NCBI GenBank assembly: GCA_012798435.1
Contig: JAAZNF010000038.1
Location: 1 to 50,891, forward strand
Direction: 5' to 3'
Length of the DNA stretch: 50,891 nucleotides
Source of the DNA: Myxococcales bacterium
GTDB taxonomy: Bacteria; Myxococcota; B64-G9
Positions 1 to 50,891 of this stretch are shown here, in pieces. The notes beneath the pieces are model-generated. The model saw only the letters and a list, made by a program, of their open reading frames with translations, did not search any database and was not told the DNA's origin. A program made the position numbers and the translations under genes. Numbering within the stretch: position 1 is the first letter of the stretch; every line of letters starts with the position of its first letter.

Positions 1-213
1 CGGTACGCAGTCGCCGGAGGGGTTCTGCACGTAGCCGGGATCGCACAGGCACAAGGTGCCGCCGCTTTGCGCCAGGCACACCGTCTTGTGCAACCCGGCG
101 CACGGGTTGGGCTGGCAGGGATCAGCGCTCCCCCCACCCCCGCATCCGGCCGCCACGAGCGCGGTTGCGGTCGCACAACACAAAGCGAGTGGGATACGCT
201 GGTTCCAATGCAT
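1..213 (-). CDS. EGF-like lipoprotein, N-terminal part (cut by window edge)
   Basis: The reverse strand reads without a stop from an ATG at 213 to base 1, giving 71 codons. The N-terminus has a short basic start, a hydrophobic stretch and a lipobox ending VAAGC at about residue 24, then a Gly-rich linker. After this comes an EGF-like Cys pattern (DPCQPNPCAG, then CLAQ, LCLCDPGY and GDC). It is therefore probably a surface lipoprotein of a kind common in Myxococcota. The C-terminus lies outside the window, so function is unknown. It follows the GH8 gene on the same strand after a 136-base gap. No strong ribosome binding site is visible before this ATG. Confidence 0.6.
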   Translation of the reverse strand, partial: MHWNQRIPLALCCATATALVAAGCGGGGSADPCQPNPCAGLHKTVCLAQSGGTLCLCDPGYVQNPSGDCVP

Positions 214-282
214 GGCTTCGATGCTACGAAAGCCAGGCCAGGGGAGTCAAACGAATCCTTGAAAAACGCCGCACCGTCTCGG

Positions 283-309
283 CCTTCCCGATTGCTTGCC
301 GCGGGAAGG
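283..309 (-). terminator. Hairpin downstream of the GH8 gene
   Basis: CCTTCCCG (283-290) and CGGGAAGG (302-309) form a perfect 8-bp stem with an 11-base loop. It sits between the stop of the GH8 gene and the start of the EGF-like lipoprotein. No U-run follows directly; a run of five T on the minus strand appears about 15 bases later. It may end the GH8 transcript or be a chance hairpin in GC-rich DNA. Confidence 0.3.
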
Positions 310-349
310 ATCCGGTGAGTTCGAGGGTCGTAATAACGTGGGCTCTTGG

Positions 350-1618
350 CTACGGCGTCCACCAGTTGCCCGAGGTTACCAGCATGCACAATAGCTTGAC
401 CGAGTCCGAGTAGTATTCCTCCGCGGGCCGGCTGGCGACCTCATCCCAGAGGGCGTCCAGCCAGGGCTGGTTCGTCCCGGACTCCGGCTCCACCATTGCG
501 GCCACCATGAAGGGAGCGATGAACCCCGCCTCCACGTCGCTGTTGAGCGCCGTCCCATCCAGATCATAGCCGCTGGTGATGGCTTGCGGATCCCCTCCCG
601 TCGCGTCGCGCACCCAAGCGTTGAGCTGGCGGATGGCCGCGCGGGAGCGAGCGTCGCCGGACACGAGGAAATCGGTGGCCAGCCGCCACGGGGTGCGGCA
701 AGCGTTGTAGCTGTAGCGCCCGTCGTTTTCTCCCTCGAGGTAGTTCGGCGGGGCGGGCCGCGGAGCAGCCCCGCTGACATCGACGATGAAATCCGGCAGC
801 AGCCCGGTCTGTGGGGCAAAAACCGCCTGAAGGTACTCGACCATGGCGTAGGCCTTGTCCACGACGGCGTTCCAGCGCGCCTCGCCGGCCGCCTCGGCGA
901 ATGCCTTGAACTCGGCGGTGATGAAATCGGAGGAGCGCGTGGCGTCCCAGTTCGGATGGGATGAATCCGTTACCCAGTCCCCGAACAGGACGGTGTTCGC
1001 CGGCTGAACCTCCGAAGCGAGGATAGCGCCCATGATCCGCCGCGCCTCGCCCAGATAGTCGATCTCCCCGTCGGAGCCCCACTGAGCGTCCGCCAACAAC
1101 AGGCCATACGCCGCGTCCACGTCCCCGTCCGTGGCGGAGGCGCTCCCGAGCGAATCGATGTTTTTGCAGGAGCCGTCCTGCGCCCAGGACATGAGGTTCC
1201 CATTGATGACGCTGGGATGCGCGACGTAATAGCGGTACAGCTGGTCGAACATGGACTTGGCGTCGGGTTCGTATCCGGCCATGAGCGCTGCCACCAGCAT
1301 GCCGTAGCCCTGACCCTCCGATACGATCCAGGCTCCCGAGCTGGTCTGGGCCTTGATGTAGGCCTGGCCCGCAGCGCACCCCGACACGAAGTACCGGCGT
1401 TTCCACTCCCGGTAGAAAGCGCCGACCGCCTCATCGAGCTCTGCTCTCGAGGGGTTGGAAGGAAAGATGACCCCTTCCGACCAGTAGCCGGCGTGGGTCC
1501 CGAAGGGGTGCCGAGGTTCCGGTCCCTCCTGACCCGGTTCACTGCTACAACCGAGCATGGTTGCCAAGATCAGGCTGAGGTTCCCGACTGCTCTCCCAAT
1601 CATGTTCTTCGCTCTCAT
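350..1618 (-). CDS. Glycoside hydrolase family 8 (endoglucanase-type) lipoprotein
   Basis: A 422-residue protein of the GH8 (alpha/alpha)6-barrel family, whose members hydrolyse beta-1,4-linked glucan, chitosan or xylan with inversion. The proposed general acid is Glu101 in SEGQGYGM; the family signature ATDGDVDAAYGLLLA (about 162-176) carries the conserved Asp. The N-terminus has a hydrophobic segment ending MLGC (Cys24), so a lipid-anchored envelope or surface enzyme is likely. The start ATG at 1618 is preceded by GGAG at good spacing. Cellulose-synthesis operons often carry a GH8 enzyme, but no bcs gene is visible here, so it could instead be scavenging. Substrate cannot be decided from sequence. 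Confidence 0.88.
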   Translation of the reverse strand: MRAKNMIGRAVGNLSLILATMLGCSSEPGQEGPEPRHPFGTHAGYWSEGVIFPSNPSRAELDEAVGAFYREWKRRYFVSGCAAGQAYIKAQTSSGAWIVSEGQGYGMLVAALMAGYEPDAKSMFDQLYRYYVAHPSVINGNLMSWAQDGSCKNIDSLGSASATDGDVDAAYGLLLADAQWGSDGEIDYLGEARRIMGAILASEVQPANTVLFGDWVTDSSHPNWDATRSSDFITAEFKAFAEAAGEARWNAVVDKAYAMVEYLQAVFAPQTGLLPDFIVDVSGAAPRPAPPNYLEGENDGRYSYNACRTPWRLATDFLVSGDARSRAAIRQLNAWVRDATGGDPQAITSGYDLDGTALNSDVEAGFIAPFMVAAMVEPESGTNQPWLDALWDEVASRPAEEYYSDSVKLLCMLVTSGNWWTP

Positions 1619-1716
1619 CGGAACTCCAGGGTTCGCTCGACCATGATCGCACCAGTAAAAAACTTCTTGCCCCCCGCCATTCGCCGGTCGCCTCCAGCGA
1701 GGCGCCGGCGCTCAGG

Positions 1717-2598
1717 CTATTCCCCCTGCTCTTCTTGCAGGTCCGGGTCCACCACCTGGCCCTCGGAATCGGTCTTGAGGTTGGCCTTCTGGCGCAGGTT
1801 CTCCTGCTCCTTTTTGATCTCCTCTTCCTGTTGCTTGAGCAGGCGCATGGCGGCGGCGGCGGCCTCCTCCTCCTCGCGCTTCTTGCGCGCCTCCTCGGCG
1901 GCTTGCTGGCGCTTGCGCTCCTCCTCGATCCGCCGCTGGGCCTCCTCGCGCTCACGCTGCTCCTTGAGGAACTTGGCGGCGGCCCGCACCTCCTCGTCAT
2001 CCGACGGCGAGGCGAAGGTCGAGCCTCCCCACTCTGCGTCGTTGCCCGCCGGCGCGGGCTCGGGCGCCAGGTTCGCCGCCTGCGTTGGTGTGACCGCCGG
2101 GGTTGGCGTCGCCGGTGGGGCAGCGGGCGTCCGGGCCTCCGCCGGCACGTCCTTGGCCGGGGCCTTGGCGCGGGCCGGCGCCCGGCCGGACTCCCCCAGC
2201 TCGGCGTCCAGCAAGCGATCGAGCGAGCGATCCGGCACCACGGCCGCGCCGCGCGCCGGGGGCTTGGCCTCGGCCTCGCGCCGGGCCTGGTCCTTCTGGT
2301 AGCGCTCGGACAAGATGCGGTGGCGGGTGCGCTCGCGGATGAACTCCTCCCGCGCCGCGTCCCAGCCGTTGCGCCACTGCTGGTACTCGCCGAGCTCGCG
2401 CCGGATCTCGGCCAGATCCTGCGGCGGCGGGGCGGCGCGGTGCGAGCGGGCCGGGGCGTCCACCACCTGGTCCCAGTCCTCGGTGCCGTCCTTCTCGTCC
2501 AGCGGATCCTCGGCCCGGCCCACGCCCGGCATGCAAAGCACCAGCACCGCCCACGCCGGCATGACACGACCGATGGTTTTCCACGTTCTCATGCCCAA
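1717..2598 (-). CDS. Exported protein with Pro/Ala-rich and charged coiled-coil regions
   Basis: A 293-residue protein of unknown function. The first 29 residues form a signal peptide ending GVGRA before EDPLDEKDG. The middle (about 110-190) is Pro/Ala-rich and probably disordered. Residues about 200-275 are an almost uninterrupted run of Glu, Lys, Arg and Gln (for example EEAQRRIEEERKRQQAAEE), predicting a long helix or coiled coil. No catalytic motif is seen. It follows the small lipoprotein gene by 19 bases on the same strand, so the two are probably co-transcribed. The repetitive composition makes homology-based naming unsafe. Confidence 0.6.
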   Translation of the reverse strand: MGMRTWKTIGRVMPAWAVLVLCMPGVGRAEDPLDEKDGTEDWDQVVDAPARSHRAAPPPQDLAEIRRELGEYQQWRNGWDAAREEFIRERTRHRILSERYQKDQARREAEAKPPARGAAVVPDRSLDRLLDAELGESGRAPARAKAPAKDVPAEARTPAAPPATPTPAVTPTQAANLAPEPAPAGNDAEWGGSTFASPSDDEEVRAAAKFLKEQREREEAQRRIEEERKRQQAAEEARKKREEEEAAAAAMRLLKQQEEEIKKEQENLRQKANLKTDSEGQVVDPDLQEEQGE

Positions 2599-2617
2599 GC
2601 TCCCCGAACGCGGCCCC

Positions 2618-3178
2618 TCAGGGCCTCGACATGGTCACGGTCGAGTCTACCACCGTGTCCTTGACGATGGACAAGCCGTCCTGGCAACCCCAGGCAGTGC
2701 GGGTGCCCTCGGCCTGGAGCCGGGAAAACCCCTCGACGAAGAACACCGCGCGATCGGCCGGCCGCACCAGCTGCACAAGCAGGTTGGGGAAGTACGTCCC
2801 GCCCGCCTGCCACACGAACTCGATGTACTTGGGCTCGTACTGCAGGGGGTTGTTCTCCGGTGCCGCCGGGTCGAAGGCGCTTCCGAGCCCGGCGCACGAG
2901 AGCTTTGCACCAGACACGGTGCGGTCGAGCAGCACCCACATGCGCGCGGAGAGCGCGATGCGCTCCATGTCCCGGCCGAAGCTCAGGTTGGCCTTGACGC
3001 TGCCGAACCCGTCGGCCTCCCCGAACACCTGGCAGCGCCCGCCAGCGCACACCGCGTCCCCCACCGGGCCGCAGTCCGAAAAATGGCCGCACTCCGGCGA
3101 GGAGCCACCGCAGCCGGCAGCGACCGCGAGGACGGCGCCGGCGAGAGCCGCGAACACGATTTCCATCCGGGGCGGCAT
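2618..3178 (-). CDS. Small Cys-containing lipoprotein, unknown function
   Basis: I chose the ATG at 3178 (MPPRMEIVF; ATG at 3166 is an alternative). The longer open frame to 3385 would run back over the divergent GTPase gene. The 186-residue product has a hydrophobic leader ending LAVAAGC, so it is a lipoprotein. It continues with a short Cys cluster (PECGHFSDCGPVGDAVCAGGRC). The rest resembles no family I recognise. A TTGCCA / TATGTC pair lies upstream on the minus strand as a possible promoter. It leads a minus-strand run with the coiled-coil gene and perhaps the GH8 gene. Confidence 0.6.
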   Translation of the reverse strand: MPPRMEIVFAALAGAVLAVAAGCGGSSPECGHFSDCGPVGDAVCAGGRCQVFGEADGFGSVKANLSFGRDMERIALSARMWVLLDRTVSGAKLSCAGLGSAFDPAAPENNPLQYEPKYIEFVWQAGGTYFPNLLVQLVRPADRAVFFVEGFSRLQAEGTRTAWGCQDGLSIVKDTVVDSTVTMSRP

Positions 3179-3236
3179 GCTTCCGACATAGCACGCCTTT
3201 CGCCGCGCTGGCAACCACCTGGTGGCCTTCAGCGCC

Positions 3237-3265
3237 TTGACAGCCGGCCCGGCGTCGGCTACAGG
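3237..3265 (+). promoter_or_regulatory. Promoter for the GTPase-like gene
   Basis: A perfect -35 TTGACA (3237-3242) is separated by 17 bases from TACAGG (3260-3265), a weak -10. This would start transcription near 3272, about 37 bases before the ATG at 3309. It lies in the divergent gap between the lipoprotein and GTPase genes. Confidence 0.5.
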
Positions 3266-3308
3266 AAGCGGCGCGAACGCTACGCTCCTACCCATTCCTG
3301 GAGGAATC

Positions 3309-4625
3309 ATGGCCAAGACCAAAGTCATCATCATGGGCGCCGCCGGCAGGGACTTCCACAACTTCAACGTGGTGTACCGCGACAACCCGAACTACGAGGT
3401 GGTGGCCTTCACCGCCACCCAGATCCCCAAGATCGGCGGCCGCACCTACCCGCCGGTGCTGGCCGGCAAGCTCTACCCCAAGGGCATCCCCATCTTCGCC
3501 GAGGAAGAGCTCACCGATCTCATCCGCAAGCACGCGGTGGACGAGGTGGCGTTCTCCTACAGCGACATCCGCCACGAGGACGTGATGCACAAGGCCTCGC
3601 TGGTGCAGTCGGCCGGGGCCAGCTTCATCCTGCTCGGCCCCAAGGCCACCATGCTCCCCTCCAAGAAACCGGTGCTTTCGGTGTGCGCGGTACGCACCGG
3701 CGTGGGCAAGAGCCAGACCACCCGCTACGCGGTGGACACCCTGCAGAAGATGGGCAAGAAGGTGGTCTCCATTCGCCACCCCATGCCCTACGGCGACCTG
3801 GCCAAGCAGGCCTGCCAGCGCTTCGCCACCCTCAAGGACCTCGACAAGCACGAGTGCACCATCGAGGAGCGCGAGGAGTACGAACCACACATCCGGCGCA
3901 AGGCGGTGGTGTACGCCGGCGTGGACTACGGCCAGATCCTGGCCGAAGCCGAGAAGGAGGCCGACGTCATCCTGTGGGACGGCGGCAACAACGACTTCCC
4001 CTTCTACCGCTCCGACCTGCTGGTCGTCCTGGTGGATCCGCACCGGGCCGGGCACGAGCTCTTGTACCACCCGGGCGAGACCAACCTGCGCATGGCCGAC
4101 GTGGTGGTCATCAACAAGATCACCACCGCCAAGCCGGAGTGGATCCAGACGGTACAGGAGAACATCGCCCGGGTGAACCCCAAGGCCACCGTGGTCAAGG
4201 CCAACAGCCCCATCACCGTCGAGCGCCCCGAGCAGGTGAAGGGGAAGCGAGTGCTGGTGATCGAGGACGGCCCCACCCTCACCCACGGCGAGATGAGCTA
4301 CGGCGCCGGTACCCTGGCCGCCGAGCAGTTCGGGGCGAAATCCATCGTGGACCCGCGCGGCGCGGCGGTGGGCTCCATCAAGGCCACCTTCAAGAAGTAC
4401 CCCCACGTGGGGCCGCTGCTCCCCGCCATGGGCTACCACAAGGAGCAGCTCGCCGATCTAGAGGCCTCCATCCGCAAGGTGGACTGCGACCTCATCCTGC
4501 TGGGCACGCCCATCGACCTCTCGCTGGTGATCAAGCTGGACAAGCCCTTCATGCGGGTGTTCTACGAGCTGGCCGACCACGGCGATCCCACGCTGGCGGA
4601 CATCATCCGCAAGAAGTTCGCCTGA
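3309..4625 (+). CDS. Cyclic 2,3-diphosphoglycerate synthetase-like GTPase
   Basis: A 438-residue protein. The N-terminus (VIIMGAAGRDFHNFN, residues 6-20) looks like a Rossmann-type nucleotide fold. A P-loop follows at about 130-136 (TGVGKSQ), and VILWDGGNNDFPF is a Walker-B-like stretch. The arrangement matches the family annotated as GTPase or cyclic 2,3-diphosphoglycerate synthetase, named from methanogens; bacterial members have no settled role. The start at 3309 is preceded by GGAGG, and the in-frame ATG at 3222 is rejected because it lies before the promoter. argF follows in the same direction after a terminator-like hairpin. In bacteria the substrate is an open question. Confidence 0.75.
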   Translation: MAKTKVIIMGAAGRDFHNFNVVYRDNPNYEVVAFTATQIPKIGGRTYPPVLAGKLYPKGIPIFAEEELTDLIRKHAVDEVAFSYSDIRHEDVMHKASLVQSAGASFILLGPKATMLPSKKPVLSVCAVRTGVGKSQTTRYAVDTLQKMGKKVVSIRHPMPYGDLAKQACQRFATLKDLDKHECTIEEREEYEPHIRRKAVVYAGVDYGQILAEAEKEADVILWDGGNNDFPFYRSDLLVVLVDPHRAGHELLYHPGETNLRMADVVVINKITTAKPEWIQTVQENIARVNPKATVVKANSPITVERPEQVKGKRVLVIEDGPTLTHGEMSYGAGTLAAEQFGAKSIVDPRGAAVGSIKATFKKYPHVGPLLPAMGYHKEQLADLEASIRKVDCDLILLGTPIDLSLVIKLDKPFMRVFYELADHGDPTLADIIRKKFA

Positions 4626-4627
4626 CC

Positions 4628-4655
4628 CCGGCCCGCCGGGCCGGCAACCTTTTTT
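4628..4655 (+). terminator. Intrinsic-terminator-like hairpin between the GTPase gene and argF
   Basis: CCGGCCC (4628-4634) and GGGCCGG (4638-4644) form a perfect 7-bp GC stem with a 3-base loop. Five bases later comes a run of six T (4650-4655). The argF ribosome binding site GGGAGG follows immediately and the ATG is at 4669. It should reduce, or conditionally control, read-through into argF. Confidence 0.6.
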
Positions 4656-4668
4656 CGGGAGGACCCAC

Positions 4669-5604
4669 ATGACCGTATCCCTGCGCCGCAAGCACCTGGT
4701 GTCGCTCAAGGATCTCACCTTCGAGGAGTTCTTCCAGATCCTGGACGTGGCCGACGAGCTGAAGCGCAAGCACGAGCGCAACGAGCGCATCGAGCCGCTA
4801 CGGGGCAAGACCCTGGCCATGATCTTCCAGAAGCCCTCGCTGCGCACCCGCATCAGCTTCGAATCCGGCATGAACCGCTACGGCGGCCACGCCATCTACC
4901 TCGGCCCGGAGGACATCCAGCTCGGCAAGCGCGAGACCACCGCTGACATCGCCCGCACCATCTCGGGCTGCTGCGACGCCATCATGGCCCGCACCTTCGG
5001 GCACGACATCGTGGTGGAGCTGGCGCGCTGGGCGCGCGTGCCGGTGGTGAACGGGCTGACCGACCGCGAGCACCCTTGCCAGATCCTGGCCGACCTCATG
5101 ACGGTGCGCGAGAAGCTGGGCGGCCTGCGCGGCCTCAAGATGGCCTTCTTGGGCGACGGCAACAACGTGGCCCACTCCCTGCTGCACGGCTGCGCCAAGG
5201 TGGGCATGCACCTGTCGCTGGCGGTGCCGCGTGGCTTCGAGCCCAAGGCCGAGGTGATCGAGGAGGCCAAGGCCGATGCCGCCCGCACCGGCGCCAAGCT
5301 CCACGTCACCCACAACCTGGAAGAGGCTGTGCGTGGCGCGGATGCGCTGTACACCGACGTGTGGGCCAGCATGGGGCAGGAGGCCGAGAAGGCCGCCCGC
5401 GCCAAGGTGATGAAGCCCTACCAGCTCAGCATGAAGGTGCTCAAGAAGGCCAAGCCCGAGGCCATCGTGCTGCACTGCCTGCCCGCCCATCGCGGCGAGG
5501 AGATCACCGACGAGGTCATCGAGAGCCCGCAGTCGGTGGTGTTCGACGAGGCCGAGAACCGCCTGCACGCCCAGATGTCGGTGCTGCTCCAAGTCATGGC
5601 CTGA
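4669..5604 (+). CDS. argF: Ornithine carbamoyltransferase
   Basis: A 311-residue cytoplasmic enzyme joining carbamoyl phosphate and ornithine to give citrulline in arginine synthesis. The carbamoyl-phosphate loop is FQKPSLRTR (about 53-61), with the S-x-R-T-R form of the motif. The ornithine side is marked by DVWASMGQE and by HCLPAHRGEEI with His269 and Cys270. Length is normal for the family. The start has GGGAGG upstream. The 3' end overlaps the convergent M16 peptidase gene by 11 bases. No other arginine gene is in the window. A catabolic role is possible in principle, but no arcA or arcC is nearby. Confidence 0.95.
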   Translation: MTVSLRRKHLVSLKDLTFEEFFQILDVADELKRKHERNERIEPLRGKTLAMIFQKPSLRTRISFESGMNRYGGHAIYLGPEDIQLGKRETTADIARTISGCCDAIMARTFGHDIVVELARWARVPVVNGLTDREHPCQILADLMTVREKLGGLRGLKMAFLGDGNNVAHSLLHGCAKVGMHLSLAVPRGFEPKAEVIEEAKADAARTGAKLHVTHNLEEAVRGADALYTDVWASMGQEAEKAARAKVMKPYQLSMKVLKKAKPEAIVLHCLPAHRGEEITDEVIESPQSVVFDEAENRLHAQMSVLLQVMA

Positions 5605-8323
5605 GCGCGGGCGCCGCCCTCCCCCGCCGCTCCTCGTCCGGCGCCGGCTCCAGGTACGACACCGTCTCGAACTCGCCGAAGGGCGCGAGCGCGCCGGCGA
5701 GTTTTTGCGCCGGGCCGACCACCGTGAGCGACAGCGCCTCGGGATCGAGGTGGCGGGCGATGGCGGCGTTCACCTCCTCGACGCCGATGCCGCCGAAGCG
5801 CCGCCGGTAGCCGCGCACCCACTCCTCTCCGAGCCCGAAGAAGTCGGCGAACACCAGCTCCTCGATGGCGCCGTCCGCCGGCTGCAAGGTGATGGGATAG
5901 CTGCCCACGATGTTCTGGCGGATGGCGGCCAGCTCCTGCTCCTCCACGCCCCGCTCGCGCAGGCGCCGGATCTCCCCGAGCAGGAGTTCGAGGGTGGCCG
6001 CCGCCTCCGGCACACGGGTGAAGGTGTAGGCCGCGAAGAACCCCGGCCCCCGGCCGGCCGCCAGGAACGAGCCCGCGCCGTAGGTCTTGCCGCCCTCGGC
6101 GCGCACCGCCTTCATCAGGCGCGAGGAGAACCCCGCCCCGCCCAGCACGTGGTTGGCGAGGATGAGCGCCGGGTAATCGGGATCGGTGCGGGCGATCCCG
6201 GCGTGCCCCACCGCCAGGCTGGCCTGGGTGACGTCGGGCTTGTCCACCAGGCGCCGCCGCGGCGGGCGTCGCGGGGCGGGCGCGGGCGTGAAGGCGGGAC
6301 CGCTCGCGCCGCGCCATCCGGCGAAGAGCCGCTCCGAGAGAGCCAGGGTCTCCTCCGGGTCCACGTCGCCGGCGATCCCCAGCAGGCCTTCCGCGGGCCG
6401 AAACGCCTCCTCCCACAGCCGGCGCAGGTCGTCGCGTTGGATGGAGCGCACGGTCTCGATGCTGGCCGGCCGGCCGCGCGCATGGTCGTAGGGGAAGATC
6501 AGCGTACGCAAATGATCGAAAGCCAGCGACAGCGGCTGGTCCTTCTGCAGGCGCAGCGCGCCCTCCTTCTGCGGCAACAGTTTCGCCAGCTCCTCCGCCG
6601 GCAGCGTGGGCTGGCGCACCATGTCGCAAAGAAGCGAGAGCACCTCGGGCAGGTGCGCGGCCAGGCAGCGTCCGCTCAGGCGAAAGAACTCCGGTCCGGT
6701 GCCCGCCGACAGGCGTGCCCCCAGGCCGTCGAGCCGGTCGGCCAGGGCCTCGGCGTCGGCGCGCTCGGTTCCCTGCGAGAGCATCTCGGCGAGCACGTCC
6801 GCGAGCCCCGCACGACCCGGCGGATCCAGCGCGTCGCCGCCGGGCAGCACGAGTTCAAATACCGCGAGTGGCAGCTCGGGCCGCCGCACGCACGTCGCCG
6901 CGAGCCCGCACGAGAGCTGGACGCGGCGTAGCGGCGGCAGCGCGATGTCGTCGAGCGCCGGCGGCCGCACGCGCCGGAAGCGCTCGGCGGTGGGCCAGCC
7001 GGCGGCGGGAGCCTCGGCTTCGGCCACACGGGTGGGCGGCGCCTTCTCCACCGTCTCGCCTTCCGCGGGTGGCACCATCACCGCCAGCGTGATCCGCTCC
7101 GGCCGCAGGTAGCGTTGGGCCACGCGCGCCACGTCCTCGGCCGTCACCGTCTGGAAGCGCCCCGCGCCTTCCAAAAAGCGCCGCCAGTCGCCCAGCACGC
7201 ACTCGGCCGTGCCCAGGGCAAAGGCCGCGCTCTCGAACGACGCGCGCTCGAACACGTGCTCGGACACGAGCTGGTTCTTGGCCTTGGCCAGCTCCTCCGG
7301 AGCCGGGCCTTCCCGCACCAGGCGTTCGGCCTCGGTGAGCAGTGCCGCTTCCACCTCCTCCGGGTCGCGGCCCGGGACGAATCCCGCGCTGAGGACGAAG
7401 AGGCCGGGATCCAGCATGGACCAGTTCCAGGCCCCGGCGAACACCGCCAGCTTGCGCTCTCGCACCAGCGCCCGGTGGAGCCGCGAGCTCTTGCCCGCGC
7501 CCAGGATGCGCTGGATGATCTCGAGCGCCGGGGTGTCGGGGTTCGCCGCCCCCACCGACTTGTACCCCGCGCACACCATGGGCAGCTCGGTCGGAAACAC
7601 GATGTGGCAGCGGCGCGCCGCCTGTTGCTCCGGCTCCACCGCCGAGACCGGCGGCGGCGGCGGGCCGGGCGGGATGTTCCCGAAGGTCTCTGCCGCGGCC
7701 GAGCGCACCCTGTCGAACGTCGCGTGGCCTGCCACGATGAGCACGGCGTTACCGGGGCGGTAGTAGGTCCGGTAGAAATCGCGCGCGTCGTCGGGGGTTG
7801 CGCGTTCGAGGTCCTCGAGCGTTCCGCCCGCGCCCCAGGCGTAGGGATGAACGGTGAAGGCCTCGGCCCGGAAGCGCTCCATCAGGTACCCCATAGGGTC
7901 GTTCTGCTGCGCCTGGCGGATCTCCTCCTTGACCACCTCGCGCTCTTTGAAGAAGTGCGAGCGCTCCAGCCGCGCCGCGCCGAAGCGATCCGCCTCCAGC
8001 GAAAGCGTAAGCTCCAGGTACTCCGCCGGCACGGTGTCGAAGTAGGCGGTGACGTCCTCGGAGGTGAAGGCGTTCTCCTGGCCGCCGACGGCATCGACGA
8101 TGCGGGCGTGCTCCTCCGGGCCGACGTCCCGCGAGCCCTTGAACATGAGATGTTCGAGCAGATGCGCGAGCCCGCGGATGCCCGGCCGTTCGTTGCGGGA
8201 TCCCGCGCGGATCCACACCTGGACCGTGACCACCGGGGCCGAGCGGTCCTCGAGGAAAAGAAGCTTCATGCCGTTCGGGAGACGGTCCTCGGTCACCTTT
8301 GGCAAGAACTTGTCGGCGCTCAT
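5594..8323 (-). CDS. M16 family zinc peptidase, two tandem lobes
   Basis: A 909-residue protein when started at ATG 8323 (MSADKFLPKV). The frame is open to 8455, but that extension has no leader-like sequence. The N-terminal half carries the inverted zinc motif HLLEH (His54, Glu57, His58) and a downstream acidic stretch EREVVKEEIRQ that supplies the third ligand. The C-terminal half repeats the fold without the HxxEH motif, as in pitrilysin- or PqqL-type single-chain enzymes. The role is probably degradation of small peptides. No clear signal peptide is seen at the chosen start, so a cytoplasmic location is inferred. The 3' end overlaps argF by 11 bases, tail to tail. Confidence 0.85.
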   Translation of the reverse strand: MSADKFLPKVTEDRLPNGMKLLFLEDRSAPVVTVQVWIRAGSRNERPGIRGLAHLLEHLMFKGSRDVGPEEHARIVDAVGGQENAFTSEDVTAYFDTVPAEYLELTLSLEADRFGAARLERSHFFKEREVVKEEIRQAQQNDPMGYLMERFRAEAFTVHPYAWGAGGTLEDLERATPDDARDFYRTYYRPGNAVLIVAGHATFDRVRSAAAETFGNIPPGPPPPPVSAVEPEQQAARRCHIVFPTELPMVCAGYKSVGAANPDTPALEIIQRILGAGKSSRLHRALVRERKLAVFAGAWNWSMLDPGLFVLSAGFVPGRDPEEVEAALLTEAERLVREGPAPEELAKAKNQLVSEHVFERASFESAAFALGTAECVLGDWRRFLEGAGRFQTVTAEDVARVAQRYLRPERITLAVMVPPAEGETVEKAPPTRVAEAEAPAAGWPTAERFRRVRPPALDDIALPPLRRVQLSCGLAATCVRRPELPLAVFELVLPGGDALDPPGRAGLADVLAEMLSQGTERADAEALADRLDGLGARLSAGTGPEFFRLSGRCLAAHLPEVLSLLCDMVRQPTLPAEELAKLLPQKEGALRLQKDQPLSLAFDHLRTLIFPYDHARGRPASIETVRSIQRDDLRRLWEEAFRPAEGLLGIAGDVDPEETLALSERLFAGWRGASGPAFTPAPAPRRPPRRRLVDKPDVTQASLAVGHAGIARTDPDYPALILANHVLGGAGFSSRLMKAVRAEGGKTYGAGSFLAAGRGPGFFAAYTFTRVPEAAATLELLLGEIRRLRERGVEEQELAAIRQNIVGSYPITLQPADGAIEELVFADFFGLGEEWVRGYRRRFGGIGVEEVNAAIARHLDPEALSLTVVGPAQKLAGALAPFGEFETVSYLEPAPDEERRGRAAPALRP

Positions 8324-8520
8324 GCGCGGCAAGCTACCACCGCAAGCACCTTCACGCCACTGGAAAGGCATCGCGCCAGCGTGTCGTCGGGCCAGAAGCC
8401 GCGCCAACGAGAGCAAAGCAATGGTCGGGGAACACCCATGGCCCGCGAGCGCCATCGATCGATGCCGCTTGACCCCGGCGCGCGCAGCGTGCGAACGTAC
8501 CCCGCCGCGGCGGAGGACGG

Positions 8521-10227
8521 ATGGCGCTTTCCCGGGTCAAAAATTGGGTGGACTCGCACCGCGAGGAGCTGTGCGTGCTGCTCGCCTTCCTCGCCCTCTC
8601 CTGCCTGCACGGGTACCGGGTGGTCGCCAACCTCGGCTCGCACCTCGCTGGCCACGGCGGCGACGGCTTTCAAAACGTCTGGAACATGTGGTGGTTCCGC
8701 GAGGCGCTCTTTTCCGGCCAGAACCCGTACTTCACCCCCATGCTGCACCACCCGCACGGGGTGACGCTGCTCTACCAGACCCTGAACCCCTTCAACTGCG
8801 CGTTGGCCCTCCCCTTCATGGGGCTCTTCGGCCAGCCGGCGGCCTACAACATCGTGTTTCTACTCTCGTTCGCGGCCTCGGGGTTCTGCATGTACCTCCT
8901 CGCCCGCAGGAGCTTCGGCAACACCATCGCCGCCTTCGCCGCGGGGTACGCCTTCACCTTCTCGCACTTCCACCTGGCGCACGCCCAGGGGCACATGCAG
9001 TTCGTGGGCCTCGAATGGGTGCCGCTCTCGCTGCTCTTCTTCGAACGATTGCTCGAGAGCCGCCGGCTTGCTGATGGGCTGCTTCTCGGCCTCTCGCTCG
9101 CCATGACGGCCTTCTGCGACATCTACCTATTGATCTCGACGCTCGTGCTGCTTCTCATCCGGGCCGTCGCGGCGGCGGTGGCGCTCCGCAAGAAGGCGCT
9201 CGACCGCAAGCTCCTGCTCTCTCTCGCGGCGGGGGCGCTGTTGTTTTTATCCACCGCGGGAATCCTGCTCTTCGCCATGCTCCTCTCCCCCACCCGCGCC
9301 GAGCTCATGCCGGCGCACGACGGGCGCTTCTGGTCGGCGGACCTGCAAGGGTTCTTCGTGCCGGGCTGGATCTCGGCGTACGGCGAGGCCTTCGCCTCCA
9401 TCACGCACCGCTTCACCGGCAACTCTGCCGAGTGCAGCACCTACCTCGGGTGGACCATCCTGGCCCTGGCCACACTGGCCTTCGCCTTTCCGCCGCAGCG
9501 TGGCCGGCCCTGGGCGTGGCTCGCCGGCCTGCTCGCGGGGATGGTGCTGGCGCTCGGCCCGGTGCTGCACTGGGGCGGTGTGATCCACGACTCGGTGTCG
9601 CTCCCCTTCGGCTGGCTGGAGCGCCTGCTGCCGGGGTTGAAGCTCTCGGGCGCGCCGGTGCGCTGGCATTTCATCGCCATGACCGCCTCCTGCCTGCTCC
9701 TCGCCGCCGGGATGGCCGGCATCTGGCAAAGGTTTCCCGAGCGCAGGCTCTGGCGCCTGCCGCTCCGCTCGGCCGTCGGGATCCTGCTCACCCTGGCGGT
9801 GGCGGTGGATCTCTTGCCGCGCGTCATCGAGGCCCGCGAGATCGTGCCGCCCGAATTCAACGAGGAGCTGCGCCGCGAGGGCGCGGGGTACGCGGTCATG
9901 GACCTCGGCGACGGCAACGACGCGCTGGTGCGTCAGACCTTCCACGGGCTTCCCATGGTCGGTGGCTACGTGTCGCGGCTGCCGCGCAAGCAGTACGAGT
10001 TCGAGCGTCGAACGCCCCTGCTGCGCGCGCTGCGCGGCGAGGCGCTCTTGCCCAAAGAGCAGATCGTCGCGGAGGCCCGGGAACTTCGCCTGCGCTTCGT
10101 CATCGCCTACCACGGCCACCCGGCCATCCGGAACTTTCCCGGCCTGGGCTTGCGCCTGCGCTTCACCGAGCCCTGGCTCGAGGTGTGGGAGATCCCGCTG
10201 AAAGAACCGCCGGAGGATGCCCCATGA
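8521..10227 (+). CDS. Polytopic membrane protein, GT-C glycosyltransferase-like
   Basis: A 568-residue protein with roughly ten hydrophobic helices and a soluble C-terminal tail of about 130 residues. After the first helix, the loop GGDGFQNVWNMWWFREAL resembles the acidic first loop of GT-C type glycosyltransferases that use polyprenyl-phosphate sugars. GGAGG precedes the ATG by a few bases. The stop overlaps the start of the next gene (ATGA), so the two are translationally coupled and probably act together in building an envelope glycan. The exact family and sugar are not clear to me. Confidence 0.65.
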   Translation: MALSRVKNWVDSHREELCVLLAFLALSCLHGYRVVANLGSHLAGHGGDGFQNVWNMWWFREALFSGQNPYFTPMLHHPHGVTLLYQTLNPFNCALALPFMGLFGQPAAYNIVFLLSFAASGFCMYLLARRSFGNTIAAFAAGYAFTFSHFHLAHAQGHMQFVGLEWVPLSLLFFERLLESRRLADGLLLGLSLAMTAFCDIYLLISTLVLLLIRAVAAAVALRKKALDRKLLLSLAAGALLFLSTAGILLFAMLLSPTRAELMPAHDGRFWSADLQGFFVPGWISAYGEAFASITHRFTGNSAECSTYLGWTILALATLAFAFPPQRGRPWAWLAGLLAGMVLALGPVLHWGGVIHDSVSLPFGWLERLLPGLKLSGAPVRWHFIAMTASCLLLAAGMAGIWQRFPERRLWRLPLRSAVGILLTLAVAVDLLPRVIEAREIVPPEFNEELRREGAGYAVMDLGDGNDALVRQTFHGLPMVGGYVSRLPRKQYEFERRTPLLRALRGEALLPKEQIVAEARELRLRFVIAYHGHPAIRNFPGLGLRLRFTEPWLEVWEIPLKEPPEDAP

Positions 10228-12014
10228 CCCGGCTTCGCCGCTGGCTCCCCGGCGTGCTCGTCCTCTCTTCCGTGATCCTCTGGCTCGCCCGCCCGGAGCC
10301 CTCGGACGGACACGGCTTGCGGCTCTCGGCCTGGGAGAGCGCCACGCCCGCGGGCGAACCCGCCTGGACCGGTATCTGCCGCCGGCTCTCCATCTCCATG
10401 GACGGCAACCCCGCCTCGTCCCGCGAGGTGGACTATGCGCTGCGCTTCGAAGGAAGGCTGGTGGCCGACACGGGGGGGCTGTATCGCTTCGCCACCGACT
10501 CCGACGACGGCTCGGCGTTGTACCTCGACGAGCGGCAGGTGGTGGAGAACGGCGGCGTCCACGTGCGCGCGCGCCGTGAGGGCGTTGTCCACCTCGAGCC
10601 CGGCGAGCACCGCCTGCGCCTCGAGTACCGCCAGACGGTGGGCGAGAGTTTTCTCGAGGTGTCCTGGCAACCGCCTGGCCAAAACAGCTTTTCACCATTG
10701 CCCCTTTCGGTTCTCCTGCCACCGGAGAGCGCGACCACCCCGACCGGGTCCGGAACGTTGCGCGCCACACTGACGGCGTTCTCGGCGCTCCTGCTGGCGG
10801 CGGGCCTTACGCTCCTGGCTCGGCGCGCCTGTCGAGCGATCCGAGGAAGAGATCGCTCGCAGCTTATCTCGCTGGCACGGGGCTGGACGACACGCCCAGC
10901 CTTCTGGGATCTCGCCGCGATCGCGATCTGCTTGCCGTTTTACCTGCACAGCGTGTTCTCGCGCCTGCCCTTCGAGTCCTACATGAAGGGCGACTCGCCC
11001 TACTACGCCCTGGCGGCGCTTTCGCTGGTGCGCGACGGCGATCTCGAGATGCACGACCAGACCGACCGGCGCATCTTCGAAAACCCCTGGCCGGGCGCGA
11101 ACATCCCCATGTCGCACAGCAACGTCGCGCAGGGCGTCGGCGGCGCCTGGTACCCCAAGCACCCGGCGCTCATGCCCGTCCTGTCGGCACCGTTCTACGC
11201 TCTCGGCGGCGGCCGGGGCCTGTTGGGGTTCAATTTCCTTGCGCTGCTCGTCATGGTGGCCGCTACACGCAGGCTGGCGGCGCGGTTTGCACCGGAGCCG
11301 GTGGCGACCGCGGCCGCCGCCATCATCGGCCTCACCCCCTTGTTCGTGCACTTCTCCTACAGCTATTCGGCCGACATCCCGGCCGCGGCGCTGGTGGCGG
11401 CGGGATTCGCCCTGCTCTATGGCGACCGGCCGCTTCTTTCGGGCGTGGCCTTCGCTCTGGCGATATGGCTGAAGCCCATCAACGTCCTGGCGCCGCTCGC
11501 CGCCGGGCTGTCGCTGCTACCGGCCCGGCGCTTCCGGGACTTGCTGCGCCTCGTCATCGGCGGAGCCATCGGCGCGCTGCCCATGGCGATCCTGCACTGG
11601 CACCAGTTCGGATCGCCCTGGCTTTCGGGATACCAGCGCACGCTGGTGGTGGAAGGCGGGCACCGGGCCGTCGCCTCCCACCTGGGCGGCTTCACCTTCC
11701 CCTTCTGGGAAGGGCTGCGGCTCCAGCTCTTCGATCTGAACCACGGGCTCTTCGCCACCGCGGGCGCCGCGCTGTTGGCCCCGCTCGGGTTCTTCTTCTT
11801 TCACCGGGGAGCGCGCGCGGCCGGAGCGGCCATCGGCGTCTTCGCCCTGGGGACCTTCTTGCTCTACTGCAACTACGACTTCGTGACCGGCTCACACTAT
11901 GGCAACCGCTTCCTCATGCCGGTGATCGCGACCCTGTCTGCGCCGTTGGCCTTGCTGCTGGAGCGCCTGTCTCGCCGCTGGTCGTCTTCCCAGTCGTTGC
12001 GACGCGTTGCGTAG
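10224..12014 (+). CDS. PA14-domain membrane protein with GT-C/GT39-like C-terminus
   Basis: The start is the ATG overlapping the previous stop; the open frame continues upstream but is shadow there. The product is 596 residues. A first helix (about 7-23) is followed by a PA14-like carbohydrate-binding domain at about 45-160. Its features are YRFATDSDDGSALYLDE, VVENGG and LEPGEHRLRLEYRQ, then SFLEVSWQPPG. After a second helix come many membrane segments. The loop YMKGDSPYYALAALSLVRDGDL is typical of ArnT/GT39-like enzymes, and PMSHSNVAQG and WYPKHPALMPVLSAPFYALGG follow it. A PA14 lectin-like domain fused to a GT-C enzyme is unusual. Coupling with the preceding GT-C-like gene suggests one glycosylation system. 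Confidence 0.7.
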   Translation: MTRLRRWLPGVLVLSSVILWLARPEPSDGHGLRLSAWESATPAGEPAWTGICRRLSISMDGNPASSREVDYALRFEGRLVADTGGLYRFATDSDDGSALYLDERQVVENGGVHVRARREGVVHLEPGEHRLRLEYRQTVGESFLEVSWQPPGQNSFSPLPLSVLLPPESATTPTGSGTLRATLTAFSALLLAAGLTLLARRACRAIRGRDRSQLISLARGWTTRPAFWDLAAIAICLPFYLHSVFSRLPFESYMKGDSPYYALAALSLVRDGDLEMHDQTDRRIFENPWPGANIPMSHSNVAQGVGGAWYPKHPALMPVLSAPFYALGGGRGLLGFNFLALLVMVAATRRLAARFAPEPVATAAAAIIGLTPLFVHFSYSYSADIPAAALVAAGFALLYGDRPLLSGVAFALAIWLKPINVLAPLAAGLSLLPARRFRDLLRLVIGGAIGALPMAILHWHQFGSPWLSGYQRTLVVEGGHRAVASHLGGFTFPFWEGLRLQLFDLNHGLFATAGAALLAPLGFFFFHRGARAAGAAIGVFALGTFLLYCNYDFVTGSHYGNRFLMPVIATLSAPLALLLERLSRRWSSSQSLRRVA

Positions 12015-12043
12015 GGCTCGATTGTCGCTACTCGATGTTTGCC

Positions 12044-12072
12044 TTGACCTGTCCGACCGATTCACCTACCAT
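12044..12072 (+). promoter_or_regulatory. Promoter for the Ser/Thr kinase gene
   Basis: TTGACC (12044-12049), a 17-base spacer and TACCAT (12067-12072) form a good sigma-70-type promoter. Predicted transcription starts near 12079, ahead of the GTG start at 12112. This argues against translation from the upstream in-frame ATG at 12007. Confidence 0.6.
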
Positions 12073-12111
12073 GACAACGGTCCAAGCCCTGCACCCTTGC
12101 GGGAGGACAGC

Positions 12112-14388
12112 GTGGATTCGCTCGGGAAGGTGGGCAAGTACGAACTTCTGAAGAAGCTTGCGCTCGGGGGGATGGCGGAGATCTTCCTCGCCCGCCAGAC
12201 GGGGGTCCAGGGCTTCGAGAAGATCGTGGTCATCAAACGCATCCTGCCGCACCTGGCGGCCCAGGAGCGCTTCGTGCAGATGTTCCTCAACGAGGCGCGC
12301 CTGGCGGCGCGCTTCACCCACCCCAACATCGTACAGATCTACGACCTCGGCCAGGACGGCGACGCCTATTTCCTGGCCATGGAGTACGTCCACGGCGAGG
12401 ACATCAAGTCCATCGTGCGCCGTTGCGCCACGCTGGGCCGGCGCATTCCCACCGAGCACGTGCTGCGCCTGGCCACCGGGGTGTTGGAGGCGTTGCACTA
12501 CGCCCACACCCAGCCCGACGCCGACGGCCGACCCGGCGGGGTGGTGCACCGCGACGTGAGCCCGCACAACGTACTGTTGTCTTTCCAGGGCAACGTGAAG
12601 CTCGTCGACTTCGGCATCGCCAAGGCGCGCAGCCAGATCTCGACCACCATCCCTGGCCGGGTGAAGGGCAAGCACGCCTACATGTCCCCCGAGCAGTGCC
12701 AGGGACTGGACCTCGACGGGCGCTCGGACATCTTCTCGCTGGGCATCGTGATGTTCGAGCTGCTCACCTGGACGCGACTCTTCAAACGCAAGCACGACCT
12801 GGAGACTCTCAAGGCCATCAGCGCCGGCGAGGTGCCATCGCCGCGCAGCCTGCGCCCCGACCTCGACCCCGCGCTCGAGGCCATCCTGCTCAAGGCGCTC
12901 GCCACCGATCGAGACAAGCGCTACCAGAACGCGCAGGAGATGCAGGTGGCCATCGAGGACTTCATGGTCTCGCGCGGCCTGCTGTCGAGCTCGGTGCTCC
13001 TCACCCGTTTCATGCAGGACTTGTTCGCCGACAAGCTGGCGGTGCAGCAGAAGGCGCTGACCCAGGCACGCGCGGCGAACCTGGAGATTGTCGTGCTCCA
13101 GGCCCAGCAGCAGGGCCAGGGCCCGGATCTGGTGGCGTTTTTAGACAGCTTCTTCGGCGAGGGCACCCGCGGCACCGAGTCTTCCTCCGTCTCTCCAAGC
13201 GGCGATCCCCACCCCGAGTTCACTCCTTCGGGAGATTTCACCCCTCTGCCCGACCCCGCAGTGCACCCCGGGGTGCCGATCCGGCCGCAGATCCCCATCC
13301 CCGCCCGCCGCAACGGCGTACCCCTGCGGCCACCGCCCCCACGGCCGCCGGAGGGGGAGAGCGTCAAGCACGTGGCGCCAGGGCGGAAGTCGGCGCCCCC
13401 GCCGGCGCCCTCCGTCGACGACCTGCTGGCGGCCGGGCCCGCGCCGACGGCACCGGCACCTCAGCCCGCCGCCTTCGAGCCCCCCCCGGGGGAGGCCCCC
13501 GTCGATCCCGACAGTTTTCTCAGCGAGCACGCCGATCCGTTCGCGCCCGCGCCGAAGAAGAAGTCCTCCGGCATCCCCATGCTGATCGGCCTGGGCGCGC
13601 TCGTCATCGCCGGCATTGTCGTTCTGTTGATGATGGGCCGGGGTTCGGGCACCCCTCCGCCGCGCGGCAAGGTGAAGGTCAACTCCTACCCGCCGGGTGC
13701 CGCGGTGTACCTGGACGACGTCATGCAGGAACAGAAGACGCCCACGGAGCTGGAGGTGAAGCCGGGCGAGGAGCACGTACTGCGCATCGAGGCCGACAAC
13801 TTCCCCACCTGGGAACAGAAGTTCACCCTGAACGACATCGCCACCCCGCTGGAGTTCACCGCCGTCTTCGACAAGAACGCCGCCGCCCGCATCAAGCTCT
13901 CCGGCTCCCCCATCGTGGCCGGCGCCGAGGGCCAGGGCAAGGGCGGCGTACGGCTGGAGAGCGTGCCGCCCGGGGCGCTGGTGTACCTGGACGGCATCTC
14001 CACCGACAAGCGCACGCCGGTCACGCTCAAGAACCTTCCCGCCGGCCTCGATCACGTGGTGCTGCTGGAACTCGAGGGGCGCGATCCCGCGGCGCGCCGC
14101 TTCCACCTGGAGGCAGGCACGGAACCGAAGTTCTCGCTCGAGCTCCCCGAGGCCGGGCCGCAGGATCCCGAGCGGACCTCGGTACGTTTCGAGTCCGACC
14201 CGGAAGGGGCCAAGGTGATCGTCAACGAGTGGCCCATCCCCAAGCCGACGCCCATCCCGGTGAAACTGCTCAACGCCTCGCCCTCCGAGATCAAGGTCGA
14301 GAAGGCCGGCTACCGCGAGTGGAGCGCCCTGGTGCGCCCGGTGCCCGGCGTGGACCTGACCATCCTGGTCAAGCTCAAGAAGAAGTGA
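12112..14388 (+). CDS. Ser/Thr protein kinase with transmembrane segment and PEGA repeats
   Basis: I chose GTG 12112 because GGGAGG lies seven bases upstream and a promoter lies at 12044-12072. The product is 758 residues. The kinase domain is at about 9-275, with Gly-rich loop LALGGMAEIF, Lys42 (VIKRIL), catalytic loop HRDVSPHN (146-153) and DFG at 166-168; all key residues are present. A Pro-rich linker follows, then one membrane helix at about 485-508 (GIPMLIGLGALVIAG). The outer part has about three PEGA-type repeats (SYPPGAAVYLDD, SVPPGALVYLDG, ESDPEGAKVIVN). PEGA repeats are thought to contact envelope surface structures, so this is probably an envelope-sensing kinase. Targets are unknown. 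Confidence 0.88.
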   Translation: MDSLGKVGKYELLKKLALGGMAEIFLARQTGVQGFEKIVVIKRILPHLAAQERFVQMFLNEARLAARFTHPNIVQIYDLGQDGDAYFLAMEYVHGEDIKSIVRRCATLGRRIPTEHVLRLATGVLEALHYAHTQPDADGRPGGVVHRDVSPHNVLLSFQGNVKLVDFGIAKARSQISTTIPGRVKGKHAYMSPEQCQGLDLDGRSDIFSLGIVMFELLTWTRLFKRKHDLETLKAISAGEVPSPRSLRPDLDPALEAILLKALATDRDKRYQNAQEMQVAIEDFMVSRGLLSSSVLLTRFMQDLFADKLAVQQKALTQARAANLEIVVLQAQQQGQGPDLVAFLDSFFGEGTRGTESSSVSPSGDPHPEFTPSGDFTPLPDPAVHPGVPIRPQIPIPARRNGVPLRPPPPRPPEGESVKHVAPGRKSAPPPAPSVDDLLAAGPAPTAPAPQPAAFEPPPGEAPVDPDSFLSEHADPFAPAPKKKSSGIPMLIGLGALVIAGIVVLLMMGRGSGTPPPRGKVKVNSYPPGAAVYLDDVMQEQKTPTELEVKPGEEHVLRIEADNFPTWEQKFTLNDIATPLEFTAVFDKNAAARIKLSGSPIVAGAEGQGKGGVRLESVPPGALVYLDGISTDKRTPVTLKNLPAGLDHVVLLELEGRDPAARRFHLEAGTEPKFSLELPEAGPQDPERTSVRFESDPEGAKVIVNEWPIPKPTPIPVKLLNASPSEIKVEKAGYREWSALVRPVPGVDLTILVKLKKK

Positions 14389-14636
14389 CGGGCTCGCCTC
14401 CCCACCTGGCACACGGCACCGAATGAACGATTCCCAAGACATGCTCGCCGGGTCCTCTCTTTCGTCTGGCGGCGACGCTCAACGAGCAAAGGCGACCCCG
14501 TAGAAATGACTTTCCTCAAGCCCCCCGCGGCTCTGGATGGGTCGTTCCCGCAGCCTGTCGAGGAGTGCACGTTCGCGCTTCATCGGAAAAGATGGGAATG
14601 CCCGCATCCCCTTCATGAAAGCAATCCCAGCCGGAG

Positions 14637-14706
14637 CCCGACCGCTGTCAAGGGTGAGCGAAGCGAGTCCCGAAGGGACCGAAGGCCCTTGACGGCAAAG
14701 GTCGGG
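14637..14706. repeat. Long imperfect inverted repeat in the 420-base kinase-tRNA gap
   Basis: CCCGACC (14637-14643) pairs with GGTCGGG (14700-14706). Inside it GTCAAGGG (14647-14654) pairs with CCCTTGAC (14686-14693), extended by a few more pairs. Within that, GTCCC-GAA-GGGAC makes a third short hairpin. The segment GAGCGAAGCGAG in the loop has the look of a dispersed repeat. Only one copy is visible here. The rest of the gap, 14389-14636 and 14707-14809, shows no credible gene. It holds a TTGACA (14743-14748) about 60 bases before the tRNA that could be a -35 for it, with only a poor -10. Confidence 0.5.
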
Positions 14707-14809
14707 CGGAGGCTTCTTCGAACGAATCCACTCACACTAAAGTTGACAGCGGGCGGCGTCGGTGGCAAAAGGCGGCCGGTGGCTGCGGGAACGACCCCGC
14801 CGCCGCCGC

Positions 14810-14882
14810 GGGTCGTTAGCTCAGCCGGTAGAGCAGCGGACTCTTAATCCGCGGGCCACAGGTTCGATTCCTGTACGACCCA
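14810..14882 (+). tRNA. tRNA-Lys (CUU anticodon)
   Basis: The cloverleaf folds fully. The acceptor stem is GGGTCGT (14810-14816) with ACGACCC (14875-14881). The D stem is GCTC/GAGC. The anticodon stem is GCGGA/TCCGC around loop CTCTTAA, giving anticodon CTT. The T stem is ACAGG/CCTGT with loop TTCGATT. The discriminator base is A14882 and the CCA end is not encoded. It decodes AAG lysine codons. Confidence 0.97.
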
Positions 14883-14892
14883 TAGTTCCCCT

Positions 14893-14911
14893 GGGGCGGC
14901 GCGGCCGCCCC
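14893..14911 (+). terminator. GC hairpin after tRNA-Lys
   Basis: GGGGCGGC (14893-14900), loop GCG and GCCGCCCC (14904-14911) form a perfect 8-bp stem between the tRNA and the ABC transporter ATG at 14927. No U-run follows, so it could be a processing signal or an attenuator rather than a true terminator. Confidence 0.4.
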
Positions 14912-14926
14912 CTCCCCCGGGCCTCC

Positions 14927-15856
14927 ATGAGCGCCGTCATCGCCAGGGATCTTTCGAAACGCTTCGGCACGTTGGAGGCCGTGCGGAGCGTGTCCTTCGA
15001 TGTCCACACGGGCGAGTGCTTCGGGTTGCTCGGCCCGAACGGGGCCGGTAAGACCACCACGCTGTCCATGATCCGCTGCACCCTGCGGCCCAGCGGCGGC
15101 CAGCTCAAGGTGCTGGGCATGGACACGCACACCCGCGCCCGGGAGATCCGCTTTCGCCTGGGCGTGGTCCCCCAGGGAGACACCCTGGATCCGGACCTGT
15201 CCGTGCGCCAGAACCTCGAGGTGTACGCCGGCTACTTCGGTCTCGGCCGCGGCGAGGCCCGCGCGCGTGGCGCCGAGCTGCTCGCCTTCATGGCCCTGGA
15301 GGAGAAGGCCGCGGTGCGCATCGAGCAGCTCTCCGGCGGCCAGCGGCGACGGCTGGCCCTGGCCCGGGCGCTGATCTCCGATCCGCGCATGCTCATCCTG
15401 GACGAGCCCACCACCGGGTTGGATCCCCAGGCGCGCCACCACCTGTGGCAGCGGCTGCGCACCCTGCGCGGCCGGGGCACCACCATGATCCTGTGCACCC
15501 ACGACATGCACGAGGCCGAGGCGCTGTGCGATCGGCTGGCCATCTTCGACCACGGACGCATCCTGGACATCGGCTCCCCGGCCGAGCTGCTGGCCCGCCA
15601 CGCCGGCGCGGAGGTGCTGGAGATCCCCGAGGCCGGCCGGGCGGAGCGGGAGCTGGCCCAGTTGCTCACCTCGTTGCCCGCCGACGTCCGGCACGAGCGC
15701 CACGGTGAACTGTTCGTGGCCTTCTCGCCACGGCCCGGGGGATTCGCCGCGCCGCTGATCGAGCGCCTGCGGGAACACGGCCTGGGCCTCTCGGTCCGCC
15801 GCACTACCCTGGAGGACGTGTTCCTCATCCTCACCGGCCGGGAGCTACGCGAATGA
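14927..15856 (+). CDS. ABC transporter ATP-binding protein, NodI/DrrA type
   Basis: A 309-residue ATPase. It has Walker A GPNGAGKTT (about 36-44), signature LSGGQ, Walker B MLILDEPTTGLD and the switch His in ILCTHDMHEAEALC. The C-terminal 80 residues form the extension typical of the DrrA/NodI subfamily. These pair with ABC-2 permeases to export lipids, polysaccharides or drugs. The open frame extends back through the tRNA, which excludes a start before 14883; the ATG at 14927 begins the domain properly. The stop overlaps the next gene by four bases (ATGA), so the two are coupled. Confidence 0.9.
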   Translation: MSAVIARDLSKRFGTLEAVRSVSFDVHTGECFGLLGPNGAGKTTTLSMIRCTLRPSGGQLKVLGMDTHTRAREIRFRLGVVPQGDTLDPDLSVRQNLEVYAGYFGLGRGEARARGAELLAFMALEEKAAVRIEQLSGGQRRRLALARALISDPRMLILDEPTTGLDPQARHHLWQRLRTLRGRGTTMILCTHDMHEAEALCDRLAIFDHGRILDIGSPAELLARHAGAEVLEIPEAGRAERELAQLLTSLPADVRHERHGELFVAFSPRPGGFAAPLIERLREHGLGLSVRRTTLEDVFLILTGRELRE

Positions 15857-16635
15857 CGCCCCCCCCTCGCTGTCCCGGCCGGTTGCGCACTGCGGTGGCG
15901 GTGCTGCGCCGTCACATCATGGTGTGGCGCCGCATGTTCCTCTCCAGCGCAGTGGGCAGCCTGGTCGAGCCGCTCATCTACCTCTTGGCCTTCGGCTTCG
16001 GGCTGGGCATGCTCATCCCCGACGTCGGCGGTCGCTCCTACCTTTCGTTCTTGGCGCCGGGGCTAATCGTGTCGAGCGCCCTGTACGCCGCCACCTTCGA
16101 GGGCACCTACGGCACTTACACCCGGCTGGTGCCACAACGCACCTTCGAGGGCATGCTGGCCACGCCGGTCTCGGTGGCCGAGGTGGTGATCGGCGAGGCG
16201 CTCTACGCCGCTCTCAAGGGCACCTTCGCCGGGTGCGCGGTATTGCTGGTGGTCTCGGCCTTCGGGCTCATGGAGTCTCCCGCAGCCCTGGCGGTCCCGG
16301 CGCTATGCGCCCTGTGCGCCCTCGGTTTCGGTGGCGTGTCGGTGCTGGTGTCCGGTCTCAGCCGGAGCTACGACGCCTTCAACTACTACTTCACCCTGGG
16401 CATCACTCCCGTCTTCATGTTCTCGGGCATCTTCTTCCCCCTCGACCGGTTGCCGTCCTGGGTGCGCACGGCCGCCTGGTTCAACCCTGTCACTCACGCC
16501 ACCGACGCCATGCGCGCCTTGTGCTACGGAGCGCTGAATCTCTCCATCCTGGGGGACATCGCCTGGCTGCTGGTCTTCGCGATCCTGCCGCTTCCGCCGG
16601 CCATCCGTCTCATTCGCCGGCGTCTGATGCCATGA
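15853..16635 (+). CDS. ABC-2 type permease, NodJ family
   Basis: A 260-residue membrane protein with about six hydrophobic helices and no ATPase motif. The pattern GSLVEPLIYLLAFGFGLG near the N-terminus, the loop PQRTFEGMLATPVS, and FMFSGIFFPLDRLP followed by WFNPVTHATDAMR are typical of NodJ-like ABC-2 permeases. It is translationally coupled to the ATPase gene and completes the exporter. The substrate is unknown; a lipid-linked glycan or lipid is the usual guess for this subfamily. The 3' end overlaps the convergent rdgB gene by 26 bases. Confidence 0.88.
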   Translation: MTPPPRCPGRLRTAVAVLRRHIMVWRRMFLSSAVGSLVEPLIYLLAFGFGLGMLIPDVGGRSYLSFLAPGLIVSSALYAATFEGTYGTYTRLVPQRTFEGMLATPVSVAEVVIGEALYAALKGTFAGCAVLLVVSAFGLMESPAALAVPALCALCALGFGGVSVLVSGLSRSYDAFNYYFTLGITPVFMFSGIFFPLDRLPSWVRTAAWFNPVTHATDAMRALCYGALNLSILGDIAWLLVFAILPLPPAIRLIRRRLMP

Positions 16636-17242
16636 TCTTCCGGCGGCGCAACTCGCGGGCCAGCGCGCGCAAGGCCTGGCCGCGGTGGGAGATCCGGTTC
16701 TTCTCGTCGGAGGAGAGCTCGGCCATGGTCTGCGTGTACCCCGCCGGCACGAACACCGGGTCGTAGCCGAAACCGTTGTGGCCCCGCGGGGCATCGATGA
16801 TCTCGCCCAGGCACTCTCCGCGGGCCAGCAGGCACTGGTCGCTCGGGCCCACCAGCGCCACCACGCACACGAAGCGCGCCGTCCGATGCGGCGAGGCGAC
16901 ACAGGAAAGCTCGCGAAGGAGCTTTTGCGTGTTGGCCCGGTCGCGCGCCTCGGCGCGGTCCATGCTCGCCGCGTAGCGGGCCGAGCGCACCCCCGGCGCA
17001 CCCCCGAGCGCGTCCACCGCAAGCCCGCTGTCATCGGCGAGGCACCAACCGCCCACCAGAGCCTGCAGCGCGCGGGCCTTGGACACGGCGTTCTCCTCGA
17101 AGGTGTCGCCTTCTTCCGGGAACTCCACCTCGCTCCCCACGCCCGCCTCCTCCAGGGTGAGCAAGGCATATCCGAGCGGCCCCAGGATCTCCTCGGCCTC
17201 GCGGCGCTTGCCCGCGTTGCGGCTGGCGAGGCACAGCTTCAC
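16610..17242 (-). CDS. rdgB: XTP/dITP diphosphatase (RdgB/HAM1 family)
   Basis: A 210-residue nucleotide-pool sanitising enzyme that hydrolyses dITP, XTP and related triphosphates to monophosphates. Family signatures are ASRNAGKRREAEEIL at the N-terminus, EEGDTFEENAVSKA (about 43-56), ADDSGLAVDALGG (about 68-80) and GFGYDPVFVP (about 160-170). The start is GTG at 17242, overlapping the stop of the amidase gene (GTGA), so translation is coupled. The C-terminus is slightly longer than usual and overlaps the convergent permease gene. Confidence 0.93.
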   Translation of the reverse strand: MKLCLASRNAGKRREAEEILGPLGYALLTLEEAGVGSEVEFPEEGDTFEENAVSKARALQALVGGWCLADDSGLAVDALGGAPGVRSARYAASMDRAEARDRANTQKLLRELSCVASPHRTARFVCVVALVGPSDQCLLARGECLGEIIDAPRGHNGFGYDPVFVPAGYTQTMAELSSDEKNRISHRGQALRALARELRRRKIMASDAGE

Positions 17243-18261
17243 CGCGGCTCCCCCGGTGCGCCCTCGACCCCGGATTGCTTGCGGATCAGCAGCTCGCGGA
17301 ACTCGGCCACCGCCTCGCGCACCACCTCCGCGACCTTCTGTTGCACAACCTCCTTGCGGACCTCGGCCTCCTCCACGGGGTTGGTGATGAACCCCACCTC
17401 CAGCAGCACCGCCGGCATGCGGGTGAGGCGCAGCACGTAGAAGTCGGCCTGCATCACCCCGTGGTCGGGAAAGCCCAGCGAGCGCACCAGCCGCTCGTGG
17501 ACCGCGTAGGCCATGCGCGAGCTGTCGCGCAGCACCTCGACGCGCTGCATGTCCTGGAGGATCGAGGCCACCACGTCACCGGTGGCCTCGGCGCCTTTTT
17601 CGACCGAGTTTTCGGCCGAGGCCACACGCCGGGCTTCCTCGCTGGAGGCGGAAACGGCGTGGAAGAACGTCTCCAGGCCGCGGTACCAGCGGGCCACGTT
17701 GCCGTTGTTGTGTACGCTCACGAACAGATCGGCGCCCACCCGGTTGGCGAGCTCCACCCGCTGGGCCATGCTGACGTCCTCGTCGCCAGCGCGGGTCATG
17801 ATCACCTCTACGCCGGGGAGACGAGAAAGCTCGCGCCGGATGCGCGTGGCCATCTGCCAGGTGATGCTCTTCTCGCGGGTGCCGCGCGCGCCGATGGCGC
17901 CCTGCTGGCTCTTGCCCGCGCCGCCGTGCCCCGGGTCCAGCACCACCCGCAGCCGCTCGATGGCACCGATGCCAGCGGAGCCAACGCTCGCCGGCAACCG
18001 CGGGAATCCCGGTCCCTGGCCAACCTCCGCCACCGCGTCCGGATCCAACAGGCCTCGCGCGGCTGTCCCCTGCACGAACACTTCCCCCGGAAGGACGAGA
18101 CCGCCGGCGAGGCGCGCCTCCTCTCCCTTGAGGACCACCGCGCCCCGGGGAGTGACGAGGCGTGGCCGGGCTTCCTCGCCCGCCCGGGCCGGCCGGGACA
18201 GAGCCGCGAGCGCGAAGATGGTCAGGAACAGATTCGCCGACGAAACGCGCATCAAAATCAT
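17239..18261 (-). CDS. N-acetylmuramoyl-L-alanine amidase (Amidase_3)
   Basis: I chose the ATG at 18261 (MILMRVSS; the ATG at 18252 is an equal alternative) because a signal peptide follows, LFLTIFALAALSRPARA. The product is 340 residues and acts in the periplasm, cutting between MurNAc and the stem peptide. The zinc site is complete: His in LDPGHGG, Glu in TREKSI, His in VSVHNNG, with the catalytic Glu in VLLEVGFITN. There is no AMIN domain, LysM or SPOR motif. It is coupled to rdgB by a four-base overlap. The longer frame to 19095 is shadow of coaE. Confidence 0.9.
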   Translation of the reverse strand: MILMRVSSANLFLTIFALAALSRPARAGEEARPRLVTPRGAVVLKGEEARLAGGLVLPGEVFVQGTAARGLLDPDAVAEVGQGPGFPRLPASVGSAGIGAIERLRVVLDPGHGGAGKSQQGAIGARGTREKSITWQMATRIRRELSRLPGVEVIMTRAGDEDVSMAQRVELANRVGADLFVSVHNNGNVARWYRGLETFFHAVSASSEEARRVASAENSVEKGAEATGDVVASILQDMQRVEVLRDSSRMAYAVHERLVRSLGFPDHGVMQADFYVLRLTRMPAVLLEVGFITNPVEEAEVRKEVVQQKVAEVVREAVAEFRELLIRKQSGVEGAPGEPR

Positions 18262-18314
18262 GGTAGCCGCGTTGCGGGCGCAAGACAAGGACCGCGCCTC
18301 GGGGGGGGAACGCA

Positions 18315-18343
18315 TTGACTCCGTGGCGCGCCTTCGGTACAAA
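18315..18343 (+). promoter_or_regulatory. Promoter giving a near-leaderless transcript
   Basis: TTGACT (18315-18320), a 17-base spacer and TACAAA (18338-18343) form a good promoter. The predicted start near 18350 is two bases before the ATG at 18352. No Shine-Dalgarno sequence fits between them. Confidence 0.6.
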
Positions 18344-18351
18344 TTTGTTCG

Positions 18352-18822
18352 ATGAGAGCGACCTTCGCACTGGTGACCCTGGTGTTGGCCCTGGGCGCCT
18401 TCCCCGGATCCTCGTCCGCCCGCTCCTGGAAGGGGGCGGTGCCCGGCAAGACCACCCGGCAGCAGGTGATCGACAAGTTCGGAGAGGCCAACCGTTCCTT
18501 CTCCAAGGGTGGCGAGCTGTCGGATGGCCTGAGCTACCAGGGGAAACAAGCCATCGCGGGCGCCACCGAGGCGGACTTCTTCTTCGACAAGAACGGCATC
18601 CTGTTCCGCATCGACGTGTTCCCGGCGCGGCGGCTCGGCAAGTCCGACATCCTGCGGGTCTACGGCGAGAAGTACGCCGAGCGGGTCACGCCGCGAGGCC
18701 ACACCTACTTCGACTACGCCGACGAAGGCCTGGTGGTGTTCTTCCACAAGGACACCGGCGAGGTGACGACCATGACCTACACCGCGCCGGCGCAGAAAAC
18801 GGCGCGAGAAAAGGCCCGCTAG
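18352..18822 (+). CDS. Small secreted protein, BamE/SmpA-like repeat pattern
   Basis: A 156-residue protein with a signal peptide of about 23 residues (VTLVLALGAFPGSSSARS). The mature part begins PGKTTRQQVIDKFGEA, which recalls the GxTxxQVxxxLG start of the SmpA/BamE (OmlA) fold. The DFFFDKNGILFRIDVF strand also fits that small alpha/beta fold. There is no lipobox Cys. It does not look like true BamE. The function is unknown; a periplasmic adaptor or inhibitor role is only a guess. It precedes coaE by 12 bases and is probably co-transcribed with it. Confidence 0.6.
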   Translation: MRATFALVTLVLALGAFPGSSSARSWKGAVPGKTTRQQVIDKFGEANRSFSKGGELSDGLSYQGKQAIAGATEADFFFDKNGILFRIDVFPARRLGKSDILRVYGEKYAERVTPRGHTYFDYADEGLVVFFHKDTGEVTTMTYTAPAQKTAREKAR

Positions 18823-18834
18823 CCCGGGGGGACA

Positions 18835-19443
18835 ATGCTCGTCTACGGCCTCACCGGAGGCATCGGGGCCGGCAAATCCGTCGTGCGGGAGATGTTCGCG
18901 GCGAGTGCGATCCCGACCTTCGACGCCGACGAGATCGGTCGCAAGCTGCTGGAGGCGGATCTGGCGCTGGTGCGTGAGGTGCTGCGCATGTTCCCCGGCT
19001 GTGAAAACGCCAACCAAAGCCTGGATCGGCAGGCCCTGGCGGTGCGGGTCTTCTCCGATCCGGCGGCGCGCCGCCGCCTGGAGGACTTGCTGCACCCGGC
19101 CATCCTGTCCCGCTTCCGCCTCGAGCTGGAGCGCCTCCCCCGCCCCCGGCCGGTCTTCTGCGTGCTGGAAGGCGCGCTACTGGGAGATACCCGCACCCGC
19201 TTTCCCCTGGTCGGGCTCATCGTGGTGACCGCGCCGGCGGCGCTGCGCCTGCAACGGGCCAGCGAACGCCCCGGCGCGGATCCGAACTCGGCGCAGGCGA
19301 GGTTGGAGGTCCAACGGCCCCAGGCCGAGAAGCTGGCCCGCGCGACCCACTGGATCGACAACAGCGGGTCCCTGCAAGACACCGAGCGCCAGTTCCGTTG
19401 TGTCTTGGCCAGCATCCAAAAAGAGTGTGGAGGTCCGGTATGA
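18835..19443 (+). CDS. coaE: Dephospho-CoA kinase
   Basis: A 202-residue cytoplasmic kinase performing the last step of coenzyme A synthesis. The P-loop is GLTGGIGAGKSVV (about 5-17) and the substrate-binding motif is PTFDADEIGRKLL (about 27-39). LLHPAIL matches the conserved LHP motif of the lid/CoA region. Length is normal. A weak GGGGG lies before the ATG. The end overlaps the next gene by four bases (ATGA). Confidence 0.92.
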   Translation: MLVYGLTGGIGAGKSVVREMFAASAIPTFDADEIGRKLLEADLALVREVLRMFPGCENANQSLDRQALAVRVFSDPAARRRLEDLLHPAILSRFRLELERLPRPRPVFCVLEGALLGDTRTRFPLVGLIVVTAPAALRLQRASERPGADPNSAQARLEVQRPQAEKLARATHWIDNSGSLQDTERQFRCVLASIQKECGGPV

Positions 19444-20576
19444 CTCGTCCGCGACCGAACAGCCGAAAGAAGCCCCTCTCCTCCCGGCGCCACGTCCTGG
19501 TCACCGGCTACCCCGGCTTCATTGGCAAACGCCTGGTGCGGCGTCTGCTGCAGGAACGCCCCGGACGGTTGTCCCTGTTGGTCCAGCCCAAGTTCATGGA
19601 GGATGCCCGGCGCTACATCGCGGCCTGTGGCGCGAAGGAGGGCCCCGCGGTCCAGCTTCTGGCGGGAGACATCGCCGACATGCACCTCGGCCTGGCCGCC
19701 GCCGAGATCGACGAGCTGGCCGGTGAGGTGGACGAGATCTTCCACCTGGCGGCCGTCTCGTACCTGGGCGTCAGCGAGGACCTCATGTGGCGGGTCAACG
19801 TGCGGGGCACCGCGAACCTGCTGGAGGTGGCCGAGAACGCGCGCCACCTGCGGCGCTTCGTGCACATGAGCACCTGTTTCGTCTCTGGCGATCGGCAGGG
19901 CGTGATCTCCGAGGACGAGCTCGACGAGGGACAGGGGTTCCGCACACCTTACGAGCGCACCAAGTTCGAGTCTGAGAAGAGAGTCCAGGCGGCGGCGGCG
20001 CGCCTGCCCGTCACCGTGGTGCGGCCGTCGCTGGTGGTGGGCGACTCGCGCACCGGCGAGATCGGCCGCTTCGACGGCCCGTACGCGCTGGCCATCCTGT
20101 TGGCGGCCTCGCCGCTGTCGTCCTTTCCCCTGCCCGGCCGCATGGAGGCGCCGCTGAACGCGGTCCCGGTGGACTACGTCGTCGAGGCCATGCTGCGCCT
20201 GGGAGAGTCGCCCGAGGCCGAGGGCAAGACCTTCCACCTGGTCGATCCCCACCCGCTATCGGCGCGCCGGGTGTACGACCTCATCGCCCTGCGCCTGGGC
20301 AAGAAGCCGGCCCGGCTGCGGGTCTCCGCCATGCTCACCGAAACCGTGCTCCGGCTCCCCGGGCTGGAGCGGATGTTCCGCGACCACCGCCAGGCCATCG
20401 CCTGCCTGAATACGCTGGCCTTCTACACCAGCCGCAATACCGAGTCCGTGCTCGGCGCGCAGGGTCTGCGCTGCCCGCCGCTGGAGAGCTACCTGGACCC
20501 GCTGGTGGACTTCGTGAAGGCTTCCTTCGCCGCGCAAAAGAAGAAGAGGGACTCGGTCGAGGACCCGCTCTCCTGA
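19440..20576 (+). CDS. Extended-SDR NAD(P)-dependent reductase/epimerase
   Basis: A 378-residue protein started at the ATG overlapping the coaE stop. The nucleotide-binding motif is VTGYPGFIGKRLVRRLL (about 21-37), a GxxGxxG type. The catalytic Tyr and Lys are in PYERTKFESEKRV, with the Ser/Thr partner in HMSTCFVSGD. The architecture resembles thioester-reductase-like or fatty-acyl-CoA-reductase (male sterility type) SDRs more than sugar epimerases. The C-terminal 100 residues differ from both. The true substrate is open. A short convergent gap with a hairpin follows. Confidence 0.75.
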   Translation: MTRPRPNSRKKPLSSRRHVLVTGYPGFIGKRLVRRLLQERPGRLSLLVQPKFMEDARRYIAACGAKEGPAVQLLAGDIADMHLGLAAAEIDELAGEVDEIFHLAAVSYLGVSEDLMWRVNVRGTANLLEVAENARHLRRFVHMSTCFVSGDRQGVISEDELDEGQGFRTPYERTKFESEKRVQAAAARLPVTVVRPSLVVGDSRTGEIGRFDGPYALAILLAASPLSSFPLPGRMEAPLNAVPVDYVVEAMLRLGESPEAEGKTFHLVDPHPLSARRVYDLIALRLGKKPARLRVSAMLTETVLRLPGLERMFRDHRQAIACLNTLAFYTSRNTESVLGAQGLRCPPLESYLDPLVDFVKASFAAQKKKRDSVEDPLS

Positions 20577-20617
20577 GCCTTTTGACGCGACCCTCGGCCG
20601 CCGTTTGGCTCCATTCA

Positions 20618-20657
20618 GATGCGCTCTTGGCTGGCTGACCTTGCGGCCAGACGCATC
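20618..20657. terminator. Nested hairpin in the convergent gap
   Basis: GATGCG (20618-20623) pairs with CGCATC (20652-20657), and CTGGC (20631-20635) pairs with GCCAG (20646-20650) inside. It lies in the 150-base gap between the two converging genes and could end transcription from either side. There is no U-run. Confidence 0.35.
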
Positions 20658-20726
20658 AGAACCCGATAATGCACCCTCACCCAGGAGGAGAACGCCGCCT
20701 CGCGAATTCTACCGTCGCCCGAGCGC

Positions 20727-22124
20727 TCACTTGCTCTCGATGACCTTGTCCTGGAGCAGGTTGGCCAGGATACGCAGCCCCTCGATCTGAGGAAGCCCGC
20801 AGATGGAGAGGATCTCGTCGTAGGAGATGTTCCCGTCCACCAAGGACAGCACGAAGCCGGCGCGGTGATCCAGGTTGAGCCAGATGATCTCGTCGCCCGA
20901 CATGCGGACCCGCGGGACGGCCTGCAGGCTGCCCAGCTTGGAGGTGAGGATGGAGGTGAGGCCCTGCTCGGCCTCCTCGCGCATCTTCTGGGCCCGTGCC
21001 TCCCCGGGGTGCTGCAAGAGGACCTTGTCGGCAAGTTCCAGGGCGCCGGTGAAGTCGTCGAGGTCCAGCAAATCCTTGATGCCTCGGATCATCTGCTCCA
21101 GGCTCTTCTCCGACTCGGCCGCGGATGGCACCATGACGGCGGCACCGGGTATCGTGCCCGCCACCAGATCGAGCGCAGACGGCGGAATGCTGGCCACCGC
21201 CGGTGGCCGGCTGGGGCGCAGCACCGGTATCCCCGGCGGTGGCGGGTTCACCACCGGCACCGGCGAAGCCGGCGGGGCGGGCGGTTTGGGTTGTGAGATC
21301 TCCAGACGGACACGCGGCTCGGTCTTGGGGACCATGGACCAGCCGGTCGGCAACGGCGTGGCGGGGGCCTCCGCCGGGAAGAGCGCGGGAGGCACCGGGA
21401 TCTCGTCGACGCTACCGGCCCCAGGTGAGTTCCCCGCTGGGACCTCTGGTTTCTGGGGAGCCGGCCGCGCAGGAAGTGTCGAGGAGAGGATGCGATCCAC
21501 CACGGGGACTTCTGCCGGGACCGGAGGCGGCATGGCGGCAAAAGCCGGCCCGGTCGGGACGATCGGCGGTGCCATGGGCGGAGGCGCGGGAAAGACCGCC
21601 GGCGTTGGTGGCGCTGCCGGGGGCGGCGGCGCGGGAGCGACGGGGGCGGTCCTGCCGGGCCCCAGCGGCTCGGAAGGAACCTTGCTGGAGACATCGAACA
21701 GATCGCCCCACTGGCTGGCGTTCAGGATGGGACGGGCCGGCGGGGTATAGCTGGGCTGGGTCTGCCAGGCCGGTGGCGACGTCGGCTTCTGGGTTGCCGC
21801 AGCGGGTGGGACCGGCACGACCGGCGGGCTGTCCGTCAGGGTCGGGCTGGTCTGGGCCGGCGCGGCGTCCTGGGGTTGGGCGGCAAATGCCGCCACCTCC
21901 AGCGTGGGATCCGAGCCCTTGTCCGGGCGATAGGGCTTGGTCGGCTCGGTCTGCCCCGGCGCCCAGTTCTCCTGGACGAAGCGGATGTATTCGCGCGCGC
22001 GCTGGTTGCTCGGATCCAGCAACAACACCCGGCGCCAGACCTCCAGCGCGTCGTCCACCCGCCCCAGACCATAATACGTCAGGCCCTCATCCAGCAGGCG
22101 GTGGATGTCGTCGGGTTCGCCCAT
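20727..22124 (-). CDS. TPR / proline-rich protein with C-terminal winged-helix-like domain
   Basis: A 465-residue protein. Residues about 7-45 look like one TPR unit (LLDEGLTYYGLGRVDDALEVW, then LLLDPSNQRAREYI). A long Pro/Ala-rich, probably disordered linker spans about 60-320. A second helical repeat with DFTGALELADKVLLQHPGEA is near 365-385. The last 50 residues (FVLSLVDGNISYDEIL, then LANLLQDKVIES) match in pattern the N-terminal domain of the J-domain protein in the same operon. It starts 13 bases after dnaK. A scaffold or client-adaptor role for this chaperone system is inferred. Confidence 0.7.
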   Translation of the reverse strand: MGEPDDIHRLLDEGLTYYGLGRVDDALEVWRRVLLLDPSNQRAREYIRFVQENWAPGQTEPTKPYRPDKGSDPTLEVAAFAAQPQDAAPAQTSPTLTDSPPVVPVPPAAATQKPTSPPAWQTQPSYTPPARPILNASQWGDLFDVSSKVPSEPLGPGRTAPVAPAPPPPAAPPTPAVFPAPPPMAPPIVPTGPAFAAMPPPVPAEVPVVDRILSSTLPARPAPQKPEVPAGNSPGAGSVDEIPVPPALFPAEAPATPLPTGWSMVPKTEPRVRLEISQPKPPAPPASPVPVVNPPPPGIPVLRPSRPPAVASIPPSALDLVAGTIPGAAVMVPSAAESEKSLEQMIRGIKDLLDLDDFTGALELADKVLLQHPGEARAQKMREEAEQGLTSILTSKLGSLQAVPRVRMSGDEIIWLNLDHRAGFVLSLVDGNISYDEILSICGLPQIEGLRILANLLQDKVIESK

Positions 22125-22137
22125 GGTCTTTCGCGCC

Positions 22138-23973
22138 TCAGCCCTTTCGAGCCGCCAGGCTCTTGAAGGTGGTCAGGGTGCGCTCCAGCCCTTCCCGGCT
22201 GTCGGAGAGGCTGTTCAGCTCGCGCCGCTTGATGGCCAGGCGGGCTCGCTGGATGGTGGCCTCGGCCTTGTTCAGCGCCTCGCGGGAGAAGCGTGAGGCC
22301 GAGATCACCTCGCCCACCCCGGGCAGGAGCTTCTCGATCTCCTCGATGATCTTTTCCACCTGGACGCGCTGTTTCTCGAACTCCTCGTCCTGGGCGGCGG
22401 ACAGCAGGTAGTCGCGGTTGTCCTCCGCCATGCGCTGCACCTCGTCCTCGGTGAGGCCCGAGGTGGCGGTGACCACGATGGACTGCTGGCGTCCAGTCTC
22501 GATGTCCTTGGCCGAGACCGACACGATGCCGTCGGCCGATATGTCGAAGCGGATCTCGATCTCCACCTCGCCGCGTGGCGCCTCGCGCAGGCCGGAGAGG
22601 ATGAACTCGCCGAGCAGCTCGTTCTCCGAGGCCACCTTGCTCTCGCCCTGGAACACCATGATGCGGGCCGAGGTCTGCCCGTCCTTGACGGTGGTGAACA
22701 TGTGGCTGGCGCTGGTGGGCACGGTGGTGTTCTTCTGGATCAAGGTCTGGAAGTAGCCACCCACGATCATGATGCCGAGCGAGTGCGGGGTGACGTCGAG
22801 CAGCAGGGTCTCTTCCTTCTTGCCCGGGCCCTCGCTGACCAGGGCGAACCCCTGGATGGCCGCGCCCAGCGCCACCACCTCGTCCGGGTGCACGTTCTTG
22901 CACGGCTCACGCCCGAAGTACTTCTGCACCAGCTCCTGCACTTTGGGCATGCGGCTCTGCCCGCCCACCAGGATGACGTCGGAGATGTCCTTGGGGGTGA
23001 GCCCGGCGTCCTTGATGGTCCGGTCGCAGATGTCGATGGTGCGCTCCACCAGGTCGATGGTGAGCTCCTCCAGCTTCTTGCGGTCCAGCATCTTCTGGAA
23101 GTGCAGGGTGCGGTTCTTGCCGGTGGAGAACAAGAATGGCAGGTTGATCTCGACCTCGTTCTGAAAGGACAGCTCGCACTTGGCCTTCTCGGCGGCGTCC
23201 TTGAGGCGCTGCAGGGCCATGGGGTCGGTGCGCGGATCGAGGTTGTGCTCCTTGGCGAAGTTGAACACCATCCAGTCGGTGATGCGCTGATCGAAGTCCT
23301 CGCCGCCCAGGAAGGTGTCCCCGGCGGTGGCGATGACCTCGTACACCCCGTTGCCGATCTCCAGGATCGAGATGTCGAAGGTGCCGCCGCCCAGGTCGTA
23401 CACCGCCACGCGCTTTTCGATCTTCTTGCCGAAACCATAGGCCAGGGCGGCGGCGGTGGGCTCGTTGATGATGCGTAGCACGTCCAAGCCGGCGATGCGC
23501 CCCGCGTCCTTGGTGGCGGTGCGCTGGCCGTCGTTGAAGTAGGCCGGGCAGGTGATCACCGCCTTGGAGATGGGCGCCTTGAAGAACTCCTCGGCCACCC
23601 GTTTCATCTCGGTGAGCACGATGGCCGAGATCTCCGGGATGCTGTATTGCCGGTCCTGCACCTGCACCCGGATGTCGTTGTGCGGCCCCTCCATCATGCG
23701 GTAGGGCATGCGCTCCTTCACCTGCTGTACCAGCTCGCTGTTCCACTTGCGCCCGATGAAGCGCTTCACCGCGAACAGGGTGTTCTGGGGATTGGTGATG
23801 GCCTGGCGCTTGGCCAGGTGTCCCACCAGGCGCCGCCCGCCGGCGGTGAAGGCCACGATGGAGGGGGTGGTGCGGTAGCCGCCCTTGTTGGCGATCACCA
23901 GAGGCGCGCCGTTCTCCACCACCGCCACGCACGAATAGGTGGTGCCGAGGTCGATTCCCAGTACTCGTTCCAT
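22138..23973 (-). CDS. dnaK: DnaK-type Hsp70 chaperone
   Basis: A 611-residue Hsp70. The ATPase domain shows [15 protein letters not shown] (about 6-20), [12 protein letters not shown] (about 193-204) and [15 protein letters not shown] (about 333-347). The substrate-binding domain includes [11 protein letters not shown]. The protein is shorter than housekeeping DnaK and ends in a basic helix (SLAARKG) without the acidic tail. That, and the absence of grpE or a canonical dnaJ beside it, suggests a specialised paralogue. It is the middle gene of a three-gene operon, 22 bases after the J-domain gene and 13 before the TPR gene. Confidence 0.92.
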
Positions 23974-23995
23974 GCGCTCTCCCGTGGTGCGCGGG

Positions 23996-25315
23996 TCAAC
24001 CCCGCGTCCGGCGCAGCTCCTTGAGCCGGGCCTGCACTTCCTCGTCCGCCGGCTTGTGCTCCGCGTAGCGGGCGTACTCCCGCAAGGCGTTCTTGTTCAT
24101 CCCGAGTTCGAGGTAGAGCTCTGCCAGGATACGCATGAGCTCCGCGTTGTCCGGATCCAGCGCCTGGGCCCGGCGGCAGTAGTTGACCGCCGTGCGCAGG
24201 TCGCGCTTGGCCGCGAGCAGGAGCTCCGCGGCCTTGGCCAGGGCATGCGGCTCGTCCGGCAAAAACTCGAGTACCCGCAGGTACGTACGCAGGGCGTCCT
24301 CGGACCGTCCCATGGACTCCTCGGAGCGGGCTCGCTTCAGGTCCTTCTCGGCCCGGATCTTGCCCGCCTTGGGCTTGACCTCCTCCGCGAGTTTCTCGTA
24401 CTCGGCCTGGCCCGGGTCCAGCGAAAGCGAGAGCTGGATCTCGTTCATGGCGCGCACCGGGTCGTTGCGCTTCAGGTAGTCCTGGGCCGAGGCGAAATGC
24501 TCGCGGGCCTGGGCTTTTCGCTGGGAGAGCGGCATGCGCCGGAGCAGCCGCTGGCGACGCTCCTCGCGCATGCGCTCGTCGCGCTCCTGGATGGCCTTGA
24601 GCTTGCGGGCGGCCTCCAGCTCCTCGGGGGTGGGTTCGTAGGGGAGCGTGGCGTCGTAGGCCTTGCGCTGTTCGGGGTTCGAGAGCACCTCGTAGGCCCG
24701 CGTCACGCGCTTGAAGATGTCCTCCACCCGCGTCTTGAAGCTCCCCAGCTCCTTGCGAAAGTAGGTGTCCGGATGGTACTGGCGCGAGATCTCGAAGTAG
24801 GCCCGCTTGATGTTGCGCTGATCCGCGTGGCGCTCGACCTCGAGGAGCTGGTAGTGGGTCAGCTCGTTCATCTTCTGGTGCAGGTAGAGGATCTTGCGCC
24901 GGGTCGCCTCGTCGAGATCGGCCTTCTCCTCCAGCAAAGTGTCGTCGAACGCCATGTTCAGCCACGGCTGCTTGTCGGGCGGCGCCGGCTCAGCGGATGT
25001 CGCCTCGGCGACCTGATCGGGCGAGGGCGCGGTCGGCTTGAGCTCCTCCGCGGTGTGGCGCCGGCCGCCGGATTCCCAGCCGACCAGGCCCTTGTCACGC
25101 AGTGAATCGAACAGGGCCCGGCCGCGTTCGAGCGGAAACCCCGAGGTCTGGATCAGGAGCTGCATGGTGGAGACGCCGTCCACCTTGAAGAGCAGGAAGG
25201 CTTCTTCCGGGGAGAGCTGAACCGCGGAGGGATCGATCGAGCCTGTGCGCTGGGGCACGATGCGCGCTTCCGGCCCTTCGTCGCTGCCGGAGGTGTTGGT
25301 TTCTTCCGTCGTCAA
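23996..25315 (-). CDS. J-domain protein with N-terminal winged-helix-like domain and C-terminal TPRs
   Basis: A 439-residue co-chaperone candidate. Residues about 33-80 (AFLLFKVDGVSTMQLL, then LFDSLRDKGLVGW) form a domain also seen at the C-terminus of the TPR protein of this operon. The J-domain lies at about 153-218 and keeps the HPD tripeptide (SRQYHPDTYF), so it should stimulate Hsp70 ATPase. After a charged helix, residues about 275-430 form TPR-like repeats (LRVLEFLPDEPHALAKAAELL, NYCRRAQALDPDNAELM). There is no Gly/Phe or zinc-finger region, so this is a class C J-protein. It is the first gene of the operon. Confidence 0.85.
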   Translation of the reverse strand: MTTEETNTSGSDEGPEARIVPQRTGSIDPSAVQLSPEEAFLLFKVDGVSTMQLLIQTSGFPLERGRALFDSLRDKGLVGWESGGRRHTAEELKPTAPSPDQVAEATSAEPAPPDKQPWLNMAFDDTLLEEKADLDEATRRKILYLHQKMNELTHYQLLEVERHADQRNIKRAYFEISRQYHPDTYFRKELGSFKTRVEDIFKRVTRAYEVLSNPEQRKAYDATLPYEPTPEELEAARKLKAIQERDERMREERRQRLLRRMPLSQRKAQAREHFASAQDYLKRNDPVRAMNEIQLSLSLDPGQAEYEKLAEEVKPKAGKIRAEKDLKRARSEESMGRSEDALRTYLRVLEFLPDEPHALAKAAELLLAAKRDLRTAVNYCRRAQALDPDNAELMRILAELYLELGMNKNALREYARYAEHKPADEEVQARLKELRRTRG

Positions 25316-25380
25316 CCTCCCCTCCCGGGATTTCAGGCCTGGCCGAAATTTTCGCCGACGTGCCGGCCCGCGCGCCCTCC

Positions 25381-25408
25381 ATTATCGCGGGCCCCCACTG
25401 GAAGTCAA
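25381..25408 (-). promoter_or_regulatory. Promoter of the J-protein / DnaK / TPR operon
   Basis: On the minus strand TTGACT (25408-25403), a 16-base spacer and GATAAT (25386-25381) make a near-consensus sigma-70 promoter. It lies about 65 bases before the start at 25315. No CIRCE-type inverted repeat or sigma-32-like -10 is visible. Confidence 0.6.
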
Positions 25409-25430
25409 GGTAACTGCGACGAAAAAGGCC

Positions 25431-26174
25431 CTAGCGCAGAGCCTTTCCGGTCATGGGGACGAACCGTACGTCGAGCCTCGCGAGCTCCACGAGCTTTCCA
25501 TCCCGTTTTACATAGGTGTAAAGCACCTGGCTTCCCTCCGGCCCGAGCGGGACCGAAAGTCGGCCGCCTTCTCGAAGCTGGGCGACGATGGGCGGCGGGA
25601 TCGCGCGCGGCGCGGCGGTGATGATGATGGCATCGAACGGCGCCTCCTCGGGCCAGCCGTCCCACCCGTCAGCCACCCGGAGCGCGACCTGATATCCCAG
25701 ATCGCTCAGGATACGGCCCGCCCGCCTAGATAGTTCATCAATTATTTCAAGGGAGTACACCCGGGCGCCGATCTCTGCCAGGATGGCCGCCTGGTATCCC
25801 GAACCGGTGCCGACCTCCAGCACCTTGTCCCCCCTGTGGAGTTTCAGAGACTCGGTCATGTACGCCACGATGAAGGGCTGGGAGATGGTCTGGCCCTGAC
25901 CGATGGGGAGCGGGTAGTTGCCGTAGGCCTCGTCGAGCTGGGCCTCGGGTACGAAACGGTGCCGCGGCACCTTTCCAATGGCCGAAAGGACCGCCGGATC
26001 GCGAATCTCGGACCGCAGCTCGGACACCAGCGCAGCACGGCGCCGCGCGAAGGTCTCCTCGTCGGGCGTGCCGGCCAAACACGAACCACAGCCGCAGCCT
26101 GCCAACCAGGCTCCCGCGAAGATGAGGCCCATGATCCAAGGCCCGGTCGTCAGGTGTCGCCGCCGCAGATCCAT
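25431..26174 (-). CDS. pcm: Protein-L-isoaspartate O-methyltransferase with lipoprotein signal
   Basis: The start at 26174 has GGAG at ideal spacing; the open frame further upstream is shadow. The 247-residue product carries all PCMT marks: PIGQGQTISQPFIVAYM, SAM motif VLEVGTGSGYQAAILAEIG and AIIITAAPRAIPPPI. These enzymes methylate isoaspartyl residues in aged proteins for repair. The odd point is the N-terminus: a basic stretch, a hydrophobic run (WIMGLIFAGAWL) and a lipobox LAGC at about residue 27. This predicts export and lipid anchoring, although SAM is cytoplasmic. It overlaps the upstream MopE-like gene by 25 bases. Confidence 0.88.
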   Translation of the reverse strand: MDLRRRHLTTGPWIMGLIFAGAWLAGCGCGSCLAGTPDEETFARRRAALVSELRSEIRDPAVLSAIGKVPRHRFVPEAQLDEAYGNYPLPIGQGQTISQPFIVAYMTESLKLHRGDKVLEVGTGSGYQAAILAEIGARVYSLEIIDELSRRAGRILSDLGYQVALRVADGWDGWPEEAPFDAIIITAAPRAIPPPIVAQLREGGRLSVPLGPEGSQVLYTYVKRDGKLVELARLDVRFVPMTGKALR

Positions 26175-28147
26175 TGGACTCCGATCTTTTTCAATATCGG
26201 GGTCACCCCTTCCACATCGGAGGCCATCTCGACCTCCACCTGGAGAAAGCGGCCCATCACCTGGCCCGCCAGGAGCAGATCGGCCGGCGACACGGTGAAG
26301 GGACCGAAGCGCTGTGAACCGGGGATGGCTTCGCGCGTGTCGGCGGCGCGCACGTAGACCTTGAGCGAGGTCCCTGCCGGGACGGTGGCCTCCCAGGACA
26401 CCTGTTTCCACTGGGTGCTCACCGAAGGCATGCAGCCTTCGAACACCTGCCGGTAGGTGCCGCGGGGCGCGGTGAAGTTGCGCAGCGCGAACCCGGTGAA
26501 GTCGGAGTACGTGTAGGTGCCGAGCCCGACCGGGTAGCAGTCCACCCCGCCCTGGGTGTCGACGCGGCAGGCGGTGCCGGTGCCGCCATCGTTGCGGTTG
26601 ACGCCCCAGGCGCAGCCGTCGAAGTCGATCCCCACGCCGATGGTCTCGAAGCCGTTGGGGAAGTCGAAGGTTTGCAGGTTCGAGCCGTCGTCGGCCCGGA
26701 AACGGGTCACGCGCCCGACGTACTCGCTGCTCGTGGTCCAGGAGTGCGCCAGCCAGATGTTGCCATCCCCGTCCGCAGCAATGCCCCGGCCCACGCCCAG
26801 CCCCGGCGTCATCACCACCATGGTCTGGCCCGTGGCGGGGTCGTAGGAGGCGGCGCCCTCCTGCTGGTAGCCACCCACCCACACACGGTTCTTGGCGTCG
26901 ATGGCGATGCCGTAGGAGCCCGCGAAACCTTCCAGTTGGATGAGCGGCCCGGCGCTGTGGGCGGCGGTGTCGATGTACGAGATGACCCCGGCGTTCTGCT
27001 GTGTGGTCCACACTCGCCCCAGGGAGTCGATGGCCGCCCCGTAGGGGTGCAGCGGGACGTCCACGGTCTCCAGCACCCGGCCGTCGTCGTAGGCCAGGTG
27101 GTAGAAGCGCCGCTCGTTGTAGCAACCGACCCAGGCGTTGGCACCCTCGTCGGCGGTCCCGGCGTCGAGGGCCAGGGCGCGCGGCACCCCGTTCTGCCCG
27201 CCCACGTTGACGGTGAACAGGATGCACTCGTCGGCGTCGCCCAAGAACTCCGCCGGATCGCCCAGGTCGATGACGCCGTTGTCGTTGGCGTCGTGAGAGG
27301 TGTCGATGCGGCCGTTCTGGTTGATGTCGTTGCAGTTCTCGTGGGCGATCTTGGTCACCGTCCCCTGGTAATTGAAGGCCCGGTTGGCCACCCACACGTC
27401 GCCGTTGAAGTCCACCGCGGTGCGCGAGGGGGCGTTGGCGCCGCCTGCTGGCGCCGAGCCGCGGTTGCGCGGATCGGGCGAGGTCAGCGCCGAGACGTAA
27501 CGGCCCTCCTCCTTGCCGGTCTTGGTGTTGACCTTGGAGACGGTGCCCTCGTCGGAGTTGGCCACCCACAGGAAGGTCAGCTCGGTCTGGTGCTGCCCCG
27601 GCTCGAGCACCACGTTCCCGTCGGGGTCCAGATCCAGGCCGCGGCCGTTCTGATCATCCACCACGAAGCCGGTGCCGGTGCCGGGTCCGATCTCCTGCCC
27701 GTAGCAGCGCGGGCCGCAGTCGGTGCAATGGATGCCGTCGTCGGTCTTGCCGTCGCAGTCGTTATCGAAGCCGTCGCACACCTCGTCCACCGGAAGCACC
27801 TGGCCCTCGCAGACGCCGAACTTTTCGTTGTAGCAGCGGCGGATCCCCGAATGGCACAGCCCCTTGCCGTTGAGGTCGGGGTCGGCCTCGAAGCAGCTCT
27901 GCGTCTCGTCCCCGGTGCATTCACAGCCGGCGTGGGGCACCACCGCGCAGTCGCAGGAGAAGTTGAGCCCGGGATCGGAGTCATCGCAGTCCGGGCCCAG
28001 CCGGCAGTTCTCGCCGTAGCCGTCGCCGTCGCCGTCCAGGCACTCGCCGGTGTTGTTGCCCGTTCCACCGCAATCGCAGCCGGCACCGACCCAGAGCAGA
28101 GCCAGCACTCCCGGTACCACCCACTTGCGAACGATCGCCGCTTTCAT
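26150..28147 (-). CDS. MopE-like Cys-rich lipoprotein with beta-propeller
   Basis: I chose the ATG at 28147, which has GGAGG upstream and begins a lipoprotein leader (ALLWVGAGC). The product is 665 residues. The N-terminal 150 residues hold MopE-type metal-binding units (DGDGYGENCRLGPDCDDSDP; EVCDGFDNDCDGKTDDG). The rest is a six-bladed NHL/SMP-30-like propeller with repeated patterns such as AIDSLGRVWTTQQN, AIDAKNRVWVGG and AADGDGNIWLAHS. EF-hand-like loops (DINQNGRIDTSHD) are inserted. It is probably surface-exposed and calcium-binding. The function is unknown; it is not a recognisable lyase. Confidence 0.75.
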   Translation of the reverse strand: MKAAIVRKWVVPGVLALLWVGAGCDCGGTGNNTGECLDGDGDGYGENCRLGPDCDDSDPGLNFSCDCAVVPHAGCECTGDETQSCFEADPDLNGKGLCHSGIRRCYNEKFGVCEGQVLPVDEVCDGFDNDCDGKTDDGIHCTDCGPRCYGQEIGPGTGTGFVVDDQNGRGLDLDPDGNVVLEPGQHQTELTFLWVANSDEGTVSKVNTKTGKEEGRYVSALTSPDPRNRGSAPAGGANAPSRTAVDFNGDVWVANRAFNYQGTVTKIAHENCNDINQNGRIDTSHDANDNGVIDLGDPAEFLGDADECILFTVNVGGQNGVPRALALDAGTADEGANAWVGCYNERRFYHLAYDDGRVLETVDVPLHPYGAAIDSLGRVWTTQQNAGVISYIDTAAHSAGPLIQLEGFAGSYGIAIDAKNRVWVGGYQQEGAASYDPATGQTMVVMTPGLGVGRGIAADGDGNIWLAHSWTTSSEYVGRVTRFRADDGSNLQTFDFPNGFETIGVGIDFDGCAWGVNRNDGGTGTACRVDTQGGVDCYPVGLGTYTYSDFTGFALRNFTAPRGTYRQVFEGCMPSVSTQWKQVSWEATVPAGTSLKVYVRAADTREAIPGSQRFGPFTVSPADLLLAGQVMGRFLQVEVEMASDVEGVTPILKKIGVQWICGGDT

Positions 28148-28204
28148 GGGCTCCTCCGCGAAGAGATCATTACCCAGCATTCCATCTCGACCCAGAGCAG
28201 AAGC

Positions 28205-28234
28205 ATTGTACACCGGACAGGGGTCTTCCGGCAA
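28205..28234 (-). promoter_or_regulatory. Promoter for the MopE-like lipoprotein gene
   Basis: On the minus strand TTGCCG (28234-28229), an 18-base spacer and TACAAT (28210-28205) form a good promoter about 58 bases before the start at 28147. This separates the gene from the nrf operon upstream. Confidence 0.55.
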
Positions 28235-28264
28235 TGGCGGACGGTGTCTCGAAAGAATGACCTG

Positions 28265-29734
<1,470 letters not shown>

Positions 29735-29745
29735 GACTTTCTCCT

Positions 29746-30246
29746 CTATCTTCGCGCCTCGTGACCCACCGCCCGGTGGCACTGGGTGCACAGCACCGCG
29801 TCGTCTGCCGATGTCGCACCGCGCACCATCTCCTGCACGAGGTCCGCGTGGCAGCGCAGGCAGTTCTGCTGTAACACGCTGTGGTTGAAGGGTTTGATGC
29901 GGATGGGCTCGTCGAAGACCTTGCGCTCGCCGGGCAGGTCCGGGCGCGGGCTCTGAAAGGTGAACCCCATGGCGTGATGGTAACCGTTGCGGGCCTTGGC
30001 CAGGTACTTGGCGAAGAAGCCGGCCGGCAGGTGGCAGTCGCCGCACCCGGCCACCGCGTGGTGCGGCCCCTTGCGCCAGGAGTCGAAGTGCCCGCGCATG
30101 ATGTGACAGTTGGCGCAGGCGGCCGGATCGTCGTAGAGGTACGAGAACCCCTCGGCGTAGCCGAAGGTGAAGGCGCCCAGGCCGGCCAGCACGCCACCGA
30201 GCGCGGCGATCAGGAGCCAGCGGAGGGACAGGGCCGGGCGAATCAC
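29746..30246 (-). CDS. nrfH: Tetraheme quinol dehydrogenase NrfH (NapC/NirT family)
   Basis: A 166-residue membrane-anchored cytochrome that passes electrons from menaquinol to NrfA. The start is GTG at 30246 with GGAGGG upstream, overlapping the ygbA stop (GTGA). One membrane helix spans about 10-30. Four c-heme motifs follow: CANCH (44-48), CGDCH (68-72), CLRCH (129-133) and CTQCH (153-157). Met50 directly after the first motif fits the CxxCHxM signature of the NrfH quinol-site heme. Longer open frames upstream are shadow. Confidence 0.93.
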   Translation of the reverse strand: MIRPALSLRWLLIAALGGVLAGLGAFTFGYAEGFSYLYDDPAACANCHIMRGHFDSWRKGPHHAVAGCGDCHLPAGFFAKYLAKARNGYHHAMGFTFQSPRPDLPGERKVFDEPIRIKPFNHSVLQQNCLRCHADLVQEMVRGATSADDAVLCTQCHRAVGHEARR

Positions 30247-30593
30247 CGCGCTCCCTCCTTCCCGAGCGTCGGGGCCTCCCGCCGGCCGACCAGCAGGTGC
30301 CGCAGCGCCATCACGGGGTGACGCCAGGCCATCCGCGGCCCCGCGTAGCGCATCACCCGGCGGATGGCCTCTCGTGATTCCGGCCGGAAGCAATGGACCG
30401 GACAGCGTTGACAGGTCGGCTTGTCGGCACCGAAGCGGCAGGCGCGCACCCGCCGCTCGGCGTAGGCGGCCAGCTCCGCGCAATTTTCGCAGAGCCCCGC
30501 CGCGCCTCCATGCTGCGCGGCGCAATACATCCCGATCATCGTTCGCACCGTCTCGATCTCCCGATCGATCCGGCGACTGGCGGCTGCCCGCAT
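30243..30593 (-). CDS. ygbA: YgbA family protein (nitrous oxide-stimulated promoter family)
   Basis: A 116-residue cytoplasmic protein. It matches the YgbA pattern by eye: REIETVRTMIGMYC, LCENCAEL, CRFGADKPTCQRCPVHCF, then REAIRRVMRYAGPRM and HPVMALRHLL. Eight Cys residues, several paired, suggest metal or Fe-S binding. In E. coli ygbA belongs to the NsrR regulon and its loss affects growth after NO stress; the activity is unknown. Here it sits between a cupin gene and nrfH. The start ATG at 30593 has GGAGG seven bases upstream; a TTG three bases before it is less likely. Confidence 0.85.
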   Translation of the reverse strand: MRAAASRRIDREIETVRTMIGMYCAAQHGGAAGLCENCAELAAYAERRVRACRFGADKPTCQRCPVHCFRPESREAIRRVMRYAGPRMAWRHPVMALRHLLVGRREAPTLGKEGAR

Positions 30594-30616
30594 CAAGGGT
30601 CCTCCCCGGAATCCTC

Positions 30617-30961
30617 TCAGGCCCCACGGATCATGACGAGCAGCATCTTGAAGCGTTCGCTCGCCCGCAGCGCGTGCGGCACGTTGGCCGGCATGAGGAT
30701 CATTTCCCCTGCCTTCACCCGCCGCACCACGTCCCCGATGCGGATCTCGGCGCTGCCGGACACGACCTGCACCAGGGCGTCGAACGGCGCGGTGTGCTCG
30801 CTGAGCCCCTGCCCCCGATCGAAGGCGAAGGCGGTGACGGTGCCGGTCTTGCGCTTGAGGATCTCCCGGCTGACGATGGCGCCCTTCTGGTAGGCGACCA
30901 GCTCCGCCACCCGGCCACAGTCAAAGGCCGTCCGCCCGGCACGATTCGTCTTCTGACTCAT
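30617..30961 (-). CDS. Small single-domain cupin
   Basis: A 114-residue cytoplasmic cupin. Start ATG 30961 has GGAGG upstream and overlaps the tetR stop (ATGA); the in-frame extension to 31003 is rejected. The first cupin motif is in FDRGQGLSEHTAPFDALVQVVSGSAE (continuous, about 46-71) and the second in VKAGEMILMPANVPHALRA. Metal ligands seen are His from SEHTAPFD and His from VPHAL. Such small cupins may bind metals or small ligands. Position between tetR and ygbA suggests a role in sensing or detoxifying reactive nitrogen, which is inference. Confidence 0.8.
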   Translation of the reverse strand: MSQKTNRAGRTAFDCGRVAELVAYQKGAIVSREILKRKTGTVTAFAFDRGQGLSEHTAPFDALVQVVSGSAEIRIGDVVRRVKAGEMILMPANVPHALRASERFKMLLVMIRGA

Positions 30962-31551
30962 CTCGCTCGCCTCCCTCGCAGCACGTCCTCGATAACGCGC
31001 CATACCTTCTCGACGATGGCACCGTGAGAACGGCTCTTCACCACCCGGACCCCGACGTGGGACAACGCGTGGATGGCGCCGAGCACGATGACGGCCGCCG
31101 CCTCCGGGTCGAGACGCGGGTCGAGCTCTCCCCTGGCCGCCGCGTGCCGGATGCAGTCTCGCACGAACTTTTGCGAGCGCCGCTTGAACTCGGCCAGGCG
31201 CCGCGCCATCGTCTTCCCCGCCGCCCGGCCCAGGTGTTGCGATTGCAGCAGGCGCGAGACGTCGGGGTGGGCATGGATGACGTCGATCCGGTACCGAAAG
31301 ACCTTTTCCAGGCAGCGCAACGGATCATCGTCCCCCAGTGGGAATCCCGAGAACAGCCTCGCCTCCATGCTCTCGATGACCGCGTCCACGATGGCGCTCA
31401 TGCTGGGAAAGTGCCGAAAAAGCGCACCGGGGGTGATGCCCAGCTCGTCGGCCAGGGCCTGCGCGGTGAACTCGCGCGGGCCGCGGCGCGCAAGCAGCCG
31501 CAGCGCCACGCGGACGATATGCTCGTTGGAGTACCGCGCCGGTCGGGACAT
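30958..31551 (-). CDS. TetR-family transcriptional regulator heading the nrf operon
   Basis: A 197-residue regulator started at ATG 31551 (MSRPARYSNE), with AAGGGG upstream. The N-terminal helix-turn-helix is complete: IVRVALRLLARRG, FTAQALADELGITPGALFRHFPS. The C-terminal ligand domain has a few His residues (VIHAHPDV, SQHLGR) and one Cys (VRDCIRHA) but no heme or Fe-S motif. Its gene opens the operon cupin-ygbA-nrfH-nrfA with overlaps and short gaps. An AT-rich palindrome 47 bases upstream is the likely operator. Autorepression and joint control of the divergent hemerythrin-PAS gene are inferred. Confidence 0.88.
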   Translation of the reverse strand: MSRPARYSNEHIVRVALRLLARRGPREFTAQALADELGITPGALFRHFPSMSAIVDAVIESMEARLFSGFPLGDDDPLRCLEKVFRYRIDVIHAHPDVSRLLQSQHLGRAAGKTMARRLAEFKRRSQKFVRDCIRHAAARGELDPRLDPEAAAVIVLGAIHALSHVGVRVVKSRSHGAIVEKVWRVIEDVLRGRRAR

Positions 31552-31570
31552 GGATTGCCCCTTTCGCCAC

Positions 31571-31599
31571 CAGCCTACCCGCGGACATTTTTTTGTCAA
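31571..31599 (-). promoter_or_regulatory. Promoter of tetR-nrfHA operon
   Basis: On the minus strand a perfect TTGACA (31599-31594) is followed after 16 bases by TAGGCT (31577-31572), a weak -10. Transcription would begin about 15 bases before the tetR start. The -35 touches the palindrome, so a bound repressor should block it. Confidence 0.5.
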
Positions 31600-31615
31600 T
31601 AAGTATTTACTTATT
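31598..31615. promoter_or_regulatory. Palindromic operator, probable TetR-binding site
   Basis: AATAAGTA and TACTTATT are perfect 8-base arms with a 2-base centre. This is an AT-rich island in GC-rich DNA. It overlaps -35 elements of both divergent promoters, the usual arrangement for a TetR-type repressor controlling itself and a divergent target. Confidence 0.7.
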
Positions 31616-31633
31616 TACCGGGTGCATTATCAT
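31606..31633 (+). promoter_or_regulatory. Promoter of the DUF438-hemerythrin-PAS gene
   Basis: TTTACT (31606-31611), a 16-base spacer and TATCAT (31628-31633) lie about 40 bases before the ATG at 31676. The -35 falls inside the palindrome at 31598-31615. Confidence 0.5.
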
Positions 31634-31675
31634 AGGAGTCGCTTGCGTCCGCCCCCTGAACCTGGAGGTGTGTCC

Positions 31676-33145
31676 ATGAAGCTTTCGCAGAAGACCAAGG
31701 TCCACGAGCTGCTCGCCACCTATCCGTTCCTGGAGGACTTCCTGGTGTGCCGCAGCCCGAAGTTCTCGATGCTCAAGAACCGCATGGCCCGCGCCACCAT
31801 CGGCCGCCTGGCCACCTTGCGAGCCGCGGCCGGGATCGCCGATCTCGACCTGGGGACGCTGCTCGACGAGCTGGCCGCGGAGATCCAGCGGGTCACGGGT
31901 GCGCGGCCCGAGATCGAAAAGCCCGAGGCGGGATCCGCGCCGGGCAGAGCCGAGCGCCTGAGCGCGCTCAAGTCCATCATCCAGGAGCTGCACGACGGCG
32001 GCGATCTGGAGAAAGCCCGGGCGCGCTTCCAGGAGGCGGTGGAGGACGTAGAGGCCTCCGAGATCGCGGCCATGGAGGAAGAGCTGATCCGGGGCGGGCT
32101 CCCGGTCTCGGAGGTGCAGCGCCTGTGCGACGTCCACGTGGGGGCGTTCCGGCACGCGCTGGACGAGCACCTACAGGTGGACGTGCCGCCGGGCCACCCG
32201 GTGCACACCTACCGTGCGGACAACCGGGCGATCTCTCGGCTGGCCGAGGAGCTGGGCTCCCTGGCGCGTGCGGCCGCCGGGGGAGAGGCGCAGGCGCTTC
32301 CCAAGGCGCGCTCCGTCCTGGAGCAGCTCGCGGGCATTGAAAACCACTACCAGAGGAAAGAAAACCAGCTCTTTCCGCTGCTCGAGCGCCACGGCGTGAC
32401 TGGACCCTCGCAGGTCATGTGGGGGGTACACGATCAGATCCGCGCCGCGCTGAAAACCGTCCGCGCAGCCGCCGACAAGCAAGACACGAACGCCTTTGCC
32501 GAGAAGGCGCCGGCGCTGGCCCGGGACATCGCGGAGATGGTCTACAAGGAAGAAAAGATCCTGTTTCCCTTGGCCCTGCAGACGCTCACGGACGGGGAGT
32601 GGGCCGAGGTCCGGCGCGGCGAGGACGAGCTGGGATACGCATTGGAGAAGCCCGCCGCCGACTGGCCCGCGCATTCGCCAGCGCCCTCCCCCACCCCGGC
32701 CCCCGCCAACGCCCCGGAGCTCCTTCCGCTCAAGACCGGGGCGCTCTCCCTCGAACAACTCAACCTGATCCTGACCCACTTGCCGGTGGACCTCTCCTTC
32801 GTCGACGAGAGCGACACGGTGCGCTTCTACTCCGAGGGACCGGCGCGGATCTTCCCGCGCAGCCCGGCGGTGATCGGCCGCAAGGTGCAGCAGTGCCACC
32901 CGCCGAAGAGCGTCCATATCGTCCAGGAGATCCTCGACGCCTTTCGCAATGGCTCAAAGGACGTGGCCGAGTTCTGGATCCCGCTCGGCGGTAAGTTCAT
33001 CCACATCCGCTACTTCGCGGTCCGCGACGCGGACAAGAAGTACCGCGGCTGCCTGGAGGTGAGCCAGGACGTCACCGCCATCCGGACGCTCCAGGGCGAG
33101 CAGCGGCTGCTCTCCTGGATGAAGCCCTCGAAGCCTGATGCCTGA
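31676..33145 (+). CDS. DUF1858/DUF438 - hemerythrin - PAS protein
   Basis: A 489-residue cytoplasmic protein. Start ATG 31676 has GGAGG seven bases upstream. Residues about 5-60 look like DUF1858 (VHELLATYPFLEDFLV). About 95-160 fits the DUF438 helical region. About 165-305 is a hemerythrin/HHE domain with the iron-ligand pattern HVGAFRHALDEHL, ENHYQRKENQLFP, HDQIR and MVYKEEKILFP. The C-terminal part (about 360-485) is a PAS domain (LPVDLSFVDESDTVRFYS, HIRYFAVRDADKKYRG). It resembles NO/O2-handling di-iron proteins such as RIC fused to a sensor. There is no output domain, so it may hand a signal to a partner or act as a detoxifier. Confidence 0.85.
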   Translation: MKLSQKTKVHELLATYPFLEDFLVCRSPKFSMLKNRMARATIGRLATLRAAAGIADLDLGTLLDELAAEIQRVTGARPEIEKPEAGSAPGRAERLSALKSIIQELHDGGDLEKARARFQEAVEDVEASEIAAMEEELIRGGLPVSEVQRLCDVHVGAFRHALDEHLQVDVPPGHPVHTYRADNRAISRLAEELGSLARAAAGGEAQALPKARSVLEQLAGIENHYQRKENQLFPLLERHGVTGPSQVMWGVHDQIRAALKTVRAAADKQDTNAFAEKAPALARDIAEMVYKEEKILFPLALQTLTDGEWAEVRRGEDELGYALEKPAADWPAHSPAPSPTPAPANAPELLPLKTGALSLEQLNLILTHLPVDLSFVDESDTVRFYSEGPARIFPRSPAVIGRKVQQCHPPKSVHIVQEILDAFRNGSKDVAEFWIPLGGKFIHIRYFAVRDADKKYRGCLEVSQDVTAIRTLQGEQRLLSWMKPSKPDA

Positions 33146-33396
33146 ACCACATGCTCTCGGGGCCAGGCGCCCAAGCGCGCCATTACAAACCGGGTGGCGC
33201 ACGTTGCGTCTGAACGCGCTTGCTCTGGTAGCATCGCCGTCAGCCGTTCCATCAGGCGGAGCTGGCCCCGCCGTGACGAGAACCCATTCACCTCCACCCT
33301 GAGGTCGGCCTTCTCCTGCGCCCGCTCCTCCGCCCACGGCACGGCTGACCACAGGGCGCCGCTGAAAACCGCCACCACCGCAAGGCTTCGCAGCAT
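33010..33396 (-). pseudogene. Possible remnant of a small secreted protein (DUF2141-like start)
   Basis: An ATG at 33396 has GGAGG six bases upstream and is followed by a signal-peptide-like run (MLRSLAVVAVFSGALW, then AVPWAEE). Next comes ADLRVEVNGFSSRRGQLRL, which resembles the opening strands of DUF2141 proteins. After that the sequence loses any protein-like pattern, and the frame stays open only by running antisense into the hemerythrin-PAS gene to 33010. I read it as the intact 5' end of a gene whose 3' part was lost. A short real peptide is possible. The 370-base gap 33146-33515 holds otherwise only the promoter listed next. Confidence 0.3.
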
Positions 33397-33458
33397 CGTG
33401 GTCCTCCGGGAAAGGACGTCATCCACCATGACCGAAATGCCGCTCACCTGCAAGCGGC

Positions 33459-33487
33459 TTGACCCCGGCCGCCGCTGCGGATACCCT
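33459..33487 (+). promoter_or_regulatory. Promoter for the PP-loop ATPase gene
   Basis: TTGACC (33459-33464), a 17-base spacer and TACCCT (33482-33487) predict a start near 33494, 22 bases before the ATG at 33516. It shows that the longer frame beginning at 33459 is not the real start. Confidence 0.55.
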
Positions 33488-33515
33488 CGCGCCGCACCTT
33501 CGCGAAGGGAACTCG

Positions 33516-34952
33516 ATGAAGCTACGCTGCCTCCGCTCCATCACCGTGAACGAACCCGCCGTCGAAGGCCGCTCCGTGCGGGCCGCCATCGAGTGCCGCG
33601 ATCTTTCGGGCCGGCGGGCGGAGTTCGTGCTGCGCACCCGCTACGACCGCTCCCCCGGCGAGCGCCCGGAGGATCTGTTGCCGTTGTTCCGATTGGCCGC
33701 CGCCATGCCCCTGCTCAACTACGGCCTGTTCGCGGACGAGATCCGGCTGCGCTTCCCTCTCGCGCGCGCCGATGCGTCCCTGCTCTCCGATCTGCTGGCC
33801 ATTTTCTCCAGGGACATCTTCATCAACAAGTTCGTGCGCCGCAAGAACCCGTACCTGCGGCCCGGCGTGGCCCCCACCCCGGAGGAGGTCACCCGCGGAA
33901 ACGCCCGCCCGCGCGCGCTCATCATCGCCGACAACCTGGTCCCCGACGCGCCGCTCGCCGCCGGGTTCGATGAAAACTCCTGCGGCGTGCTCTCCAGCGG
34001 CGGCAAGGAGAGCCTGCTCACGGCGGCCATGCTCGAAGAGATCGGCGGCACGGTGTACCCGCTGTACGTGAACGAGAGCGGCGGCCACTGGACCACCGCC
34101 CGCACCGCGTACCGCCACCATGCCCGGACGAACCGGCGCACCCGGCGCGTCTGGACCAACGTGGATCGCCTGTACACCTTCATGCTGGATCACCTGCGCA
34201 TCATCCGCGCGGACCATCGAAGGATCTGGAACGACACCTACCCCATCCGGCTGTGCATCTTCCCCGTGTACATCTTCCTGCTGCTCCCCCTCTTCTGCCG
34301 GGAGAAGATCGGCAACCTGCTCATCGGGAGCGAGTTCGACGATCCGCGTGCTCCCAAACGCCACCAGGGAATCCAGCACTACTACGGGGTGTACGACCAG
34401 CACCAGGATTTCGACCGCCGCATGCAGCGCTGGTACGAGCGCCGGCTCCCCGACCTCACGCAGTGGAGCGCGGTGCGACCCGTCACCGGCCTGATCGTCC
34501 AGCGCATCCTGGCACAGCGCTACCCGGAGGTGGCGCGGCTGCAACGCTCCTGCCACTCCTGCCACCGGGAAGGCGCGCGGGTGGTCCCCTGCGGAACCTG
34601 TAGCAAGTGCCTGGGGGTGATGCTGTTCCTCCTGGCCAATCGAGTGGATCCGACCCGGCTCGGATACCGGCCGGCCGACGTGCGGGCTCTTCCCGCCCGG
34701 CTGAAATCGGGCGGGCTGCGGCTGGACGCGGACGAGCGCGACCACGCCGCCTGGCTGGCCTACGGACCGGGCAATCCCCTGGGGGGCTCCGCCCAACCTC
34801 ACGTGGAGTCCATCCACCTCCACCCCGCGACCGCGGATCTGAAACTCGTCCCCCCTCGCTTTCGAGCCGACCTGGTGCGAATCCTGCGACGCTACACCCG
34901 GGGAGGCGCAACCCTCAGGAACGGCATCTGGCATCCGGCGAAAGTACCTTGA
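33516..34952 (+). CDS. QueC-like PP-loop ATPase with Cys cluster, unknown substrate
   Basis: A 478-residue cytoplasmic protein; ATG 33516 is preceded by AAGGGA. Residues 160-166 (SSGGKES) form an N-type ATP pyrophosphatase PP-loop, followed by YPLYVNESGGHWTTA. A Cys cluster at 346-365 (CHSCHREG, then CGTCSKC) resembles the zinc site of QueC. The N-terminal 150 residues are not like QueC, and the total is about twice QueC length, so preQ0 synthesis is unlikely. QueC-like proteins occur in nucleoside modification and in phage-defence systems, but none of the known partner genes is adjacent. The end overlaps the convergent acetyltransferase gene by 38 bases. Confidence 0.65.
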   Translation: MKLRCLRSITVNEPAVEGRSVRAAIECRDLSGRRAEFVLRTRYDRSPGERPEDLLPLFRLAAAMPLLNYGLFADEIRLRFPLARADASLLSDLLAIFSRDIFINKFVRRKNPYLRPGVAPTPEEVTRGNARPRALIIADNLVPDAPLAAGFDENSCGVLSSGGKESLLTAAMLEEIGGTVYPLYVNESGGHWTTARTAYRHHARTNRRTRRVWTNVDRLYTFMLDHLRIIRADHRRIWNDTYPIRLCIFPVYIFLLLPLFCREKIGNLLIGSEFDDPRAPKRHQGIQHYYGVYDQHQDFDRRMQRWYERRLPDLTQWSAVRPVTGLIVQRILAQRYPEVARLQRSCHSCHREGARVVPCGTCSKCLGVMLFLLANRVDPTRLGYRPADVRALPARLKSGGLRLDADERDHAAWLAYGPGNPLGGSAQPHVESIHLHPATADLKLVPPRFRADLVRILRRYTRGGATLRNGIWHPAKVP

Positions 34953-35520
34953 TCATCCGGTAGGCGTCGTGGGTTCCATGATGGAGGAACCGATAGTAGC
35001 GGACGAGCCTGGCCCGGACGGTGAACCCGGCGCTCTGATACAGGCGGAAGGCGGCGGAGTTGCTGCAGGCGACCTCCAACTCGATCTCGCGCATCTTGCG
35101 CAGCTCTGCACATTGCTCGACCGCGACCAGCAGTTGACGGGCGAAACCTCTTCCGCGGAACGCCGGGTCCACGTCGATGGTCTCGATATCGGCACGCAGA
35201 GCTTCCGAGGAACAGACCAAGATGGCGAAAGCGGCGATCTTTCCCCGGTGACGCAAGACCAGGCAATCGGCGTTGTCCGACAGCAAAAGCCCTCTCAGGA
35301 CGTCCTCGGAATAGGCCGTCGGCCCCAAAAAACAGCGGTGCTCGATCTCGCAGATGGCGTCCAGATCTCTCGGCTCGGCTCTGGAAATGGCGGCGACCTC
35401 GAAGAAACTGCGGTGGGACAACGCATGAAAAGGACTTACAAATTGGAAGGTTGCGCAATTGACAGGCTTGGGGACAAACCGGTAGAATGACTGTGAACCT
35501 CGGCCATGGAGGCGTTGCAT
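34915..35520 (-). CDS. GNAT family N-acetyltransferase, RimI-like
   Basis: A protein of about 201 residues if started at ATG 35520. The GNAT core is clear: ISRAEPRDLDAICEIEHRCF, then IETIDVDPAFRGRGFARQLL with the acetyl-CoA loop RGRGFA, and EVACSNSAAFRLYQSAGF. The start is uncertain. The first 40 residues before ISRAEP are not typical and overlap the promoter of the divergent gene; a TTG at 35421 would give the bare domain. ATG 35529 and 35589 are other options. The substrate is unknown; protein N-terminal or small-molecule acetylation are both possible. Confidence 0.75.
   Translation of the reverse strand: MQRLHGRGSQSFYRFVPKPVNCATFQFVSPFHALSHRSFFEVAAISRAEPRDLDAICEIEHRCFLGPTAYSEDVLRGLLLSDNADCLVLRHRGKIAAFAILVCSSEALRADIETIDVDPAFRGRGFARQLLVAVEQCAELRKMREIELEVACSNSAAFRLYQSAGFTVRARLVRYYRFLHHGTHDAYRMIKVLSPDARCRS
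35459..35488 (+). promoter_or_regulatory. Promoter for the Cys-rich lipoprotein gene
   Basis: TTGACA (35459-35464), an 18-base spacer and TAGAAT (35483-35488) are close to consensus. The predicted start near 35495 leaves a 24-base leader containing GGAGG before ATG 35519. Confidence 0.65.
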
Positions 35521-37837
35521 GAGTGCCATGAGAGCCACCTTCCCGGTCGCAGCGGCGGCGATGGTAGCAATGTTGCTATGCAATTGCAAATCCAGCCAGG
35601 GGGAATGCTCCTACGACACCGACTGCGTGGACCCCTGTTCGGTGTGCGACGCGAAACGGCACGTGTGCGTGGTGGACCAAACCTGCGTGGACAAGAAGGA
35701 CCAGAAGTGCACCCAGGACAGCGACTGCGACCCGGTGATGGAGGCCTGCGTCCAGGGCACCTGCCGGCGCATCGGCGGAGGCGATCCCGGTCAATCCGAC
35801 GGCGACGGCTGGGTGAAGCCCGACGATCCCGAGTGCAACAACGCCGACTGCTCGGCGAAGAACCTCCCCAATCAGGGGCGCGACGTCGACGGCGACCAGT
35901 GGGGCCGCTGCTGCGACTGCGACGACCTCGATCCCAAGGTCAACCCGGACGGTCACGAGGTCGTGTACAACTGCAAGGATGACGACTGCAGCCCGGACAC
36001 CAGAGACGACGACCTGGACAACGACGGGTACGGATCGAACGGGCGCGCCTGCAACCCGGGCGACGACTGCGACGACCGCAAGCCCCACGTGCACCCCGGC
36101 GCGGAGGAGGTCTGCGACGGTCTGGACAACGACTGCAACGGCTCGATCGATCCGCCGGGATCCTGTCCCGATGGAGGGGTGGACGGCGGCGACGTCCCCG
36201 CCTCCTGCCCCAGCATGGCGGGCCATTACATCATCACCTCCCACTGCCTGAACATCGATGACGGCGAGGCCGACATCGTCCAGCAGGGCTGCTCGGTCAA
36301 CTTCCTCATCGGCGGGGTCCAGTGCACCGGCACCATCGACGCGGCGCTCAATTTCTACGTCAACTGCGGCATCCAGTTCGCCTGCCAGGCCAAGGCCAAG
36401 CTGACGGGGTCGTTCACCATCGAGTGCTCCGCCAACTGCACCTTCGACCTGATGCGCTCCGACCAGGGCGCCCAGTGCGCCTACCACAACGACCCCACCT
36501 GCACCTCGGTGGGAAAGATCTGCGGCATCACCTTCCAGCAGGGGAACCCGACCAACACCTGTATCACTCCCAATCCGCAGGGCCGCCAACCCGGCTACTT
36601 CTGCAGCCCGAACGCCAGTATCGAATGCGTGAACTCCCTGTGTATCAACAACCAGTACTGCGGCGCCATCTGCACCGATCCCATGCACTGCCAGGTCTTC
36701 CCCGGCACCACCTGCCAGGATGTCATGTACTCCGACGGCACCAGCTCCGGCACCATCAAGGTGTGCGTCCCGGACAACCAAGGCGAGACCTACTGCCGGC
36801 GCACACCGGAGTGCTCCTCGGCGCGGGTGTGCAGCTATCGGCAGCTCGACAACGCGGTGATCACCGTCTGCCGTCCTCCCAACAGCGGAGGCGCCCTGGG
36901 GGGAACCGCCTGCACGCAGGCGAGCCAGTGCGAGAACAACATGTGCGTGTGCGGCGATCGCTTGTGCAGCACCGGGACGGGGTCGTGCGCGGACGTGTGC
37001 GCCTCCGGGCAGGACTGCATCCAGTGCAACATGTGCGGCTCGGTCACCATCCCCGACCTCCAGGGCCAGAACCGGGCCGTCCCGGCCTGTATCTCCGATC
37101 CGTCCGCTTGCTGCCGGGACGCCGACTGCCCTTACATGAAGTCCTGTCAGATCTTCATCGCGCCCTCCGGGCTCGAGCTGGCCACGCAGTGCGACAGCGC
37201 CGGCAACGCCGAACAGCCCAACACCGGCGTATCATGCATCAACCATAGCCAGTGCTACTCCGCCTTCTGCGCCTTCTACCCGTCGTACTGCGTCGGCTGC
37301 TGCATCAGCGACGCCGACTGTCCCACCTTCGACCAGTCTCCGGAAAAGACCTGCACCCGGAACGACGAGTGCGACCTGGGCTACCTCTGCCTGACCAGCG
37401 GAAAATGCCAGCGCAAGTTCGAGTGCTACACCCAGATCTTCTTGCTGGGGTACACCTCCGGCGGGGTGGAGATCACCGATACGGCCCAGGTCTGCCACCC
37501 GCGGCGTCAGAATTGCAGCCTCAACTCCGATTGTCGCACGGGCGAGGTCTGCACCCTCTACACCAACAAGACGGCCACCAGCTCGGTGTACCAGTGCGAA
37601 GTCGGTGGACCGGGCTCGGCGGAGCTGGGCGCCGACTGCGCCTCGAACCCCGACATCTGTCGTGGCCGGCTGTGCATCACCAGCACCTATGGCAGCGGCC
37701 AGCAGGTGTCCTACTGTTCACAGCCTTGCATGGTCGCGACAGACTGTGGCGATCCGCTGGAGTGGAGCTGTGTGATGATGCAGGTGCCGCTGCGCGACGG
37801 CTACATCAGCTTCATGCCAGTGTGCGCCAAGCGCTGA
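35519..37837 (+). CDS. Large Cys-rich MopE-like surface lipoprotein
   Basis: A 772-residue exported protein with very many Cys residues. GGAGG stands six bases before ATG 35519. The leader is hydrophobic (FPVAAAAMVAMLL) and ends in a Cys-containing segment (CNCKSS), so lipid attachment is likely but the lipobox is not perfect. Residues about 105-220 carry MopE-type units (DVDGDQWGRCCDCDDLDPKV, EEVCDGLDNDCNGSID). The remainder has spaced Cys pairs of the form CxxDxDC (CTQDSDCD, CCRDADCP, CSLNSDCR), as in extracellular dickkopf-like or Dictyostelium-like repeats of Myxococcota. Folding would need disulfide formation; a DsbD-type gene lies next to it on the opposite strand. Confidence 0.8.
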   Translation: MSAMRATFPVAAAAMVAMLLCNCKSSQGECSYDTDCVDPCSVCDAKRHVCVVDQTCVDKKDQKCTQDSDCDPVMEACVQGTCRRIGGGDPGQSDGDGWVKPDDPECNNADCSAKNLPNQGRDVDGDQWGRCCDCDDLDPKVNPDGHEVVYNCKDDDCSPDTRDDDLDNDGYGSNGRACNPGDDCDDRKPHVHPGAEEVCDGLDNDCNGSIDPPGSCPDGGVDGGDVPASCPSMAGHYIITSHCLNIDDGEADIVQQGCSVNFLIGGVQCTGTIDAALNFYVNCGIQFACQAKAKLTGSFTIECSANCTFDLMRSDQGAQCAYHNDPTCTSVGKICGITFQQGNPTNTCITPNPQGRQPGYFCSPNASIECVNSLCINNQYCGAICTDPMHCQVFPGTTCQDVMYSDGTSSGTIKVCVPDNQGETYCRRTPECSSARVCSYRQLDNAVITVCRPPNSGGALGGTACTQASQCENNMCVCGDRLCSTGTGSCADVCASGQDCIQCNMCGSVTIPDLQGQNRAVPACISDPSACCRDADCPYMKSCQIFIAPSGLELATQCDSAGNAEQPNTGVSCINHSQCYSAFCAFYPSYCVGCCISDADCPTFDQSPEKTCTRNDECDLGYLCLTSGKCQRKFECYTQIFLLGYTSGGVEITDTAQVCHPRRQNCSLNSDCRTGEVCTLYTNKTATSSVYQCEVGGPGSAELGADCASNPDICRGRLCITSTYGSGQQVSYCSQPCMVATDCGDPLEWSCVMMQVPLRDGYISFMPVCAKR

Positions 37838-37923
37838 CCGAACGACCGCCGCCCCGCCCTGCCACTTCGATTGGCACTCCGCTCTTACTGACCCGAAGAG
37901 ATATGATGATACGGCGTGAGCGG

Positions 37924-37957
37924 CTGGCCGCGATGCCTCAAAAGCAAGCGCGGCCAG
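37924..37957. terminator. Hairpin in the 230-base convergent gap
   Basis: CTGGCCGCG (37924-37932) and CGCGGCCAG (37949-37957) form a perfect 9-bp stem with a 16-base loop. It lies between the converging lipoprotein and dsbD-type genes and may end both transcripts. There is no U-run. I see no gene in 37838-38067. Confidence 0.4.
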
Positions 37958-38067
37958 ACTCGATCCGGTCCATCCGCCACACGCCAACGCAAGACCGAAA
38001 GTGCCAGCGCGTTCGCGCGCAACGTGATTCTCCGACCGAAGACCACGCCGAGGAAGACCGCGGCGGC

Positions 38068-39486
38068 TCAACGGATCTGGCGCAGCAAGCGGAGCATCTC
38101 GTCCGGGCCCAGGAACCCCTTGACGATCGGCTTGTCGAGGAGGGCGCCGCTGGAATCCACGAAGCGGATGGTGGGGAGATCGTTGGCCCCGTAGCGGTCC
38201 ATCAACGCTTGAATCGCCTCGTCCTCGGCGGAGCGCGTACAATCGAGCTTGACGGACGCGAAGCGCGCCAGTTCCTTGGCCACTTGCTCGTCGGAAAAGG
38301 TCTTCTGGTCGAGCTTGATGCAGGCCGGGCACCAGGTGGCCCAGAAGTCGATCATGACCGGGCGCCTTTCTTGCTTCGCGCTGTCGAGCGCCGCGGGAAG
38401 GTTCTTTTGCCAAGCGACGGGGCTCTTCGCCACCGACAGGCCTGCGGCCAGGAGGAACACCGCCAGCCCCCCCAGGCCGGCTCCCAGCAGCTTGCGCAAC
38501 TTTTTTCCGAATGAGACCGCGTGAAAATCGATGTGGATTCCTCCGGCCAGGACCGCCAGGCCCAGCGCCGCGCCGGCCCAGGCCAAGGGCCAGGGCATCT
38601 CGTCCACCACGGCCTGCAAACCGGGCACGACCGGGCGCAGGAAGAAGAGCGCCATGCCGAGCATGACCATGCCGAAGACGCTCTTCACGCCCTCCATCCA
38701 GGCGCCGCTCTTCGGCAGCCGCGCCACCAGGTTGGCGAACGTTCCCACCAAGAGAAACAGCAGCCCGAACCCGAGGCTGAAGGCCAGCATCAAGAAGAAC
38801 CCGAGCACCCAATCCTGCGAGGCGGCGATGAGCACCAGGATGAAGCTCAACACCGGCCCCGTGCACGGCGCGGCCACCAGCCCCGACACCAGCCCGGCCA
38901 GGAAGGCACCGACGAACCCGCGACCCCCCACCCGGTTCAGCCGCTCCGTCAGCCCGGCCGGCAGACGGAACTCGAACAGGCCGATCATGGACAGGCCCAG
39001 GGCCGCGAAGAACAGCACGATGAAACCCGTCACCCAGGGGCTCCCCAGCCACGCCCCGAACTGGCCGCCCAGCGCGGCCACGCTGAGCCCGAGGATGGTG
39101 TACAGCACCACCATGCCACCCACGTAGGTGAGCGACAGGAAAAAAGCGCCCCACCGTCCCCGCGCCTCCCGTGTGCCGATCACCGCCATGGCCACCGGGA
39201 TCAGCGGATAGACGCAGCCCATCAGGCTGGTGAGCAGACCGGCCAGCCAGGCGATGGCCAGGCCGAGCAGGATGCCGCCTCGGTCCAGCGCGCCCGCCAG
39301 CTCGTCGCGCAGCCAGGACTCCATCCCCTGCGTTGCTCCGCCGCCGTCCGGGCCGTCTTGTTCGCCGGAGAGCCCCGCCCCCGTGTCGATGGCCAAAGCG
39401 CCCTCGGCCGCCGGCGCGTCCCCTGGGTGGGCGCGGCCGGCCAGGCCGAAGATCACAAGGATCAAGACCAATAGCTTGCGCCGCAT
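38068..39486 (-). CDS. DsbD/CcdA-type thiol:disulfide transporter with C-terminal thioredoxin domain
   Basis: A 472-residue inner-membrane protein passing electrons from cytoplasmic thioredoxin to the envelope. The start ATG 39486 begins a signal peptide (LLVLILVIFGLAGRA). A short linker of about 60 residues replaces the usual N-terminal immunoglobulin-like domain of DsbD. Eight-helix DsbD core follows with the redox Cys in LMGCVYPLIPV and VAAPCTGPVL. The C-terminal domain (from about 370) is thioredoxin-like with DFWATWCPACIKLD (Cys386, Cys389) and the cis-Pro in NDLPTIRF. An extra Cys lies in KLDCTRS. It could serve the Cys-rich lipoproteins or cytochrome c maturation for NrfHA. Confidence 0.88.
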   Translation of the reverse strand: MRRKLLVLILVIFGLAGRAHPGDAPAAEGALAIDTGAGLSGEQDGPDGGGATQGMESWLRDELAGALDRGGILLGLAIAWLAGLLTSLMGCVYPLIPVAMAVIGTREARGRWGAFFLSLTYVGGMVVLYTILGLSVAALGGQFGAWLGSPWVTGFIVLFFAALGLSMIGLFEFRLPAGLTERLNRVGGRGFVGAFLAGLVSGLVAAPCTGPVLSFILVLIAASQDWVLGFFLMLAFSLGFGLLFLLVGTFANLVARLPKSGAWMEGVKSVFGMVMLGMALFFLRPVVPGLQAVVDEMPWPLAWAGAALGLAVLAGGIHIDFHAVSFGKKLRKLLGAGLGGLAVFLLAAGLSVAKSPVAWQKNLPAALDSAKQERRPVMIDFWATWCPACIKLDQKTFSDEQVAKELARFASVKLDCTRSAEDEAIQALMDRYGANDLPTIRFVDSSGALLDKPIVKGFLGPDEMLRLLRQIR

Positions 39487-39546
39487 GGCCGCAGGATGGA
39501 ACGAATCGCCATTCGATTCAAGTCTTGAAAAGGTCGCTCTGACGAG

Positions 39547-39575
39547 TTGCCAGTCAACGGTCGGTTGTGTATGCT
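39547..39575 (+). promoter_or_regulatory. Promoter giving a near-leaderless transcript
   Basis: TTGCCA (39547-39552), a 17-base spacer and TATGCT (39570-39575) form a promoter whose predicted start falls at about the ATG at 39582. No Shine-Dalgarno sequence precedes that ATG. Confidence 0.5.
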
Positions 39576-39581
39576 TCGGGC

Positions 39582-40088
39582 ATGCGAATCGTGATTGCGA
39601 ATGGAATCCTTGCGCTAGTGATGCTGTCGGCGCCACCGGTCACGGCCGGCGGCGGGCCGGAGGGCAGACCCTTCGGGCTGGGCATCAGCCTGGGCGAGCC
39701 GGCGGGCATCAACGGTAAACTGTGGCTCGACAACAAGTCGGCGCTGCAGTTCGCCATCGGTTTCGGCTACTGGCCCTACAACGGGTTCGCCTTGTTCGCG
39801 GACTACCAGTACCACGCCGCCCAGATCATGGGGCCGCCGCGTGACTCGTTTCGGCTGTTGTTCTACATGGGATTGGGCGCCAAACTCGGCTTCTGGGACC
39901 GCCACGACAATGACCACCACTATGACGCCGTGGGCCTGGGCGTACGGGTGCCCTTCGGGCTCAATTTCATCTTCCTGCGTCATCCCTTCGACATCTTCCT
40001 GGAAGTCGCACCGGTGATGGCCTTCATCGCCCCGGACCCGTTCTGGTTCGACATGGACGCGGCCATCGGGTTTCGCTTCTACTTCTGA
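39582..40088 (+). CDS. Small exported protein, probable outer-membrane beta-barrel
   Basis: A 168-residue protein started at ATG 39582, since the earlier in-frame ATG at 39567 overlaps the -10 element. A signal peptide (IANGILALVMLSAPPVTAG) precedes strands of alternating hydrophobic residues (ALQFAIGFGYWPYNGFALFADYQYH, 25 residues split as ALQFAIGFGYW and FALFADYQYH). The last residue is Phe after GFRFY, as is typical of outer-membrane barrels inserted by Bam. The length suggests an eight-strand barrel. The function is unknown. The 3' end overlaps the convergent transglycosylase-like gene by 10 bases. Confidence 0.65.
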   Translation: MRIVIANGILALVMLSAPPVTAGGGPEGRPFGLGISLGEPAGINGKLWLDNKSALQFAIGFGYWPYNGFALFADYQYHAAQIMGPPRDSFRLLFYMGLGAKLGFWDRHDNDHHYDAVGLGVRVPFGLNFIFLRHPFDIFLEVAPVMAFIAPDPFWFDMDAAIGFRFYF

Positions 40089-41773
40089 TCCAGCGTGACC
40101 GCGGCTTCCTTCGGCAAGACGGAGGCCTTCTCGCCCGCCTTGCGGCAGGCCTGCTCGGCGAGATCCATCAGCTCGTGGAAGGTCATCCGGGCGGTGTCCG
40201 AGGCGAGCGCCTCGGCGCGCTTCAGCACGTCGAGGCCGGCCAGGATGTTGGAGACGTAGTCGCGGGTCTCGGCAATCTGCATGGGGAAGGCCAGGCCGCA
40301 AAACGCCTTCTGCTGTTTGTCGGAGCGCGCCAGGCGTCCCAGGCCGCAGTTGTAGGCGGCCAGCCCCAGCGCGCTGTGCAGCATCTCCAGACGGCCCCGG
40401 AACACCTCCTCGGTCAGGCGCAGGCGCGTGAGGTCCTCCGCGGCGCGAACCATCCAGCGCGAAAGCCAACCCGCGGGATCGGGCAGGGCGCCGGGGACAG
40501 CGACCGGCGGGGCTTCGAGCAAGCGCTCACCGAGCGCCAGCCGTTCGATCTCGCGGTCCACGTCCAGCGCGGCGCCCTCGGCCACACCCTCCTGCCAGCG
40601 GAACAGCTCGAGCGCGAGCAAGGTGGCCAGCGACGGATCGGCCGCGGCGCCGTCGCTCTCCAGATACCTCACCACCCCGTCGCGCACGCGCCGAAAGTAC
40701 AGGCAGGCGGTCCGGATGGCCTGGCGCGGATCGGCGATCACCGCCCGCCGCAGGTCCTCGAACGACTCGACGCCTCGTAGCAGCTCCGCGGAACCGGCGA
40801 TCTGGGCGCGGAACTGCCACACGTCCTTGAGGGCCACGTCCATGAACTGGGCGAGGGAGAAGGCGCCGGCCCAGGAGATGCGCTGGTGGATGAACTCCGA
40901 CTCCTGGATGAAGAGCCGGGTCATGAGACGGTGGTCGAGGCCGGTGGCAGCACAGGCCTGCCGGATGGTCTCCATGTAGCGCAGGCCCCGGCGCAGCCCG
41001 TCCAGCGACCGGTAGATGTGAAACGGCAGGCTGCGGTTGTCCAGGACCTGCAGGCGCAGGTTGCGTAGCATGGCCTGGTAACGCCGCAGCAACCGCGCAT
41101 CGGCCTCGGGAAGATCCGCAGGGGCGAACCGTACCGCGCTCACCAGGCGCATCCGCCGATCGCGCTCCTCGAACAGTCGACGCACCTCCCGGTCGCGCCA
41201 GGCGGAGAGCAGGGTGCGGTAGCGAGCGGGCGACAACGCCTGCCAGTCGTCGAACGAGCGAGCCTGCCGGCACAGGTCCAGAAGCCCATCGCGGGAAAGC
41301 GCGTCCAGGTCCTCGACGAAAAACACCTTGCGCGAATGGAACAGGCTCTGCAGCCAGGAGCGCACCACCGAGCGCAGCCTGCGCCGCTCCAGGGCCATCA
41401 CCAGCTGCCGTACCTCGCTGGCGGGACGCGCCCGATCCGCGAGCCCCTCCACGAAGACCTCCTGCAGCGCGCGATCCAGCTCGGCCAGCTCCCGATCCGC
41501 CTCCAGGGTCGGTTGCAGGGCCTGCCGCCGCGCATCGCGCACAACCACCAGCCGGGCGGCGGCGGCATCGTCTCCGAGCAGGAAGGCCAGCCCCGCGGCA
41601 TCCTCGAGCTCGAGCAGGTCGGTCACAATGCCTCCCGGTGGGCGGTCCCCGGGGGCCTGGGCCGGCGGCGAGAGCAGATACTCCTCCCCGCTCCCCGCCG
41701 CCGCCCACCCCGGCGCGCCCATGCCGAACTGGGCCAGGGCGACCACCAACGCCAGCGGCGCGGCGAAAACCAT
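40079..41773 (-). CDS. Divergent lytic transglycosylase-like exported protein
   Basis: I chose ATG 41773 (GGAG eight bases upstream) over 41806. The 564-residue product has a signal peptide (APLALVVALAQFGMGAPGWA) and a long helical N-terminal part. An SLT-like domain begins near 280: RLFIQESEFIHQRISWAGAF holds the candidate catalytic Glu and the S-x-x-G-A block, and LGLAAYNCGLGRL matches the AAYNxG motif. The spacing between motifs is wider than usual, with an inserted region of about 150 residues. It is probably a periplasmic murein-cleaving enzyme, but activity is not certain. Confidence 0.65.
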   Translation of the reverse strand: MVFAAPLALVVALAQFGMGAPGWAAAGSGEEYLLSPPAQAPGDRPPGGIVTDLLELEDAAGLAFLLGDDAAAARLVVVRDARRQALQPTLEADRELAELDRALQEVFVEGLADRARPASEVRQLVMALERRRLRSVVRSWLQSLFHSRKVFFVEDLDALSRDGLLDLCRQARSFDDWQALSPARYRTLLSAWRDREVRRLFEERDRRMRLVSAVRFAPADLPEADARLLRRYQAMLRNLRLQVLDNRSLPFHIYRSLDGLRRGLRYMETIRQACAATGLDHRLMTRLFIQESEFIHQRISWAGAFSLAQFMDVALKDVWQFRAQIAGSAELLRGVESFEDLRRAVIADPRQAIRTACLYFRRVRDGVVRYLESDGAAADPSLATLLALELFRWQEGVAEGAALDVDREIERLALGERLLEAPPVAVPGALPDPAGWLSRWMVRAAEDLTRLRLTEEVFRGRLEMLHSALGLAAYNCGLGRLARSDKQQKAFCGLAFPMQIAETRDYVSNILAGLDVLKRAEALASDTARMTFHELMDLAEQACRKAGEKASVLPKEAAVTLDQK

Positions 41774-41844
41774 TCGATTGACTCCAGGGTTGTGGCGGGC
41801 TACCATATGCGCCGCTTACGGTAGCACCGATTGTGGAGGTTGTC

Positions 41845-43008
41845 ATGCCACAAACGCTGAGGCCGGCGGCGGGCCTATCGCTCCTCTTGTTCGCGGCCTG
41901 CGCCACCGCGCCCCGACCCCGCCCTGAACCCACGCGTTTCTACCAGAACCCGTCGGTGCGGGAGTGCCTCAAGTTCAACCAGGACCACAAGATTCAACAG
42001 AGCCAGGCCTGCTGGCGGCAACTACTCCAGCGGCTGCAGAACGAACCCGAGTTCGCCGCCGCCCAGGAGCTCTCCGCCTCCGACCGCGACAAGATCGAGC
42101 AGATGGCCATGGCCGCCGATCGCCGGGCGCTGGAGCTGCGCCGGGAATTCGATCGCTGCTGCCACATGGTCGGAGAGCGCCGGGACGAACGCGAGCGCTG
42201 CCTGACGGACTTCCGCGCGCGGCACCGCGATGAGCTGGACGTGGATCAGATCTTCGAGGTGGACGCCGCCATCGCCGCGGTGCACGAGGCGCGCGAGCGC
42301 GCCCAGGGGAACGTGGAAGACACGCTGGAACACGCCGGAAAGCTCCTGGGCGCCCGGCTCGGCCCGGACGAGGAGGGCATCCGCCTGGAGCGGGTCATCG
42401 GCCCTCCCCTGGACCGCCTGTCTCTCGGCGAAGAAGGCCTGATCCTCCTCATCGATGGTGTCCCGATCCGGACCCTGGTGGCCAGCGAGCAGATCTCCCG
42501 GCTGGAACGCTGCCAGGAGAAGCCGCTCGAGCTCTTGCTGCGTTACGGCGGCCGCGACGAGGTCTCCTTCGAGCGGGTAGAGTTGCGCTGCGGCCCGGCG
42601 GCCGAGGCGCGCCGGCTCTCGAAGACCTCCGCGCCGCACCAGGGCTGTTCCGCCGCGGCCAGCGACGCCGAGGTCCGATTGGGCATGAGCCTGTGTTACC
42701 ACGGCGCCGAGGGCCGCATCTGGGTGGAGCAGGTCTGCGCCGGTGGCCCGGCAGCCGCCGCCGGCGTGCGGCCCGGTCAGCAGTTCGATCGGCTCAACGG
42801 TGAACCCTTGCTCGGCATGCCCTGGAACCGCATTCGCGAGGTGCTGGCCGCCTTCCCCGAACGGCCGGTCCGGTTCGACCTCAGTACGGACACGTTGGCC
42901 TCTCCGGCGGCGTTCTCCGCAACTGTGCTGGACGAGCGCCAGTCCGCCTCCTGCTGGCGAGCCATCCTGGAGAGCCGAACCCCCGAGGACGCCTCCCCCA
43001 CGCCATGA
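41845..43008 (+). CDS. Lipoprotein with C-terminal PDZ domain
   Basis: A 387-residue lipoprotein. ATG 41845 has GGAGG five bases upstream; a GTG at 41833 is in frame but overlaps that site. The leader ends LLLFAACAT, a good lipobox. The middle (about 40-170) is helical and charged with several Cys. A first PDZ-like segment is seen near 200 (LGEEGLILLIDGVPIRTL) and a clear PDZ near 285-345 (EQVCAGGPAAAAGVRPGQQF, then LNGEPLLGMPW). There is no protease domain, so a binding or scaffold role is inferred. It is translationally coupled to the next gene (ATGA). Confidence 0.7.
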   Translation: MPQTLRPAAGLSLLLFAACATAPRPRPEPTRFYQNPSVRECLKFNQDHKIQQSQACWRQLLQRLQNEPEFAAAQELSASDRDKIEQMAMAADRRALELRREFDRCCHMVGERRDERERCLTDFRARHRDELDVDQIFEVDAAIAAVHEARERAQGNVEDTLEHAGKLLGARLGPDEEGIRLERVIGPPLDRLSLGEEGLILLIDGVPIRTLVASEQISRLERCQEKPLELLLRYGGRDEVSFERVELRCGPAAEARRLSKTSAPHQGCSAAASDAEVRLGMSLCYHGAEGRIWVEQVCAGGPAAAAGVRPGQQFDRLNGEPLLGMPWNRIREVLAAFPERPVRFDLSTDTLASPAAFSATVLDERQSASCWRAILESRTPEDASPTP

Positions 43009-44207
43009 TTCGCATCACCAGCTACCTGCACCGGGACACGCTACACGACTCCATCTACCGCTGGATGTGCGATGACGTCCGCCCGGGGGACGGCTGGCTC
43101 ATCACCAGCCTGGTGGCCTTCAACAACGCCTTCGTGTCGCGCTACCTGGCCGATTTCGCGCGCAAGGCGTTCTCCGGCGCTCACCCTGACGTGCCGTTGG
43201 TCGGACGGCCGGTGCACACCAAGGGCGAGCTCAAGGACGCCATCGTGGTCCGGCCGCCCTACACCAACGCCCGCATCGAGGAGATGCTGTCGCAGTACCA
43301 CACCAACCCCGAGCGCTACTACCGGGAGACGCCGTTCTCGGCACACCTGTACTTCATCCCCTACTCCTGCGGCGACGTGTACGTGGGCTCCCATCGAATC
43401 AAAAGAGTGCGGCGCCTGGCCGAAAAGAGCGCCCGGCGCATCATCGATCGCATCTTCGCCAACATCCGCGAGCGCGCCAACGCCCTGGCCGACGACCGCG
43501 CCCGCCGGCTGGGCATCCCGCGGGAGAACCTGGTCACCCAGCCCGAGGACATGGCCCGCGAGTTCGAGAAGGCCGAGAGCAAACTGATCGACGATCTGCG
43601 CAACCGGCGCCGCATTCAGGAGAACGGCGAGCTCATCATCAACGACGTGGCCGGTATCAAGGTGATCAGCGAGGATCCCGACCCCGAGCCGCTGGTGTCC
43701 CGCCTGTGCCAAGGACAGGACTGCGAGATCATCGAGATCGAGCCGCACCGCGGGCACTACAACGCCACGAACATCCTGGTGCGCCTGCGACCCGACAAGG
43801 CCCGCCTATTGCAACAGCCGCTCGGCGGGGCCTTTTTGCGCCTCATGCATAGCCGCGGGCTGGACGCGGAGCAGGCCAACCGGGCCTTCTCGGACTTCGT
43901 GCAGAGCGGCGAGGACACGGTGAACATCGAGGTGATCATCTCCAGCTACCAGGAGATGCTGGAGAGCGAGATCGGCCGCTGCATGCACGAGGACCGGATC
44001 ATCGAGCAGCGCCTGCGCCAGGAGTACCGCAGCTACCTTGCCAAGAACGTGGAATACCTGATGGAGTACCTGTTCGCCTTCGGTATCAGCCCCCAGACCG
44101 AGGTGCGCGAGCTGCCCATCAAGCTATGGAACCGCCACCTGCCGGACTACTTCGACGACGCGGTGAAGCGGCTTTTCAACATCCCCCCGATGAACGTGGT
44201 GGAGTAG
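43005..44207 (+). CDS. Uncharacterised conserved cytoplasmic protein, weakly RelA/SpoT-like
   Basis: A 400-residue protein without signal peptide or membrane segment, coupled to the PDZ lipoprotein gene. I do not recognise a family with confidence. The stretch LIINDVAGIKVISEDPDPEP followed by EIIEIEPHRGHYNATNILVRL recalls the RelA/SpoT nucleotidyltransferase pattern (DxxGxR then Y, then a GY-type strand). It lacks obvious HD-hydrolase or TGS domains. The helical part around 150-200 (RRIIDRIFANIRERANALADD) and a late GxCM-H region may be oligomerisation segments. The 3' end overlaps glpD by 32 bases, tail to tail. Confidence 0.5.
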   Translation: MIRITSYLHRDTLHDSIYRWMCDDVRPGDGWLITSLVAFNNAFVSRYLADFARKAFSGAHPDVPLVGRPVHTKGELKDAIVVRPPYTNARIEEMLSQYHTNPERYYRETPFSAHLYFIPYSCGDVYVGSHRIKRVRRLAEKSARRIIDRIFANIRERANALADDRARRLGIPRENLVTQPEDMAREFEKAESKLIDDLRNRRRIQENGELIINDVAGIKVISEDPDPEPLVSRLCQGQDCEIIEIEPHRGHYNATNILVRLRPDKARLLQQPLGGAFLRLMHSRGLDAEQANRAFSDFVQSGEDTVNIEVIISSYQEMLESEIGRCMHEDRIIEQRLRQEYRSYLAKNVEYLMEYLFAFGISPQTEVRELPIKLWNRHLPDYFDDAVKRLFNIPPMNVVE

Positions 44208-45867
44208 CGCCCGGCTCCGTAGCCAAGCGCGCGGGAGAGTCGGGGATGCCCCGCGTCTTGTCCCGGTAGAGGTCCATCTCGGCCCGGGTGCGCTCCGGTG
44301 TCCAGCCGCAGCGCCGGGCCACGAAGGCCGCGCTCTTTTCGAGATCTTCCTCGCTCAGACGGGCGCGGTTCCCGACGCCGGTACGCCGGGTCAGCACGTC
44401 GCACAGGCTGACGGCCATCTCGTCGCGGACGGCCACTTCCAGGTGCGCCAGCGTCTCCCCTGCGTCGCCGATGGGCTCGGCCAGCGCCTCGTCGCGCGCG
44501 ATCATCTCGAGCACGGCCTGCGCCTCGTTGCCATAGGCGTCGATGGTGGCCGATACCACCGTGGCAGGGAGGTGGGCGTACCGCTCCAGGAGCTGCCGCC
44601 GGAATTCGCCCAGCGGTGCGCGTGGCGTCCCGGGCAAGGGTTCGAGCGCGGTGGCACACGAAACCTTGGGCCGCCCCAGGTAGGCCATGACCCGGTCGAT
44701 CACCTTCTGCGCCAGGTTGCGGCTGGTGGTGTACTTGCCGCCCACCACCGAGAACAGCCCGGCGCACCCTCGCTTGCGGTAATCCAGGATCTCGTAGCGG
44801 CGGGAGGCCTGGTACACCGAGGTTTCCTGGTCCACCAGCGGGCGCATGCCGCCGTAGCGGTAGACCACGTCCGCGGCGCGAAGCCCGGCGCGCGGCAGGG
44901 CTTCGTTCACCTCGGCCAAGAACTCCGCCTCGTCGGCGTCGCTCACCGCGAACCGGTCGGGCGAGCCCACATACTCGCTGTCGGTGGTGCCGATCAAAGA
45001 GCGCGCGTGCCAGGGGATGACGAAGAAGTGGCGGCCCGCCCGGGTGCGCAGCACCAGGGCGTGCTCGCGAGTCAATGGGCGAGTGACCAGGTGGATGCCC
45101 TTGGAGCGGCGCAGCGCCACCGGCTCCGAAAGGCCGGCCAGCGCGTCCAGGCTGTCGGCCCACGGCCCCGCGGCGTTCACCACCGCCGCGGTCCGGACCT
45201 CGCGCCTGCGTCCCTCCAATCGATCCAACACCTCGACCGAGGACACCCGGCCTTGGGAGAGCTGGAGCGCGGTCACCGGGCAATAGTTGAGGACCAGCGC
45301 CCCGCGCGACGCGGCGGCGCGGACGAACTCCAGGCACAGCCGCTCGGGCTCGCACCGGCAATCGTAGTAGCGGGCACCCCCGGTGAGCCCTTCCCCGCCG
45401 ATCACCGGCTCGGCGGCCATGGTGGCCGCAGGGTCCAGCATGCGGTGGCCGGGCAGGCGCTGCTCCGGGTCGGCCAGCCGGCCCCGGTCCCAGGAGAGCG
45501 CGCCGTACAACAGCATGCCCGCCCGGATCATCGTCTTCCGGTTGCCGCGCCGGTACGTCGGAATGAGGAAGGGCTGCGGGCGCACCAGGTGGGGCGCCAG
45601 CATCTGCAAGATGCGCCGCTCGCGCAGCGACTCGCGCACCAGCCCCAGCTCCCCGTTCTTGAGGTAGCGCAGCCCGCCGTGGATCAACTTGCTGGTGGCC
45701 GAGGTGGTGGCACCGCCGAAATCTCCGCGCTCCACGAGCGCCACGCGCAGGCCGCGCAGAGCCGCGTCCCAGGCCAACGTCGCCCCGGTGATGCCCCCGC
45801 CCACGATCAGCAGGTCGAAGGGCTCCTTCTCCAGCCGGTCGGGTTCACGCAGCATGGGCGACGGCAT
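44176..45867 (-). CDS. glpD: FAD-dependent glycerol-3-phosphate dehydrogenase
   Basis: A 563-residue membrane-associated flavoprotein oxidising sn-glycerol-3-phosphate to dihydroxyacetone phosphate and feeding quinones. The FAD motif is LLIVGGGITGATLAWDAALRG (split: LLIVGGGITGA, TLAWDAALRG; from about 19). TSATSKLIHGGLRYL and VVNAAGPWADSL are family marks; GGKYTTSRNLAQ begins the C-terminal DAO_C domain. ATG 45867 follows the molybdopterin subunit gene by eight bases, so glpD is the last gene of the xanthine-dehydrogenase operon. Frames upstream of this ATG are shadow. No glpK or glpF is visible. Confidence 0.93.
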   Translation of the reverse strand: MPSPMLREPDRLEKEPFDLLIVGGGITGATLAWDAALRGLRVALVERGDFGGATTSATSKLIHGGLRYLKNGELGLVRESLRERRILQMLAPHLVRPQPFLIPTYRRGNRKTMIRAGMLLYGALSWDRGRLADPEQRLPGHRMLDPAATMAAEPVIGGEGLTGGARYYDCRCEPERLCLEFVRAAASRGALVLNYCPVTALQLSQGRVSSVEVLDRLEGRRREVRTAAVVNAAGPWADSLDALAGLSEPVALRRSKGIHLVTRPLTREHALVLRTRAGRHFFVIPWHARSLIGTTDSEYVGSPDRFAVSDADEAEFLAEVNEALPRAGLRAADVVYRYGGMRPLVDQETSVYQASRRYEILDYRKRGCAGLFSVVGGKYTTSRNLAQKVIDRVMAYLGRPKVSCATALEPLPGTPRAPLGEFRRQLLERYAHLPATVVSATIDAYGNEAQAVLEMIARDEALAEPIGDAGETLAHLEVAVRDEMAVSLCDVLTRRTGVGNRARLSEEDLEKSAAFVARRCGWTPERTRAEMDLYRDKTRGIPDSPARLATEPGATPPRSSGGC

Positions 45868-45875
45868 GGCTCGTT

Positions 45876-48206
45876 CTAGCCGCGGCGCAGCGCCTCGAGC
45901 ACCCGCTCGGGCGTGAACGGCGCCTGGCGCAGGCGCACGCCCACGGCGTCGAAGATGGCGTTGGAGATGGCCGGCATCGGGCCGTTGATGCCGATCTCGG
46001 AGACGCTTTTCGCGCCGAACGGGCCGGTGGGCTCGTAGGTCGGGACCAGGATGGTGGTGAGCTGCGGCACGTCCCGGGTGCAGAAGATCTTGTACTCGCG
46101 GAAGCTGTCGTTGCGCATGCGCCCCTGCTCGGTGAACAGGTACTCCTCGCACAAGGCGTAGGAGATGCCGTTCAGCACCGCGCCCTCGGTCTGCCCCTCG
46201 GCCAGCTGGGGGTTGATGGCTGTGCCGCAGTCCACCGCGGCCACGTACTTCTCGACCTTCACCAGGCCGGTCTCGGTGTCGACCACCACCTCGGCGAAAT
46301 GGGCCGAGAATGGCGGTGGGCTCTTCTCGGAGATGTGGGAGGCGAACCCGGCGATCTGGTGCTGGTCGTGCTCGTACAGGCTGTGACAGGCGACGCGGGC
46401 GAGGGTCACCGACTTTCCCCCCGGGGCCACCGCCGAGCCGTTCTCCAGCCGGATCTCGGAGGCCTTGGCGGAGAGCAAGCGGGCAGCCACCTTGCGGATC
46501 TGGGCCGCGGCGTTCTCGGCGGCCTTGCGTACCGCCATCCCGGACAGGTAGGTGGTGCTAGAGGCGTAGGCCCCCACGTCGAAGGGCGTGAGATCGGTGT
46601 CCGAGCTAGTCACCACGATCTGCTCCACGTTCACCCCCAACACCTCGGCCGCCACCTGGGCCAGCACGGTGTCCGAGCCCGTGCCCAGATCGGTGGCGCC
46701 CACCAGCAGGTTGAACGACCCGTCCTCGTTGAGCTTGAGGAAGGCCCCGCCCATGTCCACCTGGGGGATGCTGGAGCCCTGCATGAGCGCGCACATGCCA
46801 ATGCCGCGGCGCAGGGCCCCTTGCGGCGCGTGCCAGCGGGCGTTGCCCCACTTCTTCTTCCAGCCGATGGCCCGGGCCCCGAGCTTGAGGCAGCGCTCCA
46901 GCCCGGTGGAGCCGATGCTCTGCTCCACGCCTTCGGAGCCTTCGCCCAGGGCGCGGAAGATGGGCGAGGTCTCTCCCTTGCGGATGGCGTGCCGGAGGCG
47001 CAGCTCGATGGGGTCGCAACCCAAGCGGCGCGCCAGCTCGTCCATCAAAGACTCCATGGCGAAGGCCGCCTGGGTAGCGCCGTACCCCCGGTAGGCCCCG
47101 GCCACCGGCAGGTTGGTGTACACCGCGTCCGCCGTGAAGCGGATGTGGGGCCAGCGGTACAGCGGCAGCACCTTGGAGCCGCAGTTGCAGGACACGGTGA
47201 GGGCGTGCGAGCCGTAGGCCCCGGTGTTCGACAGCACCCGCAGGTCCACCGCGGCCAGCTCCCCGTTCTTCTGGGCGCCGATCTTCAGGCCGACCACCAT
47301 GGAGTGGCGGGTGCGGGAGGAGACGAACTCCTCGCGCCGGGAGAGCTCCAGGTACACCGGCCGCCCGCTGCGCTGGGCGAGCAGCGCCGCCACGTCCTCG
47401 ATCAGCACCTCCTGCTTGGCGCCGAAACCGCCGCCGATGCGCGGCTTCACCACGTGGATGCGCGACACCGGAAGCTCGAGCGCCTGGGCCACGATCCGCC
47501 GCGCGTGGAAGGGCACCTGGGTGGAGGTGGTCAGGCGCAGCCGCCCGTCCAGCAGCGGCTCCGCCAGGCAGCAATGGGTCTCGATGGGCGTATGCTGGGC
47601 GTAGGGGGTCACGAACTCCCCTTCCAGCACGATGTCGGCCTCGCGGAAGGCCCGGTCGGGCTCGCCCACCATGGTGTCCACGTGGGAGGCCAGGTTGCGC
47701 TGGGGCTCGTAGGGCACCGGGATGACCGCATGGGCATCGGGCTCGTCGTGGATCACCGGCGCGCCGCTCTTCATGGCCTGCCGTGGATCGAGAACGGGCT
47801 CGAGCACCTCGTACTCCACCCGGATGGCGCGCAACGCCTCCTCGGCGATGGCGGCCGTCTCGGCGGCCACCGCGGCCACCCGGTCGCCCACGAAACGCAC
47901 CTTGGCGTCGAAGGTGGTGAAGTCATAGGGCGAGGGCTCGGGGGCCCCTTGCCCGGCGGTGGTGCGCATCACGCGCGGCACGTTGGTGTGACACAGCACC
48001 GCGTGCACCCCGGGGAGCTTCTCCGCCGCCGAGATGTCGATGGCGCGGATGCGGGCGTGGGCGTGGGGGCTGCCCAGGATGCGGCCCACCAGGCAGCGGG
48101 GCGGGACCCGGTCGGCGCAGAACAGCGGCGCGCCCAGGGCCAGCGCCGGCGCGTCCTTCTTGGCCACCGGCTTGCCGACGACGCGAAACGACTTGGGCTT
48201 CGTCAT
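45876..48206 (-). CDS. Xanthine dehydrogenase-type molybdopterin-binding subunit
   Basis: A 776-residue large subunit of the xanthine oxidase family, hydroxylating purines or related heterocycles at a Mo centre. The first domain (PVAKKDAPALALGAPLFCAD) and the Mo-cofactor segments are present: IGGGFGAKQE, GAYRGYGATQAAFAMES, VGATDLGTGSDTVLAQ and the C-terminal GAKSVSEIGINGP with the catalytic Glu. Substrate residues differ enough among relatives that xanthine, nicotinate or another heterocycle cannot be separated by eye. The amidohydrolase context favours a purine. The start overlaps the stop of the [2Fe-2S] subunit (ATGA). Confidence 0.88.
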   Translation of the reverse strand: MTKPKSFRVVGKPVAKKDAPALALGAPLFCADRVPPRCLVGRILGSPHAHARIRAIDISAAEKLPGVHAVLCHTNVPRVMRTTAGQGAPEPSPYDFTTFDAKVRFVGDRVAAVAAETAAIAEEALRAIRVEYEVLEPVLDPRQAMKSGAPVIHDEPDAHAVIPVPYEPQRNLASHVDTMVGEPDRAFREADIVLEGEFVTPYAQHTPIETHCCLAEPLLDGRLRLTTSTQVPFHARRIVAQALELPVSRIHVVKPRIGGGFGAKQEVLIEDVAALLAQRSGRPVYLELSRREEFVSSRTRHSMVVGLKIGAQKNGELAAVDLRVLSNTGAYGSHALTVSCNCGSKVLPLYRWPHIRFTADAVYTNLPVAGAYRGYGATQAAFAMESLMDELARRLGCDPIELRLRHAIRKGETSPIFRALGEGSEGVEQSIGSTGLERCLKLGARAIGWKKKWGNARWHAPQGALRRGIGMCALMQGSSIPQVDMGGAFLKLNEDGSFNLLVGATDLGTGSDTVLAQVAAEVLGVNVEQIVVTSSDTDLTPFDVGAYASSTTYLSGMAVRKAAENAAAQIRKVAARLLSAKASEIRLENGSAVAPGGKSVTLARVACHSLYEHDQHQIAGFASHISEKSPPPFSAHFAEVVVDTETGLVKVEKYVAAVDCGTAINPQLAEGQTEGAVLNGISYALCEEYLFTEQGRMRNDSFREYKIFCTRDVPQLTTILVPTYEPTGPFGAKSVSEIGINGPMPAISNAIFDAVGVRLRQAPFTPERVLEALRRG

Positions 48207-48664
48207 GGCTTCATCCTCTGGGCGGCCAGCAGCACCGCCTCGATGATTTTTTTGTAGCCGGTGCAACGGCACAGGTTGCCGTCCAGCGCCTCGCGCACCT
48301 GCCCCTCGTCCGGCCGCGGCGTCTCGTCCAGCAGGGCCTTGGCCGACAAGATCATTCCCGGGGTGCAGAAGCCGCACTGCACCGCGCCCGCGTCCACGAA
48401 GGCCTGCTGCAGCGGGTGCGGCCGCTCGATCGAGCCCAGCCCTTCTACGGTGGTGATGCGCCGCCCTTCCGCCTGGGCCGCCAGCAACAGGCAGGCGCGC
48501 ACCGAGCGCCCGTCGAGCAGGATGGTGCAGGCGCCGCAGTCGCCCTCCTCGCAGCCGCGCTTCACGCTGAGATACCCCTCGCGCCGCAGCAGGGAAAGCA
48601 GCGACTCGCCGGGCATGGCCTCGAAGGTCTGCGTCCTTCCGTTGACCTCGACATGGATCTGCAT
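48203..48664 (-). CDS. [2Fe-2S] subunit of the xanthine dehydrogenase-type enzyme
   Basis: A 153-residue small subunit started at ATG 48664 with AAGGGG upstream. The N-terminal plant-type ferredoxin cluster ligands are in GCEEGDCGACTILLDG with a fourth Cys in VRACLLLA. The second cluster ligands are in QCGFCTPGM and NLCRCTGY. It passes electrons from the Mo site to the FAD subunit. It is coupled by overlap to the large subunit and follows the FAD subunit gene by 13 bases. Confidence 0.93.
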   Translation of the reverse strand: MQIHVEVNGRTQTFEAMPGESLLSLLRREGYLSVKRGCEEGDCGACTILLDGRSVRACLLLAAQAEGRRITTVEGLGSIERPHPLQQAFVDAGAVQCGFCTPGMILSAKALLDETPRPDEGQVREALDGNLCRCTGYKKIIEAVLLAAQRMKP

Positions 48665-48677
48665 GGGTGTCCCCTTG

Positions 48678-49532
48678 TCAGCGAAGCTCGGCCGCCGCCC
48701 GCTCCAGCGTGCGGCGCACCATGACCTCGACCATGTGCAGGCGGTGCTCCTTGGAGGTACGCGCGTCGGCGGCGGTCTGGGTGTCCTCACGCGTAAGGCG
48801 CGCGGCCTCGGCCAGCGCCTCGGCGCTGAGCGGCTTTCCGCGCAGGCGCTCCTCGGCGCGCGTGGCCCGCCAGGGCAACGTGCGGGTGGCCCCGATGGCG
48901 ATGCGCGCCTCCTGGCAGGACTTGCGGCTCCCCGAGAGGAGCACCGCCACGTCCACCATGGCGAGATCGAAGGCCGTGCGCGCGAGCTTCGAGAAGGCCC
49001 CCGCGTGCGGCCCTTCGGGGCTCTCGAGGTGCACTCCCAGGACCAGCTCCGCCCCGTCCAGCGCCTGACGCGGGTGGCGGGCGTAGAACTCGTCGGCCGA
49101 CACCGTGCGCGCCCCCGCCGGGCCCTCGATCTCGAAGCGGGCGTTCATGGCCAGCCAGGCCACCGGCGGATCGGACCAGCGGAACACCTGGACCGCGTTG
49201 CCGCCCACGGTGGCCGCGTTGCGGATGGGGCGCGAGCCCACCGCCCCCGCCGCCTGGGCGACCAGGCCGGTGCAGAACGAGCGCAGGGGCGCGAACGAGG
49301 CCACCTCTTGCAAGCGGGCGTTGCAGCCGATGCGAAATCCCCGCCCCGCCGCCTGGATGCCGTCATGCCCCAGGCGGGTGATGTCCAGCAACACCTCCAC
49401 CTTGGGATCGCTCGACAGGGCGGCGGTGGTCCCGCCCGCCAGGATCAGGGCGCGCGGCCCGGAGTCCTTCAAGATGCGGATGGCCTCGGCCGGGGTCCGG
49501 GGGTAGTGACAGGTCTTGGCATTGGGCAACAT
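48678..49532 (-). CDS. FAD-binding subunit of the xanthine dehydrogenase-type enzyme
   Basis: A 284-residue medium subunit of the CoxM/CutM type. Motifs are LAGGTTAAL near the N-terminus, where FAD pyrophosphate binds, and GSRPIRNAATVGGNAV at about 98-113. The C-terminal CO-dehydrogenase flavoprotein domain follows (IAIGATRTLPWRATRAEE). It completes the three-subunit enzyme. The stop lies 13 bases before the small subunit start, and the ATG is 15 bases after the amidohydrolase stop. Confidence 0.92.
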   Translation of the reverse strand: MLPNAKTCHYPRTPAEAIRILKDSGPRALILAGGTTAALSSDPKVEVLLDITRLGHDGIQAAGRGFRIGCNARLQEVASFAPLRSFCTGLVAQAAGAVGSRPIRNAATVGGNAVQVFRWSDPPVAWLAMNARFEIEGPAGARTVSADEFYARHPRQALDGAELVLGVHLESPEGPHAGAFSKLARTAFDLAMVDVAVLLSGSRKSCQEARIAIGATRTLPWRATRAEERLRGKPLSAEALAEAARLTREDTQTAADARTSKEHRLHMVEVMVRRTLERAAAELR

Positions 49533-49547
49533 GGGGTCTCCTTGGCC

Positions 49548-50891
49548 TCACACGCCGGCACGTTCCAACAGCGCGCAAGATGCGGCGCGCGCCTCGCGGG
49601 CGATCGAGCGCTCGTCAAGCCGGACCAGCCGCCGCTCCCGCACCACCACCTCGCCGTGGACCAGCACCGTCTCGGCGCGATCGTCGACACCGCAGAACAG
49701 CAAGGCGGCCAGCGGATCGCTGTGCGCGCCGGCGAACTCCATCCCGCTCACGTCGAAGATGGCGATGTCCGCGGCCTGGCCGGGAGCGATGCGGCCGAGG
49801 TCGTCCCGGCCGAGCACGCGCGCGCCGCCCCGGGTGGCCATGCGCAGCACGGCCCGGGCCGGCATGGCGGCGACGCCGGTCCCCACCCGGTGCACCAGCA
49901 GCGCGGTCCGAAGCTCCCGCAGCATGTTGGAGCTGTCGTTGGAGGCGCTGCCGTCGACCGCCAGGCCCACCGGCACGCCGGCGGCCAGCATCTTGGGGAC
50001 GGGCGCGATGCCCGAGCCGAGCCGCAGGTTCGACACCGGGCAGTGGGCCACGCCGGTCCCGGTCTCGGCCATGCGGCGGATCTCGCCGTCGTCGAGGTAC
50101 ACGCAGTGCGCCATCCACACGTCGGGGCCGACCCAGCCCACCTCTTCCATGTAGGAGAGCGGCCTCTTGCCGAACCGCTCCAGGCAGAAGCGCTCCTCGT
50201 CAATGGTCTCAGCCAGGTGGGTGTGCAGTCGGACGCCTAACTTTCGCGCCAGCTCGGCGACCCTCTTCATGATGGTCGGGGTGACCGAGAACGGCGAACA
50301 CGGCGCCAGCGCCACGCGCCGCCGCGACAGGGGCTTAGGATCGTGGAGCGCCTTCACCACCCGCTCGCTGTCGCACAGGATGGACTCCTCGTCCTGGATC
50401 ACGCTGTCGGGTGGCAGCCCTCCCTGGGATTGGCCCAGGCTCATGCTGCCACGCGAAAGGTGCAGGCGGCAGCCGATCTCCTCCGCGGCCTGAGCTTCGG
50501 CGCTGAAAGGATCGGCGCACTCGCCGGGGCACACCAGGTAATGGTGGTCGGCCACGGTGGTGCAGCCGGTGAGCAAAAGTTCCCCCAGCCCGGCCCGCGC
50601 GGCGGCCAGCACGTCCTCGGGACGGATGTGCTTCCACACGTCGTAGAGGTAGCGCAGCCAGTCGAAGAGCTTGGCGTCCTGGACCGCGGGCAGGTTGCGG
50701 GTCAAGACCTGGTACAAGTGATGATGGGTGTTCACGAACCCCGGCAGCACCACCCGATCGCTGGCGTCGATGATCGCGGCGCCCTCGGCCGGAAGGTTCT
50801 TGCCCACGGCCCGCACGACGGGGCCCTCGATCAGCACGTCCCCGCCGCCTATCTCGCCGAGCGTATCGTCCTGCGTCGCCACCACCAGGGC
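49548..50891 (-). CDS. 8-oxoguanine deaminase-like amidohydrolase (5' end outside window)
   Basis: The frame is open to the window edge, giving 447 codons; the true start probably lies just outside, since residues ALVVATQDD fit the usual strand near the N-terminus. It is a COG0402 amidohydrolase with metal ligands in NTHHHLYQVLTRNL, RLHTHLAET, WMAHCVYLDD and AVDGSASNDSSNM. The stretch QDAKLFDWLRYLYDVW is typical of the 8-oxoguanine deaminase / triazine hydrolase subgroup. 8-Oxoguanine deamination yields urate. With the adjacent xanthine-dehydrogenase genes this suggests purine breakdown. Guanine deaminase or another aminohydrolase is possible. Confidence 0.85.
   Translation of the reverse strand, partial: ALVVATQDDTLGEIGGGDVLIEGPVVRAVGKNLPAEGAAIIDASDRVVLPGFVNTHHHLYQVLTRNLPAVQDAKLFDWLRYLYDVWKHIRPEDVLAAARAGLGELLLTGCTTVADHHYLVCPGECADPFSAEAQAAEEIGCRLHLSRGSMSLGQSQGGLPPDSVIQDEESILCDSERVVKALHDPKPLSRRRVALAPCSPFSVTPTIMKRVAELARKLGVRLHTHLAETIDEERFCLERFGKRPLSYMEEVGWVGPDVWMAHCVYLDDGEIRRMAETGTGVAHCPVSNLRLGSGIAPVPKMLAAGVPVGLAVDGSASNDSSNMLRELRTALLVHRVGTGVAAMPARAVLRMATRGGARVLGRDDLGRIAPGQAADIAIFDVSGMEFAGAHSDPLAALLFCGVDDRAETVLVHGEVVVRERRLVRLDERSIAREARAASCALLERAGV

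Follow-up and report, generated by a model that had tools for sequence, protein, structure and literature searches.

A conserved palindrome as the predicted shared operator of a TetR-family regulator at an nrfHA/hemerythrin-PAS locus in a Myxococcales bacterium

Results

A five-gene operon headed by tetR faces a hemerythrin-PAS gene

The window analysed here, the whole 50,891-nucleotide stretch of DNA of a Myxococcales bacterium, contains a TetR-family regulator gene that is transcribed divergently from a gene encoding a hemerythrin-PAS protein, with the following features:

28265..29734, minus strand: nrfA, ammonia-forming cytochrome c nitrite reductase (PF02335, Cytochrom_C552, 1e-110)
29746..30246, minus strand: nrfH, quinol-oxidising cytochrome with four CXXCH (TIGR03153, 154.5 bits, cut-off 134.2)
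30243..30593, minus strand: ygbA, YgbA_NO family protein, 116 aa (PF11756, 6.6e-42)
30617..30961, minus strand: cupin, 114 aa (PF07883), with an ATGA overlap with tetR
30958..31551, minus strand: tetR, TetR-family regulator, 197 aa, first gene of the operon (PF00440, 1.3e-12)
31572..31599, minus strand: probable tetR promoter, TTGACA-N16-TAGGCT, read from the sequence
31598..31615, no strand: perfect 8-2-8 palindrome AATAAGTA-TT-TACTTATT, predicted TetR operator by its sequence, the relatives' sites and its uniqueness
31606..31633, plus strand: putative sigma70-type promoter of the hemerythrin-PAS gene, TTTACT-N16-TATCAT (scan 9/12)
31676..33145, plus strand: DUF1858-DUF438-hemerythrin-PAS protein, 489 aa (PF08984, PF04282, PF01814, PF13596)

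An earlier note on this DNA had described two divergent genes, tetR and the hemerythrin-PAS gene. Their divergence holds, but tetR belongs to an operon of five genes, the last two being nrfH and nrfA, and neither the N-oxide biology nor the exchange of NorR for a TetR was mentioned there. The computed operon, tetR-cupin-ygbA-nrfH-nrfA, is tight, its neighbouring genes overlapping or lying a short distance apart all the way to nrfA (nrfH starts with a GTG that overlaps the ygbA stop, GTGA) and no space between its genes for a further promoter of note. On the plus strand, the start codon of the hemerythrin-PAS gene lies at 31676, with the ribosome-binding site GGAGG upstream. By its computed gene content, in which NrfH and a pentaheme NrfA are encoded together, the operon probably functions in nitrite ammonification and the response to NO. 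NrfA has five CXXCH haem motifs, lacks CXXCK and matches the NCBIfam NrfA equivalogs under their cut-off. An NrfA without CXXCK at the active-site haem is of the less common type, and this five-CXXCH type is functional in dissimilatory nitrite reduction to ammonium (DNRA; PMC12285233).

Downstream of the operon, the minus strand carries DnaJ-TPR and HSP70 genes (22141-25315), and a PCMT-type methyltransferase (25434-27569) lies between these and nrfA. In the stretches fetched around YgbA orthologs of four other genomes (G001, G002, G005 and G061), tblastn detected no relative of the TetR, cupin, NrfH/NrfA or hemerythrin-PAS proteins nearby.

The regulator has a TetR fold

The regulator matched the TetR_N helix-turn-helix domain (PF00440) at 47.8 bits, against a cut-off of 24, and its AlphaFold2 model (pLDDT 90.8) has the all-helical TetR fold with a C-terminal ligand/dimer domain; together with a conserved palindrome at its own promoter, described below, these are the hallmarks of the TetR family. 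In a structure comparison, 414 PDB chains matched at E<=0.001 and TetR regulators ranked highest (TM up to 0.80), the nearest solved structures being of the KstR2, SlmA and FadR types, and the best PDB match by sequence was SlmA. The ligands of TetR proteins of similar length are mostly small organic molecules. All eight proteins of alignment A1 have Cys133; several homologues linked to RND genes have it too, and it was not singled out as a sensor residue. An AHPD motif with a nearby His is common to the two nrfH-adjacent TetRs (window 30961-31551 and L099:2103-2726 of genome G194) and absent from the Anaeromyxobacter TetRs; these may be ligand or metal residues.

The palindrome overlaps two putative divergent promoters and occurs once in the genome

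The full palindrome, AATAAGTATTTACTTATT at 31598-31615, is a perfect 8-2-8 inverted repeat, as the earlier note had described, and its surroundings form the most AT-rich 60 bp of a window of 68% GC. The next most AT-rich stretches are 35396-35490 and 39491-39566, the former lying between a GNAT acetyltransferase gene (minus strand) and a cysteine-rich secreted-type protein gene (plus strand), where it is likely a divergent promoter.

The computed plus-strand promoter, too, is exactly as the note had it, with its hexamers at 31606-31611 (TTTACT, the -35, inside the palindrome) and 31628-31633 (TATCAT), and it was the sole match in a sigma70-like promoter scan of 31450-31750 (9/12, 0.1 expected). 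On the tetR side, the TTGACA said to overlap the palindrome is present on the minus strand at 31599-31594, but the overlap is marginal, its first two bases alone being shared, and the -10 hexamer TAGGCT, 16 bp away, is weak. This promoter was not among the matches of the scan of 31450-31750.

How much weight can the palindrome bear by itself? No AT-rich palindrome (>=70% AT, gap 0-6) arose in 30 shuffles. Perfect 8-2-8 palindromes of any composition, however, are expected about 1.9 times per window by chance and were found twice, and so the palindrome is not significant by itself and its rarity was dropped as evidence. The case for an operator therefore rests on the comparison with relatives.

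A scan of the genome (5.05 Mb, 129 contigs) gave no other copy of the whole palindrome at up to two mismatches and, at three mismatches, one match, AT-rich and unrelated. The core TAAGTANNTACTTA had no further copy in the 5.05 Mb at up to one mismatch, and the core shared by the family, TNAGTN4ACTNA, occurred at the 31598-31615 site only. We accordingly rejected a wider regulon in the same genome, since relaxed cores matched only this palindrome or unrelated AT-rich sequence. Many unrelated copies, which the earlier note had named as a refutation of its operator, are thereby excluded for these 5.05 Mb.

Matching palindromes precede the tetR genes of relatives

A search for related loci with the single window TetR as query found none; an alignment used as the query instead did recover them. 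In 13 relatives' loci, whose TetRs share ~37-45% identity with that of the window, a matching palindrome precedes the tetR gene itself, and the consensus over the 14 loci, several of which are close kin within Anaeromyxobacter, is AGTNAGTN3TACTNACT. TNAGTN4ACTNA lies 22-62 bp before the aligned start in 10 of the 11 TetRs at >=40% identity (the window's own counted), compared with 0 to 1% of shuffled controls. The eleventh (G194; L084, also L099 and L106) has TGCAAGTAAATGCTTATT, identical to the window site on the tetR strand in 15 of 18 letters. Operator-like sites were also seen at L108 (AGTAAGTAGATACTCGCT) and L110 (AGTAAGCAAATTCTTACT).

Because matching palindromes precede the relatives' tetR genes, the window palindrome very probably serves the adjacent TetR as its operator, a prediction from the site, its uniqueness and the conserved operator class, all of which were computed; the relatives' conserved palindromes are the strongest evidence that ties it to the TetR, whose binding we infer. 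The comparison thus supports a predicted operator for the adjacent TetR placed over two divergent promoters, and the proposal that such a site could shut both genes gains support from the relatives' palindromes and from its uniqueness in the genome.

In three Anaeromyxobacter loci (L107, L109 and L112), TTGC(N)2 stands on one side of the operator and a TA-rich hexamer resembling a -10 on the other, with the first ATG only a few bases further on, so that the tetR mRNA may be leaderless. In a Thiotrichales bin (L113), we saw no clear operator before the hemerythrin-PAS gene, a point against the shared-operator reading; an AGTN4ACT lies at 3488-3497, between tetR and hcp.

Close TetR relatives adjoin genes of the N-oxide response

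The neighbours of the closer relatives recall those of the window. In G194, tetR-cupin is divergent from an nrfH that scores over the NrfH cut-off, with the operator in between (L099), and in both L099 and L106 the TetR relative adjoins NrfH and the same cupin. In L108 the same cupin follows tetR, and L110 has tetR-nrfH-nrfA close to genes for NorR, YtfE and a flavodiiron protein. In the Thiotrichales bin, genes for hemerythrin-PAS, TetR and the hybrid cluster protein Hcp (over cut-off) stand in a row (L113:1898-4821), and in L021 and L111 a hemerythrin gene is divergent from tetR. Farther TetR relatives have RND efflux genes as neighbours.

In Anaeromyxobacter, tetR is followed by a DUF6448 gene (e.g. 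L022:8095-8748), which also follows the hemerythrin-PAS-cupin pair of a NorR-like cluster in genome G119 (L068, 8682-9248). DUF6448 has no assigned function, and its place in these two settings points to a part in the N-oxide response; the N-oxide link of the DUF6448-linked TetRs themselves is putative. A search of the window genome for DUF6448 gave no match, and its controls were silent too.

A neighbour gene of these kinds was found beside 8 of 9 close TetR relatives versus 1 of 71 distant ones (p 3e-9), and beside 5 of 9 versus 1 of 71 when DUF6448 was left out (p 3e-5), p values that are optimistic because the gene queries were picked partly from the same loci, and that compare relatives tied by kinship and so not independent. 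The TetRs linked to nrf or cupin genes, that of the window included, form a moderately supported group in the tree, next to the one from Anaeromyxobacter.

A single L110 contig (423-7116) encodes a flavodiiron protein, YtfE (over cut-off), NorR, a second cupin, TetR, NrfH and NrfA, with TetR and NorR, both regulator types, side by side.

Orthologs of the plus-strand gene are linked to sigma54 activators

Orthologs of the hemerythrin-PAS protein in three genomes share 66% (G005), 53% (G119) and 47% (G020) identity with it, and each is followed by the same cupin. The regulator near the ortholog pair in G005 (L063) is a true NorR (697 bits, cut-off 476), and those in G119 and G020 (L068 and L070) are GAF-sigma54 regulators under the NorR cut-off. 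In G005 and G119, a 12/13 match to a sigma54 promoter precedes the first gene, and another precedes ytfE in L110, a NorR locus; of random 150-mers, 2-7% reach 11/13. The 12/13 match in G020 sits 750 bp off and is not convincing. No TetR-type operator was seen upstream of these NorR-linked orthologs.

In the window, the intergenic region 31552-31675 has no -24/-12 sigma54 match, and no protein of the window genome scores above the NorR cut-off, so that the locus does not qualify as part of a NorR regulon. With a sigma54 activator beside the orthologs and a TetR here, the same effector pair therefore comes under a different type of regulator in the window. The best reading of this computed regulator swap is that a local, autoregulated TetR repressor would stand in for NorR over an N-oxide module.

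Weighing other readings of the palindrome

The alternative that survives best, though we consider it unlikely, keeps the palindrome as the TetR operator and changes the inducer to a small hydrophobic molecule or another metabolite, nrfHA then serving, for example, hydroxylamine or sulfite reduction. The ligand-binding TetRs among the nearest solved folds, such as KstR2 and FadR, and the RND pumps beside farther homologues fit this alternative, but the close relatives adjoin several unrelated N-oxide families (nrfH, hcp and hemerythrin, with ytfE and norR nearby), and the plus-strand gene has a NorR-linked ortholog in a member of the family.

It is considerably less probable that a different regulator, of the FNR/CRP, NsrR or HcpR type, uses the palindrome and that the TetR acts elsewhere. 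Such an assignment would suit nrf operons, which are usually under the Crp-FNR family, NsrR or two-component systems (PMC12285233), and the nrfHA of Geobacter and Desulfuromonas, regulated by HcpR (PMC1274295). The palindrome, however, tracks TetR genes over 14 loci, some without nrf or hemerythrin-PAS, and the genome has the family core at this one place, whereas a global regulator would have sites elsewhere too.

A SlmA-like nucleoid occlusion factor, with the palindrome as one of its chromosomal sites, would account for SlmA being the best PDB sequence match and for half-sites similar to those of the SlmA site GTGAGTACTCAC (PMC3116907). We give this very little credence: the SlmA model scored 48.8 bits against a cut-off of 120 and, where SlmA requires many sites, 50 in E. 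coli (PMC3116907), GTGAGTACTCAC occurs in the 5.05 Mb genome in no exact copy and once at one mismatch, results on which we rejected membership of SlmA; nor is SlmA the head of an nrf operon. An AT-rich promoter spacer that is palindromic by accident, for which the chance expectation of about two per window speaks, is just as improbable, given that the operator class is conserved at the tetR promoters of relatives, G194 having nearly the same letters.

Discussion

Soils retain nitrogen through dissimilatory nitrite reduction to ammonium, a process for which the regulators known so far are mainly the CRP/FNR, NsrR, NarXL/NarQP, Nss and NrfSR systems. Control of nitrite and NO defence is, in known bacteria, the task of other kinds of regulator than TetR. 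Our overall reading of the locus, to which we assign a probability of roughly 60%, is that the palindrome serves the adjacent TetR as a shared operator through which both transcripts are kept low, with induction by N-oxides and a role like that of NorR.

The DNA mechanism as such is ordinary. On the hemerythrin-PAS side, a TetR dimer on the palindrome would cover the promoter's -35, and on the side of tetR-cupin-ygbA-nrfH-nrfA it would abut the -35, and a single bound dimer could therefore keep both transcripts low; that the promoter on the tetR side matches the consensus poorly and no more than touches the operator counts against this reading. Beyond repression, we infer induction by N-oxides and what the inducer is: the TetR ligand pocket would be reached or modified by nitrite, by NO or by a product of nitrosative damage, and with the repressor gone from the DNA both arms would come on at once. 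Of these steps, the inducer is the least certain. NrfHA would then convert nitrite (and NO) to ammonium, the hemerythrin-PAS protein, the cupin and YgbA would take part in NO handling or repair, and the TetR would in turn restore repression, shutting itself off again.

More tentatively, at slightly less than even odds, the TetR relatives, found in Myxococcota, Riflebacteria, Acidobacteria and Thiotrichales bins, may form an undescribed family of N-oxide-responsive one-component repressors over nrfHA, hemerythrin-PAS, hcp and cupin genes, in which a TetR senses NO or nitrite and stands in for NorR/NsrR. If true, a TetR switch replacing NorR over the nrfHA/hemerythrin-PAS module would add a new class of sensor, in a compact single-operator system whose inducer is directly testable. 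The finding is more interesting than the earlier note had it, because the switch would serve a nitrite/NO module and takes the position that is occupied by NorR in relatives.

The nrf regulators described in PMC12285233 are FNR, Crp, NarXL, NarQP, NsrR, Fis, IHF, Nss and NrfSR, and the N-oxide regulators in the regulon reconstruction of PMC1274295 are HcpR, DNR, NnrR, NarXL, NarQP, NorR and NsrR, with no TetR in either. We found no TetR-type NO or nitrite regulator in the open-access literature, and the claim of novelty is limited to that extent. The known N-oxide regulators NsrR, NorR, HcpR and DNR/NnrR have Rrf2, AAA+ sigma54 or CRP/FNR folds, and the window regulator is a TetR.

Among known systems, SlmA is the nearest solved relative by sequence and has a related half-site, but it is an FtsZ antagonist with many sites, and the window TetR falls below the cut-off of the SlmA model. 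NsrR resembles the window regulator in its reading as a repressor and in its similar targets, namely nrf, ygbA and hemerythrin-like di-iron genes (PMC12285233, PMC1274295), and differs in having an Rrf2 fold with an Fe-S cluster, whereas the window regulator is a local TetR with a single site. NorR by its position controls the orthologous hemerythrin-PAS-cupin genes in L063, in a layout that is likewise divergent, but it is an AAA+ activator with a sigma54 promoter, as opposed to a TetR with a sigma70-type promoter. The closest likeness in arrangement is to the divergent, autoregulated TetR repressors of the TetR/TetA, AcrR and TtgR type, which share the TetR_N domain, the predicted TetR fold and, between the gene for the repressor and its divergent target, a short palindrome as operator, lying over both promoters; unlike in these, the window repressor gene is the first of a nitrite-ammonification operon, and its divergent neighbour encodes a hemerythrin-PAS protein in place of an efflux pump or drug-type target.
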